NCBI GenBank assembly: GCA_020049335.1
Contig: JAIFKX010000244.1
Coordinates: forward strand, 1-39,946
Source: Paludibacter sp.
GTDB lineage: Bacteria; Bacteroidota; Bacteroidia; Bacteroidales; Paludibacteraceae
Length of the DNA stretch: 39,946 nt
Reading direction: 5' to 3'
The notes beneath the pieces are model-generated. The model was not told where the DNA came from. It did not search any database and saw only the letters and a list, made by a program, of their open reading frames with translations. Shown here one piece after another: positions 1-39,946 of the stretch. Within the stretch, counting starts at the first letter, position 1; the number at the start of each line of letters is the position of its first letter. The position numbers were made by a program, and so were the translations under genes.

Positions 1-2
1 GT

Positions 3-1634
3 CCACGAAGGTTTGGTAAATCATTGTGGTTGAATACCATGATGACTTACTATGATGTGAATGAGGCTCCAAATTTCGATGCGCTTTTTGGCGAAACCTA
101 TATTGGACAGCATCCTACCGAGGAGAAAAACAACTACTTGATTCTTAATTTTAATTTTTCGGGCGTAAATCCTGATATTGATAAGGTAGAATTATCTTTT
201 GAGGAACATTGTTTGCAAGCATTTGAGTCGTTTTACCGTAGATACAAGTCTATTTTAGGTATAGAATTTTTAGAAGGATTTGAATTGCGAGTTACCGCTG
301 AAGCTCGACTCGAATATATTTCACGTTATTGTCAAGAAAAAAATCTGTCTATCTACCTCTTTATCGACGAATATGATAACTTTACCAATACCATACTTAG
401 TCAACATGGCGAACGCAAATATGCTGATTTAACACATGGTACAGGTTTTTTCCGCTTGTTTTTCAACAAAATAAAACTTGCCACTACGGATAAAAATGCT
501 TCGCTGAAAAAGATTTTCATTACCGGAGTTTCACCCGTTACACTCGACGATGTAACAAGTGGCTTTAATATTGCTAAAAATATTACCACCGATGCCCAAT
601 TCAATTCCATTATCGGTTTTACCGAAGCTGAGGTAATTACAATGATCAACCATTATAAAGAGGCAGGGTTAATCAACGAGCCGATAGAAAATTTACTTGC
701 AGTAATTCGCGAATGGTACAATAATTATTGCTTCGCCGAAGATTGCGTAGATCAAAAAATGTATAATTCGTTCATGACGCTTTACTTTTTGGATGATTAT
801 TTGTCGCATGGAAAAATCCCTAATGTGTTGATTGATAGCAATGTTAAAATCGACTACGGTAAGCTACGTCATCTAATTATTTTAGATAAAAAGGTAAATG
901 GCAATTTCTCTACCATCAAGCGCATTGCCGAAGAGGGCGAAATACGCACTTCCATTGTAACTTCATTTCCGGCCGAAAAGCTTATTGCAAAAGAGAATTT
1001 TGTTTCGCTGCTCTATTATTTTGGTATTTTGACTATCGACAGGGTGGAACGAGGAAGTACAATCCTTAAAGTGCCAAACTTGGCTATTCGCACTGTATTG
1101 TTTTCATATTTGGTAGAAGGTTTTAGCGAAGCTGAAATATTCAACATAGATATTATGACGCTTACAGATATGGGCGAAAAAATGGCTTACGATGGTGATT
1201 GGAAACCTTTTTTTAACTACTTTTCGGAGCAAATATACAAGCAAACTTCGGTACGCGACTTTATGGAAGGCGAAAAAACCGTTCAAATGTTCCATTTGGT
1301 GTATCTGAATCTGCTCAATTATTTTACAATTCATTCCGAAGCCGAAATGGGTAAAGGATTTGCTGATTTGTGGCTAACGCCCAATTTTATAGCACACCCA
1401 CAAATGAAGCATTGCTACTTGGTGGAGCTAAAATACGTGCCTCGCGCTCAAGACGCGGAAGCCAAAAATCCTGATTCGCCATTATCACAAAAAATCAATA
1501 CCGAGGCCGCTGAGCAACTACATCGCTATGCTGCCGACCCTCGAATATTGGCAACGGTGGGCAAAACAACGCTGCACCTGCTACGCGTGATTTACTGCGG
1601 TTGGGAAATGGTGAGCTGCGAAGAGATTGAGTGA
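3..1634 (+). CDS. AAA-ATPase-like / PD-(D/E)XK nuclease family protein (5' end outside window)
   Basis: The reading frame is open from the first bases. The codons before the first possible start (TTG at 24) spell PRRFGKS, the end of the RPRRFGKS P-loop typical of the AAA-ATPase-like family (PF09820), so the true start lies left of the window. About 543 residues are visible. The Walker B-like IDEYD lies near codon 121 of the visible frame and a sensor-like stretch (ITGVSP) near codon 172. The C-terminal part holds FADLW followed by YLVELKY, the D and E-x-K residues of a PD-(D/E)XK fold (PDDEXK_9, PF08011). The family is abundant and multicopy in Bacteroidota and its cellular role is unknown; links to mobile DNA or defence are only inference. 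The next gene has its own promoter, so this gene appears monocistronic here. Confidence 0.9.
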   Translation, partial: PRRFGKSLWLNTMMTYYDVNEAPNFDALFGETYIGQHPTEEKNNYLILNFNFSGVNPDIDKVELSFEEHCLQAFESFYRRYKSILGIEFLEGFELRVTAEARLEYISRYCQEKNLSIYLFIDEYDNFTNTILSQHGERKYADLTHGTGFFRLFFNKIKLATTDKNASLKKIFITGVSPVTLDDVTSGFNIAKNITTDAQFNSIIGFTEAEVITMINHYKEAGLINEPIENLLAVIREWYNNYCFAEDCVDQKMYNSFMTLYFLDDYLSHGKIPNVLIDSNVKIDYGKLRHLIILDKKVNGNFSTIKRIAEEGEIRTSIVTSFPAEKLIAKENFVSLLYYFGILTIDRVERGSTILKVPNLAIRTVLFSYLVEGFSEAEIFNIDIMTLTDMGEKMAYDGDWKPFFNYFSEQIYKQTSVRDFMEGEKTVQMFHLVYLNLLNYFTIHSEAEMGKGFADLWLTPNFIAHPQMKHCYLVELKYVPRAQDAEAKNPDSPLSQKINTEAAEQLHRYAADPRILATVGKTTLHLLRVIYCGWEMVSCEEIE

Positions 1635-1916
1635 TGGGTGTGTTAGAAAGTTTTCGGGAATGAGGATTTTTACAATTTAATTTTGAAAAAATAAATCTAA
1701 AATGTGATTGCGAAAATTATATTCATTCCAAAAATGGCTTGTATGTTGAAAACTTTAGGACTTGATAACCATCTATTTAAAAACTTTTAGTATCTTTGCG
1801 GACGCTTAAAATAATACGACATTCTTTTTTTTTATTGATTAAATCACAATTTTTTACAAATTAATATGAGTGATTTTTATCCGAATGCGTATGCATTTTA
1901 AAACGTAATAATCTGA
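1635..1916. other. intergenic region upstream of the glycogen genes
   Basis: The 282 bases between the nuclease-like gene and glycogen synthase hold no terminator that I can see. They contain one good -7 box (1791-1798), a roughly 110-base AT-rich leader, and an 11-codon ORF (1866-1901, beginning MSDFYPN) ending 15 bases before the glycogen synthase ATG. Within that ORF, AATGC and GCATT could pair across GTAT. Nothing else is evident. Confidence 0.5.
1791..1798 (+). promoter_or_regulatory. Bacteroidota -7 promoter box for the glycogen operon
   Basis: TATCTTTG matches the Bacteroidota sigma-ABfr -7 consensus TAnnTTTG exactly, 118 bases before the glycogen synthase start. No convincing -33 TTTG lies at the usual distance, so strength is uncertain. 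Confidence 0.55.
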
Positions 1917-3575
1917 ATGACAAATAATTCTACTCCAGAATATATATTCGAAACAAGCTGGGAGGTTTGTAATATGGTGGGCGGTATCTACACAGTACTT
2001 TCGACTCGAGCTGCTACCCTTAAAAAACAAATAGGTGATAAATTAATTTTTATTGGTCCCGATGTGTGGATTGAAAAGGCAAATCCCTATTTTATAGAAG
2101 ATAAATCGTTCTCGCCTGAATGGCTGAAATTTACAGCCGAAAAATACAATCTATATATCCGAGTTGGTCGTTGGAAAATTCCAGGTGAGCCATTAGCTGT
2201 TTTAGTCGATTTTATGCCCTTAATGGATAAAAAAGATGAGATTTACGGCAAAGTATGGTCTGATTTTGGTGTCGACTCGCTTGCTGCTTATGGTGATTAC
2301 GACGAATCGTCCATGTTTGGATATGCCACAGGGATGGTTATCGAAAGCTATTACCGCTTTTTTAAGCTAACAAAAAAAAATGAAGTCATTGCTCATTTTA
2401 ATGAATGGATGACCACATTTGGTGCTTTTTATATCAAACAAAATGTACCTCAAATAGCTACGGTTTTTACCACACATGCCACTTCTATCGGTCGCTCCAT
2501 TGCCGGTAACCACAAGCCTTTGTACAATTATATGAACGAGTACAACGGCGATCAAATGGCTTACGAACTAAATATGGTGTCGAAACATTCCACCGAAAAA
2601 ATTGCTGCTCACCAAGTAGATTGTTTTACTACAGTAAGCGATATTACGGCTATCGAATGTGAACAATTGCTCGACATGAATCCTCATATTGTAACTCCAA
2701 ATGGTTTTGAAGATGATTTTGTACCCAAAGGGAGTGCATTTACAACTAAACGTAACAACGCTCGCAAAACATTCCAAAAAGTTGCCGAAACGCTTTTAGG
2801 CTACGAATTGGCGGATGATGCGCTTTTTGTTGGAACGGCAGGACGCTACGAGTATAAAAATAAAGGTATAGATACATTTATAGAGTCTTTGAAATATTTG
2901 TATGATTTTCAGGATATGACTCGTCAAGTGGTAGCTTTTATCATGGTTCCTGCATGGGTGCAAGGTGCACGACACGATTTGTTAAATAGCTTAAATCACT
3001 CTGATTCAAAACTTTATTCCTACAATAGAAAAACTACTCACGAACTACACGATTATTATAACGACAATGTAATGAGTGCTTTACATTGGTTCCACATTAA
3101 TAATTTGGAAAATGAGCGCGTAAAAGTGATATTTGTGCCTTCGTACTTAGATGGTTTCGACGGCATTTTTAATAAAAGTTATTACGACTTGATAATTGGA
3201 TTAGATCTGACTATTTTTCCATCGTACTATGAGCCTTGGGGTTATACACCGCTCGAAAGTGTAGCTTTTTCGGTTCCTACCATTACAACTGATTTATCGG
3301 GTTTTGGTCAGTGGGTTTCTACCATTCCACAAGATTTGGAAGCAGGTGTTGGTGTAATTCATCGTTCGGATTATAATGGATACGAAGTGGCAAAAAAAAT
3401 TGCCTCGATGATTTATAATTTTAGTAAAGCTGATGCAAAGCAGGTTACAGCTATTCGAAAAAAGGCAACAGCCATTTCGAAAAAAGCACTGTGGGAAAAT
3501 TTTATCGAATTTTATTCAAAGGCTTATACTATTGCCATTGCTAATAAAAATGAAAGATTGAAAAAAACTAAATAG
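1917..3575 (+). CDS. glycogen synthase, GT3 (eukaryotic-like) family
   Basis: This enzyme extends alpha-1,4-glucan chains from a nucleotide-sugar donor in the cytoplasm. The N-terminus has [16 protein letters not shown] (about residues 12-27), the glycine-rich donor-binding signature of GT3 synthases of the yeast and animal type. Near residues 434-447 it has [14 protein letters not shown], the acidic GT3 signature, followed by a [10 protein letters not shown] stretch. At 552 residues it is shorter than eukaryotic GT3 enzymes, whose regulatory extensions are absent, as is usual in Bacteroidota. The ATG at 1917 places the conserved block just inside the N-terminus. The phosphorylase gene follows 31 bases later, so synthesis and breakdown of glycogen are probably co-transcribed. 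GT3 enzymes generally use UDP-glucose; whether this one does is inferred from the family. Confidence 0.93.
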
Positions 3576-3606
3576 GTATTGTATAAAAAAAACTAAATAT
3601 ATTTTT

Positions 3607-6171
3607 ATGAAAATTAAAGTAAATAATGTAAATGAGCCTAATTGGAAGCATATCAGTGTAAAAGCCAATATGCCTGAAAATTTGAAAAAATTAGAGGAAA
3701 TAGCTCAAAATTTATGGTGGGTTTGGAGTAGTGATGCCAAAAATATGTTTCGTACTATTTGTACTGAAACTTGGGTAAAAGCACATTCAAATCCGGTGTT
3801 ATTATTAAATATATTAAGCTACGAAAAGTTAACAGCACTTGCTAATGATGAGCTTTTTATTGCAAAATTAAACGTAATATACGATAAATATCAGGCTTAT
3901 ATACATACGCCTTTACGCAAAGATAAACCATCGGTTGCTTATTTTAGCATGGAATATGGTTTAACTGAAGTTTTAAAAATATATTCGGGTGGTCTGGGAG
4001 TACTTGCTGGCGATTATTTAAAGGAAGCCAGTGATTGTGCTATTGATTTAACAGCTGTCGGATTTTTATACCGTTATGGCTATTTCACACAAACATTATC
4101 GGTTGAGGGGCAACAAATTCCACTTTACGAAGCTCAGAATTTTAACAACCTACCTATCAAACAAGTATTTGATAAAAACAACCAACCAGTTGTGATAGAA
4201 GTTCCGTATCCTGATCGGATTGTTTATGCTTACGTGTGGAAAGTATCGGTAGGGCGTATTTCGCTTTATTTGCTCGATACAGATACAGATATGAATAGCG
4301 AGTGGGATCGTGCTATTACACATCAACTCTACGGTGGCGATTGGGAAAACCGTATGAAACAAGAGATTATGCTGGGTATTGGTGGTATGCTTACGCTCAA
4401 AAAATTGGGTATCGAAAAGCAAGTTTACCACTGCAACGAAGGCCATGCAGCTCTAATAAACGTACAGCGCTTAGTAGATTTAACTGTCGATAAAGGATTA
4501 ACACATCCTCAAGCGCTCGAAGTGGTTCGCTCGAGCTCGCTTTATACGGTTCACACGCCTGTTCCTGCCGGACATGATAGCTTTTCCGAAGATTTATTTG
4601 GTAAATATATGAGCGAGTATCCTGCAAAATTACAATTGTCGTGGGACGAATTTATTGATATGGGTCGTGAACATCCTGGCAATAAAGACGAAAAATTTAG
4701 CATGAGCACTTTTGCTTGTAACACTTGCCAAGAGGTAAATGGAGTAAGTTGGTTGCATGGAAAAGTTTCGCAAGAAATGTTTAACCCTATTTGGCAAGGC
4801 TATTTCCCTGAAGAATTACATGTAAATTATGTAACAAATGGTGTGCATTTACCTACATGGACTGCTTCGGAATGGAAGGCTGTGTATGAAAAGTATTTCT
4901 CTAAAGATTTTTACAACGATCAGTCGAACATGAAAATTTGGCAGAAAGTGTATGATATTCCCGACGAAGTTATTTGGAATACTCGTATGCACATGAAAAA
5001 TAGATTGGTCGATTTTATCAAAGTTCAGTTTCGCGAAACATGGTTTAAAAACCAAGGTGATCCTACCCGAATTGTTAATATCTTGGGAGCTATTAATCCA
5101 AATGCGCTCATTATTGGTTTTGGTCGCCGATTTGCAACTTACAAACGTGCTCACCTGCTATTTACCGATTTAGAAAGATTGGAACGAATTGTAAATAACC
5201 CTACTTGCCCTGTACAATTTTTATTTACAGGAAAAGCTCACCCTGCCGATGGTGGTGGTCAAGGTTTGATAAAACGTATTATTGAAATATCACGTATGCC
5301 TCAATTTTTAGGAAAAGTAATTTTTCTCGAAAATTATGATATGCGGTTGGCAAAACGATTGGTTTCGGGTGTTGATATTTGGTTGAATACACCAACTCGC
5401 CCACTTGAAGCTTCGGGAACATCAGGCGAAAAAGCACAAATGAACGGTGTATTGAACTTCTCCGTGCTCGATGGTTGGTGGCTGGAGGGCTATGTGAAAG
5501 GTGCTGGATGGGCATTAACTGAAAAACGTACCTACCAAAATCAAGAACATCAAGATCAGTTGGATGCTGTAACTATATACAGTATGCTCGAAAACGAAAT
5601 TGTACCACTATATTTTGCTAAAAATACCAAAGGTTATTCTCCCGAATGGATTCAGTATATCAAAAATTCAATTGCACTCATTTCGCCACGTTACACAACA
5701 AAGCGTATGATTGACGATTATATTCAGAAGTTTTATACCAAATTAGCTACTCGTTCGACAATGATTAAGGCTAATGATTTTGAAAAAGCAAAAGAATTGG
5801 CTGTATGGAAACATAAAATTGCTGCTGGCTGGGATGCAATAGAAGTTGAAACTGTTGAAATTCCTGAAAAGTTAATTCACAATCCTGAAGTGGCCGAAAA
5901 TTACGAACTAAAAGTAGTTCTCGATACAAAAGACTTGAATGACAAAGGAATAGGAGTGGAGTTAGTTGTAACTTATACCGACGAAAACAATAAAACAATG
6001 TTAGCAGATGTAGAAGAATTACAATTGATTAAGGCTACAGGCTCCAAACTTATATACGGTTTAAGCTACAAACTCAATAGAGCAGGTTCGTTTAAATATG
6101 CTTTCCGCATGTTCCCAAAAAATGAAGATTTACCTCATCGTATGGATTTCTGCTTCGTACGTTGGATATAA
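3607..6171 (+). CDS. glgP: alpha-glucan phosphorylase, GT35, with N-terminal DUF3417
   Basis: This pyridoxal-phosphate enzyme releases glucose 1-phosphate from glycogen or maltodextrin. The first 110 residues ([19 protein letters not shown]) form the DUF3417 domain of the short bacterial and archaeal phosphorylase class (TIGR02094 type). The cofactor site is [14 protein letters not shown] at residues 601-614, with Lys609 the likely Schiff-base lysine. The length (854) fits that class. The last 100 residues look like a separate beta-rich extension. It lies 31 bases after the synthase and is followed by a strong terminator, making a two-gene glycogen operon. No branching, debranching or GlgC gene is nearby. 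Confidence 0.94.
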
Positions 6172-6189
6172 GATTCACAAAAATACTCA

Positions 6190-6224
6190 AAAAAAAAGTC
6201 CATATAAAAATATGGACTTTTTTT
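6190..6224. terminator. intrinsic terminator after the glycogen operon
   Basis: GTCCATAT (6198-6205) pairs perfectly with ATATGGAC (6210-6217) across a 4-base AAAA loop. An A-run precedes it and a T-run follows, so it could work in both directions. It starts 18 bases past the phosphorylase stop. Confidence 0.9.
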
Positions 6225-6242
6225 GTGGAAACATATAAAAAA

Positions 6243-6282
6243 GATAAAACCCTACAAATCACAGAATTTGTAGGGTTTTATC
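6243..6282. terminator. second long hairpin, probable terminator facing the tRNA
   Basis: A 17-bp perfect inverted repeat (arms 6243-6259 and 6266-6282, core AACCCTAC / GTAGGGTT) with a 6-base loop. The inner GC block is flanked by A and T runs. It lies downstream of the minus-strand tRNA-Ser and could end that transcript, while the 6190-6224 hairpin ends the plus-strand operon. Confidence 0.7.
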
Positions 6283-6314
6283 TCTCTATTGTAGCTAATT
6301 ATTTTAGTAGATTG

Positions 6315-6401
6315 CGGAAAGTCAGGGATTCGAACCCTGGGAACAGTTACCCGTTCACTTGTTTTCGAGACAAGCCCATTCGACCACTCTGGCAACTTTC
6401 C
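6315..6401 (-). tRNA. tRNA-Ser (anticodon CGA)
   Basis: On the minus strand the acceptor arms GGAAAGT and ACTTTCC pair fully, with discriminator G. The anticodon stem CTTGT/ACAAG encloses the loop CTCGAAA, giving anticodon CGA, which reads UCG. The T arm GGGTTCGAATCCC is canonical. A long variable arm (AACGGGTAACTGTTCC region) and the 87-base length mark a class II serine tRNA. A complete CCA is not encoded. Confidence 0.96.
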
Positions 6402-6455
6402 TCATAAATTTGGACTGCAAAAGTAATAAATTTATTTTGATATCTATCGCATTCA

Positions 6456-7337
6456 CTACATAAAAAATAAACTTACCCCAATAATACTAATTATAGCACC
6501 AATAATTTGCTGAGTTTTTATTTTTTCGCCAAACATTACAGCCGATGGCCATATAATAAAAATTGGTACCAGTGCCATTAAGGTAGATGCAATGCCAGTA
6601 TTTGTATGTTGAATTGCAAATAATGCCAATGCCACTCCTATAAATGGACCAAAGATAGAACCAACTGTTACTGCTTTCATGCCAGGTTTATCCTTCAAAG
6701 CCAACAAAATACGAGGCCATCGCTGCATAAAGCTAATCATAATCACAAAACTGACAAATCCGAACAATGCTCTTATTTGAGTGGCAGCTAATGGGTCATA
6801 ATCGCCTATGCCTTTTTTACTCAAAATTATGCCAACCGACTGACCTAAAGCTCCTCCCAGTGCTAATAATAAGCCTTTCATCGGAATATTTAATTTCATT
6901 TTTCGGTTCGAAATAGCTGTAATAATTCCTGCAATACTGACCAGAATAGCAACTATTTCTAAGACAGTTAATTTTTCATTTAGGAAAAACCAACCAATAA
7001 TAGCCGTTAACATGGGCGAAAAGCTCATAATGAGTGCTGCTGTTCGAGAACCAATCACCATATACGATTTAAAAAGCACCAAATCTCCTAGAAAAAACCC
7101 GATTACACCGGATATTCCCAACCAAAACCATTGATAAGGAGTTGCATCAGTTGGAAATAAAAGCCCCTTTGTAACCAAAGTCGATAATCCTAAAAATACG
7201 ATTGCCATAAACAATCGAATAAAATTCACTGATAATGAACCAATTCGTGTTCCTGCCTTCTCAAAAAACAAGGCACTCATTGTCCAACACAACGATACAC
7301 CCAACCCCGCAATTTCGCCAATATGTGCTACTGCCAT
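6456..7337 (-). CDS. EamA/DMT-family transporter
   Basis: An inner-membrane protein of 293 residues, mostly hydrophobic, with about ten predicted transmembrane segments arranged as two five-helix halves. This is the double EamA domain of the drug/metabolite transporter superfamily. Visible marks are an N-terminal GEIAGLGVSLCWTMSALFFE helix, a central GVIGFFLGDLVLFKS, and a second-half repeat beginning ALGGALGQSVGIILSKKG. The substrate cannot be read from the sequence; relatives export amino acids or metabolites. It has its own -7 box just upstream and shows no operon link to the tryptophan synthase-like gene behind it. Confidence 0.88.
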   Translation of the reverse strand: MAVAHIGEIAGLGVSLCWTMSALFFEKAGTRIGSLSVNFIRLFMAIVFLGLSTLVTKGLLFPTDATPYQWFWLGISGVIGFFLGDLVLFKSYMVIGSRTAALIMSFSPMLTAIIGWFFLNEKLTVLEIVAILVSIAGIITAISNRKMKLNIPMKGLLLALGGALGQSVGIILSKKGIGDYDPLAATQIRALFGFVSFVIMISFMQRWPRILLALKDKPGMKAVTVGSIFGPFIGVALALFAIQHTNTGIASTLMALVPIFIIWPSAVMFGEKIKTQQIIGAIISIIGVSLFFM

Positions 7338-7355
7338 TTTGATTTAATTTTAATG

Positions 7356-7363
7356 CAAAGTTA
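7356..7363 (-). promoter_or_regulatory. -7 promoter box for the DMT transporter
   Basis: CAAAGTTA on the plus strand is TAACTTTG on the minus strand, an exact TAnnTTTG match 19 bases before the start codon. A CAAG/CAA stretch at about 7381-7387 could be the -33 element. Confidence 0.5.
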
Positions 7364-7500
7364 AATTAAAATAATAGCATCAAGCAATTTATTATTATTT
7401 TTTAGAAAAACATTTACGGTTATTTTAAAGTAAAACTATTGATTTTAAATAAATTACGAAACAACCTTCAAAAATGATAATAACTTTTAATTTGATAGTA

Positions 7501-7537
7501 TAAAAAAAGAGAATGTCACAGACACTCTCTCTTTTTT
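7501..7537 (-). terminator. intrinsic terminator after the TrpB2-type gene
   Basis: On the minus strand GAGAGTGTC and GACATTCTC pair (one G-U) across a 3-base TGT loop, followed by a run of seven T. It lies just after the stop of the minus-strand gene that ends at 7560. Confidence 0.85.
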
Positions 7538-7559
7538 AAATAGAATTTTTATTCGTGTG

Positions 7560-8927
7560 CTATTTTATGATTTTTTCTAATTCTGCAATATTGGCTGCAA
7601 TATCCTCATCTGTAAGCGAATAATTTACAAGGTCGCCCGCCAAATATTGATCATAAGCTGTCATATCCACTAATCCGTGACCAGATAAATTGAATAAAAT
7701 CGTTTTTTTAGTTCCTTCTTCTTTGGCTTTCAAGGCTTCGTTGATGGCGGCAGCAATAGCATGAGCCGATTCAGGTGCTGGCACAATTCCTTCGGTTTGA
7801 GCGAACAAAACGCCTGCTTTAAACGAATCAAGTTGTTTAATATCAACAGCCTCCATAAGATTATCTTTCATCAATTGACTGACAATTGTTCCTGCTCCAT
7901 GATAACGTAAACCACCGGCGTGAATATTAGCCGGTGCAAAGTTATGCCCTAGGGTGTACATCGGAATTAATGGCGTATAACCTGCTTCATCTCCAAAATC
8001 GTATTGGAAAACACCACGGGTTAATTTAGGACACGAAGCTGGCTCAGCAGAAATAAAGCGCGTTTTTTTACCATCTTTAATATTATGACGTAAAAATGGG
8101 AATGAAATACCCGAAAAATTCGAGCCACCTCCAAAACAACCAATTACTACGTCTGGATATTCTCCAGCCATTTCCATTTGTTTTTCGGCCTCCAAACCAA
8201 TCACAGTTTGATGCATCGAAACGTGATTCAGCACACTTCCAAGCGTATATTTACAATTGGGTGTACTCATGGCAAGCTCTATAGCTTCCGAAATGGCTGT
8301 TCCTAAACTTCCCTGATAGTTAGGATGTTCTGTAATTATTTTGCGTCCTGCTTTGGTCGACATACTTGGAGAAGGAATTACCTGTGCTCCCCATGTTTGC
8401 ATTAATGAGCGGCGATAAGGTTTTTGTTCGTAGCTAATCTTCACCATGTAAACTGCCAATTCCAACCCAAATGCTTTCGATGCAAATGCCATAGCTGTTC
8501 CCCATTGCCCAGCACCTGTTTCAGTGGTAACATTTGTTACGCCTGCTTCCTTGCAATAATAAGCTTGTGCTAATGCCGAATTTAGCTTATGCGATCCAAC
8601 CGGACTTACACTTTCATTCTTGAAATAGATATGAGCTGGTGTATCAAGTGCTTTTTCGAGATTGTAAGCACGTACAAGTGGGGTAGGGCGGTAAATTTTA
8701 TATTTTTCGCGAACTTCTTCCGGTATTTCTATCCATGCATCGGTGCTGTTCATTTCCTGGTCGGCTAATCCTTTGGCAAACAATGGATAAAGATCTTCGG
8801 CTGTAATTGGTTGACGCGTTCCCGGATGTAACATAGGCATTGGCTTAGTGGGCATATCTGCCATAATGTTGTACCATTTTGTGGGTAATTCATTCTCTGG
8901 TAATAGAAATTTTTTCGTTTTTTCCAT
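7560..8927 (-). CDS. TrpB2-type tryptophan synthase beta-like enzyme
   Basis: A PLP-dependent fold-type II enzyme of 455 residues, the length of the TrpB2 subfamily rather than the roughly 400-residue TrpB1. The cofactor lysine is in GSHKLNSA (Lys114). ETGAGQWGTA follows at about 137-146, and the phosphate-binding loop GGGSNFSG lies in the second half. TrpB2 proteins condense indole with serine, often without a tight TrpA partner. No trpA or other trp gene is adjacent, in keeping with a free-standing TrpB2 that may salvage indole. It has its own promoter (9009-9038) and terminator (7501-7537). The family call is firm; the physiological role is inference. Confidence 0.9.
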   Translation of the reverse strand: MEKTKKFLLPENELPTKWYNIMADMPTKPMPMLHPGTRQPITAEDLYPLFAKGLADQEMNSTDAWIEIPEEVREKYKIYRPTPLVRAYNLEKALDTPAHIYFKNESVSPVGSHKLNSALAQAYYCKEAGVTNVTTETGAGQWGTAMAFASKAFGLELAVYMVKISYEQKPYRRSLMQTWGAQVIPSPSMSTKAGRKIITEHPNYQGSLGTAISEAIELAMSTPNCKYTLGSVLNHVSMHQTVIGLEAEKQMEMAGEYPDVVIGCFGGGSNFSGISFPFLRHNIKDGKKTRFISAEPASCPKLTRGVFQYDFGDEAGYTPLIPMYTLGHNFAPANIHAGGLRYHGAGTIVSQLMKDNLMEAVDIKQLDSFKAGVLFAQTEGIVPAPESAHAIAAAINEALKAKEEGTKKTILFNLSGHGLVDMTAYDQYLAGDLVNYSLTDEDIAANIAELEKIIK

Positions 8928-9008
8928 GATTATGTAAATTTAATAATAAGTCAACTGTTTGTTTGCCAATAATAAAGATAAAAATAAGATAAATTCTTTG
9001 ATTTTTCG

Positions 9009-9038
9009 CAAAGATACGCTCTTTTTTGAATAAATCAA
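9009..9038 (-). promoter_or_regulatory. promoter of the TrpB2-type gene
   Basis: Minus-strand -7 box TATCTTTG (9009-9016, exact TAnnTTTG), with TTG of a weak -33 element at 9036-9038, 19 bases away. It predicts a leader of about 75 bases. Confidence 0.6.
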
Positions 9039-9140
9039 TAGCAGAAATGCTGTTTTTTGTCAAATTTATCAGTCATTTTTATTCAATCCTTTTAAACTGT
9101 TAGGAATTGTTCATTTTTCTGTTTTTTGAAATAAAAATTG

Positions 9141-9148
9141 TACTTTTG
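9141..9148 (+). promoter_or_regulatory. -7 promoter box for yicC-gmk-nadD
   Basis: TACTTTTG matches TAnnTTTG exactly, 30 bases before the yicC ATG at 9179. It sits inside the possible upstream extension of the yicC frame, which argues for the later start. Confidence 0.6.
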
Positions 9149-9178
9149 CAATTGAATGCTAAAATAATAAACATCATT

Positions 9179-10054
9179 ATGGTACAATCAATGACGGGCT
9201 TTGGTAAGTCCACTTGCGAATACGGAAATAAAAAAATTGTTGTTGAGATTAAATCGCTCAATAGCAAACAGTTGGATTTGTCAACCCGAATTTCGGGATT
9301 ATATCGAGATAAGGATATTGAAATTCGTACAGAACTTTCGCAACAACTCGAAAGAGGCAAAATTGACTTTGCATTGTATGTTGATAATTCAGGAAAAGAA
9401 TCGGTTTCTCAAATTAATCAATCGGTTTTAATGGCTTATTATGAGCAAATTAAACAAATAGCTAACAATACTGGAATTGAAGTTCCAGCAAACTGGTTCG
9501 AAGTATTGCTACGATTACCGGATGCACTTAAAACAGATGTCGTTGAAATGGACGAAAACGAGTGGAAAGAAATTAAAATAGGTATCAGTCAAGCTATTGA
9601 ACAATTAAAGGAATTCAGAATTCAAGAAGGAAAATCGCTTGAGAATGTATTTGTAACTAAAATAAATCGTATAGCCGAACTGCTCGAATTGGTAGCACAA
9701 TATGAGGGCGAACGCATTGATAGAATTAAAGCGAAGCTTGAAGAAAATCTTCAAACTATTTCTGATAAAATTAGTTACGATAAAAATAGATTAGAACAAG
9801 AATTGATTTTTTATATCGAAAAATTAGATGTAAACGAGGAAAAAGTGCGATTGAAAACTCACCTCGATTATTTTATCGAAACCATGAATCACGAAAAATC
9901 GCCTGGTAAAAAACTTGGTTTCATAGCACAGGAAATTGGTCGTGAAGTAAATACACTTGGTTCAAAATCGAACCATAGCGAAATGCAAAAAATTGTAGTA
10001 TTGATGAAAGATGAACTTGAACAAATTAAAGAACAAGTTCTAAACGTTCTATAA
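9179..10054 (+). CDS. YicC/YloC-family endoribonuclease
   Basis: Starts MVQSMTGFGKS, the hallmark N-terminus of YicC-like proteins, at ATG 9179. The frame stays open upstream to 9107, but that stretch contains the -7 promoter box and has no family similarity. The 291-residue product matches the usual length of about 290. The C-terminal part has the conserved EMNHEKSPGKK-like block (here TMNHEKSPGKKLGFIAQEIG) and ends in a helical segment. E. coli YicC has been reported as an endoribonuclease acting on RNA decay; the biochemical role here is by family. Guanylate kinase follows 57 bases later and nadD after that, and yicC-gmk adjacency is common in bacteria. Confidence 0.93.
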   Translation: MVQSMTGFGKSTCEYGNKKIVVEIKSLNSKQLDLSTRISGLYRDKDIEIRTELSQQLERGKIDFALYVDNSGKESVSQINQSVLMAYYEQIKQIANNTGIEVPANWFEVLLRLPDALKTDVVEMDENEWKEIKIGISQAIEQLKEFRIQEGKSLENVFVTKINRIAELLELVAQYEGERIDRIKAKLEENLQTISDKISYDKNRLEQELIFYIEKLDVNEEKVRLKTHLDYFIETMNHEKSPGKKLGFIAQEIGREVNTLGSKSNHSEMQKIVVLMKDELEQIKEQVLNVL

Positions 10055-10061
10055 TTTTTTT

Positions 10062-10111
10062 AATCAACATATCATCACATCATCATATCACCAGATCATC
10101 ACATCATTCTC
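10062..10111. repeat. low-complexity ATCATCAC-word spacer between yicC and gmk
   Basis: The spacer is a degenerate string of CATCA/ATCACATC words (for example ATATCATCACATCATCATAT) running up to the gmk ATG. There is no exact tandem unit and no coding potential in gmk's frame. Confidence 0.6.
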
Positions 10112-10678
10112 ATGGCAGGCAAACTTATAATATTTTCAGCCCCATCTGGAGCTGGTAAAAGCACCATAGTACAACACTTACTTACTAAAAATCTTGGTCT
10201 CGAATTTTCAGTCTCGGCAACTAGCAGACAACCACGTGGCGTAGAAAAACACGGTGTTGACTATTACTATTTATCTGCCGAAGAATTTCGTAAACGCATT
10301 GATAATAAAGAGTTTATTGAATTCGAAGAAGTTTATAAAGATTTATATTATGGAACTCTTCGCAGTGAGATAAATCGTGTTTCAGACAAAGGAAATAACA
10401 TTATTTTCGACGTAGATGTAGTTGGTGGATTGAATATTAAAAGGCAATTTGGAGACAATTCATTGGCAATTTTTATTGCTCCACCAAGTGTTGATGAACT
10501 ATTAAAAAGGCTCAATAATAGAGGAACTGATACCCCGGAAATGATTGCGCAACGAGTTGCAAAAGCCGAACACGAAATGAGTTTCGCAAGTCAATTTGAT
10601 GTGGTCGTTGTTAACGACAACTTGCAAAAGGCCAAAATTGAAGTAGAGGGATTAATTCATGAATTTTTGAACAAATAA
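10112..10678 (+). CDS. gmk: guanylate kinase
   Basis: Phosphorylates GMP to GDP with ATP in the cytoplasm. The P-loop SAPSGAGKST is at residues 9-18. The GMP-binding region contains SATSRQPRGVEKHGVDYYY (starting near residue 35), with the conserved TSR-PR and G-DY residues. The lid and C-terminal helices follow, and 188 residues is normal length. The ATG at 10112 starts directly before the conserved strand. It is the second gene of yicC-gmk-nadD, 57 bases after yicC and 30 before nadD. Confidence 0.97.
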   Translation: MAGKLIIFSAPSGAGKSTIVQHLLTKNLGLEFSVSATSRQPRGVEKHGVDYYYLSAEEFRKRIDNKEFIEFEEVYKDLYYGTLRSEINRVSDKGNNIIFDVDVVGGLNIKRQFGDNSLAIFIAPPSVDELLKRLNNRGTDTPEMIAQRVAKAEHEMSFASQFDVVVVNDNLQKAKIEVEGLIHEFLNK

Positions 10679-10708
10679 ATCAACATACTTCGAATTAATC
10701 GAATAAAT

Positions 10709-11284
10709 ATGAATATTGCCTTGTTTTTTGGCTCTTTTAATCCATTTCACCTCGGGCATCTCCATTTGGGCGAGTTTCTTGTTCAAAATGAATTATTTGA
10801 TGAGGTTTGGTATATAGTTTCACCTTGTAATCCGCTCAAAAATCAGGTTGATTTAATAGATGAAAACCTTCGGCTTGAAATGCTTGTACGTTCAATTAAA
10901 CACAATTCAAAACTAAAAGCCTCTAATCTTGAGTTTACTATGCCTATTCCTTCCTATACTATCGATACTTTGAATCTTTTATCCCAAGAGTTTCCAGAAA
11001 ACAAATTTACATTATTTATAGGTAGCGATAATGCCTTGGTTTTCGATAAATGGAAGAATTACAAGGACTTACTTACTAATTTTGATATTATGGTTTATCC
11101 ACGAACCGGCTATGATTTTAGTGTAGTATCGAAAATCTATCCACAAATGAAAATAATTAATTCACCTGTTTACAACATTTCATCTACCCAAATCCGTAAA
11201 TATATAAAACAAAAAAAGGATATATCCAATTTGGTACATCCTTTTGTATATCAGTTTATTATCGAAAACTATCTATATAAATAA
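10709..11284 (+). CDS. nadD: nicotinate-nucleotide adenylyltransferase
   Basis: Joins nicotinate mononucleotide and ATP to give deamido-NAD in NAD synthesis. The nucleotidyltransferase signature GSFNPFHLGH is at residues 8-17 and the second motif, SSTQIRKYI, is near the C-terminus. At 191 residues it has the family's normal length. It follows gmk by 30 bases, probably in the same transcript. The stop codon TAA (11282-11284) overlaps the first bases of the 21-bp tandem repeat, so the gene's tail and the repeat share sequence. Confidence 0.95.
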   Translation: MNIALFFGSFNPFHLGHLHLGEFLVQNELFDEVWYIVSPCNPLKNQVDLIDENLRLEMLVRSIKHNSKLKASNLEFTMPIPSYTIDTLNLLSQEFPENKFTLFIGSDNALVFDKWKNYKDLLTNFDIMVYPRTGYDFSVVSKIYPQMKIINSPVYNISSTQIRKYIKQKKDISNLVHPFVYQFIIENYLYK

Positions 11285-11419
11285 CTATAAATAACCACCT
11301 AATAACTTTAAATAACCACCTAATAACTTTAAATAACCACCTAATAACTATAAATAACCACCTAATAACTATAAATAACCACCTAATAACTATAAATAAC
11401 CACCTAATAACTATAAATA
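11283..11419. repeat. 21-bp tandem repeat, about 6.5 copies
   Basis: Six full units start at 11283, 11304, 11325, 11346, 11367 and 11388, then an 11-base partial unit at 11409. Each unit runs AACTATAAATAACC followed by ACCTAAT; units 2 and 3 have AACTTT for AACTAT, otherwise they are identical. The array fills the space between the convergent nadD and MBL genes and includes the MBL stop codon (11411-11413). There are no unique spacers, so it is a minisatellite, not a CRISPR. Confidence 0.97.
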
Positions 11420-12046
11420 TGGATTATTTACTTTTTCTTCGCCAATTGTAGTTACTGGTCCATGACCACTATAAATTACGGTAGAATCGGGTAGGGGAAG
11501 CAGTCTTTTTATAATTGAACCGATTAAAGTTGCATAATCACCTTTAGGTAAATCAGTTCTCCCTATTGAGCCTTTAAATAGTACATCGCCCACAAATACT
11601 GCATTTTCTTTTTCAAAATAAAAAGCCACACTTCCAGGCGAATGACCCGGAACATGCAGCGCGACAAATGAAGTTTTACCAAAAGTAAATGTTTGATTAT
11701 CTTCAATATACCCACCTAAAGTCTGTGCATCTTCTTTCACCGGAATACCAAACATTGCACCTTGCGATTTTACATTTTCGAGTAAAAATTCATCTTCGAT
11801 ATGCGCTAAAGGGGCGATGTTATAGGTGTCGTTCAAAAATTTATTTCCAAATTGATGATCCAAATGCAGATGTGTATTGATAACTTTTACAATATTCAAC
11901 TCATTATCAATTATATATTGTTTAAAAGCCTTTTTTTCGTAATCGAGTATACAACCACAGTCAATAACTATAGCCTCTTTCGTATCATCGTAAACTAAGT
12001 ATGTATTTTCCTGAAACGGATTGAATGTAAATGTTTTAACTGTCAT
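11411..12046 (-). CDS. MBL-fold metallo-hydrolase (glyoxalase II-like)
   Basis: A 211-residue metallo-beta-lactamase-fold hydrolase of the short glyoxalase II-like type. Metal ligands are visible as THLHLDH (residues 58-64), GHSPGS in the middle, the GDVLF aspartate, and the histidine in YSGHGP near the C-terminus. It starts with MTVKTFTFNPFQENTYLV, the usual N-terminus of these proteins. The substrate is unknown: hydroxyacylglutathione hydrolase activity is possible, but many relatives act on other thioesters or persulfides. The last codons and the stop lie in the 21-bp repeat array, so the C-terminus could differ between strains. Confidence 0.9.
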   Translation of the reverse strand: MTVKTFTFNPFQENTYLVYDDTKEAIVIDCGCILDYEKKAFKQYIIDNELNIVKVINTHLHLDHQFGNKFLNDTYNIAPLAHIEDEFLLENVKSQGAMFGIPVKEDAQTLGGYIEDNQTFTFGKTSFVALHVPGHSPGSVAFYFEKENAVFVGDVLFKGSIGRTDLPKGDYATLIGSIIKRLLPLPDSTVIYSGHGPVTTIGEEKVNNPYL

Positions 12047-12078
12047 TATTGTTAGTTTATTTGTTTTTGTGTTAAGCT

Positions 12079-12108
12079 GTTAATTGGTTTGATGAATAAC
12101 CAATTAAC
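12079..12108. other. perfect hairpin between rsmG and the MBL gene
   Basis: GTTAATTGGTT (12079-12089) and AACCAATTAAC (12098-12108) are an 11-bp perfect inverted repeat with an 8-base loop. It lies between two same-strand genes and has no T-run directly after it on the minus strand, so it may be an RNA processing or regulatory structure rather than a terminator. Confidence 0.5.
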
Positions 12109-12136
12109 CTATGAACTAATTTACTTATTAACTACC

Positions 12137-12757
12137 TTACAATGGTACATAAACCACTTTTTTTGTTTTGAAAAATTCTTCTTTAAAATAATCGCTCACT
12201 TCGTAAGTATCGGCAATATTTTTATACGGTAGAATTTCGTGCTGCAATTCGCCACCTTTCAAACAGATAAGTCCGTTTGGAATGGCATTTTTTCCTTCTT
12301 TTTTAATATTCTTTTTTACAAGTTTCACTAAATCATCCAAAGGCATAACAGCTCTACTCACTACAAAATCAAATTTAGCCTTTTCTTCCTGAATACGTAA
12401 ATGCTTAAAAACTATATTTTTAAGTCCAATTGCGTTCGAAACCTCCGAGCCAACTTTAATTTTTTTACCAATTGAATCGATAAGCGTAAATTGAACTTCA
12501 GGAAATAGTATTGCCAACGGTACACCCGGAAATCCACCACCGGTACCAACATCTAGAATTGTTGTACCTGCTTTAAAATGAATAACTTGTTCAATAGATA
12601 ACGAGTGTAATACATGATGCAAATACAAATTTTCAATATCTTTTCTCGAAATAACATTTATTTTTGAGTTCCAATCAAAATACAAATCGTAAAGTTGTTC
12701 AAATTGAGACAATTGAGTAGGAGATAGGTTGGGAAAGTATTTACGAATTAATTCCAT
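12137..12757 (-). CDS. rsmG: 16S rRNA (guanine527-N7)-methyltransferase RsmG
   Basis: Uses S-adenosylmethionine to methylate G527 of 16S rRNA. The SAM-binding motif ILDVGTGGGFPGVPLA is at residues 67-82 and the N-terminal helical region (FDWNSKINVISRK, about 28-40) is typical of GidB/RsmG. The second conserved block VSRAV is near residue 133. The 206-residue length is usual. The start at 12757 is close behind a -7 box at 12780-12787, implying a short leader. The MBL hydrolase follows 90 bases downstream on the same strand. Confidence 0.95.
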   Translation of the reverse strand: MELIRKYFPNLSPTQLSQFEQLYDLYFDWNSKINVISRKDIENLYLHHVLHSLSIEQVIHFKAGTTILDVGTGGGFPGVPLAILFPEVQFTLIDSIGKKIKVGSEVSNAIGLKNIVFKHLRIQEEKAKFDFVVSRAVMPLDDLVKLVKKNIKKEGKNAIPNGLICLKGGELQHEILPYKNIADTYEVSDYFKEEFFKTKKVVYVPL

Positions 12758-12779
12758 TTTATTGATTTTTTGTTGAGTA

Positions 12780-12787
12780 CAAAGTTA
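12780..12787 (-). promoter_or_regulatory. -7 promoter box for rsmG
   Basis: CAAAGTTA on the plus strand is TAACTTTG on the minus strand, an exact TAnnTTTG match 22 bases before the rsmG start. Confidence 0.5.
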
Positions 12788-12873
12788 CTGCAATATTTTT
12801 GAATTGAAAAATTGAAAATATAAATACATAAATAACTGAATTTTAATAATTTAGTTTTGTTAAAAATTAGATT

Positions 12874-12903
12874 TTTGTTTCTGCTATAAATGTTTTATCT
12901 TTG
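12874..12903 (+). promoter_or_regulatory. promoter of fabD
   Basis: A -33 TTTG (12874-12877) and -7 TATCTTTG (12896-12903) are separated by 18 bases, a good Bacteroidota promoter. It predicts a leader of about 65 bases containing the short hairpin CCCATT/AATGGG (12931-12947, 5-base loop). Confidence 0.7.
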
Positions 12904-12974
12904 CAGCCGTTTTGAAATGCAATAATTTGTCCCATTTATCGAATGGGGCTTTAAATATAACAAAAAATAGACGT

Positions 12975-13847
12975 ATGAGAGCTTATGTTTTTCCCGGTCA
13001 GGGAGCACAATTTTCAGGAATGGGTAAAGATTTATACGAACAATCAGCCCTTGCAAAAGAATATTTCGAAAAAGCAAACGAAATTCTTGGTTTTCGTATC
13101 ACCGATTTAATGTTCGAAGGTACAGCCGAAGACCTTAAACAAACTAAAGTGACGCAACCTGCTGTATTTCTTCATTCGGTTATTTCCGCTATCGTATTAG
13201 GCGACGAATTTAAGCCTGAAATGGTTGCTGGACACTCGCTTGGTGAATTTTCTGCCTTGGTTTCAGCCAAAGCTCTTTCGTTCGAAGATGGATTGCGCTT
13301 GGTTTCGGCACGTGCACAAGCCATGCAAAAAGCTTGCGAAATTGAACCATCAACAATGGCTGCCGTACTTGGATTGAGTGATGAAGCTGTAGAGGAAGGC
13401 TGTGAATCAATAAAAGATTTAGTGGTAGTTCCTGCAAATTATAACTGTCCCGGACAATTAGTAATTTCGGGCTCTATCGAAGGAATTGATAAAGCTTGCG
13501 AAGTGTTGAAAGAGAAAGGTGCTAAACGCGCTTTGAAATTGCCTGTAGGTGGTGCATTCCACTCGCCACTCATGCAACCAGCTAGCGAAGAGCTACAGGC
13601 TGCAATTAATGCTACAACATTCTCAATACCAGTTTGCCCTGTATATCAAAATGTTAACGCATATCCACAGACAGACCCAATTGCAATTAAAAAAAACCTT
13701 ATTGCTCAGCTTACTTCGCCTGTTCGCTGGACACAAACTGTGAAAAATATGGTTGCTGATGGTGCAGTTGAATTTTTCGAACTTGGACCAGGTGATGTTT
13801 TAAAAGGTTTAGTTAAGAAAATAGCTCCAGAAGTTGCAGTTGGTTAA
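12975..13847 (+). CDS. fabD: malonyl-CoA:ACP transacylase
   Basis: Transfers malonyl from CoA to acyl carrier protein at the start of fatty acid synthesis. From the ATG at 12975 the protein begins MRAYVFPGQGAQ, the normal FabD start. The frame is open back to 12912, but that part is leader sequence with a hairpin and follows the promoter. The nucleophile is Ser88 in GHSLGE (residues 86-91) and the catalytic histidine is His196 in GAFHSPLM. The length of 290 fits the family. No other fab gene is adjacent; a terminator-like hairpin follows and aspS has its own promoter. Confidence 0.96.
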   Translation: MRAYVFPGQGAQFSGMGKDLYEQSALAKEYFEKANEILGFRITDLMFEGTAEDLKQTKVTQPAVFLHSVISAIVLGDEFKPEMVAGHSLGEFSALVSAKALSFEDGLRLVSARAQAMQKACEIEPSTMAAVLGLSDEAVEEGCESIKDLVVVPANYNCPGQLVISGSIEGIDKACEVLKEKGAKRALKLPVGGAFHSPLMQPASEELQAAINATTFSIPVCPVYQNVNAYPQTDPIAIKKNLIAQLTSPVRWTQTVKNMVADGAVEFFELGPGDVLKGLVKKIAPEVAVG

Positions 13848-13867
13848 TTAAAAACCTGTAAAATTCT

Positions 13868-13899
13868 AAAGGTGTGAATGAAAATTTGCACCTTTTTTT
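13868..13899 (+). terminator. terminator after fabD
   Basis: AAAGGTG (13868-13874) pairs with CACCTTT (13889-13895) over a 14-base loop, followed by more T. It lies 20 bases past the fabD stop. Confidence 0.65.
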
Positions 13900-13952
13900 A
13901 TTTATATAGAAAAATCTAGTAGGTATTAATTGATAGCTTCATTTATTTTTTG

Positions 13953-13960
13953 TATTTTTG
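13953..13960 (+). promoter_or_regulatory. -7 promoter box for aspS
   Basis: TATTTTTG matches TAnnTTTG exactly, 46 bases before the aspS start. TTG at 13930-13932, 20 bases upstream, is a weak -33 candidate. Confidence 0.55.
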
Positions 13961-14006
13961 TTCAATAATAAATCATTGAAATTTTTGAATTAGAAAATAT
14001 CTAATT

Positions 14007-15773
14007 ATGTATAGAACAGAAACTTGCGGCGACCTTCGCCTTACTCATGTTGGTAAACAAACAACTTTATCGGGCTGGGTGCATCGTACCCGCAAAATGG
14101 GCGGAATGACTTTTGTGGATATTCGCGACCGTTATGGTGTTACTCAATTAGTTTTCAACAACGAAACTGATGTAGACCTTTGCGATAAAGCTAATAAACT
14201 CGGACGGGAATTTGTAATTCAGGTTTCGGGAATTGTTGCAGAACGTAGTAACAAAAATTCAAATATCCCAACTGGTGATGTTGAAATACTTGTTGAAAAG
14301 CTTCAAATATTAAATGAAGCAGAAACTCCTCCATTTACAATCGAAGATAATACAGATGGTGGCGACGATATTCGTATGAAATACCGATATTTAGATCTTC
14401 GTAGAACTTCAGTTCGAAATAACATGATTCTTCGTCACCAAATGGCTTTCGAAACTCGTCGATACTTAGATCAAATGGGCTTTCTGGAAGTTGAAACGCC
14501 TGTTTTGATTGGTTCTACTCCCGAAGGTGCGCGCGATTTTGTGGTGCCTTCACGCATGAATGCAGGTGAGTTTTATGCATTACCACAGTCGCCACAGCTA
14601 TTTAAACAGCTTTTAATGGTTTCCGGTTTCGATCGCTACTTCCAGATAGCCAAATGTTTCCGCGACGAAGACTTACGTGCCGACCGTCAACCAGAATTTA
14701 CACAAATCGACTGCGAAATGTCGTTTGTTGAACAAGAAGATATATTGCAAACATTCGAGGGCATGGTAAAACATCTTTTTAAATTTGTAAAAAATATTGA
14801 TTTTGCGGATAATTTTCCACGTATGACATGGCATGATGCCATGAAATATTATGGTTCTGATAAACCAGATATTCGTTTCGACATGAAATTTGTTGAATTG
14901 AAAGAAGCTGTCTCGGGGCACGATTTTGTGGTTTTTGATAGCGCTGAGTATGTAGCTGGAATTTGTGCAACTGGGTGTGCAACTTACACGCGCAAACAAA
15001 TCGACGAACTAACTGATTTTGTAAAACGTCCGCAAATAGGAGCGAAGGGCTTAGTGTATATTCGCTGCGAAATGGATGGAACTTTTAAATCTTCAGTTGA
15101 TAAATTTTACTCAAATGATGATTTAAAAACAATAGCCGAAATGTTTAAAGCACAAGCGGGCGATTTGATTTTAATGTTAGCAGGTGCTAAAACAAAAACA
15201 CAAAAAGCACTTTGCGAACTACGACTTGAAGTAGGAGCGAGGATCGGCCTTCGCAATAAGGATATATTTAAACCATTATGGGTTATCGACTTCCCATTGT
15301 TTGAATGGGACGAAGATACGCAACGATATTATGCTATGCATCACCCATTTACGTCTCCAAAACCTGAAGATTTATCTTATTTGGATACTGACCCAGGCAT
15401 GGTAAGAGCCAATGCTTACGACATGGTTGTTAATGGTGTTGAGTTGGGTGGGGGCTCTATACGTATTCACGATAGCAAGCTCCAAAATCGTATGTTCGAA
15501 CTGCTTGGTTTTACACCCGAAAAGGCCGAAGCTCAGTTTGGTTTCCTTATGAGTGCTTTCCGTTATGGTGCGCCGCCTCATGGTGGATTGGCATTTGGAT
15601 TGGATCGTTTTGTTTCACTTTTTGCCGGACTAGATAGTATTCGCGATTGTATTGCTTTCCCTAAAAATAACTCCGGTCGCGACGTAATGATTGATGCACC
15701 TTCGATAATTGATCAAAGTCAGCTCGATGAGTTAAACTTGGTAATTGATATAAAAAATACTGAATCTAAATAA
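14007..15773 (+). CDS. aspS: aspartyl-tRNA synthetase
   Basis: A class II synthetase charging tRNA-Asp. The N-terminal OB-fold anticodon domain starts [20 protein letters not shown]. Motif 2 is [18 protein letters not shown], and motif 3 is [15 protein letters not shown] near the C-terminus. The bacterial GAD insertion lies between motifs 2 and 3. At 588 residues it has the length of the bacterial-type enzyme. The ATG at 14007 gives the expected MYRT start. It is monocistronic or followed by the small gene 26 bases downstream. Confidence 0.97.
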
Positions 15774-15799
15774 TTTAATTTTCTAATTATTAATATATT

Positions 15800-16054
15800 A
15801 TGACTGAAAAAGAGATTAAAGACAAAGCAGAACAAATTGTTGAAGCATTAACTGCATTGAGTTTAGGTAAAGAGCCAAACATGCTGTCGGGGGAGGTATT
15901 CAAAAAATTAGCCAATCATCCAAATTTTAATCAAATAAAATCAGTTTATATTGCTTATTTACAACAATTTGATGGCAATATAGATACTCCGGAAGATATA
16001 AAACGAATGTTTGATTCTCGTTTAGAAATAGTTGGATTATTTGACGTGATTTAA
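15800..16054 (+). CDS. small hypothetical protein (84 aa)
   Basis: I do not recognise the family. The product is soluble, charged and largely helical (N-terminus MTEKEIKDKAEQIVEALTAL), with no signal peptide, cysteines or membrane segment. It begins 26 bases after aspS on the same strand and is followed by a strong terminator, so it is most likely the last gene of an aspS transcript. Codon use and composition look like the neighbours, and the start ATG is followed by a plausible N-terminal helix. The function is unknown. Confidence 0.75.
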   Translation: MTEKEIKDKAEQIVEALTALSLGKEPNMLSGEVFKKLANHPNFNQIKSVYIAYLQQFDGNIDTPEDIKRMFDSRLEIVGLFDVI

Positions 16055-16075
16055 ATTCAGATTTATTCAATATTT

Positions 16076-16110
16076 AAAATGGCTACAAAACTAATGTTTG
16101 TAGCCATTTT
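16076..16110. terminator. terminator after aspS and the small gene
   Basis: A 14-bp perfect stem (AAAATGGCTACAAA at 16076-16089 with TTTGTAGCCATTTT at 16097-16110) and a 7-base loop, ending in T. It starts 22 bases after the small gene's stop. Confidence 0.88.
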
Positions 16111-16242
16111 TAGTACATAGAAATACATCGTATTATTTTTTAATATTTAATAAAATGTCATTTATTTAGTTGTAATTGGGTATTTTCAATCTTTAATTTG
16201 ACATAATATAAATTATAGGAATATAGGTTGATTTTTTTTTAT

Positions 16243-16283
16243 AAAAAAAGCGCTGACTATTTATTAATCAGCGCTTTAAAAAA
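16243..16283 (-). terminator. terminator after the biotin carrier gene
   Basis: AAAGCGCTGA (16247-16256) pairs perfectly with TCAGCGCTTT (16268-16277) over 11 bases. On the minus strand the stem is followed by a T-run, so it ends the carboxylase operon transcribed leftward. Confidence 0.88.
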
Positions 16284-16294
16284 AATGTGTTATA

Positions 16295-16633
16295 TTATTC
16301 AACTTCCTCTAAAACAATCATCAACGTTTCTTTAGGAATACGATCACCAACATTTACATTTATTGTTTTTATTTTAGCTGTAAATGGCATCTCAATTCTG
16401 TTTTGCATTTTCATCGCTTCGAGAATTAAAAGCGGGTCACCTTCTTTTACAATTTCACCTTCTTTTACAGAAATATGAATAATTGTTCCTGGAATAAACG
16501 ATTGTATTTCGTAAGCATTGGGTTCTACCCAAACTTTTCGATTTTTAAATTTCCTTGTAAGTTGCGTTTTATATTTACGGGCAGTTACAGCAAATTCAAC
16601 TAATTCAGGATTTTCTATTGTTTTTCCTTTCAT
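16295..16633 (-). CDS. biotin carboxyl carrier protein of an acyl-CoA carboxylase/decarboxylase
   Basis: A 112-residue carrier with a biotinyl domain in its C-terminal two thirds. The biotinylation motif EAMKM (residues 72-76) puts biotin on Lys75, and FIPGTI about 30 residues earlier is the conserved start of the domain. The first 40 residues are basic and lack the alanine-proline linker of fatty-acid-type AccB, which fits carriers of propionyl- or methylmalonyl-type enzymes. It follows the beta subunit gene by 64 bases and precedes a terminator. No biotin carboxylase (accC-like) or membrane decarboxylase subunit is adjacent, so the full enzyme cannot be assigned. Confidence 0.88.
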   Translation of the reverse strand: MKGKTIENPELVEFAVTARKYKTQLTRKFKNRKVWVEPNAYEIQSFIPGTIIHISVKEGEIVKEGDPLLILEAMKMQNRIEMPFTAKIKTINVNVGDRIPKETLMIVLEEVE

Positions 16634-16697
16634 TTTTGTTTTTATTTAAATGTTTATAAACAATTTAACTGACTAATTTTAAGTCATTTAACCTGAA

Positions 16698-18242
16698 TCA
16701 GAAAGGCGGAACTCCGTGTTTTTTATACGGACGATGATCATCTTTGTTTTTCGAAACTTCCAATGCGTGTAATAATAATCCACGTGTTTCAAGTGGTTCG
16801 ATTACAGCATCAATATATCCTTTAGCTGCTGCTACATAAGGATTTGCAAATTTTTCGATGTACTCTTTTACTTTTTGTTGACGCATTGCATCTTCATCTT
16901 CCGCTTCCATTATTTCTTTGCGGAAAATAATATTTGCTGCTCCTTCCGGTCCCATTACAGCAATTTCTGCACCTGGCCATGCGAACATAAAATCGGCACC
17001 TAAATGGCGCGAATTCATCGCAATATAACCACCACCATAAGCTTTGCGCAAAATCACTGTTACTTTTGGAACAGTAGCTTCGGAATATGCATAAAGCATT
17101 TTTGCACCATGACGAATAACACCTGCATGTTCTTGGTCAACTCCAGGCAAATAGCCAGGCATGTCTTCTAAGGTAACAATTGGAATGTTAAAAGCATCGC
17201 AAAAACGAATAAAACGAGCCGCTTTATCTGACGCATCGCAATCGAGAACACCCGCCAAATACATGGGCTGATTTGCAACAAAACCAACTGACTCACCACC
17301 TAATCGACCAAAACCAATTACAATATTTGGTGCCCAAAGTTCTTGTACCTCAAGAAATTTTGATTCATCGGAAAGAGCATAGATTATATCGCGTACATCA
17401 TAAGGTTGTTTTGGATCAGCAGGAATAATATTTTCAATATTTTTCTTGAAAGTTGGTTTTTTAGCCTCTACTTTAGCAGCTTTTTGTAAATTACTGTGTG
17501 GTATCAACGACACAAGTTCTTTAATCTGTTCCAAGCATTCCAATTCGCTCAAGGCATAAAAATGTGCATTTCCTGTAATTTCGGCATGCACACGAGCACC
17601 TCCAAGGTCTTCTTGCGAAATTTTTTCGCCTAAAACCGTCTCTATAACGTTGGGACCTGTGATAAACATTTTCGAAATATTCTCAACAACAAAAACAAAA
17701 TCAGTTAAAGCAGGTGAATAAACAGCACCACCAGCACAAGGTCCTAAAATAACTGAAATTTGTGGAATAACACCAGATGATAAGGTGTTGCGATAGAAAA
17801 TTTCGCCATAACCAGCTAAAGCACCGATACCTTCTTGAATACGAGCACCACCTGAATCATTTATACCGATACATGGAACTTTCATTTTGAGTGCATGATC
17901 CATAATTTTTGTGATTTTACGGGCATGTTTTAATCCTAATGACCCACCCATTACAGTAAAATCTTGAGCATAAATACAAATAGGTGCACCTTTAATGGTA
18001 CCAGTACCCGTAATTACTCCGTCGCCAGCAAGAACCTTGTCGTCCATACCAAAGTTACGTTCTTCGTGTTCTACAAAAAGGTCGTACTCGTGAAACGAAT
18101 TAGGGTCTAAAAGCGTAAGAATTCGTTCACGGGCAGTGAGTTTCCCCATAGCTGCTTGTTTCTGCATAGCTTTGTCGCCACCACCCATCTCAACAATGGC
18201 TTTCCTTTGACGTAATGCCAGAATGTTTTTCTTTAATGACAT
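16698..18242 (-). CDS. acyl-CoA carboxylase carboxyltransferase (beta) subunit, propionyl/methylmalonyl-CoA type
   Basis: A 514-residue carboxyltransferase of the PccB/MmdA family, which moves the carboxyl group between biotin and an acyl-CoA. Both crotonase-like halves are present. The first has GGSLGLKHARKI and NDSGGARIQEG, the second has EDMPGYLPGVDQE and KAYGGGYIAMNS, these being the oxyanion-hole regions. It ends HGVPPF, near the usual NKHGxxPL-type tail of this family. In Bacteroidota such genes serve either propionyl-CoA carboxylation or methylmalonyl-CoA decarboxylation in the succinate-propionate route. The sequence alone does not separate them. It forms a two-gene unit with the biotin carrier behind a -7 box at 18311-18318. 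Confidence 0.92.
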   Translation of the reverse strand: MSLKKNILALRQRKAIVEMGGGDKAMQKQAAMGKLTARERILTLLDPNSFHEYDLFVEHEERNFGMDDKVLAGDGVITGTGTIKGAPICIYAQDFTVMGGSLGLKHARKITKIMDHALKMKVPCIGINDSGGARIQEGIGALAGYGEIFYRNTLSSGVIPQISVILGPCAGGAVYSPALTDFVFVVENISKMFITGPNVIETVLGEKISQEDLGGARVHAEITGNAHFYALSELECLEQIKELVSLIPHSNLQKAAKVEAKKPTFKKNIENIIPADPKQPYDVRDIIYALSDESKFLEVQELWAPNIVIGFGRLGGESVGFVANQPMYLAGVLDCDASDKAARFIRFCDAFNIPIVTLEDMPGYLPGVDQEHAGVIRHGAKMLYAYSEATVPKVTVILRKAYGGGYIAMNSRHLGADFMFAWPGAEIAVMGPEGAANIIFRKEIMEAEDEDAMRQQKVKEYIEKFANPYVAAAKGYIDAVIEPLETRGLLLHALEVSKNKDDHRPYKKHGVPPF

Positions 18243-18310
18243 AATTGTTTTTTTTTATTAAACTTAAGAATTTGGATTGAAGTCTTATCGACTTTTTTCA
18301 AAATTGCCTA

Positions 18311-18318
18311 CAAAAGTA
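18311..18318 (-). promoter_or_regulatory. -7 promoter box for the carboxylase operon
   Basis: CAAAAGTA on the plus strand is TACTTTTG on the minus strand, an exact TAnnTTTG match 69 bases before the carboxyltransferase start. Confidence 0.5.
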
Positions 18319-18353
18319 ACACTTTTATTCCTAAAGTGTGCAATTTTAGGCTT

Positions 18354-18893
18354 TTACTTATAAACAGATTTATGTAACAGGTTTTTGTTCAATTCTTTAA
18401 GCGCATTTCTACGACTTGAAATCATACCTGGGGAAAGTAAATGTGAATCATAATTTTCTAAATAAGCTATTAACTCCGGTTTTAAATCGGGTTCTATTTT
18501 ACAAAAGCGAACCAATAATTTTAATGAAAGTGACTGAATTGCAATTGGTTGCCTGTCTGATGCCAGCCAGTCAAAACAGCTATTAATTAAATCAACATTT
18601 ATTGTTATAGGAATAGATAGAAGAATAGATAACGAAAGTCGGCGTACGCCTTCGTGTTTAGTTGTTAAGGTGAGATTCGTAATTTGCTGCTTTTTTATAT
18701 CATCAATAAAGTTGGGGAACTTCTGAATCATTTTTTCGCAAGCCCAAGCAGCTCTCCAAGAAACCTTTTCATCTTTATCAAAAATTAAATCGAAAATAGT
18801 TTGAAAATTATCCACATCATCGTATACAGTCAATGCAATATTATCAATCAGGTTACGAGATAAATTATTTTTCAAAAGATTTCTGTAATCCAT
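18354..18893 (-). CDS. HEAT/armadillo-like hypothetical protein (179 aa)
   Basis: I cannot name a family with certainty. The 179-residue product is all-helical, with repeated hydrophobic helix pairs (for example WRAAWACEKMIQKFPNF and GVRRLSLSILLSIP) that look like HEAT or armadillo repeats. Such folds usually bind proteins. There is no signal peptide or membrane segment. It starts 30 bases after the DciA-like gene on the same strand, as the last gene of the pyrK-pyrD string. Similar small HEAT-like proteins are frequent in Bacteroidota and uncharacterised. Confidence 0.75.
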   Translation of the reverse strand: MDYRNLLKNNLSRNLIDNIALTVYDDVDNFQTIFDLIFDKDEKVSWRAAWACEKMIQKFPNFIDDIKKQQITNLTLTTKHEGVRRLSLSILLSIPITINVDLINSCFDWLASDRQPIAIQSLSLKLLVRFCKIEPDLKPELIAYLENYDSHLLSPGMISSRRNALKELNKNLLHKSVYK

Positions 18894-18923
18894 ATTAGCT
18901 AATTTTAACTACGAAAAACGCCA

Positions 18924-19214
18924 TTATCTAAAAATAATTTCTTTTATAACCTCTGCTCCTACTTCACGGTTAAGTGAATTTTTTATTTCTTCTCGGCTTA
19001 AAAATAAATCGTGTCGCAGAACCGAAGATGATAAGGTAACGTATAAAACTCTGTTTTTTATAATCAAATCAGATGAATACTGTTTGATATTTTCACCTAG
19101 AATTTTTGGCCAAGCATCTATCAAATGTTTATCATTTAATTTTTTATCTAAATGATTGTTTTTTAATACTTGACCAATAATTTCTTTCAGAGTCTCTGTA
19201 TTTCTTTTTCTCAT
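18924..19214 (-). CDS. DUF721/DciA-like protein
   Basis: A 96-residue protein with the DUF721 pattern: an N-terminal helix (LKEIIGQVLKNN), then AWPKILGENIKQYSSDLIIKN, and a strand-helix stretch VLYVTLSSSVLRHDLF. DUF721 includes DciA, the replicative helicase loader or operator found in bacteria without DnaC. The Bacteroidota members are short like this one, and a DciA role for them is inferred from homology. Its ATG directly abuts the glucosaminidase stop (19214/19215), so translation is probably coupled. Confidence 0.82.
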   Translation of the reverse strand: MRKRNTETLKEIIGQVLKNNHLDKKLNDKHLIDAWPKILGENIKQYSSDLIIKNRVLYVTLSSSVLRHDLFLSREEIKNSLNREVGAEVIKEIIFR

Positions 19215-20153
19215 TTATCGAAGTTTTAAAACTCTTCCTACACGAGCCACTTCAGTATAATTCATACCATTTATATCGTATAATTTCTGCAAGCGAATGG
19301 CGTAGTTTTGTGAAATGGTATACATGGTTTCGCGATACTTAATTACATGTGTATCATAGCCTTTAGCCGATTTTGTTTTTTTACGCTGAATGTAAATTTG
19401 TGTTCCAGGCAAAAGCACTGATTGCTTGTCAACTTCATTATATTCAAGTATCTTTTTTTCTCGTATTCCAAGCTCATCAGCAATGCTTCCATACGTATCA
19501 CCCTGCTCTGAAACTACAAAACGAACTCGATTATTTTTATAAATAATATGGCTTCCTTCAGCTGAAATACTACCAATAGCTCGATAATGATTTGATTCTT
19601 TTTGCTTATTAGTTTGTACATTAGCCCAGTTTTTAGATTCTTTTTGCAAATCGAATTTATGCAATTCGTAATTCTCAATAATTGAAATTAGCTTGTATGC
19701 ATACGACGGGTCAGTAGCATATCCAGCTTTTTTCAATCCATGAGCCCACTTTTCATAATCTGTCGGACTATATTCGAATAAAAATGAATAGCGACTTTTA
19801 TTTTTAAGAAATAAGGAATGGTCCCGATAAGAATCTATTACATTGTTGTATTTTCTAAAACATTCGCCTTGCGCATCATCATCGTGATACACTTTTTCAC
19901 CAGGCCAATCGTGACATTTTATACCAAAGTGATTATTTGAATTTCGTACAAAAACACTTTGTCCAGCACCTGACTCTAATAAGCCTTGAGCAAGCGTAAT
20001 ACTTGCTGGAATACCATACTCTTTTTGCTGAACCACAGCAAGTTGAGCATAATTATCAATGTAATTAATATAAGCCTGACTTTTATTTTGGGCGATAATA
20101 GATAAAGATAGAAACAAGAGAATTATTGTAAAGATGAAGTTTTTTTTGCTCAT
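19215..20153 (-). CDS. secreted glucosaminidase with LysM repeats
   Basis: A peptidoglycan hydrolase, exported. A signal peptide covers about residues 1-21 (FIFTIILLFLSLSIIAQ). A glucosaminidase domain (GH73-like) spans about 27-170, with the likely catalytic glutamate in LAQGLLESGAGQS (Glu60) and NNHFGIKC following. Two LysM-like cell-wall binding modules cover about 205-260 and 268-312. The length of 312 is normal for this Bacteroidota architecture. It starts 43 bases after pyrD on the same strand and ends exactly where the DciA-like gene begins. It probably helps remodel the cell wall during growth. Confidence 0.9.
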   Translation of the reverse strand: MSKKNFIFTIILLFLSLSIIAQNKSQAYINYIDNYAQLAVVQQKEYGIPASITLAQGLLESGAGQSVFVRNSNNHFGIKCHDWPGEKVYHDDDAQGECFRKYNNVIDSYRDHSLFLKNKSRYSFLFEYSPTDYEKWAHGLKKAGYATDPSYAYKLISIIENYELHKFDLQKESKNWANVQTNKQKESNHYRAIGSISAEGSHIIYKNNRVRFVVSEQGDTYGSIADELGIREKKILEYNEVDKQSVLLPGTQIYIQRKKTKSAKGYDTHVIKYRETMYTISQNYAIRLQKLYDINGMNYTEVARVGRVLKLR

Positions 20154-20196
20154 AAATATTTATAAATCAGGGATTTTATTTTTAAAATTAATTTAA

Positions 20197-21108
20197 TTAA
20201 ACTTCCAAAGCACCAATAATATCGTTTACAGAACTAAAATTATGTCGTTTCAGATAATCTTCAATACCTTCGAGAACTTTAATCGAAACAGTAGGATCGA
20301 TAAAATTAGCAGTACCAATTTGAATAGCAGATGCACCAGCTAATAAAAATTCGATTGCATCCGTTGCATTCATAATACCGCCCATGCCAATTACAGGTAC
20401 TTTTACAGCATTTGCCACCTGCCAAACCATCCGCAATGCCACTGGCTTAACAGCAGGTCCTGAGAGACCACCGGTAATAGTGGATAACACTGGAATTCTC
20501 TTTTCAGCATTGATAGCCATACCTAATATTGTGTTTATAAGTGATATGGAATCAGCTCCTTCTGCCTCTACAGCTAATGCAATTTCTGCAATATCTGTTA
20601 CATTTGGCGAAAGTTTTACCATTATTTCTTTTTTATATACTTTCCGAACTTCTCTAACAACTTGAGATGCTGACAAGCAACTTGTTCCAAAAGCCATACC
20701 ACCTTCTTTCACATTGGGGCACGAAATGTTCAATTCTATACCAGGAATTCTATCTAGGTCATTAAGCATTTCAGCTGTAATAATATAGTCATCAATTGTG
20801 CTTCCCGAAACATTCACAAAAATAGCCGTTTCAAAGTCTTTTATAGTTGGATAAATGTTATTAACAAAGTAATCTACACCTTTATTTTGCAGTCCCACAG
20901 CATTTAACATACCTAATGGAGTTTCGGCCATACGAGGATAAGCATTTCCTTGTCTGCTGCGAAGTGTAGTACCCTTAACAACGATGCCTCCAATTCGCGA
21001 CAGATCAATAAAGTCTTGGTATTCCGTTCCATACCCAAATGTGCCCGATGCTGTCATTACGGGATTTTTAAGCTCTACCTGGCCTAATTTTACTTTCAAA
21101 TCTACCAT
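20197..21108 (-). CDS. pyrD: dihydroorotate dehydrogenase B, catalytic subunit
   Basis: Oxidises dihydroorotate to orotate in pyrimidine synthesis. It is an FMN TIM-barrel of 303 residues of class 1[13 protein letters not shown] lies at residues 16-27. The likely catalytic Cys130 is in [11 protein letters not shown], and the C-terminal FMN phosphate site includes GMGGI and [10 protein letters not shown]. The Cys in place of Ser as active-site base and the adjoining pyrK gene mark the NAD-dependent heterotetramer type. The ATG overlaps the end of pyrK by 7 bases, showing coupled translation. Confidence 0.96.
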
Positions 21109-21872
21109 TTCAATTTTGATGTATTAAAAACAGGACCTTCGGTACATACGCAAACATGTCCATCGACACTATCGGTTACACAACATAAACACGCCCCAAA
21201 TCCGCAAGCCATTGTATTTTCGAGCGAAACTTCACATTCGGTATTTTTCGATTTTGCATAAGCCGCCACAGCTTTCATCATGGGAGTTGGGCCACAGCTA
21301 TAAATTAAATCATACTTTTTATTTGTTAGTATAGAATGATTGGTAACAAAACCTTTTTCTCCATACGTACCATCCTCGGTAGTCGTAAAAACGTTACCGA
21401 AATTTGAAAACTCTTCTAATTGTAATAAATTATATTTTGAACGTCCACCTAAAAGAAAATCGCAAATTATACCCTTTTCTTTGAGTTTTGAGCCAAGATA
21501 AAGAAGGGGAGCTATGCCAACACCTCCGCCTACTAAAAGCAACTTAGAATCCTCATTAGTTGGTATGGTATAAGAGTTGCCAAGTGGTAGTAGCAAGTTA
21601 AGCAAATCGCCTTGCTTGCACGTAGAAAGCTTACGGGTACCTTCGCCAATAATCTGAATTAGTAACCACAATTCATTTCTTTTATAATCGACAAAATTTA
21701 TTGAAATTGGCCTGCGAAGAAAGGTCTCGGGAGAGTTGTCAACTCTCACTTCAACAAACTGACCAGGATACATTTCGGGTAACTCATCTGGCGAACCCAA
21801 AATTAGAAGAAAATACTGATTGTTAAGTTGTTTGTTTTCCTTGACAATCAGATCTAACATTTTTTTTATCAT
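21102..21872 (-). CDS. pyrK: dihydroorotate dehydrogenase B, electron transfer subunit
   Basis: The FAD and [2Fe-2S] subunit that passes electrons from PyrD to NAD. The ferredoxin-reductase-like flavin site has FLRRPISIN, and the NAD site starts [17 protein letters not shown]. At the C-terminus Cys223, Cys228, Cys231 and Cys241 or Cys243 form the cluster ligands (C-x4-C-x2-C, then a distant C). The 256-residue length is usual. The start may be 21872 or the second methionine (21860). It overlaps pyrD by 7 bases and leads the pyrK-pyrD string. Confidence 0.95.
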
Positions 21873-21942
21873 CTATTACTGTCTATAAATCAATAACATA
21901 CAAAACGAATGTTACCGCTATTACTAATGTATTTTTGTATTG

Positions 21943-21958
21943 CAAAAGTACAAAATTA
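21943..21958 (-). promoter_or_regulatory. two adjoining -7 boxes upstream of pyrK
   Basis: On the minus strand TACTTTTG (21943-21950) and TAATTTTG (21951-21958) both match TAnnTTTG. Either could start the pyrK-pyrD transcript; a plus-strand TATTTTTG lies beside them at about 21930-21937. Confidence 0.45.
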
Positions 21959-21980
21959 TAGTTGAATAGACAAATTGAAA

Positions 21981-22499
21981 TTAGTTGCTAGGAACTTTTG
22001 AGCCAAATTCCTCAAAAGTATTATCGTCGTAATAAATAATTATGCGTGAAATATTTTTAAACTTATATTCAATTTGAGGAACGTAAATTTTCTCAACAAT
22101 TTTTTCAATTATTTCATTCCCTGTATTCGAATTTTCTGCAAAAGATGCAGATTTCTCTTGAATCGTTTCAATTGGTTGAATTTTTAATTCATTATTTATT
22201 TGCTTTTTATCTATGTAAATATCTGATTTATTATCATTTAAGTTAATAGAATCGAATAGTGTAGGCTGCTGAGAATTTAATACTGGACGAAACATCGATC
22301 CATTGTCCATAATAAGCCATTCTGGACTGATTTGCTGAAACCTTACAAGTATTCTTTTAAGTACATCAAGACTCGGTTTATTTCTATCATTTAGAATATG
22401 CGATAGGGTGGAGTTTTTAATTCCTACTTCTTCGGCAAATTGTGCAGAGTTTAAATTAAACTCACGCATCAATATTTCAATTTTTGATTTTTCGTCCAT
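21981..22499 (-). CDS. XRE-family helix-turn-helix regulator
   Basis: From the ATG at 22499 the 172-residue protein begins MDEKSKIEILMREFNL and continues with a Cro/C1-type HTH (SAQFAEEVGIKNSTLSHILN, recognition helix near residues 26-37), then NKPSLDVLKRIL and PEWLIMDNGSMF. This N-terminal layout is common in Bacteroidota chromosomal regulators. An extra 16 residues are open upstream, but that stretch is leader sequence: it contains part of the repeated 11-mer region just after the promoter. The C-terminal half is low in structure and ends in a strand-rich FKNISRIIIYYDDNTFEEF. Targets are unknown; copies of TGTATAAATGT in its leader and upstream region suggest autoregulation. Confidence 0.88.
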   Translation of the reverse strand: MDEKSKIEILMREFNLNSAQFAEEVGIKNSTLSHILNDRNKPSLDVLKRILVRFQQISPEWLIMDNGSMFRPVLNSQQPTLFDSINLNDNKSDIYIDKKQINNELKIQPIETIQEKSASFAENSNTGNEIIEKIVEKIYVPQIEYKFKNISRIIIYYDDNTFEEFGSKVPSN

Positions 22500-22521
22500 T
22501 GTAATTGTACTATCTATATGA

Positions 22522-22532
22522 TGTATAAATGT
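22522..22532. repeat. ACATTTATACA motif, copy 1 (XRE gene leader)
   Basis: TGTATAAATGT lies about 6 bases downstream of the start site predicted from the 22545-22576 promoter, a position from which a bound protein would block transcription of the XRE gene. Confidence 0.5.
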
Positions 22533-22544
22533 AAAAATAAAGTA

Positions 22545-22576
22545 CAAATATAATTCTATTTATTTACATATACAAA
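22545..22576 (-). promoter_or_regulatory. promoter of the XRE regulator
   Basis: On the minus strand -33 TTTG (22573-22576) and -7 TATATTTG (22545-22552) are 20 bases apart, a full Bacteroidota promoter. It gives a leader of about 40 bases and supports the start codon at 22499. Confidence 0.7.
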
Positions 22577-22956
22577 TCTACTTTTCAATCATTTAAAAAC
22601 AAATGTAATGTTACAAAGATACCGAATAGTATGATTCACAAAAATACAAGTATTAATGTAAAAGACAAATACAGACGTACTTAAAGCATTAATTGAAGTA
22701 ATGGTGTACTTAAAGTTTTAAGTTATATATTTTAATATAAGTTCTTTGATTTACAGTAGTATATATTCATAATTATATATATGAAGCTATATTGAGGTAT
22801 ATTCAAGTAATATTTTAAATAATAGCTTTATAAAAAAGATGTAATTAACTGACAGATTGTTATTTAAATATTATATATTTACAATTATATCGTAGATATA
22901 TTAATAATATACATTTCGAAATAGGTACTTAATTTATATTTTTAATTTCTTCAAAT

Positions 22957-22967
22957 TGTATAAATGT
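22957..22967. repeat. ACATTTATACA motif, copy 2
   Basis: TGTATAAATGT on the plus strand, an exact complement match to the 11-mer, preceded by CAAAT. Confidence 0.5.
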
Positions 22968-23027
22968 GATTTTACATACTTTGATTAAGATGTAATTGTA
23001 TATTATAATCCACAATTGTTAAGTGAT

Positions 23028-23038
23028 ACATTTATACA
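23028..23038. repeat. ACATTTATACA motif, copy 3
   Basis: Exact 11-mer on the plus strand, with T before it as in copies 1 and 4. Confidence 0.5.
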
Positions 23039-23056
23039 TTATTTATTTAGCTACAA

Positions 23057-23085
23057 TATATTTACATTTGTTATCTGTAAATATA
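23057..23085. repeat. 10-bp perfect inverted repeat, operator-like
   Basis: TATATTTACA (23057-23066) and TGTAAATATA (23076-23085) with a 9-base spacer. The left arm sequence recurs at 22874-22883. It has no T-run and looks like a protein-binding site more than a terminator. Confidence 0.5.
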
Positions 23086-23110
23086 CTTAAAAAACATTTG
23101 TATGTATTAT

Positions 23111-23121
23111 ACATTTATACA
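23111..23121. repeat. ACATTTATACA motif, copy 4
   Basis: Exact 11-mer on the plus strand, set in TTTGTATG..ATACATTTATACAAA, so its surroundings are partly symmetric. Confidence 0.5.
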
Positions 23122-23355
23122 AACAGCAATACAATCTTTATAAATATCAAAAAATGAATATAACTATTCAATTTTGTATGTATTTACTACAATTGTATAG
23201 AATTAGTAAAATATAGGTTATTGTAATTGGATATAAATATATGTAAATGAGTTATTTAGCAATAAAAATAGCTTACGAGAATTGATTTGTTTTAATCTAT
23301 TTGTATTCTAGTCTTAAAACGACAGTAATACGAGCTAATCCAAACTTATATTCAC

Positions 23356-23388
23356 AAAAAAAGAGCTCGAAATGAATCGAGCTCTTTT
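23356..23388 (-). terminator. terminator after the zinc-ribbon gene
   Basis: AAAAGAGCTCGA (23359-23370) pairs with TCGAGCTCTTTT (23377-23388) in a perfect 12-bp stem with a 6-base loop. On the minus strand it ends in a T-run and lies 22 bases past the zinc-ribbon gene stop. Confidence 0.9.
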
Positions 23389-23410
23389 AAAAATTTTATG
23401 TCTACAAAGA

Positions 23411-24184
23411 TTATTCTGCAACAGGAAGGTTCACTCCTGCCAATTCTTGGTCAACTAAAATACGACCACAGTATTCACATACAATAATTTTTTTGCGCAA
23501 TCGAATGTCTAATTGACGCTGTGCTGGAATTTTGTTGAAACAACCACCACACGAATCGCGTTGTACATAAACTACAGCTAAGCCATTGCGTGCATTTTTG
23601 CGTATTCGTTTGAAGGCAGTTAGTAAGCGTGGTTCAATTAATAATTCAATGTCTTTAGCATGTTCGCGTAGTCTTTCCTCTTCTTGTTTTGTTTCAGCTA
23701 CAATTTCATTTAATTCACCTTTTTTCTGCTGTAAGTCAAGTTTACGTTCCGATAATCTATCAGTTGTAATTTTTTGCTCAGCGCTTTTAGCTTCCTTAGA
23801 AGCAGTAAATTCACGAATACGTTTTTCGCTCAATTCAATCTCAAGAGTTTGGTATTCAATTTCTTTTGATAAATTATCGAATTCTCGATTATTTCTAACG
23901 TTTTCTTGTTGTTCTTTGTATCGATCAATTTTTACGCGAGACTCTTCGATTTCAATTTTTTTGCTTGCAATATTAGCCTGAATATCTTTGATTTCGGCAT
24001 CGAAATGCTCTAAGCGAGTTGTAAGACCAATAATCTCGTCTTCTAAATCTTGTACTTCAAGTGGAAGTTCGCCACGTAAAATTTTTATTTCATCAATTTT
24101 CGAAACTACTCTTTGAAGATCGTATAATGCGAACAATTTTTCTTCAACGGTAATTTCTTTTTCTGTTTTGATTTCTGTAGCCAT
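23411..24184 (-). CDS. coiled-coil C4 zinc-ribbon protein (COG1579 family)
   Basis: A 257-residue protein: about 180 residues of long charged helices forming a coiled coil, then a C-terminal zinc ribbon with Cys212-x2-Cys215 and Cys236-x2-Cys239. This is the COG1579 (DUF164-like) architecture, widespread in bacteria and thought to bind nucleic acid, though its exact job is unsettled. The gene begins 5 bases after nif3 and ends with a strong terminator. Neighbourhood of nif3 and a zinc-ribbon gene is common in bacteria. Confidence 0.9.
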   Translation of the reverse strand: MATEIKTEKEITVEEKLFALYDLQRVVSKIDEIKILRGELPLEVQDLEDEIIGLTTRLEHFDAEIKDIQANIASKKIEIEESRVKIDRYKEQQENVRNNREFDNLSKEIEYQTLEIELSEKRIREFTASKEAKSAEQKITTDRLSERKLDLQQKKGELNEIVAETKQEEERLREHAKDIELLIEPRLLTAFKRIRKNARNGLAVVYVQRDSCGGCFNKIPAQRQLDIRLRKKIIVCEYCGRILVDQELAGVNLPVAE

Positions 24185-24189
24185 ATTGA

Positions 24190-25284
24190 TTACAAATAGT
24201 TTATGGGATTTGTTTTAGTTTCTGAAATTCGGACTGCAAATGTAGGCATTTTTTTTGTAATTAACTCATAAAAAATGTGTTTTGTGTATTGTTCGGTCTC
24301 AAAATGTCCTAAATCGGCTATCAAGATTCTTTTTTCTGCTTCGAAAAACTCATGATACTTAAAATCGCCTGAAATGAAAATATCAGCACCACTTAAAATT
24401 GCATTTTTTAAAAGAAAACTTCCTGATCCTCCGCAAAGTGCTACTCGTTTAATTTTTTTACCAAAAGTATTTGTATGCCTAATTTGATTACAATTAAATA
24501 ATACTTTCAAATTATTTAGAAATTTAGTTTCGTCGATAGGTAGTTCTAAATCTCCTACAAGCCCTGCTCCTAGTCTATTACTTGTATTTTGTAGTGGTAT
24601 AAGATCAAAAGCTGGCTCTTCGTAAGGATGCGATTTTAAAAGTGCATGAATTACTCTCAATTTTGCATTTTCGGGTAAAATTATTTCTAATTTAATTTCA
24701 GGTTCTGTATGAAGGGTATTAGCCTCACCTACAAAAGGTTTAGCAAAATTATTGGCATTAAAAGTACCATAACCTTCGGTACTAAAACTACATGAATCGT
24801 AATTACCAATGTTACCAGCACCAGCAGCAAAAATTGCCTCACGTACTCTCACAGCATGTAGACTTGGAACATACACAACCAATTTAAGAAGTTGATTCGC
24901 TAAAGGTAATAATACTTTTCTGTTTACAAGTCCGAGTTTATCTGCAATTTTAGCATTTACACCTTCAATCACATTGTCGAAATTGGTATGAGCAGCATAA
25001 ACTGCAATATCATTTTTAATCAACTTAATGATACAGCGCTGCGTTTCATTATCGCATGTTAAACGCTTAATTGGTTTAAAAATAAGCGGATGATGCGATA
25101 TGATTAGATTACAATTATTCTCAATTGCTTCATTTACGATATTTTCGGTTATATCAATTGTTAAAAGAATGCCTTTTATAGTCTGATTTACATCACCTAC
25201 AAGTAAACCGGAATTATCATAACTTTCTTGCAAACTCAAAGGTGCAAAATCTTCGAATATTTTTATAATCTCCTTTACCAGCAT
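24190..25284 (-). CDS. Nif3-like dinuclear metal centre protein (YbgI/DUF34 family)
   Basis: A 364-residue cytoplasmic protein with the Nif3 fold. Metal ligands are visible as ISHHPLIFK (His64, His65), the AAHTNFDNV region near residue 96, and GHFETEQ near the C-terminus. At about 130-230 lies the PII/CutA-like insertion (LVVYVPSLHAVRVREAIFAAGAG) found in the longer Nif3 proteins. Members have been proposed as metal-dependent hydrolases or GTP cyclohydrolase-like enzymes, but the function is not settled. It lies 16 bases after the DUF5606 gene and 5 before the zinc-ribbon gene, making a tight three-gene operon. Confidence 0.92.
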   Translation of the reverse strand: MLVKEIIKIFEDFAPLSLQESYDNSGLLVGDVNQTIKGILLTIDITENIVNEAIENNCNLIISHHPLIFKPIKRLTCDNETQRCIIKLIKNDIAVYAAHTNFDNVIEGVNAKIADKLGLVNRKVLLPLANQLLKLVVYVPSLHAVRVREAIFAAGAGNIGNYDSCSFSTEGYGTFNANNFAKPFVGEANTLHTEPEIKLEIILPENAKLRVIHALLKSHPYEEPAFDLIPLQNTSNRLGAGLVGDLELPIDETKFLNNLKVLFNCNQIRHTNTFGKKIKRVALCGGSGSFLLKNAILSGADIFISGDFKYHEFFEAEKRILIADLGHFETEQYTKHIFYELITKKMPTFAVRISETKTNPINYL

Positions 25285-25300
25285 TACTTTATTAGATTTC

Positions 25301-25711
25301 TTATTTTGCTTCAGTGAGTTCTTTTTCTACAAAATCAGTTATATTACTGCTAATTAATGAATTGTACCAATTTATTAACTTACGAATATCGCTTGGATAG
25401 ACTCTATCGCGATCGTAGTCTGGAAGAATTTCTGTCATGTAGGCACGAAGTTTATCGTTATCAGCTTTTGAATCGACACTACTTGGTGCACCGCTTTCTT
25501 TTGTTTTGATAGCATCTAAAACCTGACCTAATTTTACTTCGGCAGTTTCTGTAAAAATAGCTATATCGCCCAAAGATACTACTTTGTCTTTGGAGTAAGC
25601 TGGAATACGTTTTCCATCAATAAGCGATTCGATGATTAGCATGTTTTTGCCTTGCGAAACCAATTTGTACAAGCCTGGTTTACCCGAAATAGATAAGATT
25701 TCTTTCAACAT
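25301..25711 (-). CDS. DUF5606 domain protein
   Basis: A 136-residue soluble protein beginning MLKEILSISGKPGLYKLVS, the start of the DUF5606 family found mainly in Bacteroidota. The first 70 residues form a compact beta-rich domain with KGKNM..., RIPAYSKDKVVSLGDIAIF; the C-terminal half (ILPDYDRDRVYPSDIRKLINWY) is helical. The function is unknown. It heads the DUF5606-nif3-zinc ribbon operon, so a shared role is possible. No clear TAnnTTTG box was found in the 120 bases upstream. Confidence 0.88.
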   Translation of the reverse strand: MLKEILSISGKPGLYKLVSQGKNMLIIESLIDGKRIPAYSKDKVVSLGDIAIFTETAEVKLGQVLDAIKTKESGAPSSVDSKADNDKLRAYMTEILPDYDRDRVYPSDIRKLINWYNSLISSNITDFVEKELTEAK

Positions 25712-25801
25712 AGAGTTTTAATTTTAATAATTTTAAATTTATTTGAAATATAGTTTAATTTATTGATATACATTAGTTTGTTTTTGCTAAATAGCCTTTT
25801 G

Positions 25802-25836
25802 AATTTACAAAGCATATACATTCGCATTTGTAAATT
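25802..25836. other. hairpin overlapping the hisA stop codon
   Basis: AATTTACAAA (25802-25811) and TTTGTAAATT (25827-25836) form a 10-bp perfect stem with a 15-base loop. It lacks a T-run, so it may be a weak terminator or a 3' stabilising structure for hisA. Confidence 0.4.
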
Positions 25837-26557
25837 AAATCAAAAATGGTTTTAAATCAGCTAATTTAATTCTACCTTCGTAAATAGCTTTGCCGGTAAT
25901 TACTGCTGGAATGTTAGCCCTGTGTAGCTGCTCAATATCTGATATGGAGCTAACACCGCCACTTGCAATTAGGTACATTTCTGGAAATTCCATAATCATT
26001 TTTTTGTACAACTCAATGGCAGGACCTTGAAGCATTCCATCTTTACTAATATCGGTACAAATCACTTTGCTAATTCCTTTTTTTAAATAATCAGAAACAA
26101 AAGGTAAAAGTTCAATTTTGGTAGTTTCCAACCAACCGCCTACAGCCACTTTTTCATTTTTCACATCGGCTCCAAGAATAATTTTTTCACCGCCAAATTT
26201 TTCAATCCACGAACCAAAAGTTTCAGGATCTCGTACGGCTATACTCCCACCAGTTATCATTTTAGCTCCCGAATTGAATGCTATACGAAGGTCGTCGTCT
26301 GATTTTAAACCTCCACCAAAATCGATTATTAGATTTGTGGAAGTAGCAATTTTTTCGAGAACTTTATGATTTACAATGTGATGTGCTTTTGCCCCATCTA
26401 AATCGACTAAATGTAAGCGACGAATTCCCGCATCTTCGAACATTTTTGCGACTTCAAGCGGATTTTCGTTATAAGTAGTTTTTTGATTATAATCGCCCTG
26501 AGAAAGCCGGACACATTTGGCATCAATAAGGTCGATAGCTGGAATTATTTCAATCAC
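25835..26557 (-). CDS. hisA: ProFAR isomerase, histidine biosynthesis
   Basis: Isomerises the ProFAR intermediate in histidine synthesis. A 240-residue TIM barrel with duplicated phosphate sites. The catalytic aspartates are Asp9 in IIPAIDLIDAKCVRL and Asp131 in LGADVKN, and IDFGGGLKSDDD and IASGGVSS are the two phosphate-binding loops. The Trp in GGWLETT favours HisA over HisF. It is transcribed alone: the genes on both sides are unrelated, no hisH or hisF is seen, and its own -7 box lies at 26587-26594. Confidence 0.94.
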   Translation of the reverse strand: MIEIIPAIDLIDAKCVRLSQGDYNQKTTYNENPLEVAKMFEDAGIRRLHLVDLDGAKAHHIVNHKVLEKIATSTNLIIDFGGGLKSDDDLRIAFNSGAKMITGGSIAVRDPETFGSWIEKFGGEKIILGADVKNEKVAVGGWLETTKIELLPFVSDYLKKGISKVICTDISKDGMLQGPAIELYKKMIMEFPEMYLIASGGVSSISDIEQLHRANIPAVITGKAIYEGRIKLADLKPFLI

Positions 26558-26586
26558 TGTTTGGAATTTTTTATTTTAACGTAATA

Positions 26587-26594
26587 CAAAAATA
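26587..26594 (-). promoter_or_regulatory. -7 promoter box for hisA
   Basis: CAAAAATA on the plus strand is TATTTTTG on the minus strand, an exact TAnnTTTG match 30 bases before the hisA start. Confidence 0.5.
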
Positions 26595-26715
26595 CAAAAA
26601 CTACAGGAATAAATGCTTTAATTAGATGCTTATATTCATTAATAAAAATTGAATTAAATAATTAAATATCTATTCATTTTTCATAAGTAGTTATATATAA
26701 ATATATTAACTACAT

Positions 26716-27489
26716 TCAATTTGAATTTAAATCAACAATAACACTACCAACAAACATTTTAGCCTTAATGCGAACAATATTTTGTTTTGCATCGTTGGAC
26801 AACCAAACTTCTATTGAATTATGACCATCAAAAACAGCATTTTTTGGAACTATTGGTTTCATTTTATGGCACTTAAGCTGCTTATTATTTACTCTAATAG
26901 TTTCTAAACCATCGTAAATTACATCGATTTTGTATCCCTCGTCCTCGTAGAATCCATTAATTGAAAATACAGATCCTTTTTTTAGTTTATCCAATTCAAT
27001 CATTCGTACCATCATAAAACCACCTACAATATCTCTAATATTTTCTGGGGTATCGTATATTTTTTTTAATTGGAATATTTTTTTTGTTTTATCGAATACT
27101 TTTACGGTTGCTTTTTTATTTTCGTGATCAAAATCAACCATCTCGTCCATTGCATATCGACCCTCACGAATGCTACGCGACGATTTATGAGTGAGTATAT
27201 TTGATGAGTCGACATAAGCTGTCCATTTGTCGCGCACATAAAATAGTTTTGCTAAACCATTTGTACGCCCCTGTACATCAATTTTATAGCAAACGGTATT
27301 GCCAATTTTATAGAGTTTATTGTCGACTATTGTGCTTCCAGATCCTATTGTGAGAAATCCCCATTGAGCAGTGTAGTAAAGTTTTTCACCAGGCTTAATT
27401 CTCGAATAGTTTAATTCGTAATTTACATTAGTTGATGCAACAATAATACTGTTAAGTATCAGTATATAAAATAGATATATTTTATTCAT
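26716..27489 (-). CDS. DUF3108 domain protein, exported
   Basis: A 257-residue protein with an N-terminal signal peptide (IYLFYILILNSIIVAS, cleavage after about residue 19). The rest is beta-rich: PGEKLYYTAQWGFLTIGSGS near the start, then RDKWTAYVDS and a C-terminal VWLSNDAKQNIVRIKAK..VGSVIVDL. This pattern is DUF3108, a periplasmic or outer-membrane-associated beta-barrel-like family of unknown role. It is transcribed alone, divergent from the DUF4395 gene. No clear promoter box was found on its side. Confidence 0.82.
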   Translation of the reverse strand: MNKIYLFYILILNSIIVASTNVNYELNYSRIKPGEKLYYTAQWGFLTIGSGSTIVDNKLYKIGNTVCYKIDVQGRTNGLAKLFYVRDKWTAYVDSSNILTHKSSRSIREGRYAMDEMVDFDHENKKATVKVFDKTKKIFQLKKIYDTPENIRDIVGGFMMVRMIELDKLKKGSVFSINGFYEDEGYKIDVIYDGLETIRVNNKQLKCHKMKPIVPKNAVFDGHNSIEVWLSNDAKQNIVRIKAKMFVGSVIVDLNSN

Positions 27490-27626
27490 ACATTTTGTTT
27501 TTATTATTTTTCTTCAAAAAGTGTGCCTCTATTTTAAAATTATAACTCATTCATAATTAACATATTATAGAAATTGTAAAAAGTATATACCCTATTTATG
27601 GTATAGAAAATACTGTTTCAATGGTA

Positions 27627-27657
27627 TTTTGGATTACATACTAATATCCTAATTTTG
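27627..27657 (+). promoter_or_regulatory. promoter of the DUF4395 gene
   Basis: -33 TTTTG (27627-27631) and -7 TAATTTTG (27650-27657) are 18 bases apart, a good Bacteroidota promoter, 30 bases before the ATG at 27687. Confidence 0.65.
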
Positions 27658-27686
27658 CATTGTAAATAAATTTAAAATTGAATGTT

Positions 27687-28142
27687 ATGAACTCAAATGC
27701 AATCTGTCCGATATCGACAAAAAAAATTGATGAAAATGTAGCCCGATTAAACGGTGCTCTTACGGTAATCTTATTAGTTATTTTTGTAGCAACTCAAAAT
27801 ATTATTCCAGTTATATTTCTATTAATTGATTTTTTTCTTCGTAGTGCCGAATTATCAGAATATAGTCCGTTAGCCAATTTTTCAAAGTTTATTTTAAGAT
27901 CATTTGGAGTTAAAAAGAATCCGATAAATGCAGGTCCAAAAATATTTGCAGCGCGAATAGGCGTATTATTTAGTTTATTGATTCTAATTAGCAATTTAAC
28001 TGGCTATGAAACTTCATATTATGTTTTAACATTAATTTTTGGATTTTGTGCGTTTTTAGAATCAGCATTTGGATTTTGTGTAGCTTGTCAAATTTATCCA
28101 ATAGTATTTCGTCTTACTTATCGCGCTAAAAATGCTTTGTAA
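27687..28142 (+). CDS. DUF4395 integral membrane protein
   Basis: A 151-residue protein with about four transmembrane segments. It opens with ICPISTKKIDENVARLNG, the CP..xxVDE-ARLNA signature of DUF4395, and ends with FGFCVACQIY, the conserved second Cys pair. The paired cysteines suggest a redox or metal role, but the function is unknown. I chose ATG 27687 over the TTG at 27678, which lies close to the -7 box. It is a lone gene with its own promoter and a bidirectional terminator shared with folC. Confidence 0.85.
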   Translation: MNSNAICPISTKKIDENVARLNGALTVILLVIFVATQNIIPVIFLLIDFFLRSAELSEYSPLANFSKFILRSFGVKKNPINAGPKIFAARIGVLFSLLILISNLTGYETSYYVLTLIFGFCAFLESAFGFCVACQIYPIVFRLTYRAKNAL

Positions 28143-28175
28143 TTTATTAAAGTATAAAAATTATTTTAGCTTTTG

Positions 28176-28209
28176 AAAAGCAAATAGAAATTATTATCTA
28201 TTTGCTTTT
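28176..28209. terminator. bidirectional terminator between DUF4395 and folC
   Basis: AAAAGCAAATAGA (28176-28188) and TCTATTTGCTTTT (28197-28209) form a perfect 13-bp stem with an 8-base loop, with A and T runs outside. The folC stop codon (28194-28196) sits in the loop, so folC's last codons form part of the stem. Confidence 0.88.
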
Positions 28210-29489
28210 TTTATAGCTACAATTGCCTCACCCACAACGAAATTACTCCCAAACACAAGAATAAAATCATTATTATTTGCTGCCATTTTAGCTGCATCAA
28301 CAGCATTTTCTACTGTTTTATAAGCCTCACCTTTTAATCCGATAGCATTTGCTTTTTCCTGTAACTCAGTTGCAGGAAGCGCTCGAGCAATATTTGCATT
28401 CGAAAAGTAATATTTGGCATTAGTTGGTAAAACAAGAAGAATTTTTGAAATATCTTTATCACTTACCATACCAAAAACAAGATGTAGGCTTTTATATTTC
28501 AGCGTTTTAATATGATTTACCAACTCGTTGATACCTGCAAAATTATGTGCTGTATCTACAAATAGTTGAGGCTCAAAACCAAAACATTGCCATCTGCCCA
28601 TAAATCCTGTTAAATCAATTACATGTTCCAAGCCAGCAGCAATATTTTTCTCAGAAATCTGTAAACCAGCTTTTTTAATTATTTCTATGGACTTTAAAAC
28701 AGTGGCAATGTTTTTTAATTGGTAGCTGCCAGTTAGTCCGACCCAATAATTGATTGATTGATTGACCAACACCTTCATTTTCAGGTTTGAAATTTCAACA
28801 CATTGTATACTTAGTTCGTTTTCGGCAAAAAAAATCTCTGAATTATTTAAAGTAGCAGTGTTTAGAAAAACAGCTTTCGAGTCTTTTGTAGTTTCACCGA
28901 TAACAACTGGAACATTGTTTTTTATGATTCCCGCTTTTTCAGTAGCAATTTTTTCGATTGTATCGCCTAAAAACTCTACATGATCGAAACTGATATTTGT
29001 AATTATCGAAAGTTCGGGTGTAATAATATTTGTACTGTCCAGACGTCCGCCAAGACCAACTTCAATTATTGCTATATCTACTTCATTGTCAGCAAAATAA
29101 TTAAAAGCCAAAGCCATTGTGGCTTCAAAAAATGAAGGTTGAATTGTTTCAAAGTTTGCTAAATTATTTTCAACAAATTTTATAAGATATTCCTTGTCAA
29201 TCATTTGACCATTAATCCGAATTCGTTCACCAAAATCGACCAAATGAGGCGATGTATAAAGGCCCACTTTGTAGCCAGCAGCTTGCAAAATAGCAGACAA
29301 AAAATGCGAAACAGAACCTTTGCCGTTTGTACCAGCCACATGAATGGTTTTATATTTCAGATAAGGATGATTCAACTTATCCATTAGCCGAATTGTATTA
29401 TTGAGCCCTGGTTTATAAGCATTTGCACCTGAAAAATGAAAAACAGGGAGCCTTTGGAAAAGATATTGTAGCGTTTCGTTGTAATTCAT
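28194..29489 (-). CDS. folC: dihydrofolate/folylpolyglutamate synthase
   Basis: Adds glutamate to dihydropteroate and folates. A 431-residue Mur-ligase-type enzyme. The ATP P-loop is VAGTNGKGSVSHFL (residues 51-64). The second conserved block, SFDHVEFLGDTIEKIATEKAGIIK, has the Mg-binding histidine and the carbamoyl-lysine region, and VDTAHNFAG stands where DGAHNP is usual in the C-terminal domain. It is expressed alone from a promoter box at 29507-29514. Its end overlaps the bidirectional terminator. Confidence 0.95.
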   Translation of the reverse strand: MNYNETLQYLFQRLPVFHFSGANAYKPGLNNTIRLMDKLNHPYLKYKTIHVAGTNGKGSVSHFLSAILQAAGYKVGLYTSPHLVDFGERIRINGQMIDKEYLIKFVENNLANFETIQPSFFEATMALAFNYFADNEVDIAIIEVGLGGRLDSTNIITPELSIITNISFDHVEFLGDTIEKIATEKAGIIKNNVPVVIGETTKDSKAVFLNTATLNNSEIFFAENELSIQCVEISNLKMKVLVNQSINYWVGLTGSYQLKNIATVLKSIEIIKKAGLQISEKNIAAGLEHVIDLTGFMGRWQCFGFEPQLFVDTAHNFAGINELVNHIKTLKYKSLHLVFGMVSDKDISKILLVLPTNAKYYFSNANIARALPATELQEKANAIGLKGEAYKTVENAVDAAKMAANNNDFILVFGSNFVVGEAIVAIKKANR

Positions 29490-29506
29490 ATTATTTTAAT
29501 GGACTA

Positions 29507-29514
29507 CAAAATTA
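29507..29514 (-). promoter_or_regulatory. -7 promoter box for folC
   Basis: CAAAATTA on the plus strand is TAATTTTG on the minus strand, an exact match 18 bases before the folC start, directly after the terminator of the upstream gene. Confidence 0.5.
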
Positions 29515-29549
29515 AAAAAAAAGCCCGACTAGTACTAATCGAGCTTTAA
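29515..29549 (-). terminator. terminator after the 130-aa hypothetical gene
   Basis: On the minus strand AAAGCTCGATT pairs with AGTCGGGCTTT (two G-U pairs) followed by a long T-run. It separates the hypothetical gene from folC. Confidence 0.75.
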
Positions 29550-29565
29550 ATGAGCATATAATTTT

Positions 29566-29958
29566 TTAATTCAAGAAAATATTTGCATCTACTTTAGATC
29601 TTGATTTTTGATTTCCAAAAAGTGATTCGAGATACATATTCATAATAGCTCCTGCAATTATTCTCAAAATATCATTTTTAATTTCTTCGATATTTTCATT
29701 GTCAATCCCAACATTTCTGAGAAAATTTAAATTAATATCATCACGTTTAGATATTAAAAATTCTTCGGTAACATGACAACCTACTGCTCTCGATTTAAGT
29801 TTGTTAATTAGTTCCGAAATTTCAGGCTTAATTGTATCAACAAAGCGATTTGCTTCTTGTTTAATTTCGTTGTTATAACCACTCGCCCCAGAGTGACTAT
29901 AGTTTTGAATACTAAACTGGATTTTTAAATGAATTTGATTTAATTCTTGTTTGCTCAT
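29566..29958 (-). CDS. hypothetical protein (130 aa)
   Basis: I do not recognise the family. From the ATG at 29958 the product is MSKQELNQIHLKIQFSIQNYS..., 130 residues, soluble and mainly helical, with an Asn- and Glu-rich middle and one Cys. There is no signal peptide or membrane segment. A 26-residue upstream extension is open, but it is a hydrophobic, Leu/Ile-rich stretch of the AT-rich leader and is less likely to be translated. It has its own terminator and is divergent from the methyltransferase gene at 30164. Confidence 0.65.
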   Translation of the reverse strand: MSKQELNQIHLKIQFSIQNYSHSGASGYNNEIKQEANRFVDTIKPEISELINKLKSRAVGCHVTEEFLISKRDDINLNFLRNVGIDNENIEEIKNDILRIIAGAIMNMYLESLFGNQKSRSKVDANIFLN

Positions 29959-30129
29959 AATATTTTGTATTAAAGTTAGTATTTTAAAGGTATAAATAAA
30001 ACAAATAGATCCGATTAAAAGTTTAGGAAAATACAATCAATTTAATTATTTAACTTATTGACAATCAGTGTAAAATGTAATAATAATTGAATTGTAATAG
30101 TTTCATTTTACTGGTTGCAAAATAATTAG

Positions 30130-30137
30130 TACTTTTG
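30130..30137 (+). promoter_or_regulatory. -7 promoter box for the methyltransferase gene
   Basis: TACTTTTG matches TAnnTTTG exactly, 27 bases before the start. The -33 region is weak (ATTTTA at about 30105-30110). Confidence 0.5.
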
Positions 30138-30163
30138 AAATAAGAATATAACATTAGGGTAAA

Positions 30164-31354
30164 ATGAAGAACTTACAAACACAAAAGTTTATATCAGAAA
30201 ATATTCAATCGGATTTAAAAATAATATTGTTGATAAATCGTTCTGATGCCACAATTGACTACGAATTTGCTTTCAGACAAATAGCTGGATTTCAACGCAT
30301 CAGATATAAAATTCCATGTTTTTATTCTAACAGTAATATTCTATTTCCACCTCAGTTAAATATTGAGCAAAGTTCCTCTGAATCAACAGCTTTATACAAA
30401 GGAATGTTATGCGAAGGAGATACATTTGTTGATATTACTGGCGGGTTCGGAATTGATTTTTATTTCATTTCACAACATTTCAGTCATGCTATTTATGTGG
30501 AAAGAGATGAAAAACTATGCCAAATTGCAGCACATAATTTTAATGAACTGGGTACTAAAAATGTTTCAATTTTTAATGCAGATGCAGTTCAATTTTCAGA
30601 AAGTATGTCAACTTCCGATTGTGTTTATATAGATCCAGCTCGACGTGATTTGAAAGGTGGTAAGACAGTTTTTTTAGAAGATTGCGAACCTGATATAACT
30701 CAATTTTACAAAAAAATTCTTGATAAAACGAACTTGTTATTGATAAAATTATCTCCCATGCTCGATATTACTTCTGCAATTAAAGCTTTATCGAATGTAA
30801 TTACGGTTCATATTGTTTCGGTAGAAAACGAATGTAAGGAGGTTTTGCTACTACTAAAACCAAATTCGTTTTCGACAATTAAATTTAAGGCTATAAATAT
30901 TTTAAAAAACAATGTATTTGAAGAATTTGATTTCACCAAAGAATCTGAAAACTCAGCAATTTGTACTTATACGTCGATTATTCAAGATTATTTATACGAA
31001 CCTAATAGCTCTATTTTGAAAGCGGGCGCATTTAAAAGTGTAGCCAATGCCTATTCAATCAACAAATTACACAATAATACGCATTTGTATACTTCCGAAA
31101 ATAAAATTTATAATTTTCCAGGGCGAATTTTCAAAGTACTTAAAGTTTGGAATTTTCACAAAAAAGAGTTGGCTGAAATGAAAAAACTCATTTCGAAAGC
31201 AAATATTTCGACTCGAAATTTTCCTATAAAACCTGAAGAGCTAAAAAAGAAAATAGGTATTGCCGATGGTGGCGATACCTATTTATTTGGTTGTACACTT
31301 CAAGACGAATCGAGGGTAATTGTACAGTGCGAAAAAGTTATTTCAAAAGTTTAA
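30164..31354 (+). CDS. class I SAM-dependent methyltransferase, PG_1098 type
   Basis: A 396-residue protein. The SAM motif VDITGGFGIDFYFIS (from about residue 89) and the acidic VERDEKLC strand are those of a Rossmann methyltransferase, and YIDPARRD (about 155-162) is the DPxR-type catalytic loop seen in RNA/DNA enzymes. The N-terminal 85 residues are helical. The C-terminal half (about 250-396) fits the ferredoxin-like and THUMP-like domains described in Bacteroidota PG_1098 relatives. The target is probably RNA, by domain make-up; this has not been shown here. Its last 17 bases overlap the end of tex on the opposite strand. Confidence 0.87.
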   Translation: MKNLQTQKFISENIQSDLKIILLINRSDATIDYEFAFRQIAGFQRIRYKIPCFYSNSNILFPPQLNIEQSSSESTALYKGMLCEGDTFVDITGGFGIDFYFISQHFSHAIYVERDEKLCQIAAHNFNELGTKNVSIFNADAVQFSESMSTSDCVYIDPARRDLKGGKTVFLEDCEPDITQFYKKILDKTNLLLIKLSPMLDITSAIKALSNVITVHIVSVENECKEVLLLLKPNSFSTIKFKAINILKNNVFEEFDFTKESENSAICTYTSIIQDYLYEPNSSILKAGAFKSVANAYSINKLHNNTHLYTSENKIYNFPGRIFKVLKVWNFHKKELAEMKKLISKANISTRNFPIKPEELKKKIGIADGGDTYLFGCTLQDESRVIVQCEKVISKV

Positions 31355-33470
31355 GTTGTACCCTTTTTCGACCTGAATCTACCTCAAGAATTTGTACTTT
31401 TACATGCTGATGAACCGATACTATTTCGGATGGATTTGATATAAATTTATCAGATATATTAGAAATATGAATCAATCCATTTTCTTTGATTCCCACATCT
31501 ACAAAAGCACCAAAGTTTGTGATATTGGTAACAATTCCTGGTAATTCCATGCCTATTCGCAAATCGTTTATTGTTTTAACTGTAGCATCAAATTCAAAAA
31601 CTTTAACAGATTCGCGTGGATCACGTCCAGGCTTTTCGAGCTCAATCAGAATATCTGTAAGTGTGGGCAAACCAATTTTATCAGTTATATACTTTTGTTT
31701 ATCAATTGATTGTATTAAAATCTTATTTTGAATCAACTCATTCACTTTTACTTTTAAATCCTTTGCCATTTGTTCGACCACTGGATAACTTTCGGGGTGA
31801 ACAGCAGAATTATCCAACGGATTATCACCATTTTGAATTCGTAGAAAACCAGCACATTGTTCAAAGGTTTTTGCTCCCATTTTAGGAACTTTCATCAACT
31901 CTTTTCTGCTTTTGAATGCGCCATTTTCGGTACGAAAATCTACAATATTTTGTGCCAATTGCTGTCCTAGTCCGGAGATATAAGTTAGCAAATGTTTACT
32001 CGCCGTGTTGAGGTTCACTCCCACCCGATTTACAGCATTTTCGACAGTTTGGTCTAATGATTTTTTGAGTAATGTTTGATCCACATCGTGTTGATATTGT
32101 CCCACTCCAATTGATTTTGGGTCAATTTTTACCAATTCTGCCAAAGGATCCATCAATCTACGACCAATAGAAACAGCTCCACGAACTGTTACATCATAAT
32201 CGGGAAATTCGTCGCGAGCAATTTTTGATGCAGAATAAATAGATGCACCATTTTCGCTTACCACAAAAACTTGTATTTCACGGTCGTATCTCACGTTTTG
32301 AATAAAATGTTCGGTTTCGCGTCCAGCAGTTCCATTTCCAATGGCAATAGCTTGAATATTATAAGCTTCTACCATTTTTTGAATTTTGCGAGTAGCTTGA
32401 ATAGTTTCATTTTGAGGTGGATGCGGATAAATTGTTTCGTTGTGAATTAATTCACCTTGTGCACCAAGACATACAATCTTACATCCAGTTCGGAATCCCG
32501 GATCGATTCCCAAAACTCTTTTTTGACCTAAAGGTGGAGCTAAAAGGAGTTGACGAAGATTTTCGGCAAAAACACGAATTGCTTCAATATCAGCTTTTTG
32601 TTTACTTTCGGCAGCAAACTCGGTTTCGATAGCCGGTTTCAAAAGACGTTTATAACTATCTTTCACAGCTTCGTAAACAATATCACCCGATTCGTTTTTA
32701 CTTTTCACAAATATGCGGTCTAATTTTTCAATGCATTTGTCGTCGTCAGGATTTATTGCAACACGCAAAAAACCTTCTGCTTCAGCCCGACGCATGGCAA
32801 GTAATCGATGCGAAGAACAACGATTTAGTTTTTCGGACATATCAAAATAATCGCGGTATTTTTGAGCCTCTTCTTCTTTTGTTTTAATTAGCTTGGAAGT
32901 GATAACTCCATCGAACGAAAAACTTTTTCGCACAGCATTTCTAGCCCCTTCACTTTCGTTAATCCATTCGGCAATTATATCTTGAGCACCTGCAATTGCT
33001 TCGTCGGAATCTTTCACTTTTGAATTTACAAATGCCATTGACATGCGTTGCAAATCATCTGCATTTTGCTTCATAATCATTCGTGCGAGCGGATCTAAAC
33101 CTTTCTCTCGAGCTATTTCTGCACGCGTACGACGCTTCGGTTTGTAGGGAAGATAGATATCTTCTAATTCATTCGAAATCCAACAGTTATCTATGCGAAT
33201 GCGCAATTCCGAAGTTAATTTCCCTTGTTCTTCGATGGTTGAAATAATGGTTACTTTTCGTTTTTCCAACTCAATTAATTTGTCAAATTGCTCCTTAATA
33301 TTTGCTAATTGAACTTCGTCTAAACCATCAGTCATTTCTTTGCGATAGCGACTAATAAATGGAATAGTTGCTCCTTCATTGAGAAGATTTATTGTGTTTC
33401 GAATTTGCTTTTCGGTGAGCTGAAGCGACGAAGAAATGAGTTTTAAAAATTGAGGATTGATAGGTATCAT
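31338..33470 (-). CDS. tex: Tex-family RNA-binding transcription accessory protein
   Basis: A 710-residue Tex (YqgF-fold plus helix-hairpin-helix plus S1) protein. The N-terminal helical region contains TIPFISRYRKEMTDGLDEVQ. The YqgF-like domain has GIDPGFRTGCKI, and later YISGLGQQLAQNIV and the HhH repeat follow. The C-terminal S1 domain (about residues 637-705) is MELPGIVTNITNFGAFVDVG. The length is that of Tex. Tex is thought to act on nascent RNA and polymerase; the details are family knowledge. The 3' end overlaps the methyltransferase gene by 17 bases in convergent orientation. No clear promoter box was found. Confidence 0.95.
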   Translation of the reverse strand: MIPINPQFLKLISSSLQLTEKQIRNTINLLNEGATIPFISRYRKEMTDGLDEVQLANIKEQFDKLIELEKRKVTIISTIEEQGKLTSELRIRIDNCWISNELEDIYLPYKPKRRTRAEIAREKGLDPLARMIMKQNADDLQRMSMAFVNSKVKDSDEAIAGAQDIIAEWINESEGARNAVRKSFSFDGVITSKLIKTKEEEAQKYRDYFDMSEKLNRCSSHRLLAMRRAEAEGFLRVAINPDDDKCIEKLDRIFVKSKNESGDIVYEAVKDSYKRLLKPAIETEFAAESKQKADIEAIRVFAENLRQLLLAPPLGQKRVLGIDPGFRTGCKIVCLGAQGELIHNETIYPHPPQNETIQATRKIQKMVEAYNIQAIAIGNGTAGRETEHFIQNVRYDREIQVFVVSENGASIYSASKIARDEFPDYDVTVRGAVSIGRRLMDPLAELVKIDPKSIGVGQYQHDVDQTLLKKSLDQTVENAVNRVGVNLNTASKHLLTYISGLGQQLAQNIVDFRTENGAFKSRKELMKVPKMGAKTFEQCAGFLRIQNGDNPLDNSAVHPESYPVVEQMAKDLKVKVNELIQNKILIQSIDKQKYITDKIGLPTLTDILIELEKPGRDPRESVKVFEFDATVKTINDLRIGMELPGIVTNITNFGAFVDVGIKENGLIHISNISDKFISNPSEIVSVHQHVKVQILEVDSGRKRVQLKLLK

Positions 33471-33553
33471 TCAAAAAAAATATTGTAGATTGAATTTAAT
33501 TTTACTTTGACAGATTAAAATTTATTGACAGAAAACAGAATTGACTTAAAAAA

Positions 33554-35131
33554 TTATTTTGCATTTTTTGAATCAAACCATTTTTTTACAAACAAAGCAG
33601 CATTTTCGCCATCGATGGCCGATGATGTGATGCCGCCTGAATAACCCGATCCTTCACCTGCTGGAAAAAGTCCTTCAATTTGTGGGTGACAACCAGTTTC
33701 TGGGTCGCGAGGAATGCGAACAGCCGCTGATGAACGCGTCTCTACTCCCACTACAACTGCTTCATTCGTTAAATAGCCGTGCATTTTTTGATCGAATTTT
33801 TTAAAACCTTCGCGCAAACGACTTGAAATAAAATCGGGTAACCAGAAATGAAGTGGCGACGAAATAAGTCCAGGCATATAAGAGCAATCAGGTAAATCGG
33901 CTGATACTTTTCCCTTTACAAAATCAATCATTCGTTGTGCAGGGGCTTTTTGACCTAAGCCGCCATTATTTTTGTATGCCAAATTTTCAATATATTGCTG
34001 ATATTTCAATCCAGCTATGGCACCAAACTCTTTAAATTCTTCGGGAATATCTTCGGGACGAATTTCTACTACCATTCCCGAATTTGCAAAAGGAGAATTA
34101 CGTTTAGATGCCGACATTCCATTTACTACAATTTCGTTTTTGCCACTACCAGCAGGCACAATACGTCCGCCGGGGCACATACAAAACGAATAAACGCCAC
34201 GTTCGTTTACCTGTTCCACCAAATTATAATTGGCAGCAGGTAGGTATTCATCACGAGTTTTGCAGTGATATTGAATGCTATCAATTAAACTTTGAGGATG
34301 CTCTACACGCACGCCCATTGCAAATCCTTTTGGCTCAAGTTCGATATTTTGATTGTAGAGAATTTCGTAAATATCATGTGCCGAATGTCCTGATGCTAAA
34401 ATCAAAACTTTGGCATTATACGTATTTCCCTGTTCTGTTTTACAACCAATTATGGCATTATTCTCAATTAAAAATTCAACTACTTTTTCTTCGAAATGAA
34501 TTTCACCACCACTGCTGCGAATCGTGTTACTCATGTTGCCAACAACCACTGGTAATTTATCGGAACCGATATGCGGATGTGCATCAAATAGGATTTCTTC
34601 GGAAGCACCGTGAAGGTGAAAAATTTCGTATATACGTTGCGCATTCCCTTTCTTTTTGGAACGTGTGTAAAGCTTTCCGTCCGAAAAAGTACCAGCTCCG
34701 CCTTCGCCAAAGCAATAGTTTGATTCGGTATCGAAATTTTTATTCAAATTTAAGTGAGCAATGTCAATTTTACGTTTTTCAGCTTGTTTACCACGTTCGA
34801 TAATGATAGGTCGCAATCCATTTTCGATTAATTTAAGCGCAGCAAATAAACCAGCAGGACCAGCTCCAATAATAATAACAGGCTCTTTATCAGCAACATT
34901 TTTATACTCTAATGGTTGATATTTATTTTCTGGAGCCTTTTCGTCGATGAACACATCGAGCGTTAGATTAATTTTAGGAGACATAGAACGCGCATCAATC
35001 GATTTTTTTAAGGTTCGAAATGATGAAATTCTGTCGGCTGAAACTTTGGTCTGTTTTGCTACTTGGGCTAGCAAAAGTTCGTGTTTTTCGGCCTGTTCAG
35101 GGCTTAATATTAATTGAATTTGAGTTTGCAT
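33554..35131 (-). CDS. NAD(P)/FAD-dependent oxidoreductase, COG2509 type
   Basis: A 525-residue flavoprotein. The dinucleotide site IIGAGPAGLFAALKL (GxGxxG at residues 89-94) and the following acidic strand IIIERGK bind FAD. CFGEGGAGTFSDGKLYTR (about 142-159) and the C-terminal FPAGEGSGYSGGITSSAIDG are hallmarks of the COG2509 family, which is annotated as FAD-dependent dehydrogenases of unknown substrate. The first 80 residues are a separate small domain. Its own -7 box is at 35159-35166. The substrate cannot be inferred from context. Confidence 0.9.
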   Translation of the reverse strand: MQTQIQLILSPEQAEKHELLLAQVAKQTKVSADRISSFRTLKKSIDARSMSPKINLTLDVFIDEKAPENKYQPLEYKNVADKEPVIIIGAGPAGLFAALKLIENGLRPIIIERGKQAEKRKIDIAHLNLNKNFDTESNYCFGEGGAGTFSDGKLYTRSKKKGNAQRIYEIFHLHGASEEILFDAHPHIGSDKLPVVVGNMSNTIRSSGGEIHFEEKVVEFLIENNAIIGCKTEQGNTYNAKVLILASGHSAHDIYEILYNQNIELEPKGFAMGVRVEHPQSLIDSIQYHCKTRDEYLPAANYNLVEQVNERGVYSFCMCPGGRIVPAGSGKNEIVVNGMSASKRNSPFANSGMVVEIRPEDIPEEFKEFGAIAGLKYQQYIENLAYKNNGGLGQKAPAQRMIDFVKGKVSADLPDCSYMPGLISSPLHFWLPDFISSRLREGFKKFDQKMHGYLTNEAVVVGVETRSSAAVRIPRDPETGCHPQIEGLFPAGEGSGYSGGITSSAIDGENAALFVKKWFDSKNAK

Positions 35132-35158
35132 AAAATTTTATTGATATTTTTTTATTGC

Positions 35159-35166
35159 AAAGATAC
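35159..35166 (-). promoter_or_regulatory. -7 promoter box for the FAD oxidoreductase
   Basis: CAAAGATA on the plus strand is TATCTTTG on the minus strand, an exact match 28 bases before the start. Confidence 0.5.
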
Positions 35167-35260
35167 GATATTAACTTTAAATTGGGATTGAAATGCAGGT
35201 TTCAATATCGTAATGATGTTAAAACTCTTGAAAAATAAAATTTGAAATACAACAAACAAA

Positions 35261-35313
35261 TTTTTGTACTTATATTTGTACAAAATTTCGTACAAATATA
35301 TATATAGTACATT
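35261..35313 (+). promoter_or_regulatory. promoter-operator of yefM-yoeB with phased GTAC cores
   Basis: -7 box TATATTTG at 35271-35278. GTAC cores lie at 35266, 35278 and 35290, exactly 12 bases apart, with a fourth at 35307. The second is the full 8-bp palindrome TTGTACAA (35276-35283), overlapping the -7 box. TGTACA is the core known from the E. coli YefM-YoeB operator. Confidence 0.65.
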
Positions 35314-35568
35314 ATGATTGCAGCATCCATATCAGATTTCAGAAAAGATATTAAATCTTATCTTGACAGAGTTACAAATAATTTCGAAACACTTATCATT
35401 AACAGAGGAAAAGATAATGGTGTTGTTGTTATTTCATTAGAAGAATATAATTCATTAAATGCCACACAGCACGAATTATCATCAAAGTCGAATGAACAAA
35501 GACTTGATTCGGCTATTGAAAAATTAAAATCAGGTGCTATGTTTAGTAAAGAACTTATTGAAAAATGA
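35314..35568 (+). CDS. YefM/Phd-family antitoxin
   Basis: An 84-residue antitoxin. The N-terminus MIAASISDFRKDIKSYLDRV and the following strand pair VVVISLEEYNSL are the Phd/YefM DNA-binding fold. The polar C-terminal 30 residues are the likely toxin-wrapping tail. Its stop overlaps the toxin start by 4 bases (ATGA at 35565), the usual coupling in such pairs. With the toxin it should bind the phased GTAC sites just upstream and repress its own promoter. Confidence 0.94.
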   Translation: MIAASISDFRKDIKSYLDRVTNNFETLIINRGKDNGVVVISLEEYNSLNATQHELSSKSNEQRLDSAIEKLKSGAMFSKELIEK

Positions 35569-35822
35569 AGTATATTTTTGTTGACGAATCGTGGGAAGAT
35601 TATTTGTACTGGCAATCGACAGATAAAAAGATGCTAAAGCGTATAAATGAGTTGCTAAAAGATATTTCGCGTCATTCTTTTTCGGGAATTGGAAAACCAG
35701 AACCGCTTAAGTTTAAATACAAGGGTTTTTGGTCGCGCAGAATAAACGACGAACATCGTATAATATATGAGGTGAAAGAAGATGCGATTTTAATTGCAAA
35801 ATGTCGTTTTCATTACGATTAA
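35565..35822 (+). CDS. yoeB: YoeB-family mRNA interferase toxin
   Basis: A ribosome-dependent mRNA endonuclease of 85 residues, the normal YoeB length. The catalytic residues known from E. coli YoeB fall at the same numbers here: Glu46 (in GKPEPLK), Arg65 (in NDEHR), His83 and Tyr84 (in RFHYD). The N-terminal helix pair KYIFVDESWEDYLYW is typical of the family. The toxin therefore looks intact. It follows the antitoxin with a 4-base overlap, and no terminator is evident before the pyrB leader promoter. Confidence 0.96.
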   Translation: MKYIFVDESWEDYLYWQSTDKKMLKRINELLKDISRHSFSGIGKPEPLKFKYKGFWSRRINDEHRIIYEVKEDAILIAKCRFHYD

Positions 35823-35860
35823 TAAAATAGTTTTTACTTTTTTTATTCCGATTTTCTCAC

Positions 35861-35868
35861 TATCTTTG
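35861..35868 (+). promoter_or_regulatory. -7 promoter box for the pyrB leader
   Basis: TATCTTTG matches TAnnTTTG exactly, 38 bases past the toxin stop and 12 before the leader ORF. It predicts transcription starting just before 35881. Confidence 0.6.
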
Positions 35869-35880
35869 TATCCGAAAAAT

Positions 35881-35979
35881 ATGAAAAAAATCAATACAAA
35901 ATATTTTTTCGAGCAGTGCAACTTTCAGCAAATAAGTTGCTTGGACGAATTGCCTTTAAATTTACGTAAACCAATATAA
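35881..35979 (+). CDS. putative pyrB leader peptide (32 aa)
   Basis: The ATG at 35881 opens a 32-codon frame ([13 protein letters not shown]..., ending LRKPI) right after a -7 box. It carries a run of six T (TATTTTTT, about 35902-35909), which on RNA would be a U-rich pause site, then a 7-bp hairpin (GCAACTT 35918-35924 with AAGTTGC 35934-35940). The stop TAA (35977-35979) lies in the 5' arm of an intrinsic terminator. A ribosome reaching the stop would cover that arm and keep the terminator open. This matches the E. coli pyrBI leader logic. Translation is not proven. The same frame is open upstream to 35794, but the promoter lies between. Confidence 0.6.
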
Positions 35980-36007
35980 ATCAGGAAGATTTGTGTTGGT
36001 TTTTTTT
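35971..36007 (+). terminator. intrinsic terminator / attenuator in the pyrB leader
   Basis: CCAATATAAATC (35971-35982) pairs with GATTTGTGTTGG (35988-35999), 12 bp with two G-U pairs, 5-base loop AGGAA, followed by eight T (36000-36007). The leader ORF stop codon is in the left arm, and pyrB starts 58 bases after the T-run. Confidence 0.85.
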
Positions 36008-36065
36008 AGTTCCTAACCTTATTTTGGGGACAAAGAAAAAAGAAAAGATTATCAGAAATAATACC

Positions 36066-36968
36066 ATGAGTAAAAACAGTTTAGTGTCCATCTCCGATTA
36101 CAGCAAGGAAGAAATTCTTTCGATACTTTTATCGGCGGCAGATTTTGAAGCCAATCCCAATCGAAAAACTTTAGACGGAAAGGTAATTGCTACTTTATTT
36201 TTTGAGCCATCAACACGTACACGTTTGAGTTTCGAAACAGCAGTTATTCGTCTTGGAGGCTCCATTATCGGTTTTTCGGATGCTGCCACCAGTAGTTCGT
36301 CGAAGGGTGAAACGCTAAACGACACCATCCACATGGTAAGTTGCTATGCCGATGCGATTGTTATGCGTCATCCACTCGATGGTGCTGCTCGGTACGCCTC
36401 TGAAATATCCCCTGTGCCTATTATTAATGCAGGCGACGGTTCGAATCAGCATCCTTCGCAAACCTTGCTCGATTTGTATTCGATACTTAAAACGCAAGGA
36501 ACGCTCGAAAATTTAACAATATGCCTTGTCGGCGATTTAAAATATGGTCGCACCGTACATTCGTTATTGATGGCGATGTCGCATTTCAATCCAACTTTTA
36601 AATTTATTGCACCCGACGAATTGAAAATGCCCGAAGAATATAAGGTATTTTGTAGGAAAAATGGTATTAAATTTACGGAGATAGCAGATTTAAACGAAAG
36701 TTTTAATGATGCAGACATTCTATATATGACACGTGTGCAAAAAGAACGATTTCAGGATTTAATGGAATACGAACGAGTTAAAAATGTATATACACTTAAA
36801 AATGATATGCTTACAAAGTCGAAACCGAATTTACGCATTCTACATCCACTTCCTCGAGTAAACGAAATAGACCCCGATGTTGATAAAAATGAAAAGGCTT
36901 ATTACTTTAAGCAGGCACAAAATGGTTTATATGTAAGGCAAGCTATTATGTGTAAAATGTTGAATTGA
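36066..36968 (+). CDS. pyrB: aspartate carbamoyltransferase, catalytic subunit
   Basis: Condenses carbamoyl phosphate and aspartate, the first committed step of pyrimidine synthesis. From the ATG at 36066 the protein has 301 residues ([14 protein letters not shown]...). The carbamoyl-phosphate site [13 protein letters not shown] is at residues 45-57, SSSKGE holds the loop lysine, and [10 protein letters not shown] is near residue 130. The aspartate site lies near [10 protein letters not shown]. The frame is open upstream to 35991, but that part is the T-run and leader. PyrI follows 65 bases later, so this is the regulated dodecameric type. Confidence 0.97.
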
Positions 36969-37033
36969 GAGAAGGCTTAGGTAAGATATGAAAATTCGTA
37001 AAATTTGATTTAATTCGAGATAATTCGCATTCG

Positions 37034-37489
37034 ATGGAAAAAAAATTAAAAGTAGCAGCGCTAAGAGATGGAACAGTGATTGATCATATTCCATCGGATA
37101 AACTCTTTAAAGTAGTGCATATTCTGCATTTAGATACCTGTTTGAATCAGATTACATTGGCCAATAATCTCGAAAGTAAAAAGATTGGCTCAAAAGGATT
37201 GGTGAAGATTGCCGATAGAGCGCTTGCAGTAAACGAAACAAATAAATTGGCACTTATTTGCCCCGATGCTAAAATAAACATTATCAGAGACTTTGAGGTG
37301 GTTGAGAAGCGTCCGCTTATTTTGCCCGATGAGATTCGCGAGGTAATACAATGTGCAAATCCAAATTGCATTACGAATCACCAGCCTATTCAAACGAGTT
37401 TTTATGTATTGAAAAATGCTGATTCCACAATGTTGAAATGTCGCTATTGTGAACGCGAAGTAAAAGTAGAAGACGTGAAGTTAAAATGA
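37034..37489 (+). CDS. pyrI: aspartate carbamoyltransferase, regulatory subunit
   Basis: Binds nucleotides as feedback effectors and zinc to dock onto PyrB. 151 residues, normal length. The N-terminal allosteric domain includes KVAALRDGTVIDHIPSDK. The zinc site is Cys107-x4-Cys112 and Cys136-x2-Cys139. It lies 65 bases after pyrB, with a spacer made of AATTCG-like words, and is probably on the same transcript. All zinc residues are intact, so allosteric control is expected. Confidence 0.96.
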   Translation: MEKKLKVAALRDGTVIDHIPSDKLFKVVHILHLDTCLNQITLANNLESKKIGSKGLVKIADRALAVNETNKLALICPDAKINIIRDFEVVEKRPLILPDEIREVIQCANPNCITNHQPIQTSFYVLKNADSTMLKCRYCEREVKVEDVKLK

Positions 37490-37531
37490 TGTGTTGATGA
37501 AAAAATGATATGAAAATGCGATAATTTGAAA

Positions 37532-39151
37532 ATGAAGCGGATAAAAGTATTTATATCAAGTGTACAGAGCGAGTTCTCGACTGAAAGAGAGACGCTTTAT
37601 AGGCATCTCGAAACAGACCCATTCCTAAAGGTTTATTTTGAGCCTATACTATTTGAAAAAATGCCAGCATCCTGCAAATCTGCCGAAGAACTTTATTTAG
37701 AGGGAGTTAAAAGTGCTGATGTTTTTGTTATTTTGTTGGGAAATGAATATGGAACTATAAATTCGGCAGGTATTTCGGCAACCGAACTTGAGTTTGACAC
37801 GGCTTTGGAGCATAATATTGATGCTTTTGCTTTTATTAAAGAAAAACCTTTAGGAACTATTCACGCAAAAGAAAAGGCTTTATTAAGTAAGGTAGAAAAT
37901 CATGTAACATATAAACGCTTCGACGAAACATTCGATTTGGTACAAGAAGTAAACAGATCGTTTGTAGCTCATTTACAGCAAATTGGTTATTTACTAACCA
38001 CCGCTTTTGATGCTACAATGCATCCGAATGCTATTTTGAGTGAAATTGATACCGAATTGGTATATAATTTTTTGGATATTGCGGGCTCAAGGCGCAATTT
38101 CCCTTTTCGTAGAGGAAGTTCTATTAAAAAAGTTTTAACACATTTGAATTTATTGTCGGAAAACGAAAAAATTGGAAATAGTGCATTGCTTGCATTTACT
38201 TCAAATCCACAGAGATATTTTCCGACAGCTATTGTTAAATGTGCTCATTTTCATGGATATAATGTGGAAAAACCAATTCCTAACCATCAAATTTTTAAAG
38301 GAACTGTTTTTGAGCAAATATCTGAGGCTGTAGATTTTGTATTAGCAAAAATTGACGTATCGGTAGGTACACGTGATAAATCTATTCAAGCTCCCATAGC
38401 TTACGAAATTCCTCGTGCAGTAATTACTGAAGTTATTGTAAATGCAGTAGCTCATCGCGATTATTGCAGCAATGGAAGTGTTGAAGTTTGGTTGTTTAAA
38501 GATAGATTAGAAGTTCGAAATCCGGGACATTTACCCAAGGAATTGAGCCTTGAAAAGCTCGAACATGACCATGGCTCTTATCCCTATAATCCGAATTTAG
38601 CAGAGATACTTTATCAGACAGGATTGATTGAAAGATTTGGGACAGGAACAGCTGAAATTTTTCGTTTAACAGAACACTTAGGATTACAAAAACCAGACTT
38701 CCATTCGAACGAAGGATTTAAAGTGATAATCTGGAGAAAGTCTCATAATCAAGATGTTAAATCAGGTTTTACCGCACATGATACCGCACATGATACCGCA
38801 CATGATACCGCACATGATACCGCACATGATACCGCACATGATACCGTACATGATACCGCACATGATGCCCTATCAGAAATAGTATTTTTGAGCCTTTCGG
38901 AGTTAACAGATAGAGTAGTTTTGATTCTAAAAAATGAAATGAGTAGAGAGGAATTGATGGATAAATTAGATTTAAAACATCGTCAGAATTTTGCATTAAA
39001 TTACTTAGAGCCTTCATTAAAATTGGGATTTGTAGAGATGACAATTCCAAGTAAGCCCAAAAGCAAACTTCAAAAATATAAACTCACTTCAAAGGGACTA
39101 AAATTGCAGAAAAAGCTTAAAAATGAATACAAGTCGAACCAAGAAATATAA
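37532..39151 (+). CDS. DUF4062 / HATPase_c_4 protein with tetrapeptide repeats
   Basis: A 539-residue protein from ATG 37532. Residues 2-85 are DUF4062 (KVFISSVQSEFSTERETL, then ADVFVILLGNEYG). A linker of the kind found in AlbA_2/HATPase regulators follows, and at about 293-380 a HATPase_c_4 domain with the N box VITEVIVNAVAHRDY, NPGHLP and RFGTGTAEI. Residues 414-445 are eight near-identical TAHD tetrapeptides (one TVHD), coded by a 12-bp tandem repeat. The C-terminal 94 residues look like a winged helix (LSELTDRVVLILKNEMSREELMDKL). Related AlbA/HATPase proteins are putative transcriptional regulators; DUF4062 also occurs in NLR-like and defence proteins. Its role here is unknown. It begins 42 bases after pyrI. 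Confidence 0.85.
   Translation: MKRIKVFISSVQSEFSTERETLYRHLETDPFLKVYFEPILFEKMPASCKSAEELYLEGVKSADVFVILLGNEYGTINSAGISATELEFDTALEHNIDAFAFIKEKPLGTIHAKEKALLSKVENHVTYKRFDETFDLVQEVNRSFVAHLQQIGYLLTTAFDATMHPNAILSEIDTELVYNFLDIAGSRRNFPFRRGSSIKKVLTHLNLLSENEKIGNSALLAFTSNPQRYFPTAIVKCAHFHGYNVEKPIPNHQIFKGTVFEQISEAVDFVLAKIDVSVGTRDKSIQAPIAYEIPRAVITEVIVNAVAHRDYCSNGSVEVWLFKDRLEVRNPGHLPKELSLEKLEHDHGSYPYNPNLAEILYQTGLIERFGTGTAEIFRLTEHLGLQKPDFHSNEGFKVIIWRKSHNQDVKSGFTAHDTAHDTAHDTAHDTAHDTAHDTVHDTAHDALSEIVFLSLSELTDRVVLILKNEMSREELMDKLDLKHRQNFALNYLEPSLKLGFVEMTIPSKPKSKLQKYKLTSKGLKLQKKLKNEYKSNQEI
38771..38866 (+). repeat. 12-bp tandem repeat coding for TAHD units, eight copies
   Basis: Eight units of ACCGCACATGAT start at 38771 and follow without gaps to 38866. 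The seventh has ACCGTACATGAT (TVHD); the rest are identical. Each unit is four codons, so gain or loss keeps the frame. It lies between the HATPase and the C-terminal winged-helix-like domain. Confidence 0.97.
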
Positions 39152-39185
39152 CTTTTAGTCTTAAAAAAAAATTGAATATTATAAA

Positions 39186-39800
39186 ATGGTTAATAAAAAT
39201 TCGCTTTCTCAATCAAATTCAAATTCAAATTCAAATGTAAGTTGGAAGCCAGGCACAATGATTTACCCGTTGCCAGCTGCGCTAATTTCGTGTGGAAGTA
39301 GTCCTGAAGAATATAATATGCTCACATTAAGTTGGATGGGTACAATCTGCTCTAATCCACCAATGTGTTATATATCAGTTCGTCCAGAGCGTCATTCGTA
39401 CGAAATAATTAAAAGAACAGGCGAATTTGTTATCAACCTGACGAATGAAGATATGGCTTATGCAACCGATTGGTGTGGCGTGAAAAGTGGCAAAGATTTT
39501 AATAAATTTGCCGAAATGAAACTTACGCCTATAAAAGGGGAAATGGTAAATGCTCCAATTATCAAAGAATCACCGCTTTGCATAGAGTGTAAAGTGAAGG
39601 AAATTATTCCGCTTGGTTCGCACGATATGTTTATTGCCGATGTAGTTAATGTTCAGGCTGATGCAAAATACATTGATGCTGAAACAGATACCTTTGATTT
39701 GGCAAAAGCAAAACTAATAGCCTATTCGCACGGACATTATTATAAAATGGGCGAAGAAATTGGAAAATTTGGTTGGACAGTGCAGAAGAAGAAGAAATGA
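39186..39800 (+). CDS. flavin reductase / flavoredoxin-family protein
   Basis: A 204-residue FMN-binding split-barrel protein. After an unusual Ser/Asn N-terminus it has PGTMIYPLPAALISCGS, then NMLTLSWMGTICSNPPMCYISV and HSYEIIKRTGEFVINL, the pattern of flavin reductase-like domains. The C-terminal part includes GHYYKMGEEIGKFGW, common in this family. Its partner and substrate are unknown. The N-terminus contains four TCAAAT units giving (SN)4, which may be length-variable. The ATG at 39186 is used because it is the first in frame; translation could also begin later, at MIYPLP. It starts 34 bases after the DUF4062 gene. Confidence 0.85.
   Translation: MVNKNSLSQSNSNSNSNVSWKPGTMIYPLPAALISCGSSPEEYNMLTLSWMGTICSNPPMCYISVRPERHSYEIIKRTGEFVINLTNEDMAYATDWCGVKSGKDFNKFAEMKLTPIKGEMVNAPIIKESPLCIECKVKEIIPLGSHDMFIADVVNVQADAKYIDAETDTFDLAKAKLIAYSHGHYYKMGEEIGKFGWTVQKKKK
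39213..39236 (+). repeat. 6-bp tandem repeat (TCAAAT x4) in the flavin reductase N-terminus
   Basis: Four exact TCAAAT units encode SNSNSNSN. The unit is two codons, so changes stay in frame. Confidence 0.9.
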
Positions 39801-39806
39801 AACGAA

Positions 39807-39944
39807 TCTGCCCCTAACCCCTAAAGGGGAATAAGAAATACTAGCATTAATAATTCCAAAAATAAATAATCAATATTTTTGAATACTATAAAAAATATAT
39901 CAGACAAAACTAACTTCAGCTCCCCTTTAGGGGTTGGGGGCAGA
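39807..39944. repeat. 24-bp near-perfect inverted repeat enclosing 90 AT-rich bases
   Basis: The left arm (39807-39830, core CCCCTAACCCCTAAAGGGG) and right arm (39921-39944, core CCCCTTTAGGGGTTGGGGG) are complementary except for one position. The enclosed 90 bases have no open frame. GC-rich arms of this type recur in Bacteroidota intergenic DNA and resemble REP/MITE-like elements. The right arm runs to the window edge, so the element may extend further. Confidence 0.8.
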
Positions 39945-39946
39945 CA

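What the first reader, a model, noticed from the sequence alone, without database searches (positions are those of the whole stretch)
35861..36066. Attenuator-like leader before pyrB with the architecture of E. coli pyrBI
In sequence order: a -7 box (35861-35868), a 32-codon ORF (35881-35979), a U-rich stretch of six T, a 7-bp hairpin, and an intrinsic terminator (12-bp stem, eight T) whose left arm contains the ORF's stop codon, 58 bases before pyrB. In E. coli pyrBI, tight coupling of a translating ribosome to RNA polymerase prevents the terminator when UTP is scarce. The same logic fits here: UTP shortage would slow polymerase at the U-run and hairpin, let the ribosome catch up and cover the terminator arm. 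I know of no well-described example in Bacteroidota. The peptide sequence itself looks unrelated to E. coli PyrL, so this may be convergent.
Basis: partly seen in the sequence, partly recalled or inferred. Interest (0 to 1): 0.72.

Follow-up and report, generated by a model that had tools for sequence, protein, structure and literature searches.

The report
Ribosome-controlled pyrB attenuator in Bacteroidales
In front of the pyrimidine-synthesis genes pyrBI this bacterium, like many of its near relatives, carries a tiny decoy gene that runs into a transcription stop signal, so that a ribosome close behind RNA polymerase can probably keep the stop signal from forming; E. coli uses the same trick with an unrelated sequence.

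Summary
A -7 box, a 32-codon ORF starting 12 nt after it, six T, a 7-bp hairpin and a terminator holding the ORF's stop codon precede pyrBI. In the genus 40 of 44 genomes with pyrB keep box, ORF and terminator. Over 98 Bacteroidales leaders with terminator, box and ATG, the ORF reaches the hairpin in 89 (88 with the box fixed beforehand), against about 25 expected; none of 41 other intergenic terminators has the layout. Peptide, frame through the hairpin and stop position vary; what stays is a ribosome delivered to the hairpin, which begins a median 87 nt after the ATG (E. coli pyrL: 88). carA and pyrE (nine genomes) and the window's pyrK lack it. I conclude translation-coupled attenuation of the pyrBI type, unrelated in sequence to E. 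coli PyrL. UTP as signal is inferred: the U-run is not general and stem uridines equal those of other terminators. The predicted 5' UTR is only about 5 nt, unusual for Bacteroidota. Three Bacteroides records and 52 of 60 deeper Bacteroidales lack it. Nothing was tested experimentally.

The parts
35861..35868 (+). -7 promoter box TATCTTTG (TAnnTTTG type)
   Evidence: read; the box lies at a median 104 nt before the terminator in 89 leaders; placement -12 to -5 for this motif taken from PMC9723704 (passages)
35873..35880 (+). predicted 5' UTR of the leader transcript (about 8 nt)
   Evidence: inference from the box position; start not measured. Across 89 leaders median predicted 5' UTR 5 nt, 77 of 89 under 10 nt
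35881..35979 (+). leader ORF, 32 codons, stop codon 35977-35979
   Evidence: openness kept in relatives; only weak constraint on the peptide
35904..35909 (+). run of six T (U-rich stretch)
   Evidence: six or more T in a row in 24 of 42 close relatives, not general outside them
35918..35940 (+). small hairpin (7-bp stem, 9-nt loop), possible pause hairpin
   Evidence: five consensus pairs kept in 32-37 of 37 genus leaders with a few two-sided changes
35968..36007 (+). intrinsic terminator (stem 35968-35982/35988-36002, T8 36000-36007)
   Evidence: conserved stem in the genus; its core pattern occurs once in the window's genome
36066..36968 (+). pyrB, aspartate carbamoyltransferase catalytic chain (regulated gene)
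   Evidence: Pfam OTCace_N and OTCace
37034..37489 (+). pyrI, regulatory chain
   Evidence: Pfam PyrI and PyrI_C

Best explanation
The leader is a translation-coupled transcription attenuator of pyrBI that works like E. coli pyrBI. Transcription starts at about 35873, so the leader ORF begins about 8 nt from the 5' end. By default RNA polymerase outruns the first ribosome, the terminator at 35968-36007 folds, and transcription ends before pyrB. When polymerase is slowed in the leader, most likely by UTP shortage at the U-rich stretch and the small hairpin, the ribosome catches up. While it translates the last codons or sits on the stop codon inside the left arm, the terminator cannot fold and polymerase reads into pyrBI. 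The peptide itself has no function; only the ribosome's position matters. Shown by sequence comparison: the parts, their conservation, the nearly free peptide and frame, the absence before carA, pyrE and pyrK. Inferred: start site, termination, translation of the ORF, and UTP as the signal.
For: Genus: 40 of 44 keep box, ORF and terminator together; in the other four no terminator was seen. Wider: ORF reaches the hairpin in 89 of 98 leaders against 26.2 expected from shuffles; with the box fixed beforehand 88 of 98 against 25.2; in 40 leaders less than 65% alike 33 against 10.6, or 32 against 9.9 with the fixed box; 92 of all 220 upstream regions once 27 first not counted are added. Controls: 2 of 109 other terminators with the loose layout, 0 of 109 tight, against 18 and 16 of 20 before pyrB; 0 of 41 intergenic ones. 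In 42 close leaders the ORF crosses the hairpin in all three frames (32, 6, 4), and stops at or beyond its first base in 40 of 42. Peptide weakly constrained (omega 0.69 over all pairs and 0.83 over nearest pairs in frame, 1.02-1.18 in the other frames; 22 leaders). ATG to hairpin median 87 nt, E. coli 88. No terminator within 200 nt before carA (9 of 9 genomes) or pyrE (9 of 9), none before pyrK. Upstream neighbours fall into 14 groups in 31 loci, nine on the other strand. In E. coli, moving a stop codon from 28 to 5 bp before a terminator cut termination from about 90% to under 10%, while terminators in the first 100 bp of a coding region work (PMC4824070, abstract, one section and passages).
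Against: No transcript, ribosome or growth data. The T fraction of the ORF is only slightly above that of other gene starts (0.29 against 0.27, p 0.014; 26 leaders, 474 starts) and the longest T-run likewise (4.04 against 3.48, p 0.03); stem uridines equal controls. The nearest relative's ORF stops 12 nt before the hairpin. Nine of 98 leaders have no ORF reaching the hairpin by my rule. In a deeper sample only 8 of 60 have the layout. Leaders are related by descent, so the P values overstate independence. How tightly ribosome and polymerase are coupled in Bacteroidota was not tested.
Confidence: 0.72

Rival explanations
1. Same ribosome-occludes-terminator device, but the signal is not UTP. 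It reads general translation capacity or initiation rate on a nearly leaderless mRNA, tying pyrimidine synthesis to ribosome activity.
For: The constant features are box, ATG about 9 nt later, open ORF and hairpin; U-rich features are not constant. Predicted 5' UTR under 10 nt in 77 of 89, against about 3.7% of B. thetaiotaomicron 5' UTRs (PMC7366714, passages).
Against: Found before pyrB, not before carA, pyrE or pyrK; E. coli precedent for UTP at this very operon.
Confidence: 0.2
2. The terminator belongs to the upstream gene and the ORF is a chance reading frame.
For: yoeB ends 145 nt before the terminator on the same strand.
Against: A promoter box lies between; upstream neighbours differ between relatives and nine of 31 are on the other strand (mechanical ORFs, some may be spurious); ORF openness far above shuffles.
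Confidence: 0.04
3. Classical amino-acid attenuator or nascent-peptide sensor: specific codons or the peptide stall the ribosome.
For: The genus peptide shows some conservation (KYFFEQ...).
Against: No cognate codon run; peptides differ completely between families; no alternative structure competing with the terminator was predicted.
Confidence: 0.03
4. A true small protein is encoded and the overlap with a terminator is incidental.
For: An ORF is kept.
Against: Weak purifying selection, three frames used at the C-terminus, unrelated peptides in other families, no Pfam match.
Confidence: 0.03

Closest known systems
pyrL-pyrBI attenuator of Escherichia coli (UTP-sensitive, ribosome-coupled)
   Same: Same operon; short leader ORF entering an intrinsic terminator whose hairpin begins 87 nt (here) or 88 nt (E. 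coli) after the start codon; U-rich stretch before the terminator; no antiterminator predicted here.
   Different: No peptide similarity and different terminator sequence; here the stop lies in the left arm, in E. coli the ORF runs on to 3 nt before pyrB; predicted 5' UTR of about 8 nt here; U-run about 60 nt before the hairpin rather than about 25 (sequences); UTP response untested.
pyrE attenuator of E. coli (rph-pyrE)
   Same: Translation up to a terminator decides read-through (recalled; only the title of Bonekamp 1984 was seen in a reference list).
   Different: There the translated frame is a full upstream gene (recalled); here pyrE has no such element in nine genomes.
trp/his-type leader-peptide attenuators
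   Same: Short leader ORF plus terminator.
   Different: No cognate codon run and no mutually exclusive hairpins found here.
PyrR-regulated attenuators of Bacillus
   Same: Attenuation of pyr genes.
   Different: Protein-binding RNA elements without a leader ORF (recalled); no Rfam family reached its gathering score at the leader.

Membership tests
E. coli pyrBI-type (UTP-sensitive coupled) attenuator | Intrinsic terminator between promoter and pyrB | tested here: met
E. coli pyrBI-type (UTP-sensitive coupled) attenuator | Leader ORF whose translation brings a ribosome onto the terminator | tested here: met
   sequence level only:
E. coli pyrBI-type (UTP-sensitive coupled) attenuator | No competing antiterminator structure | tested here: met
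   predict separate hairpins; no search for suboptimal alternatives was made
E. coli pyrBI-type (UTP-sensitive coupled) attenuator | U-rich pause region between start codon and terminator | tested here: inconclusive
   T6 in the window; T5 or longer in 30 of 42 close relatives; only slight excess elsewhere
E. coli pyrBI-type (UTP-sensitive coupled) attenuator | Leader ORF reads through the terminator to just before pyrB, as pyrL does | tested here: not met
   window stop is in the left arm; reading beyond the hairpin seen in L003, L114, L046 and several Prolixibacteraceae
E. coli pyrBI-type (UTP-sensitive coupled) attenuator | Leader peptide homologous to PyrL | tested here: not met
   no alignment at E <= 100
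E. coli pyrBI-type (UTP-sensitive coupled) attenuator | Read-through rises when UTP falls, dependent on translation | not testable with these tools
   needs expression experiments
trp/his-type attenuator | Run of codons for the regulated amino acid | tested here: not met
   peptide; other peptides, by inspection
trp/his-type attenuator | Mutually exclusive terminator and antiterminator | tested here: not met

The most novel reading that the evidence does not exclude
Bacteroidales evolved a pyrBI attenuator independently of enterobacteria, and in a leaner form: a nearly leaderless mRNA whose ORF can be reached by a ribosome as soon as the start codon leaves polymerase, so that an early U-run and hairpin serve to load the ribosome rather than only to slow polymerase. 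The peptide is free to drift and the leader may shrink to 6-13 codons. It would be a leader-peptide attenuator working without Shine-Dalgarno initiation and a readout of transcription-translation coupling in this phylum.
Probability: 0.35. Interest if true: 0.72.

Novelty: new variant of a known kind. Interest (0 to 1): 0.58.

Why it matters
It would mean that one operon, pyrBI, acquired the same ribosome-based switch at least twice from unrelated sequence, and that ribosome-polymerase coupling tight enough to control a terminator exists in a phylum without classical Shine-Dalgarno initiation. It also gives a ready set of natural variants (early stop, stop in arm, stop in loop, read-through, possibly six-codon leaders) to test how close a ribosome must come to block a terminator. 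The three Bacteroides records examined lack the element, which may be why it has gone unnoticed.

Tried and rejected
UTP signature in the terminator: a first comparison gave more U in the right arm than in other hairpins (0.48 against 0.37, p 5e-4); many controls lay inside genes. With 41 intergenic controls the difference vanished (0.48 against 0.48, p 0.54). I dropped the claim.

Counting rule: one search counted a leader if any of its boxes gave a reaching ORF but took the expectation from one; 6 of 98 leaders have more than one candidate. With the box fixed beforehand the result holds: 88 of 98 against 25.2, and 85-88 under the three rules tried.

Leader ORF uridine content: slight excess only. 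Peptide conservation as evidence for a small protein: rejected. Terminator of the upstream gene: rejected. Reinitiation antenna as proposed in PMC4833913 (passages): the ORF ends 86 nt before pyrB, too far for that idea. Other pyr genes: no such leader before carA, pyrE, pyrK (one carA locus, L304, has a hairpin with T-run 232 nt upstream, above its promoter box). One search had read some of these loci in the wrong orientation and was replaced. Repeat element: the terminator core occurs once in the genome. A phylum-wide search returned mostly distant carbamoyltransferases; loci L188-L213 were left out. A -33 element was not convincing.

Rows dropped: of 299 loci, 245 had distinct upstreams of 200 nt or more without N; 193 of those passed 55% identity. 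The rest were phylum loci and pyrB loci judged on too short an alignment; the 27 pyrB loci not counted were examined (4 with a terminator, 3 with the architecture). L148 (only 140 nt upstream, no terminator seen), L125 (134 nt) and L159 (masked) are not in the count. The 60 loci are a choice from the 168 genomes, taken mostly in order of PyrB identity, not a random sample.

Full report
What is there. The coordinates of the finding are right. The order is: -7 box 35861-35868, ORF 35881-35979, T6 35904-35909, 7-bp hairpin 35918-35940, terminator 35968-36007 with the ORF's TAA at 35977-35979, pyrB at 36066, pyrI at 37034 (Pfam). In Flavobacterium psychrophilum the TAnnTTTG box lies at -12 to -5 (PMC9723704, passages). 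Applied here, transcription would start near 35873 and the 5' UTR would be about 8 nt. That start is a prediction.

Conservation in the genus. Of 48 genomes 44 have pyrB. In 40 of 44 the box, the terminator and an ORF that stops no more than 15 nt before the hairpin are all kept. In the other four (L019, L117, L148, L150) no terminator was seen (L148 shows only 140 nt); in L117, L148 and L150 a -7 box lies close before pyrB. I saw no genus member with the terminator but no ORF. In a close set of 42 leaders with the layout (PyrB at least 84% identical, a few from outside the genus) the stop falls 4-13 nt into the hairpin in 32, 18-19 nt in five, beyond it in three, and before it in two (L138 at -1; L031, the nearest relative, at -12). 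The hairpin is crossed in all three reading frames (32, 6 and 4 leaders). Codon-level constraint, measured on 22 leaders of equal length, is weak: omega about 0.69 over all pairs and 0.83 over nearest pairs in frame, 1.02-1.18 in the other frames. So the ORF is kept open but its peptide is nearly free.

Beyond the genus. Among 193 distinct upstream regions 116 have a terminator within 200 nt of pyrB, 98 of these also a -7 box and an ATG, and in 89 the ORF comes to within 15 nt of the hairpin or into it; shuffling the ORF gives 26.2. With the box chosen beforehand it is 88 against 25.2. Twenty-seven regions not counted there add 4 terminators and 3 such ORFs, in all 92 of 220. Thinned to 40 leaders less than 65% alike, 33 reach the hairpin against 10.6 expected, or 32 against 9.9 with the fixed box, P about 1e-14; shared descent makes this P too small. 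The peptides are unrelated between groups. By the family numbers, layouts of this kind lie in nine families (f1, f71, f79, f106, f113, f117, f123, f148, f151; rows), besides named Prolixibacteraceae records that may belong to one of these; outside f1 single leaders are not significant on their own. Among 60 further order members, 8 have the layout. The Bacteroides records L079, L081 and L084 have no terminator there. Sampling leans to near relatives, so these fractions are not prevalences.

Controls. Among other terminators in the window and in every second long locus of L031-L110, 2 of 109 fit the layout loosely and none tightly, against 18 and 16 of 20 before pyrB. Of the 41 that are intergenic none fits. 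Upstream neighbours in 31 loci fall into 14 groups, nine on the other strand (ORFs called mechanically). The terminator core is unique in the genome. carA and pyrE (nine genomes each) and the window's pyrK have no terminator within 200 nt upstream.

Structure. The genus alignment (37 leaders) folds into two separate hairpins, with no structure competing with the terminator (single sequence). The terminator stem keeps pairing in 34-37 of 37, mostly through U-G/U-A exchanges; the small hairpin pairs in 32-37 of 37 with a few two-sided changes. Pair counts lean towards the structure because it was predicted from the same alignment.

Mechanism. Hairpins begin a median 87 nt after the ATG; in E. 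coli pyrL it is 88. In E. coli, terminators in the first 100 bp of a coding region usually work because translation is not yet coupled, and a stop codon 5 bp before a terminator cuts termination from about 90% at 28 bp to under 10% (PMC4824070; abstract, one section and passages read). The same paper notes that the pyrBI terminator is not repressed at normal UTP, and PMC5021804 (passages) states that tight coupling over pyrL prevents the terminator. The Bacteroidales leaders fit this default-off design. The nearest relative's stop at -12 is borderline by the 10-15 nt figure in PMC4824070. UTP as the signal rests on the operon's identity, the T-run (six or more in 24 of 42 close relatives) and the E. 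coli precedent. It is not supported by stem composition.

Short 5' UTR. Predicted 5' UTRs are under 10 nt in 77 of 89 leaders, median 5. In B. thetaiotaomicron about 3.7% of 5' UTRs are that short (PMC7366714, passages). Early ribosome loading is therefore a plausible special feature; it is inference.

Novelty. Searches for pyrBI, pyrB, aspartate carbamoyltransferase, leader peptide, attenuation or coupling, several with Bacteroides or Bacteroidetes, listed no paper whose title or abstract start tells of a pyrB attenuator in this phylum; only open-licence papers are held. PMC7366714 mentions short ORFs reminiscent of attenuating leader peptides, and PMC9723704 suggests leader-peptide attenuation for amino-acid operons in a flavobacterium (passages). 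I call it a new variant of a known kind: it works like pyrBI attenuation, but sequence gives no sign of common descent with pyrL.

Noticed in passing
window 39818-39829 and 39922-39933: Palindrome CCCCTAAAGGGG in an inverted pair about 100 nt apart (expected 0.01 matches); it occurs in 23 of 319 loci (some of them copies of one genome), in L047, L049 and L051 as a pair between the attenuator and pyrB. Looks like a small mobile or REP-type element.
   Followed up: partly
window 35314-35822: A yefM-yoeB toxin-antitoxin pair lies directly upstream of the leader; in the nearest relative L031 the nearest long ORF is instead on the other strand 320 nt before pyrB.
   Followed up: partly
window 36003-36040: A second stem downstream of the terminator pairs with its U-tract in the single-sequence fold; in relatives this stretch resembles the CCCCTAAAGGGG element, so it may be a decayed copy.
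   Followed up: no
window 37526-39151: ORF with DUF4062, HATPase_c_4 and Fic-like_C domains and about eight HDTA-type tandem repeats near 38754-38882.
   Followed up: no
L169, L173, L024, L157, L022: Very short leader ORFs (6-13 codons) stopping 8-14 nt before a terminator ahead of pyrB: possible minimal forms, individually not beyond chance.
   Followed up: partly
L031: A record titled Porphyromonas cangingivalis (a metagenome assembly) holds the nearest relative of this Paludibacter-like window; the title may be a wrong name.
   Followed up: no
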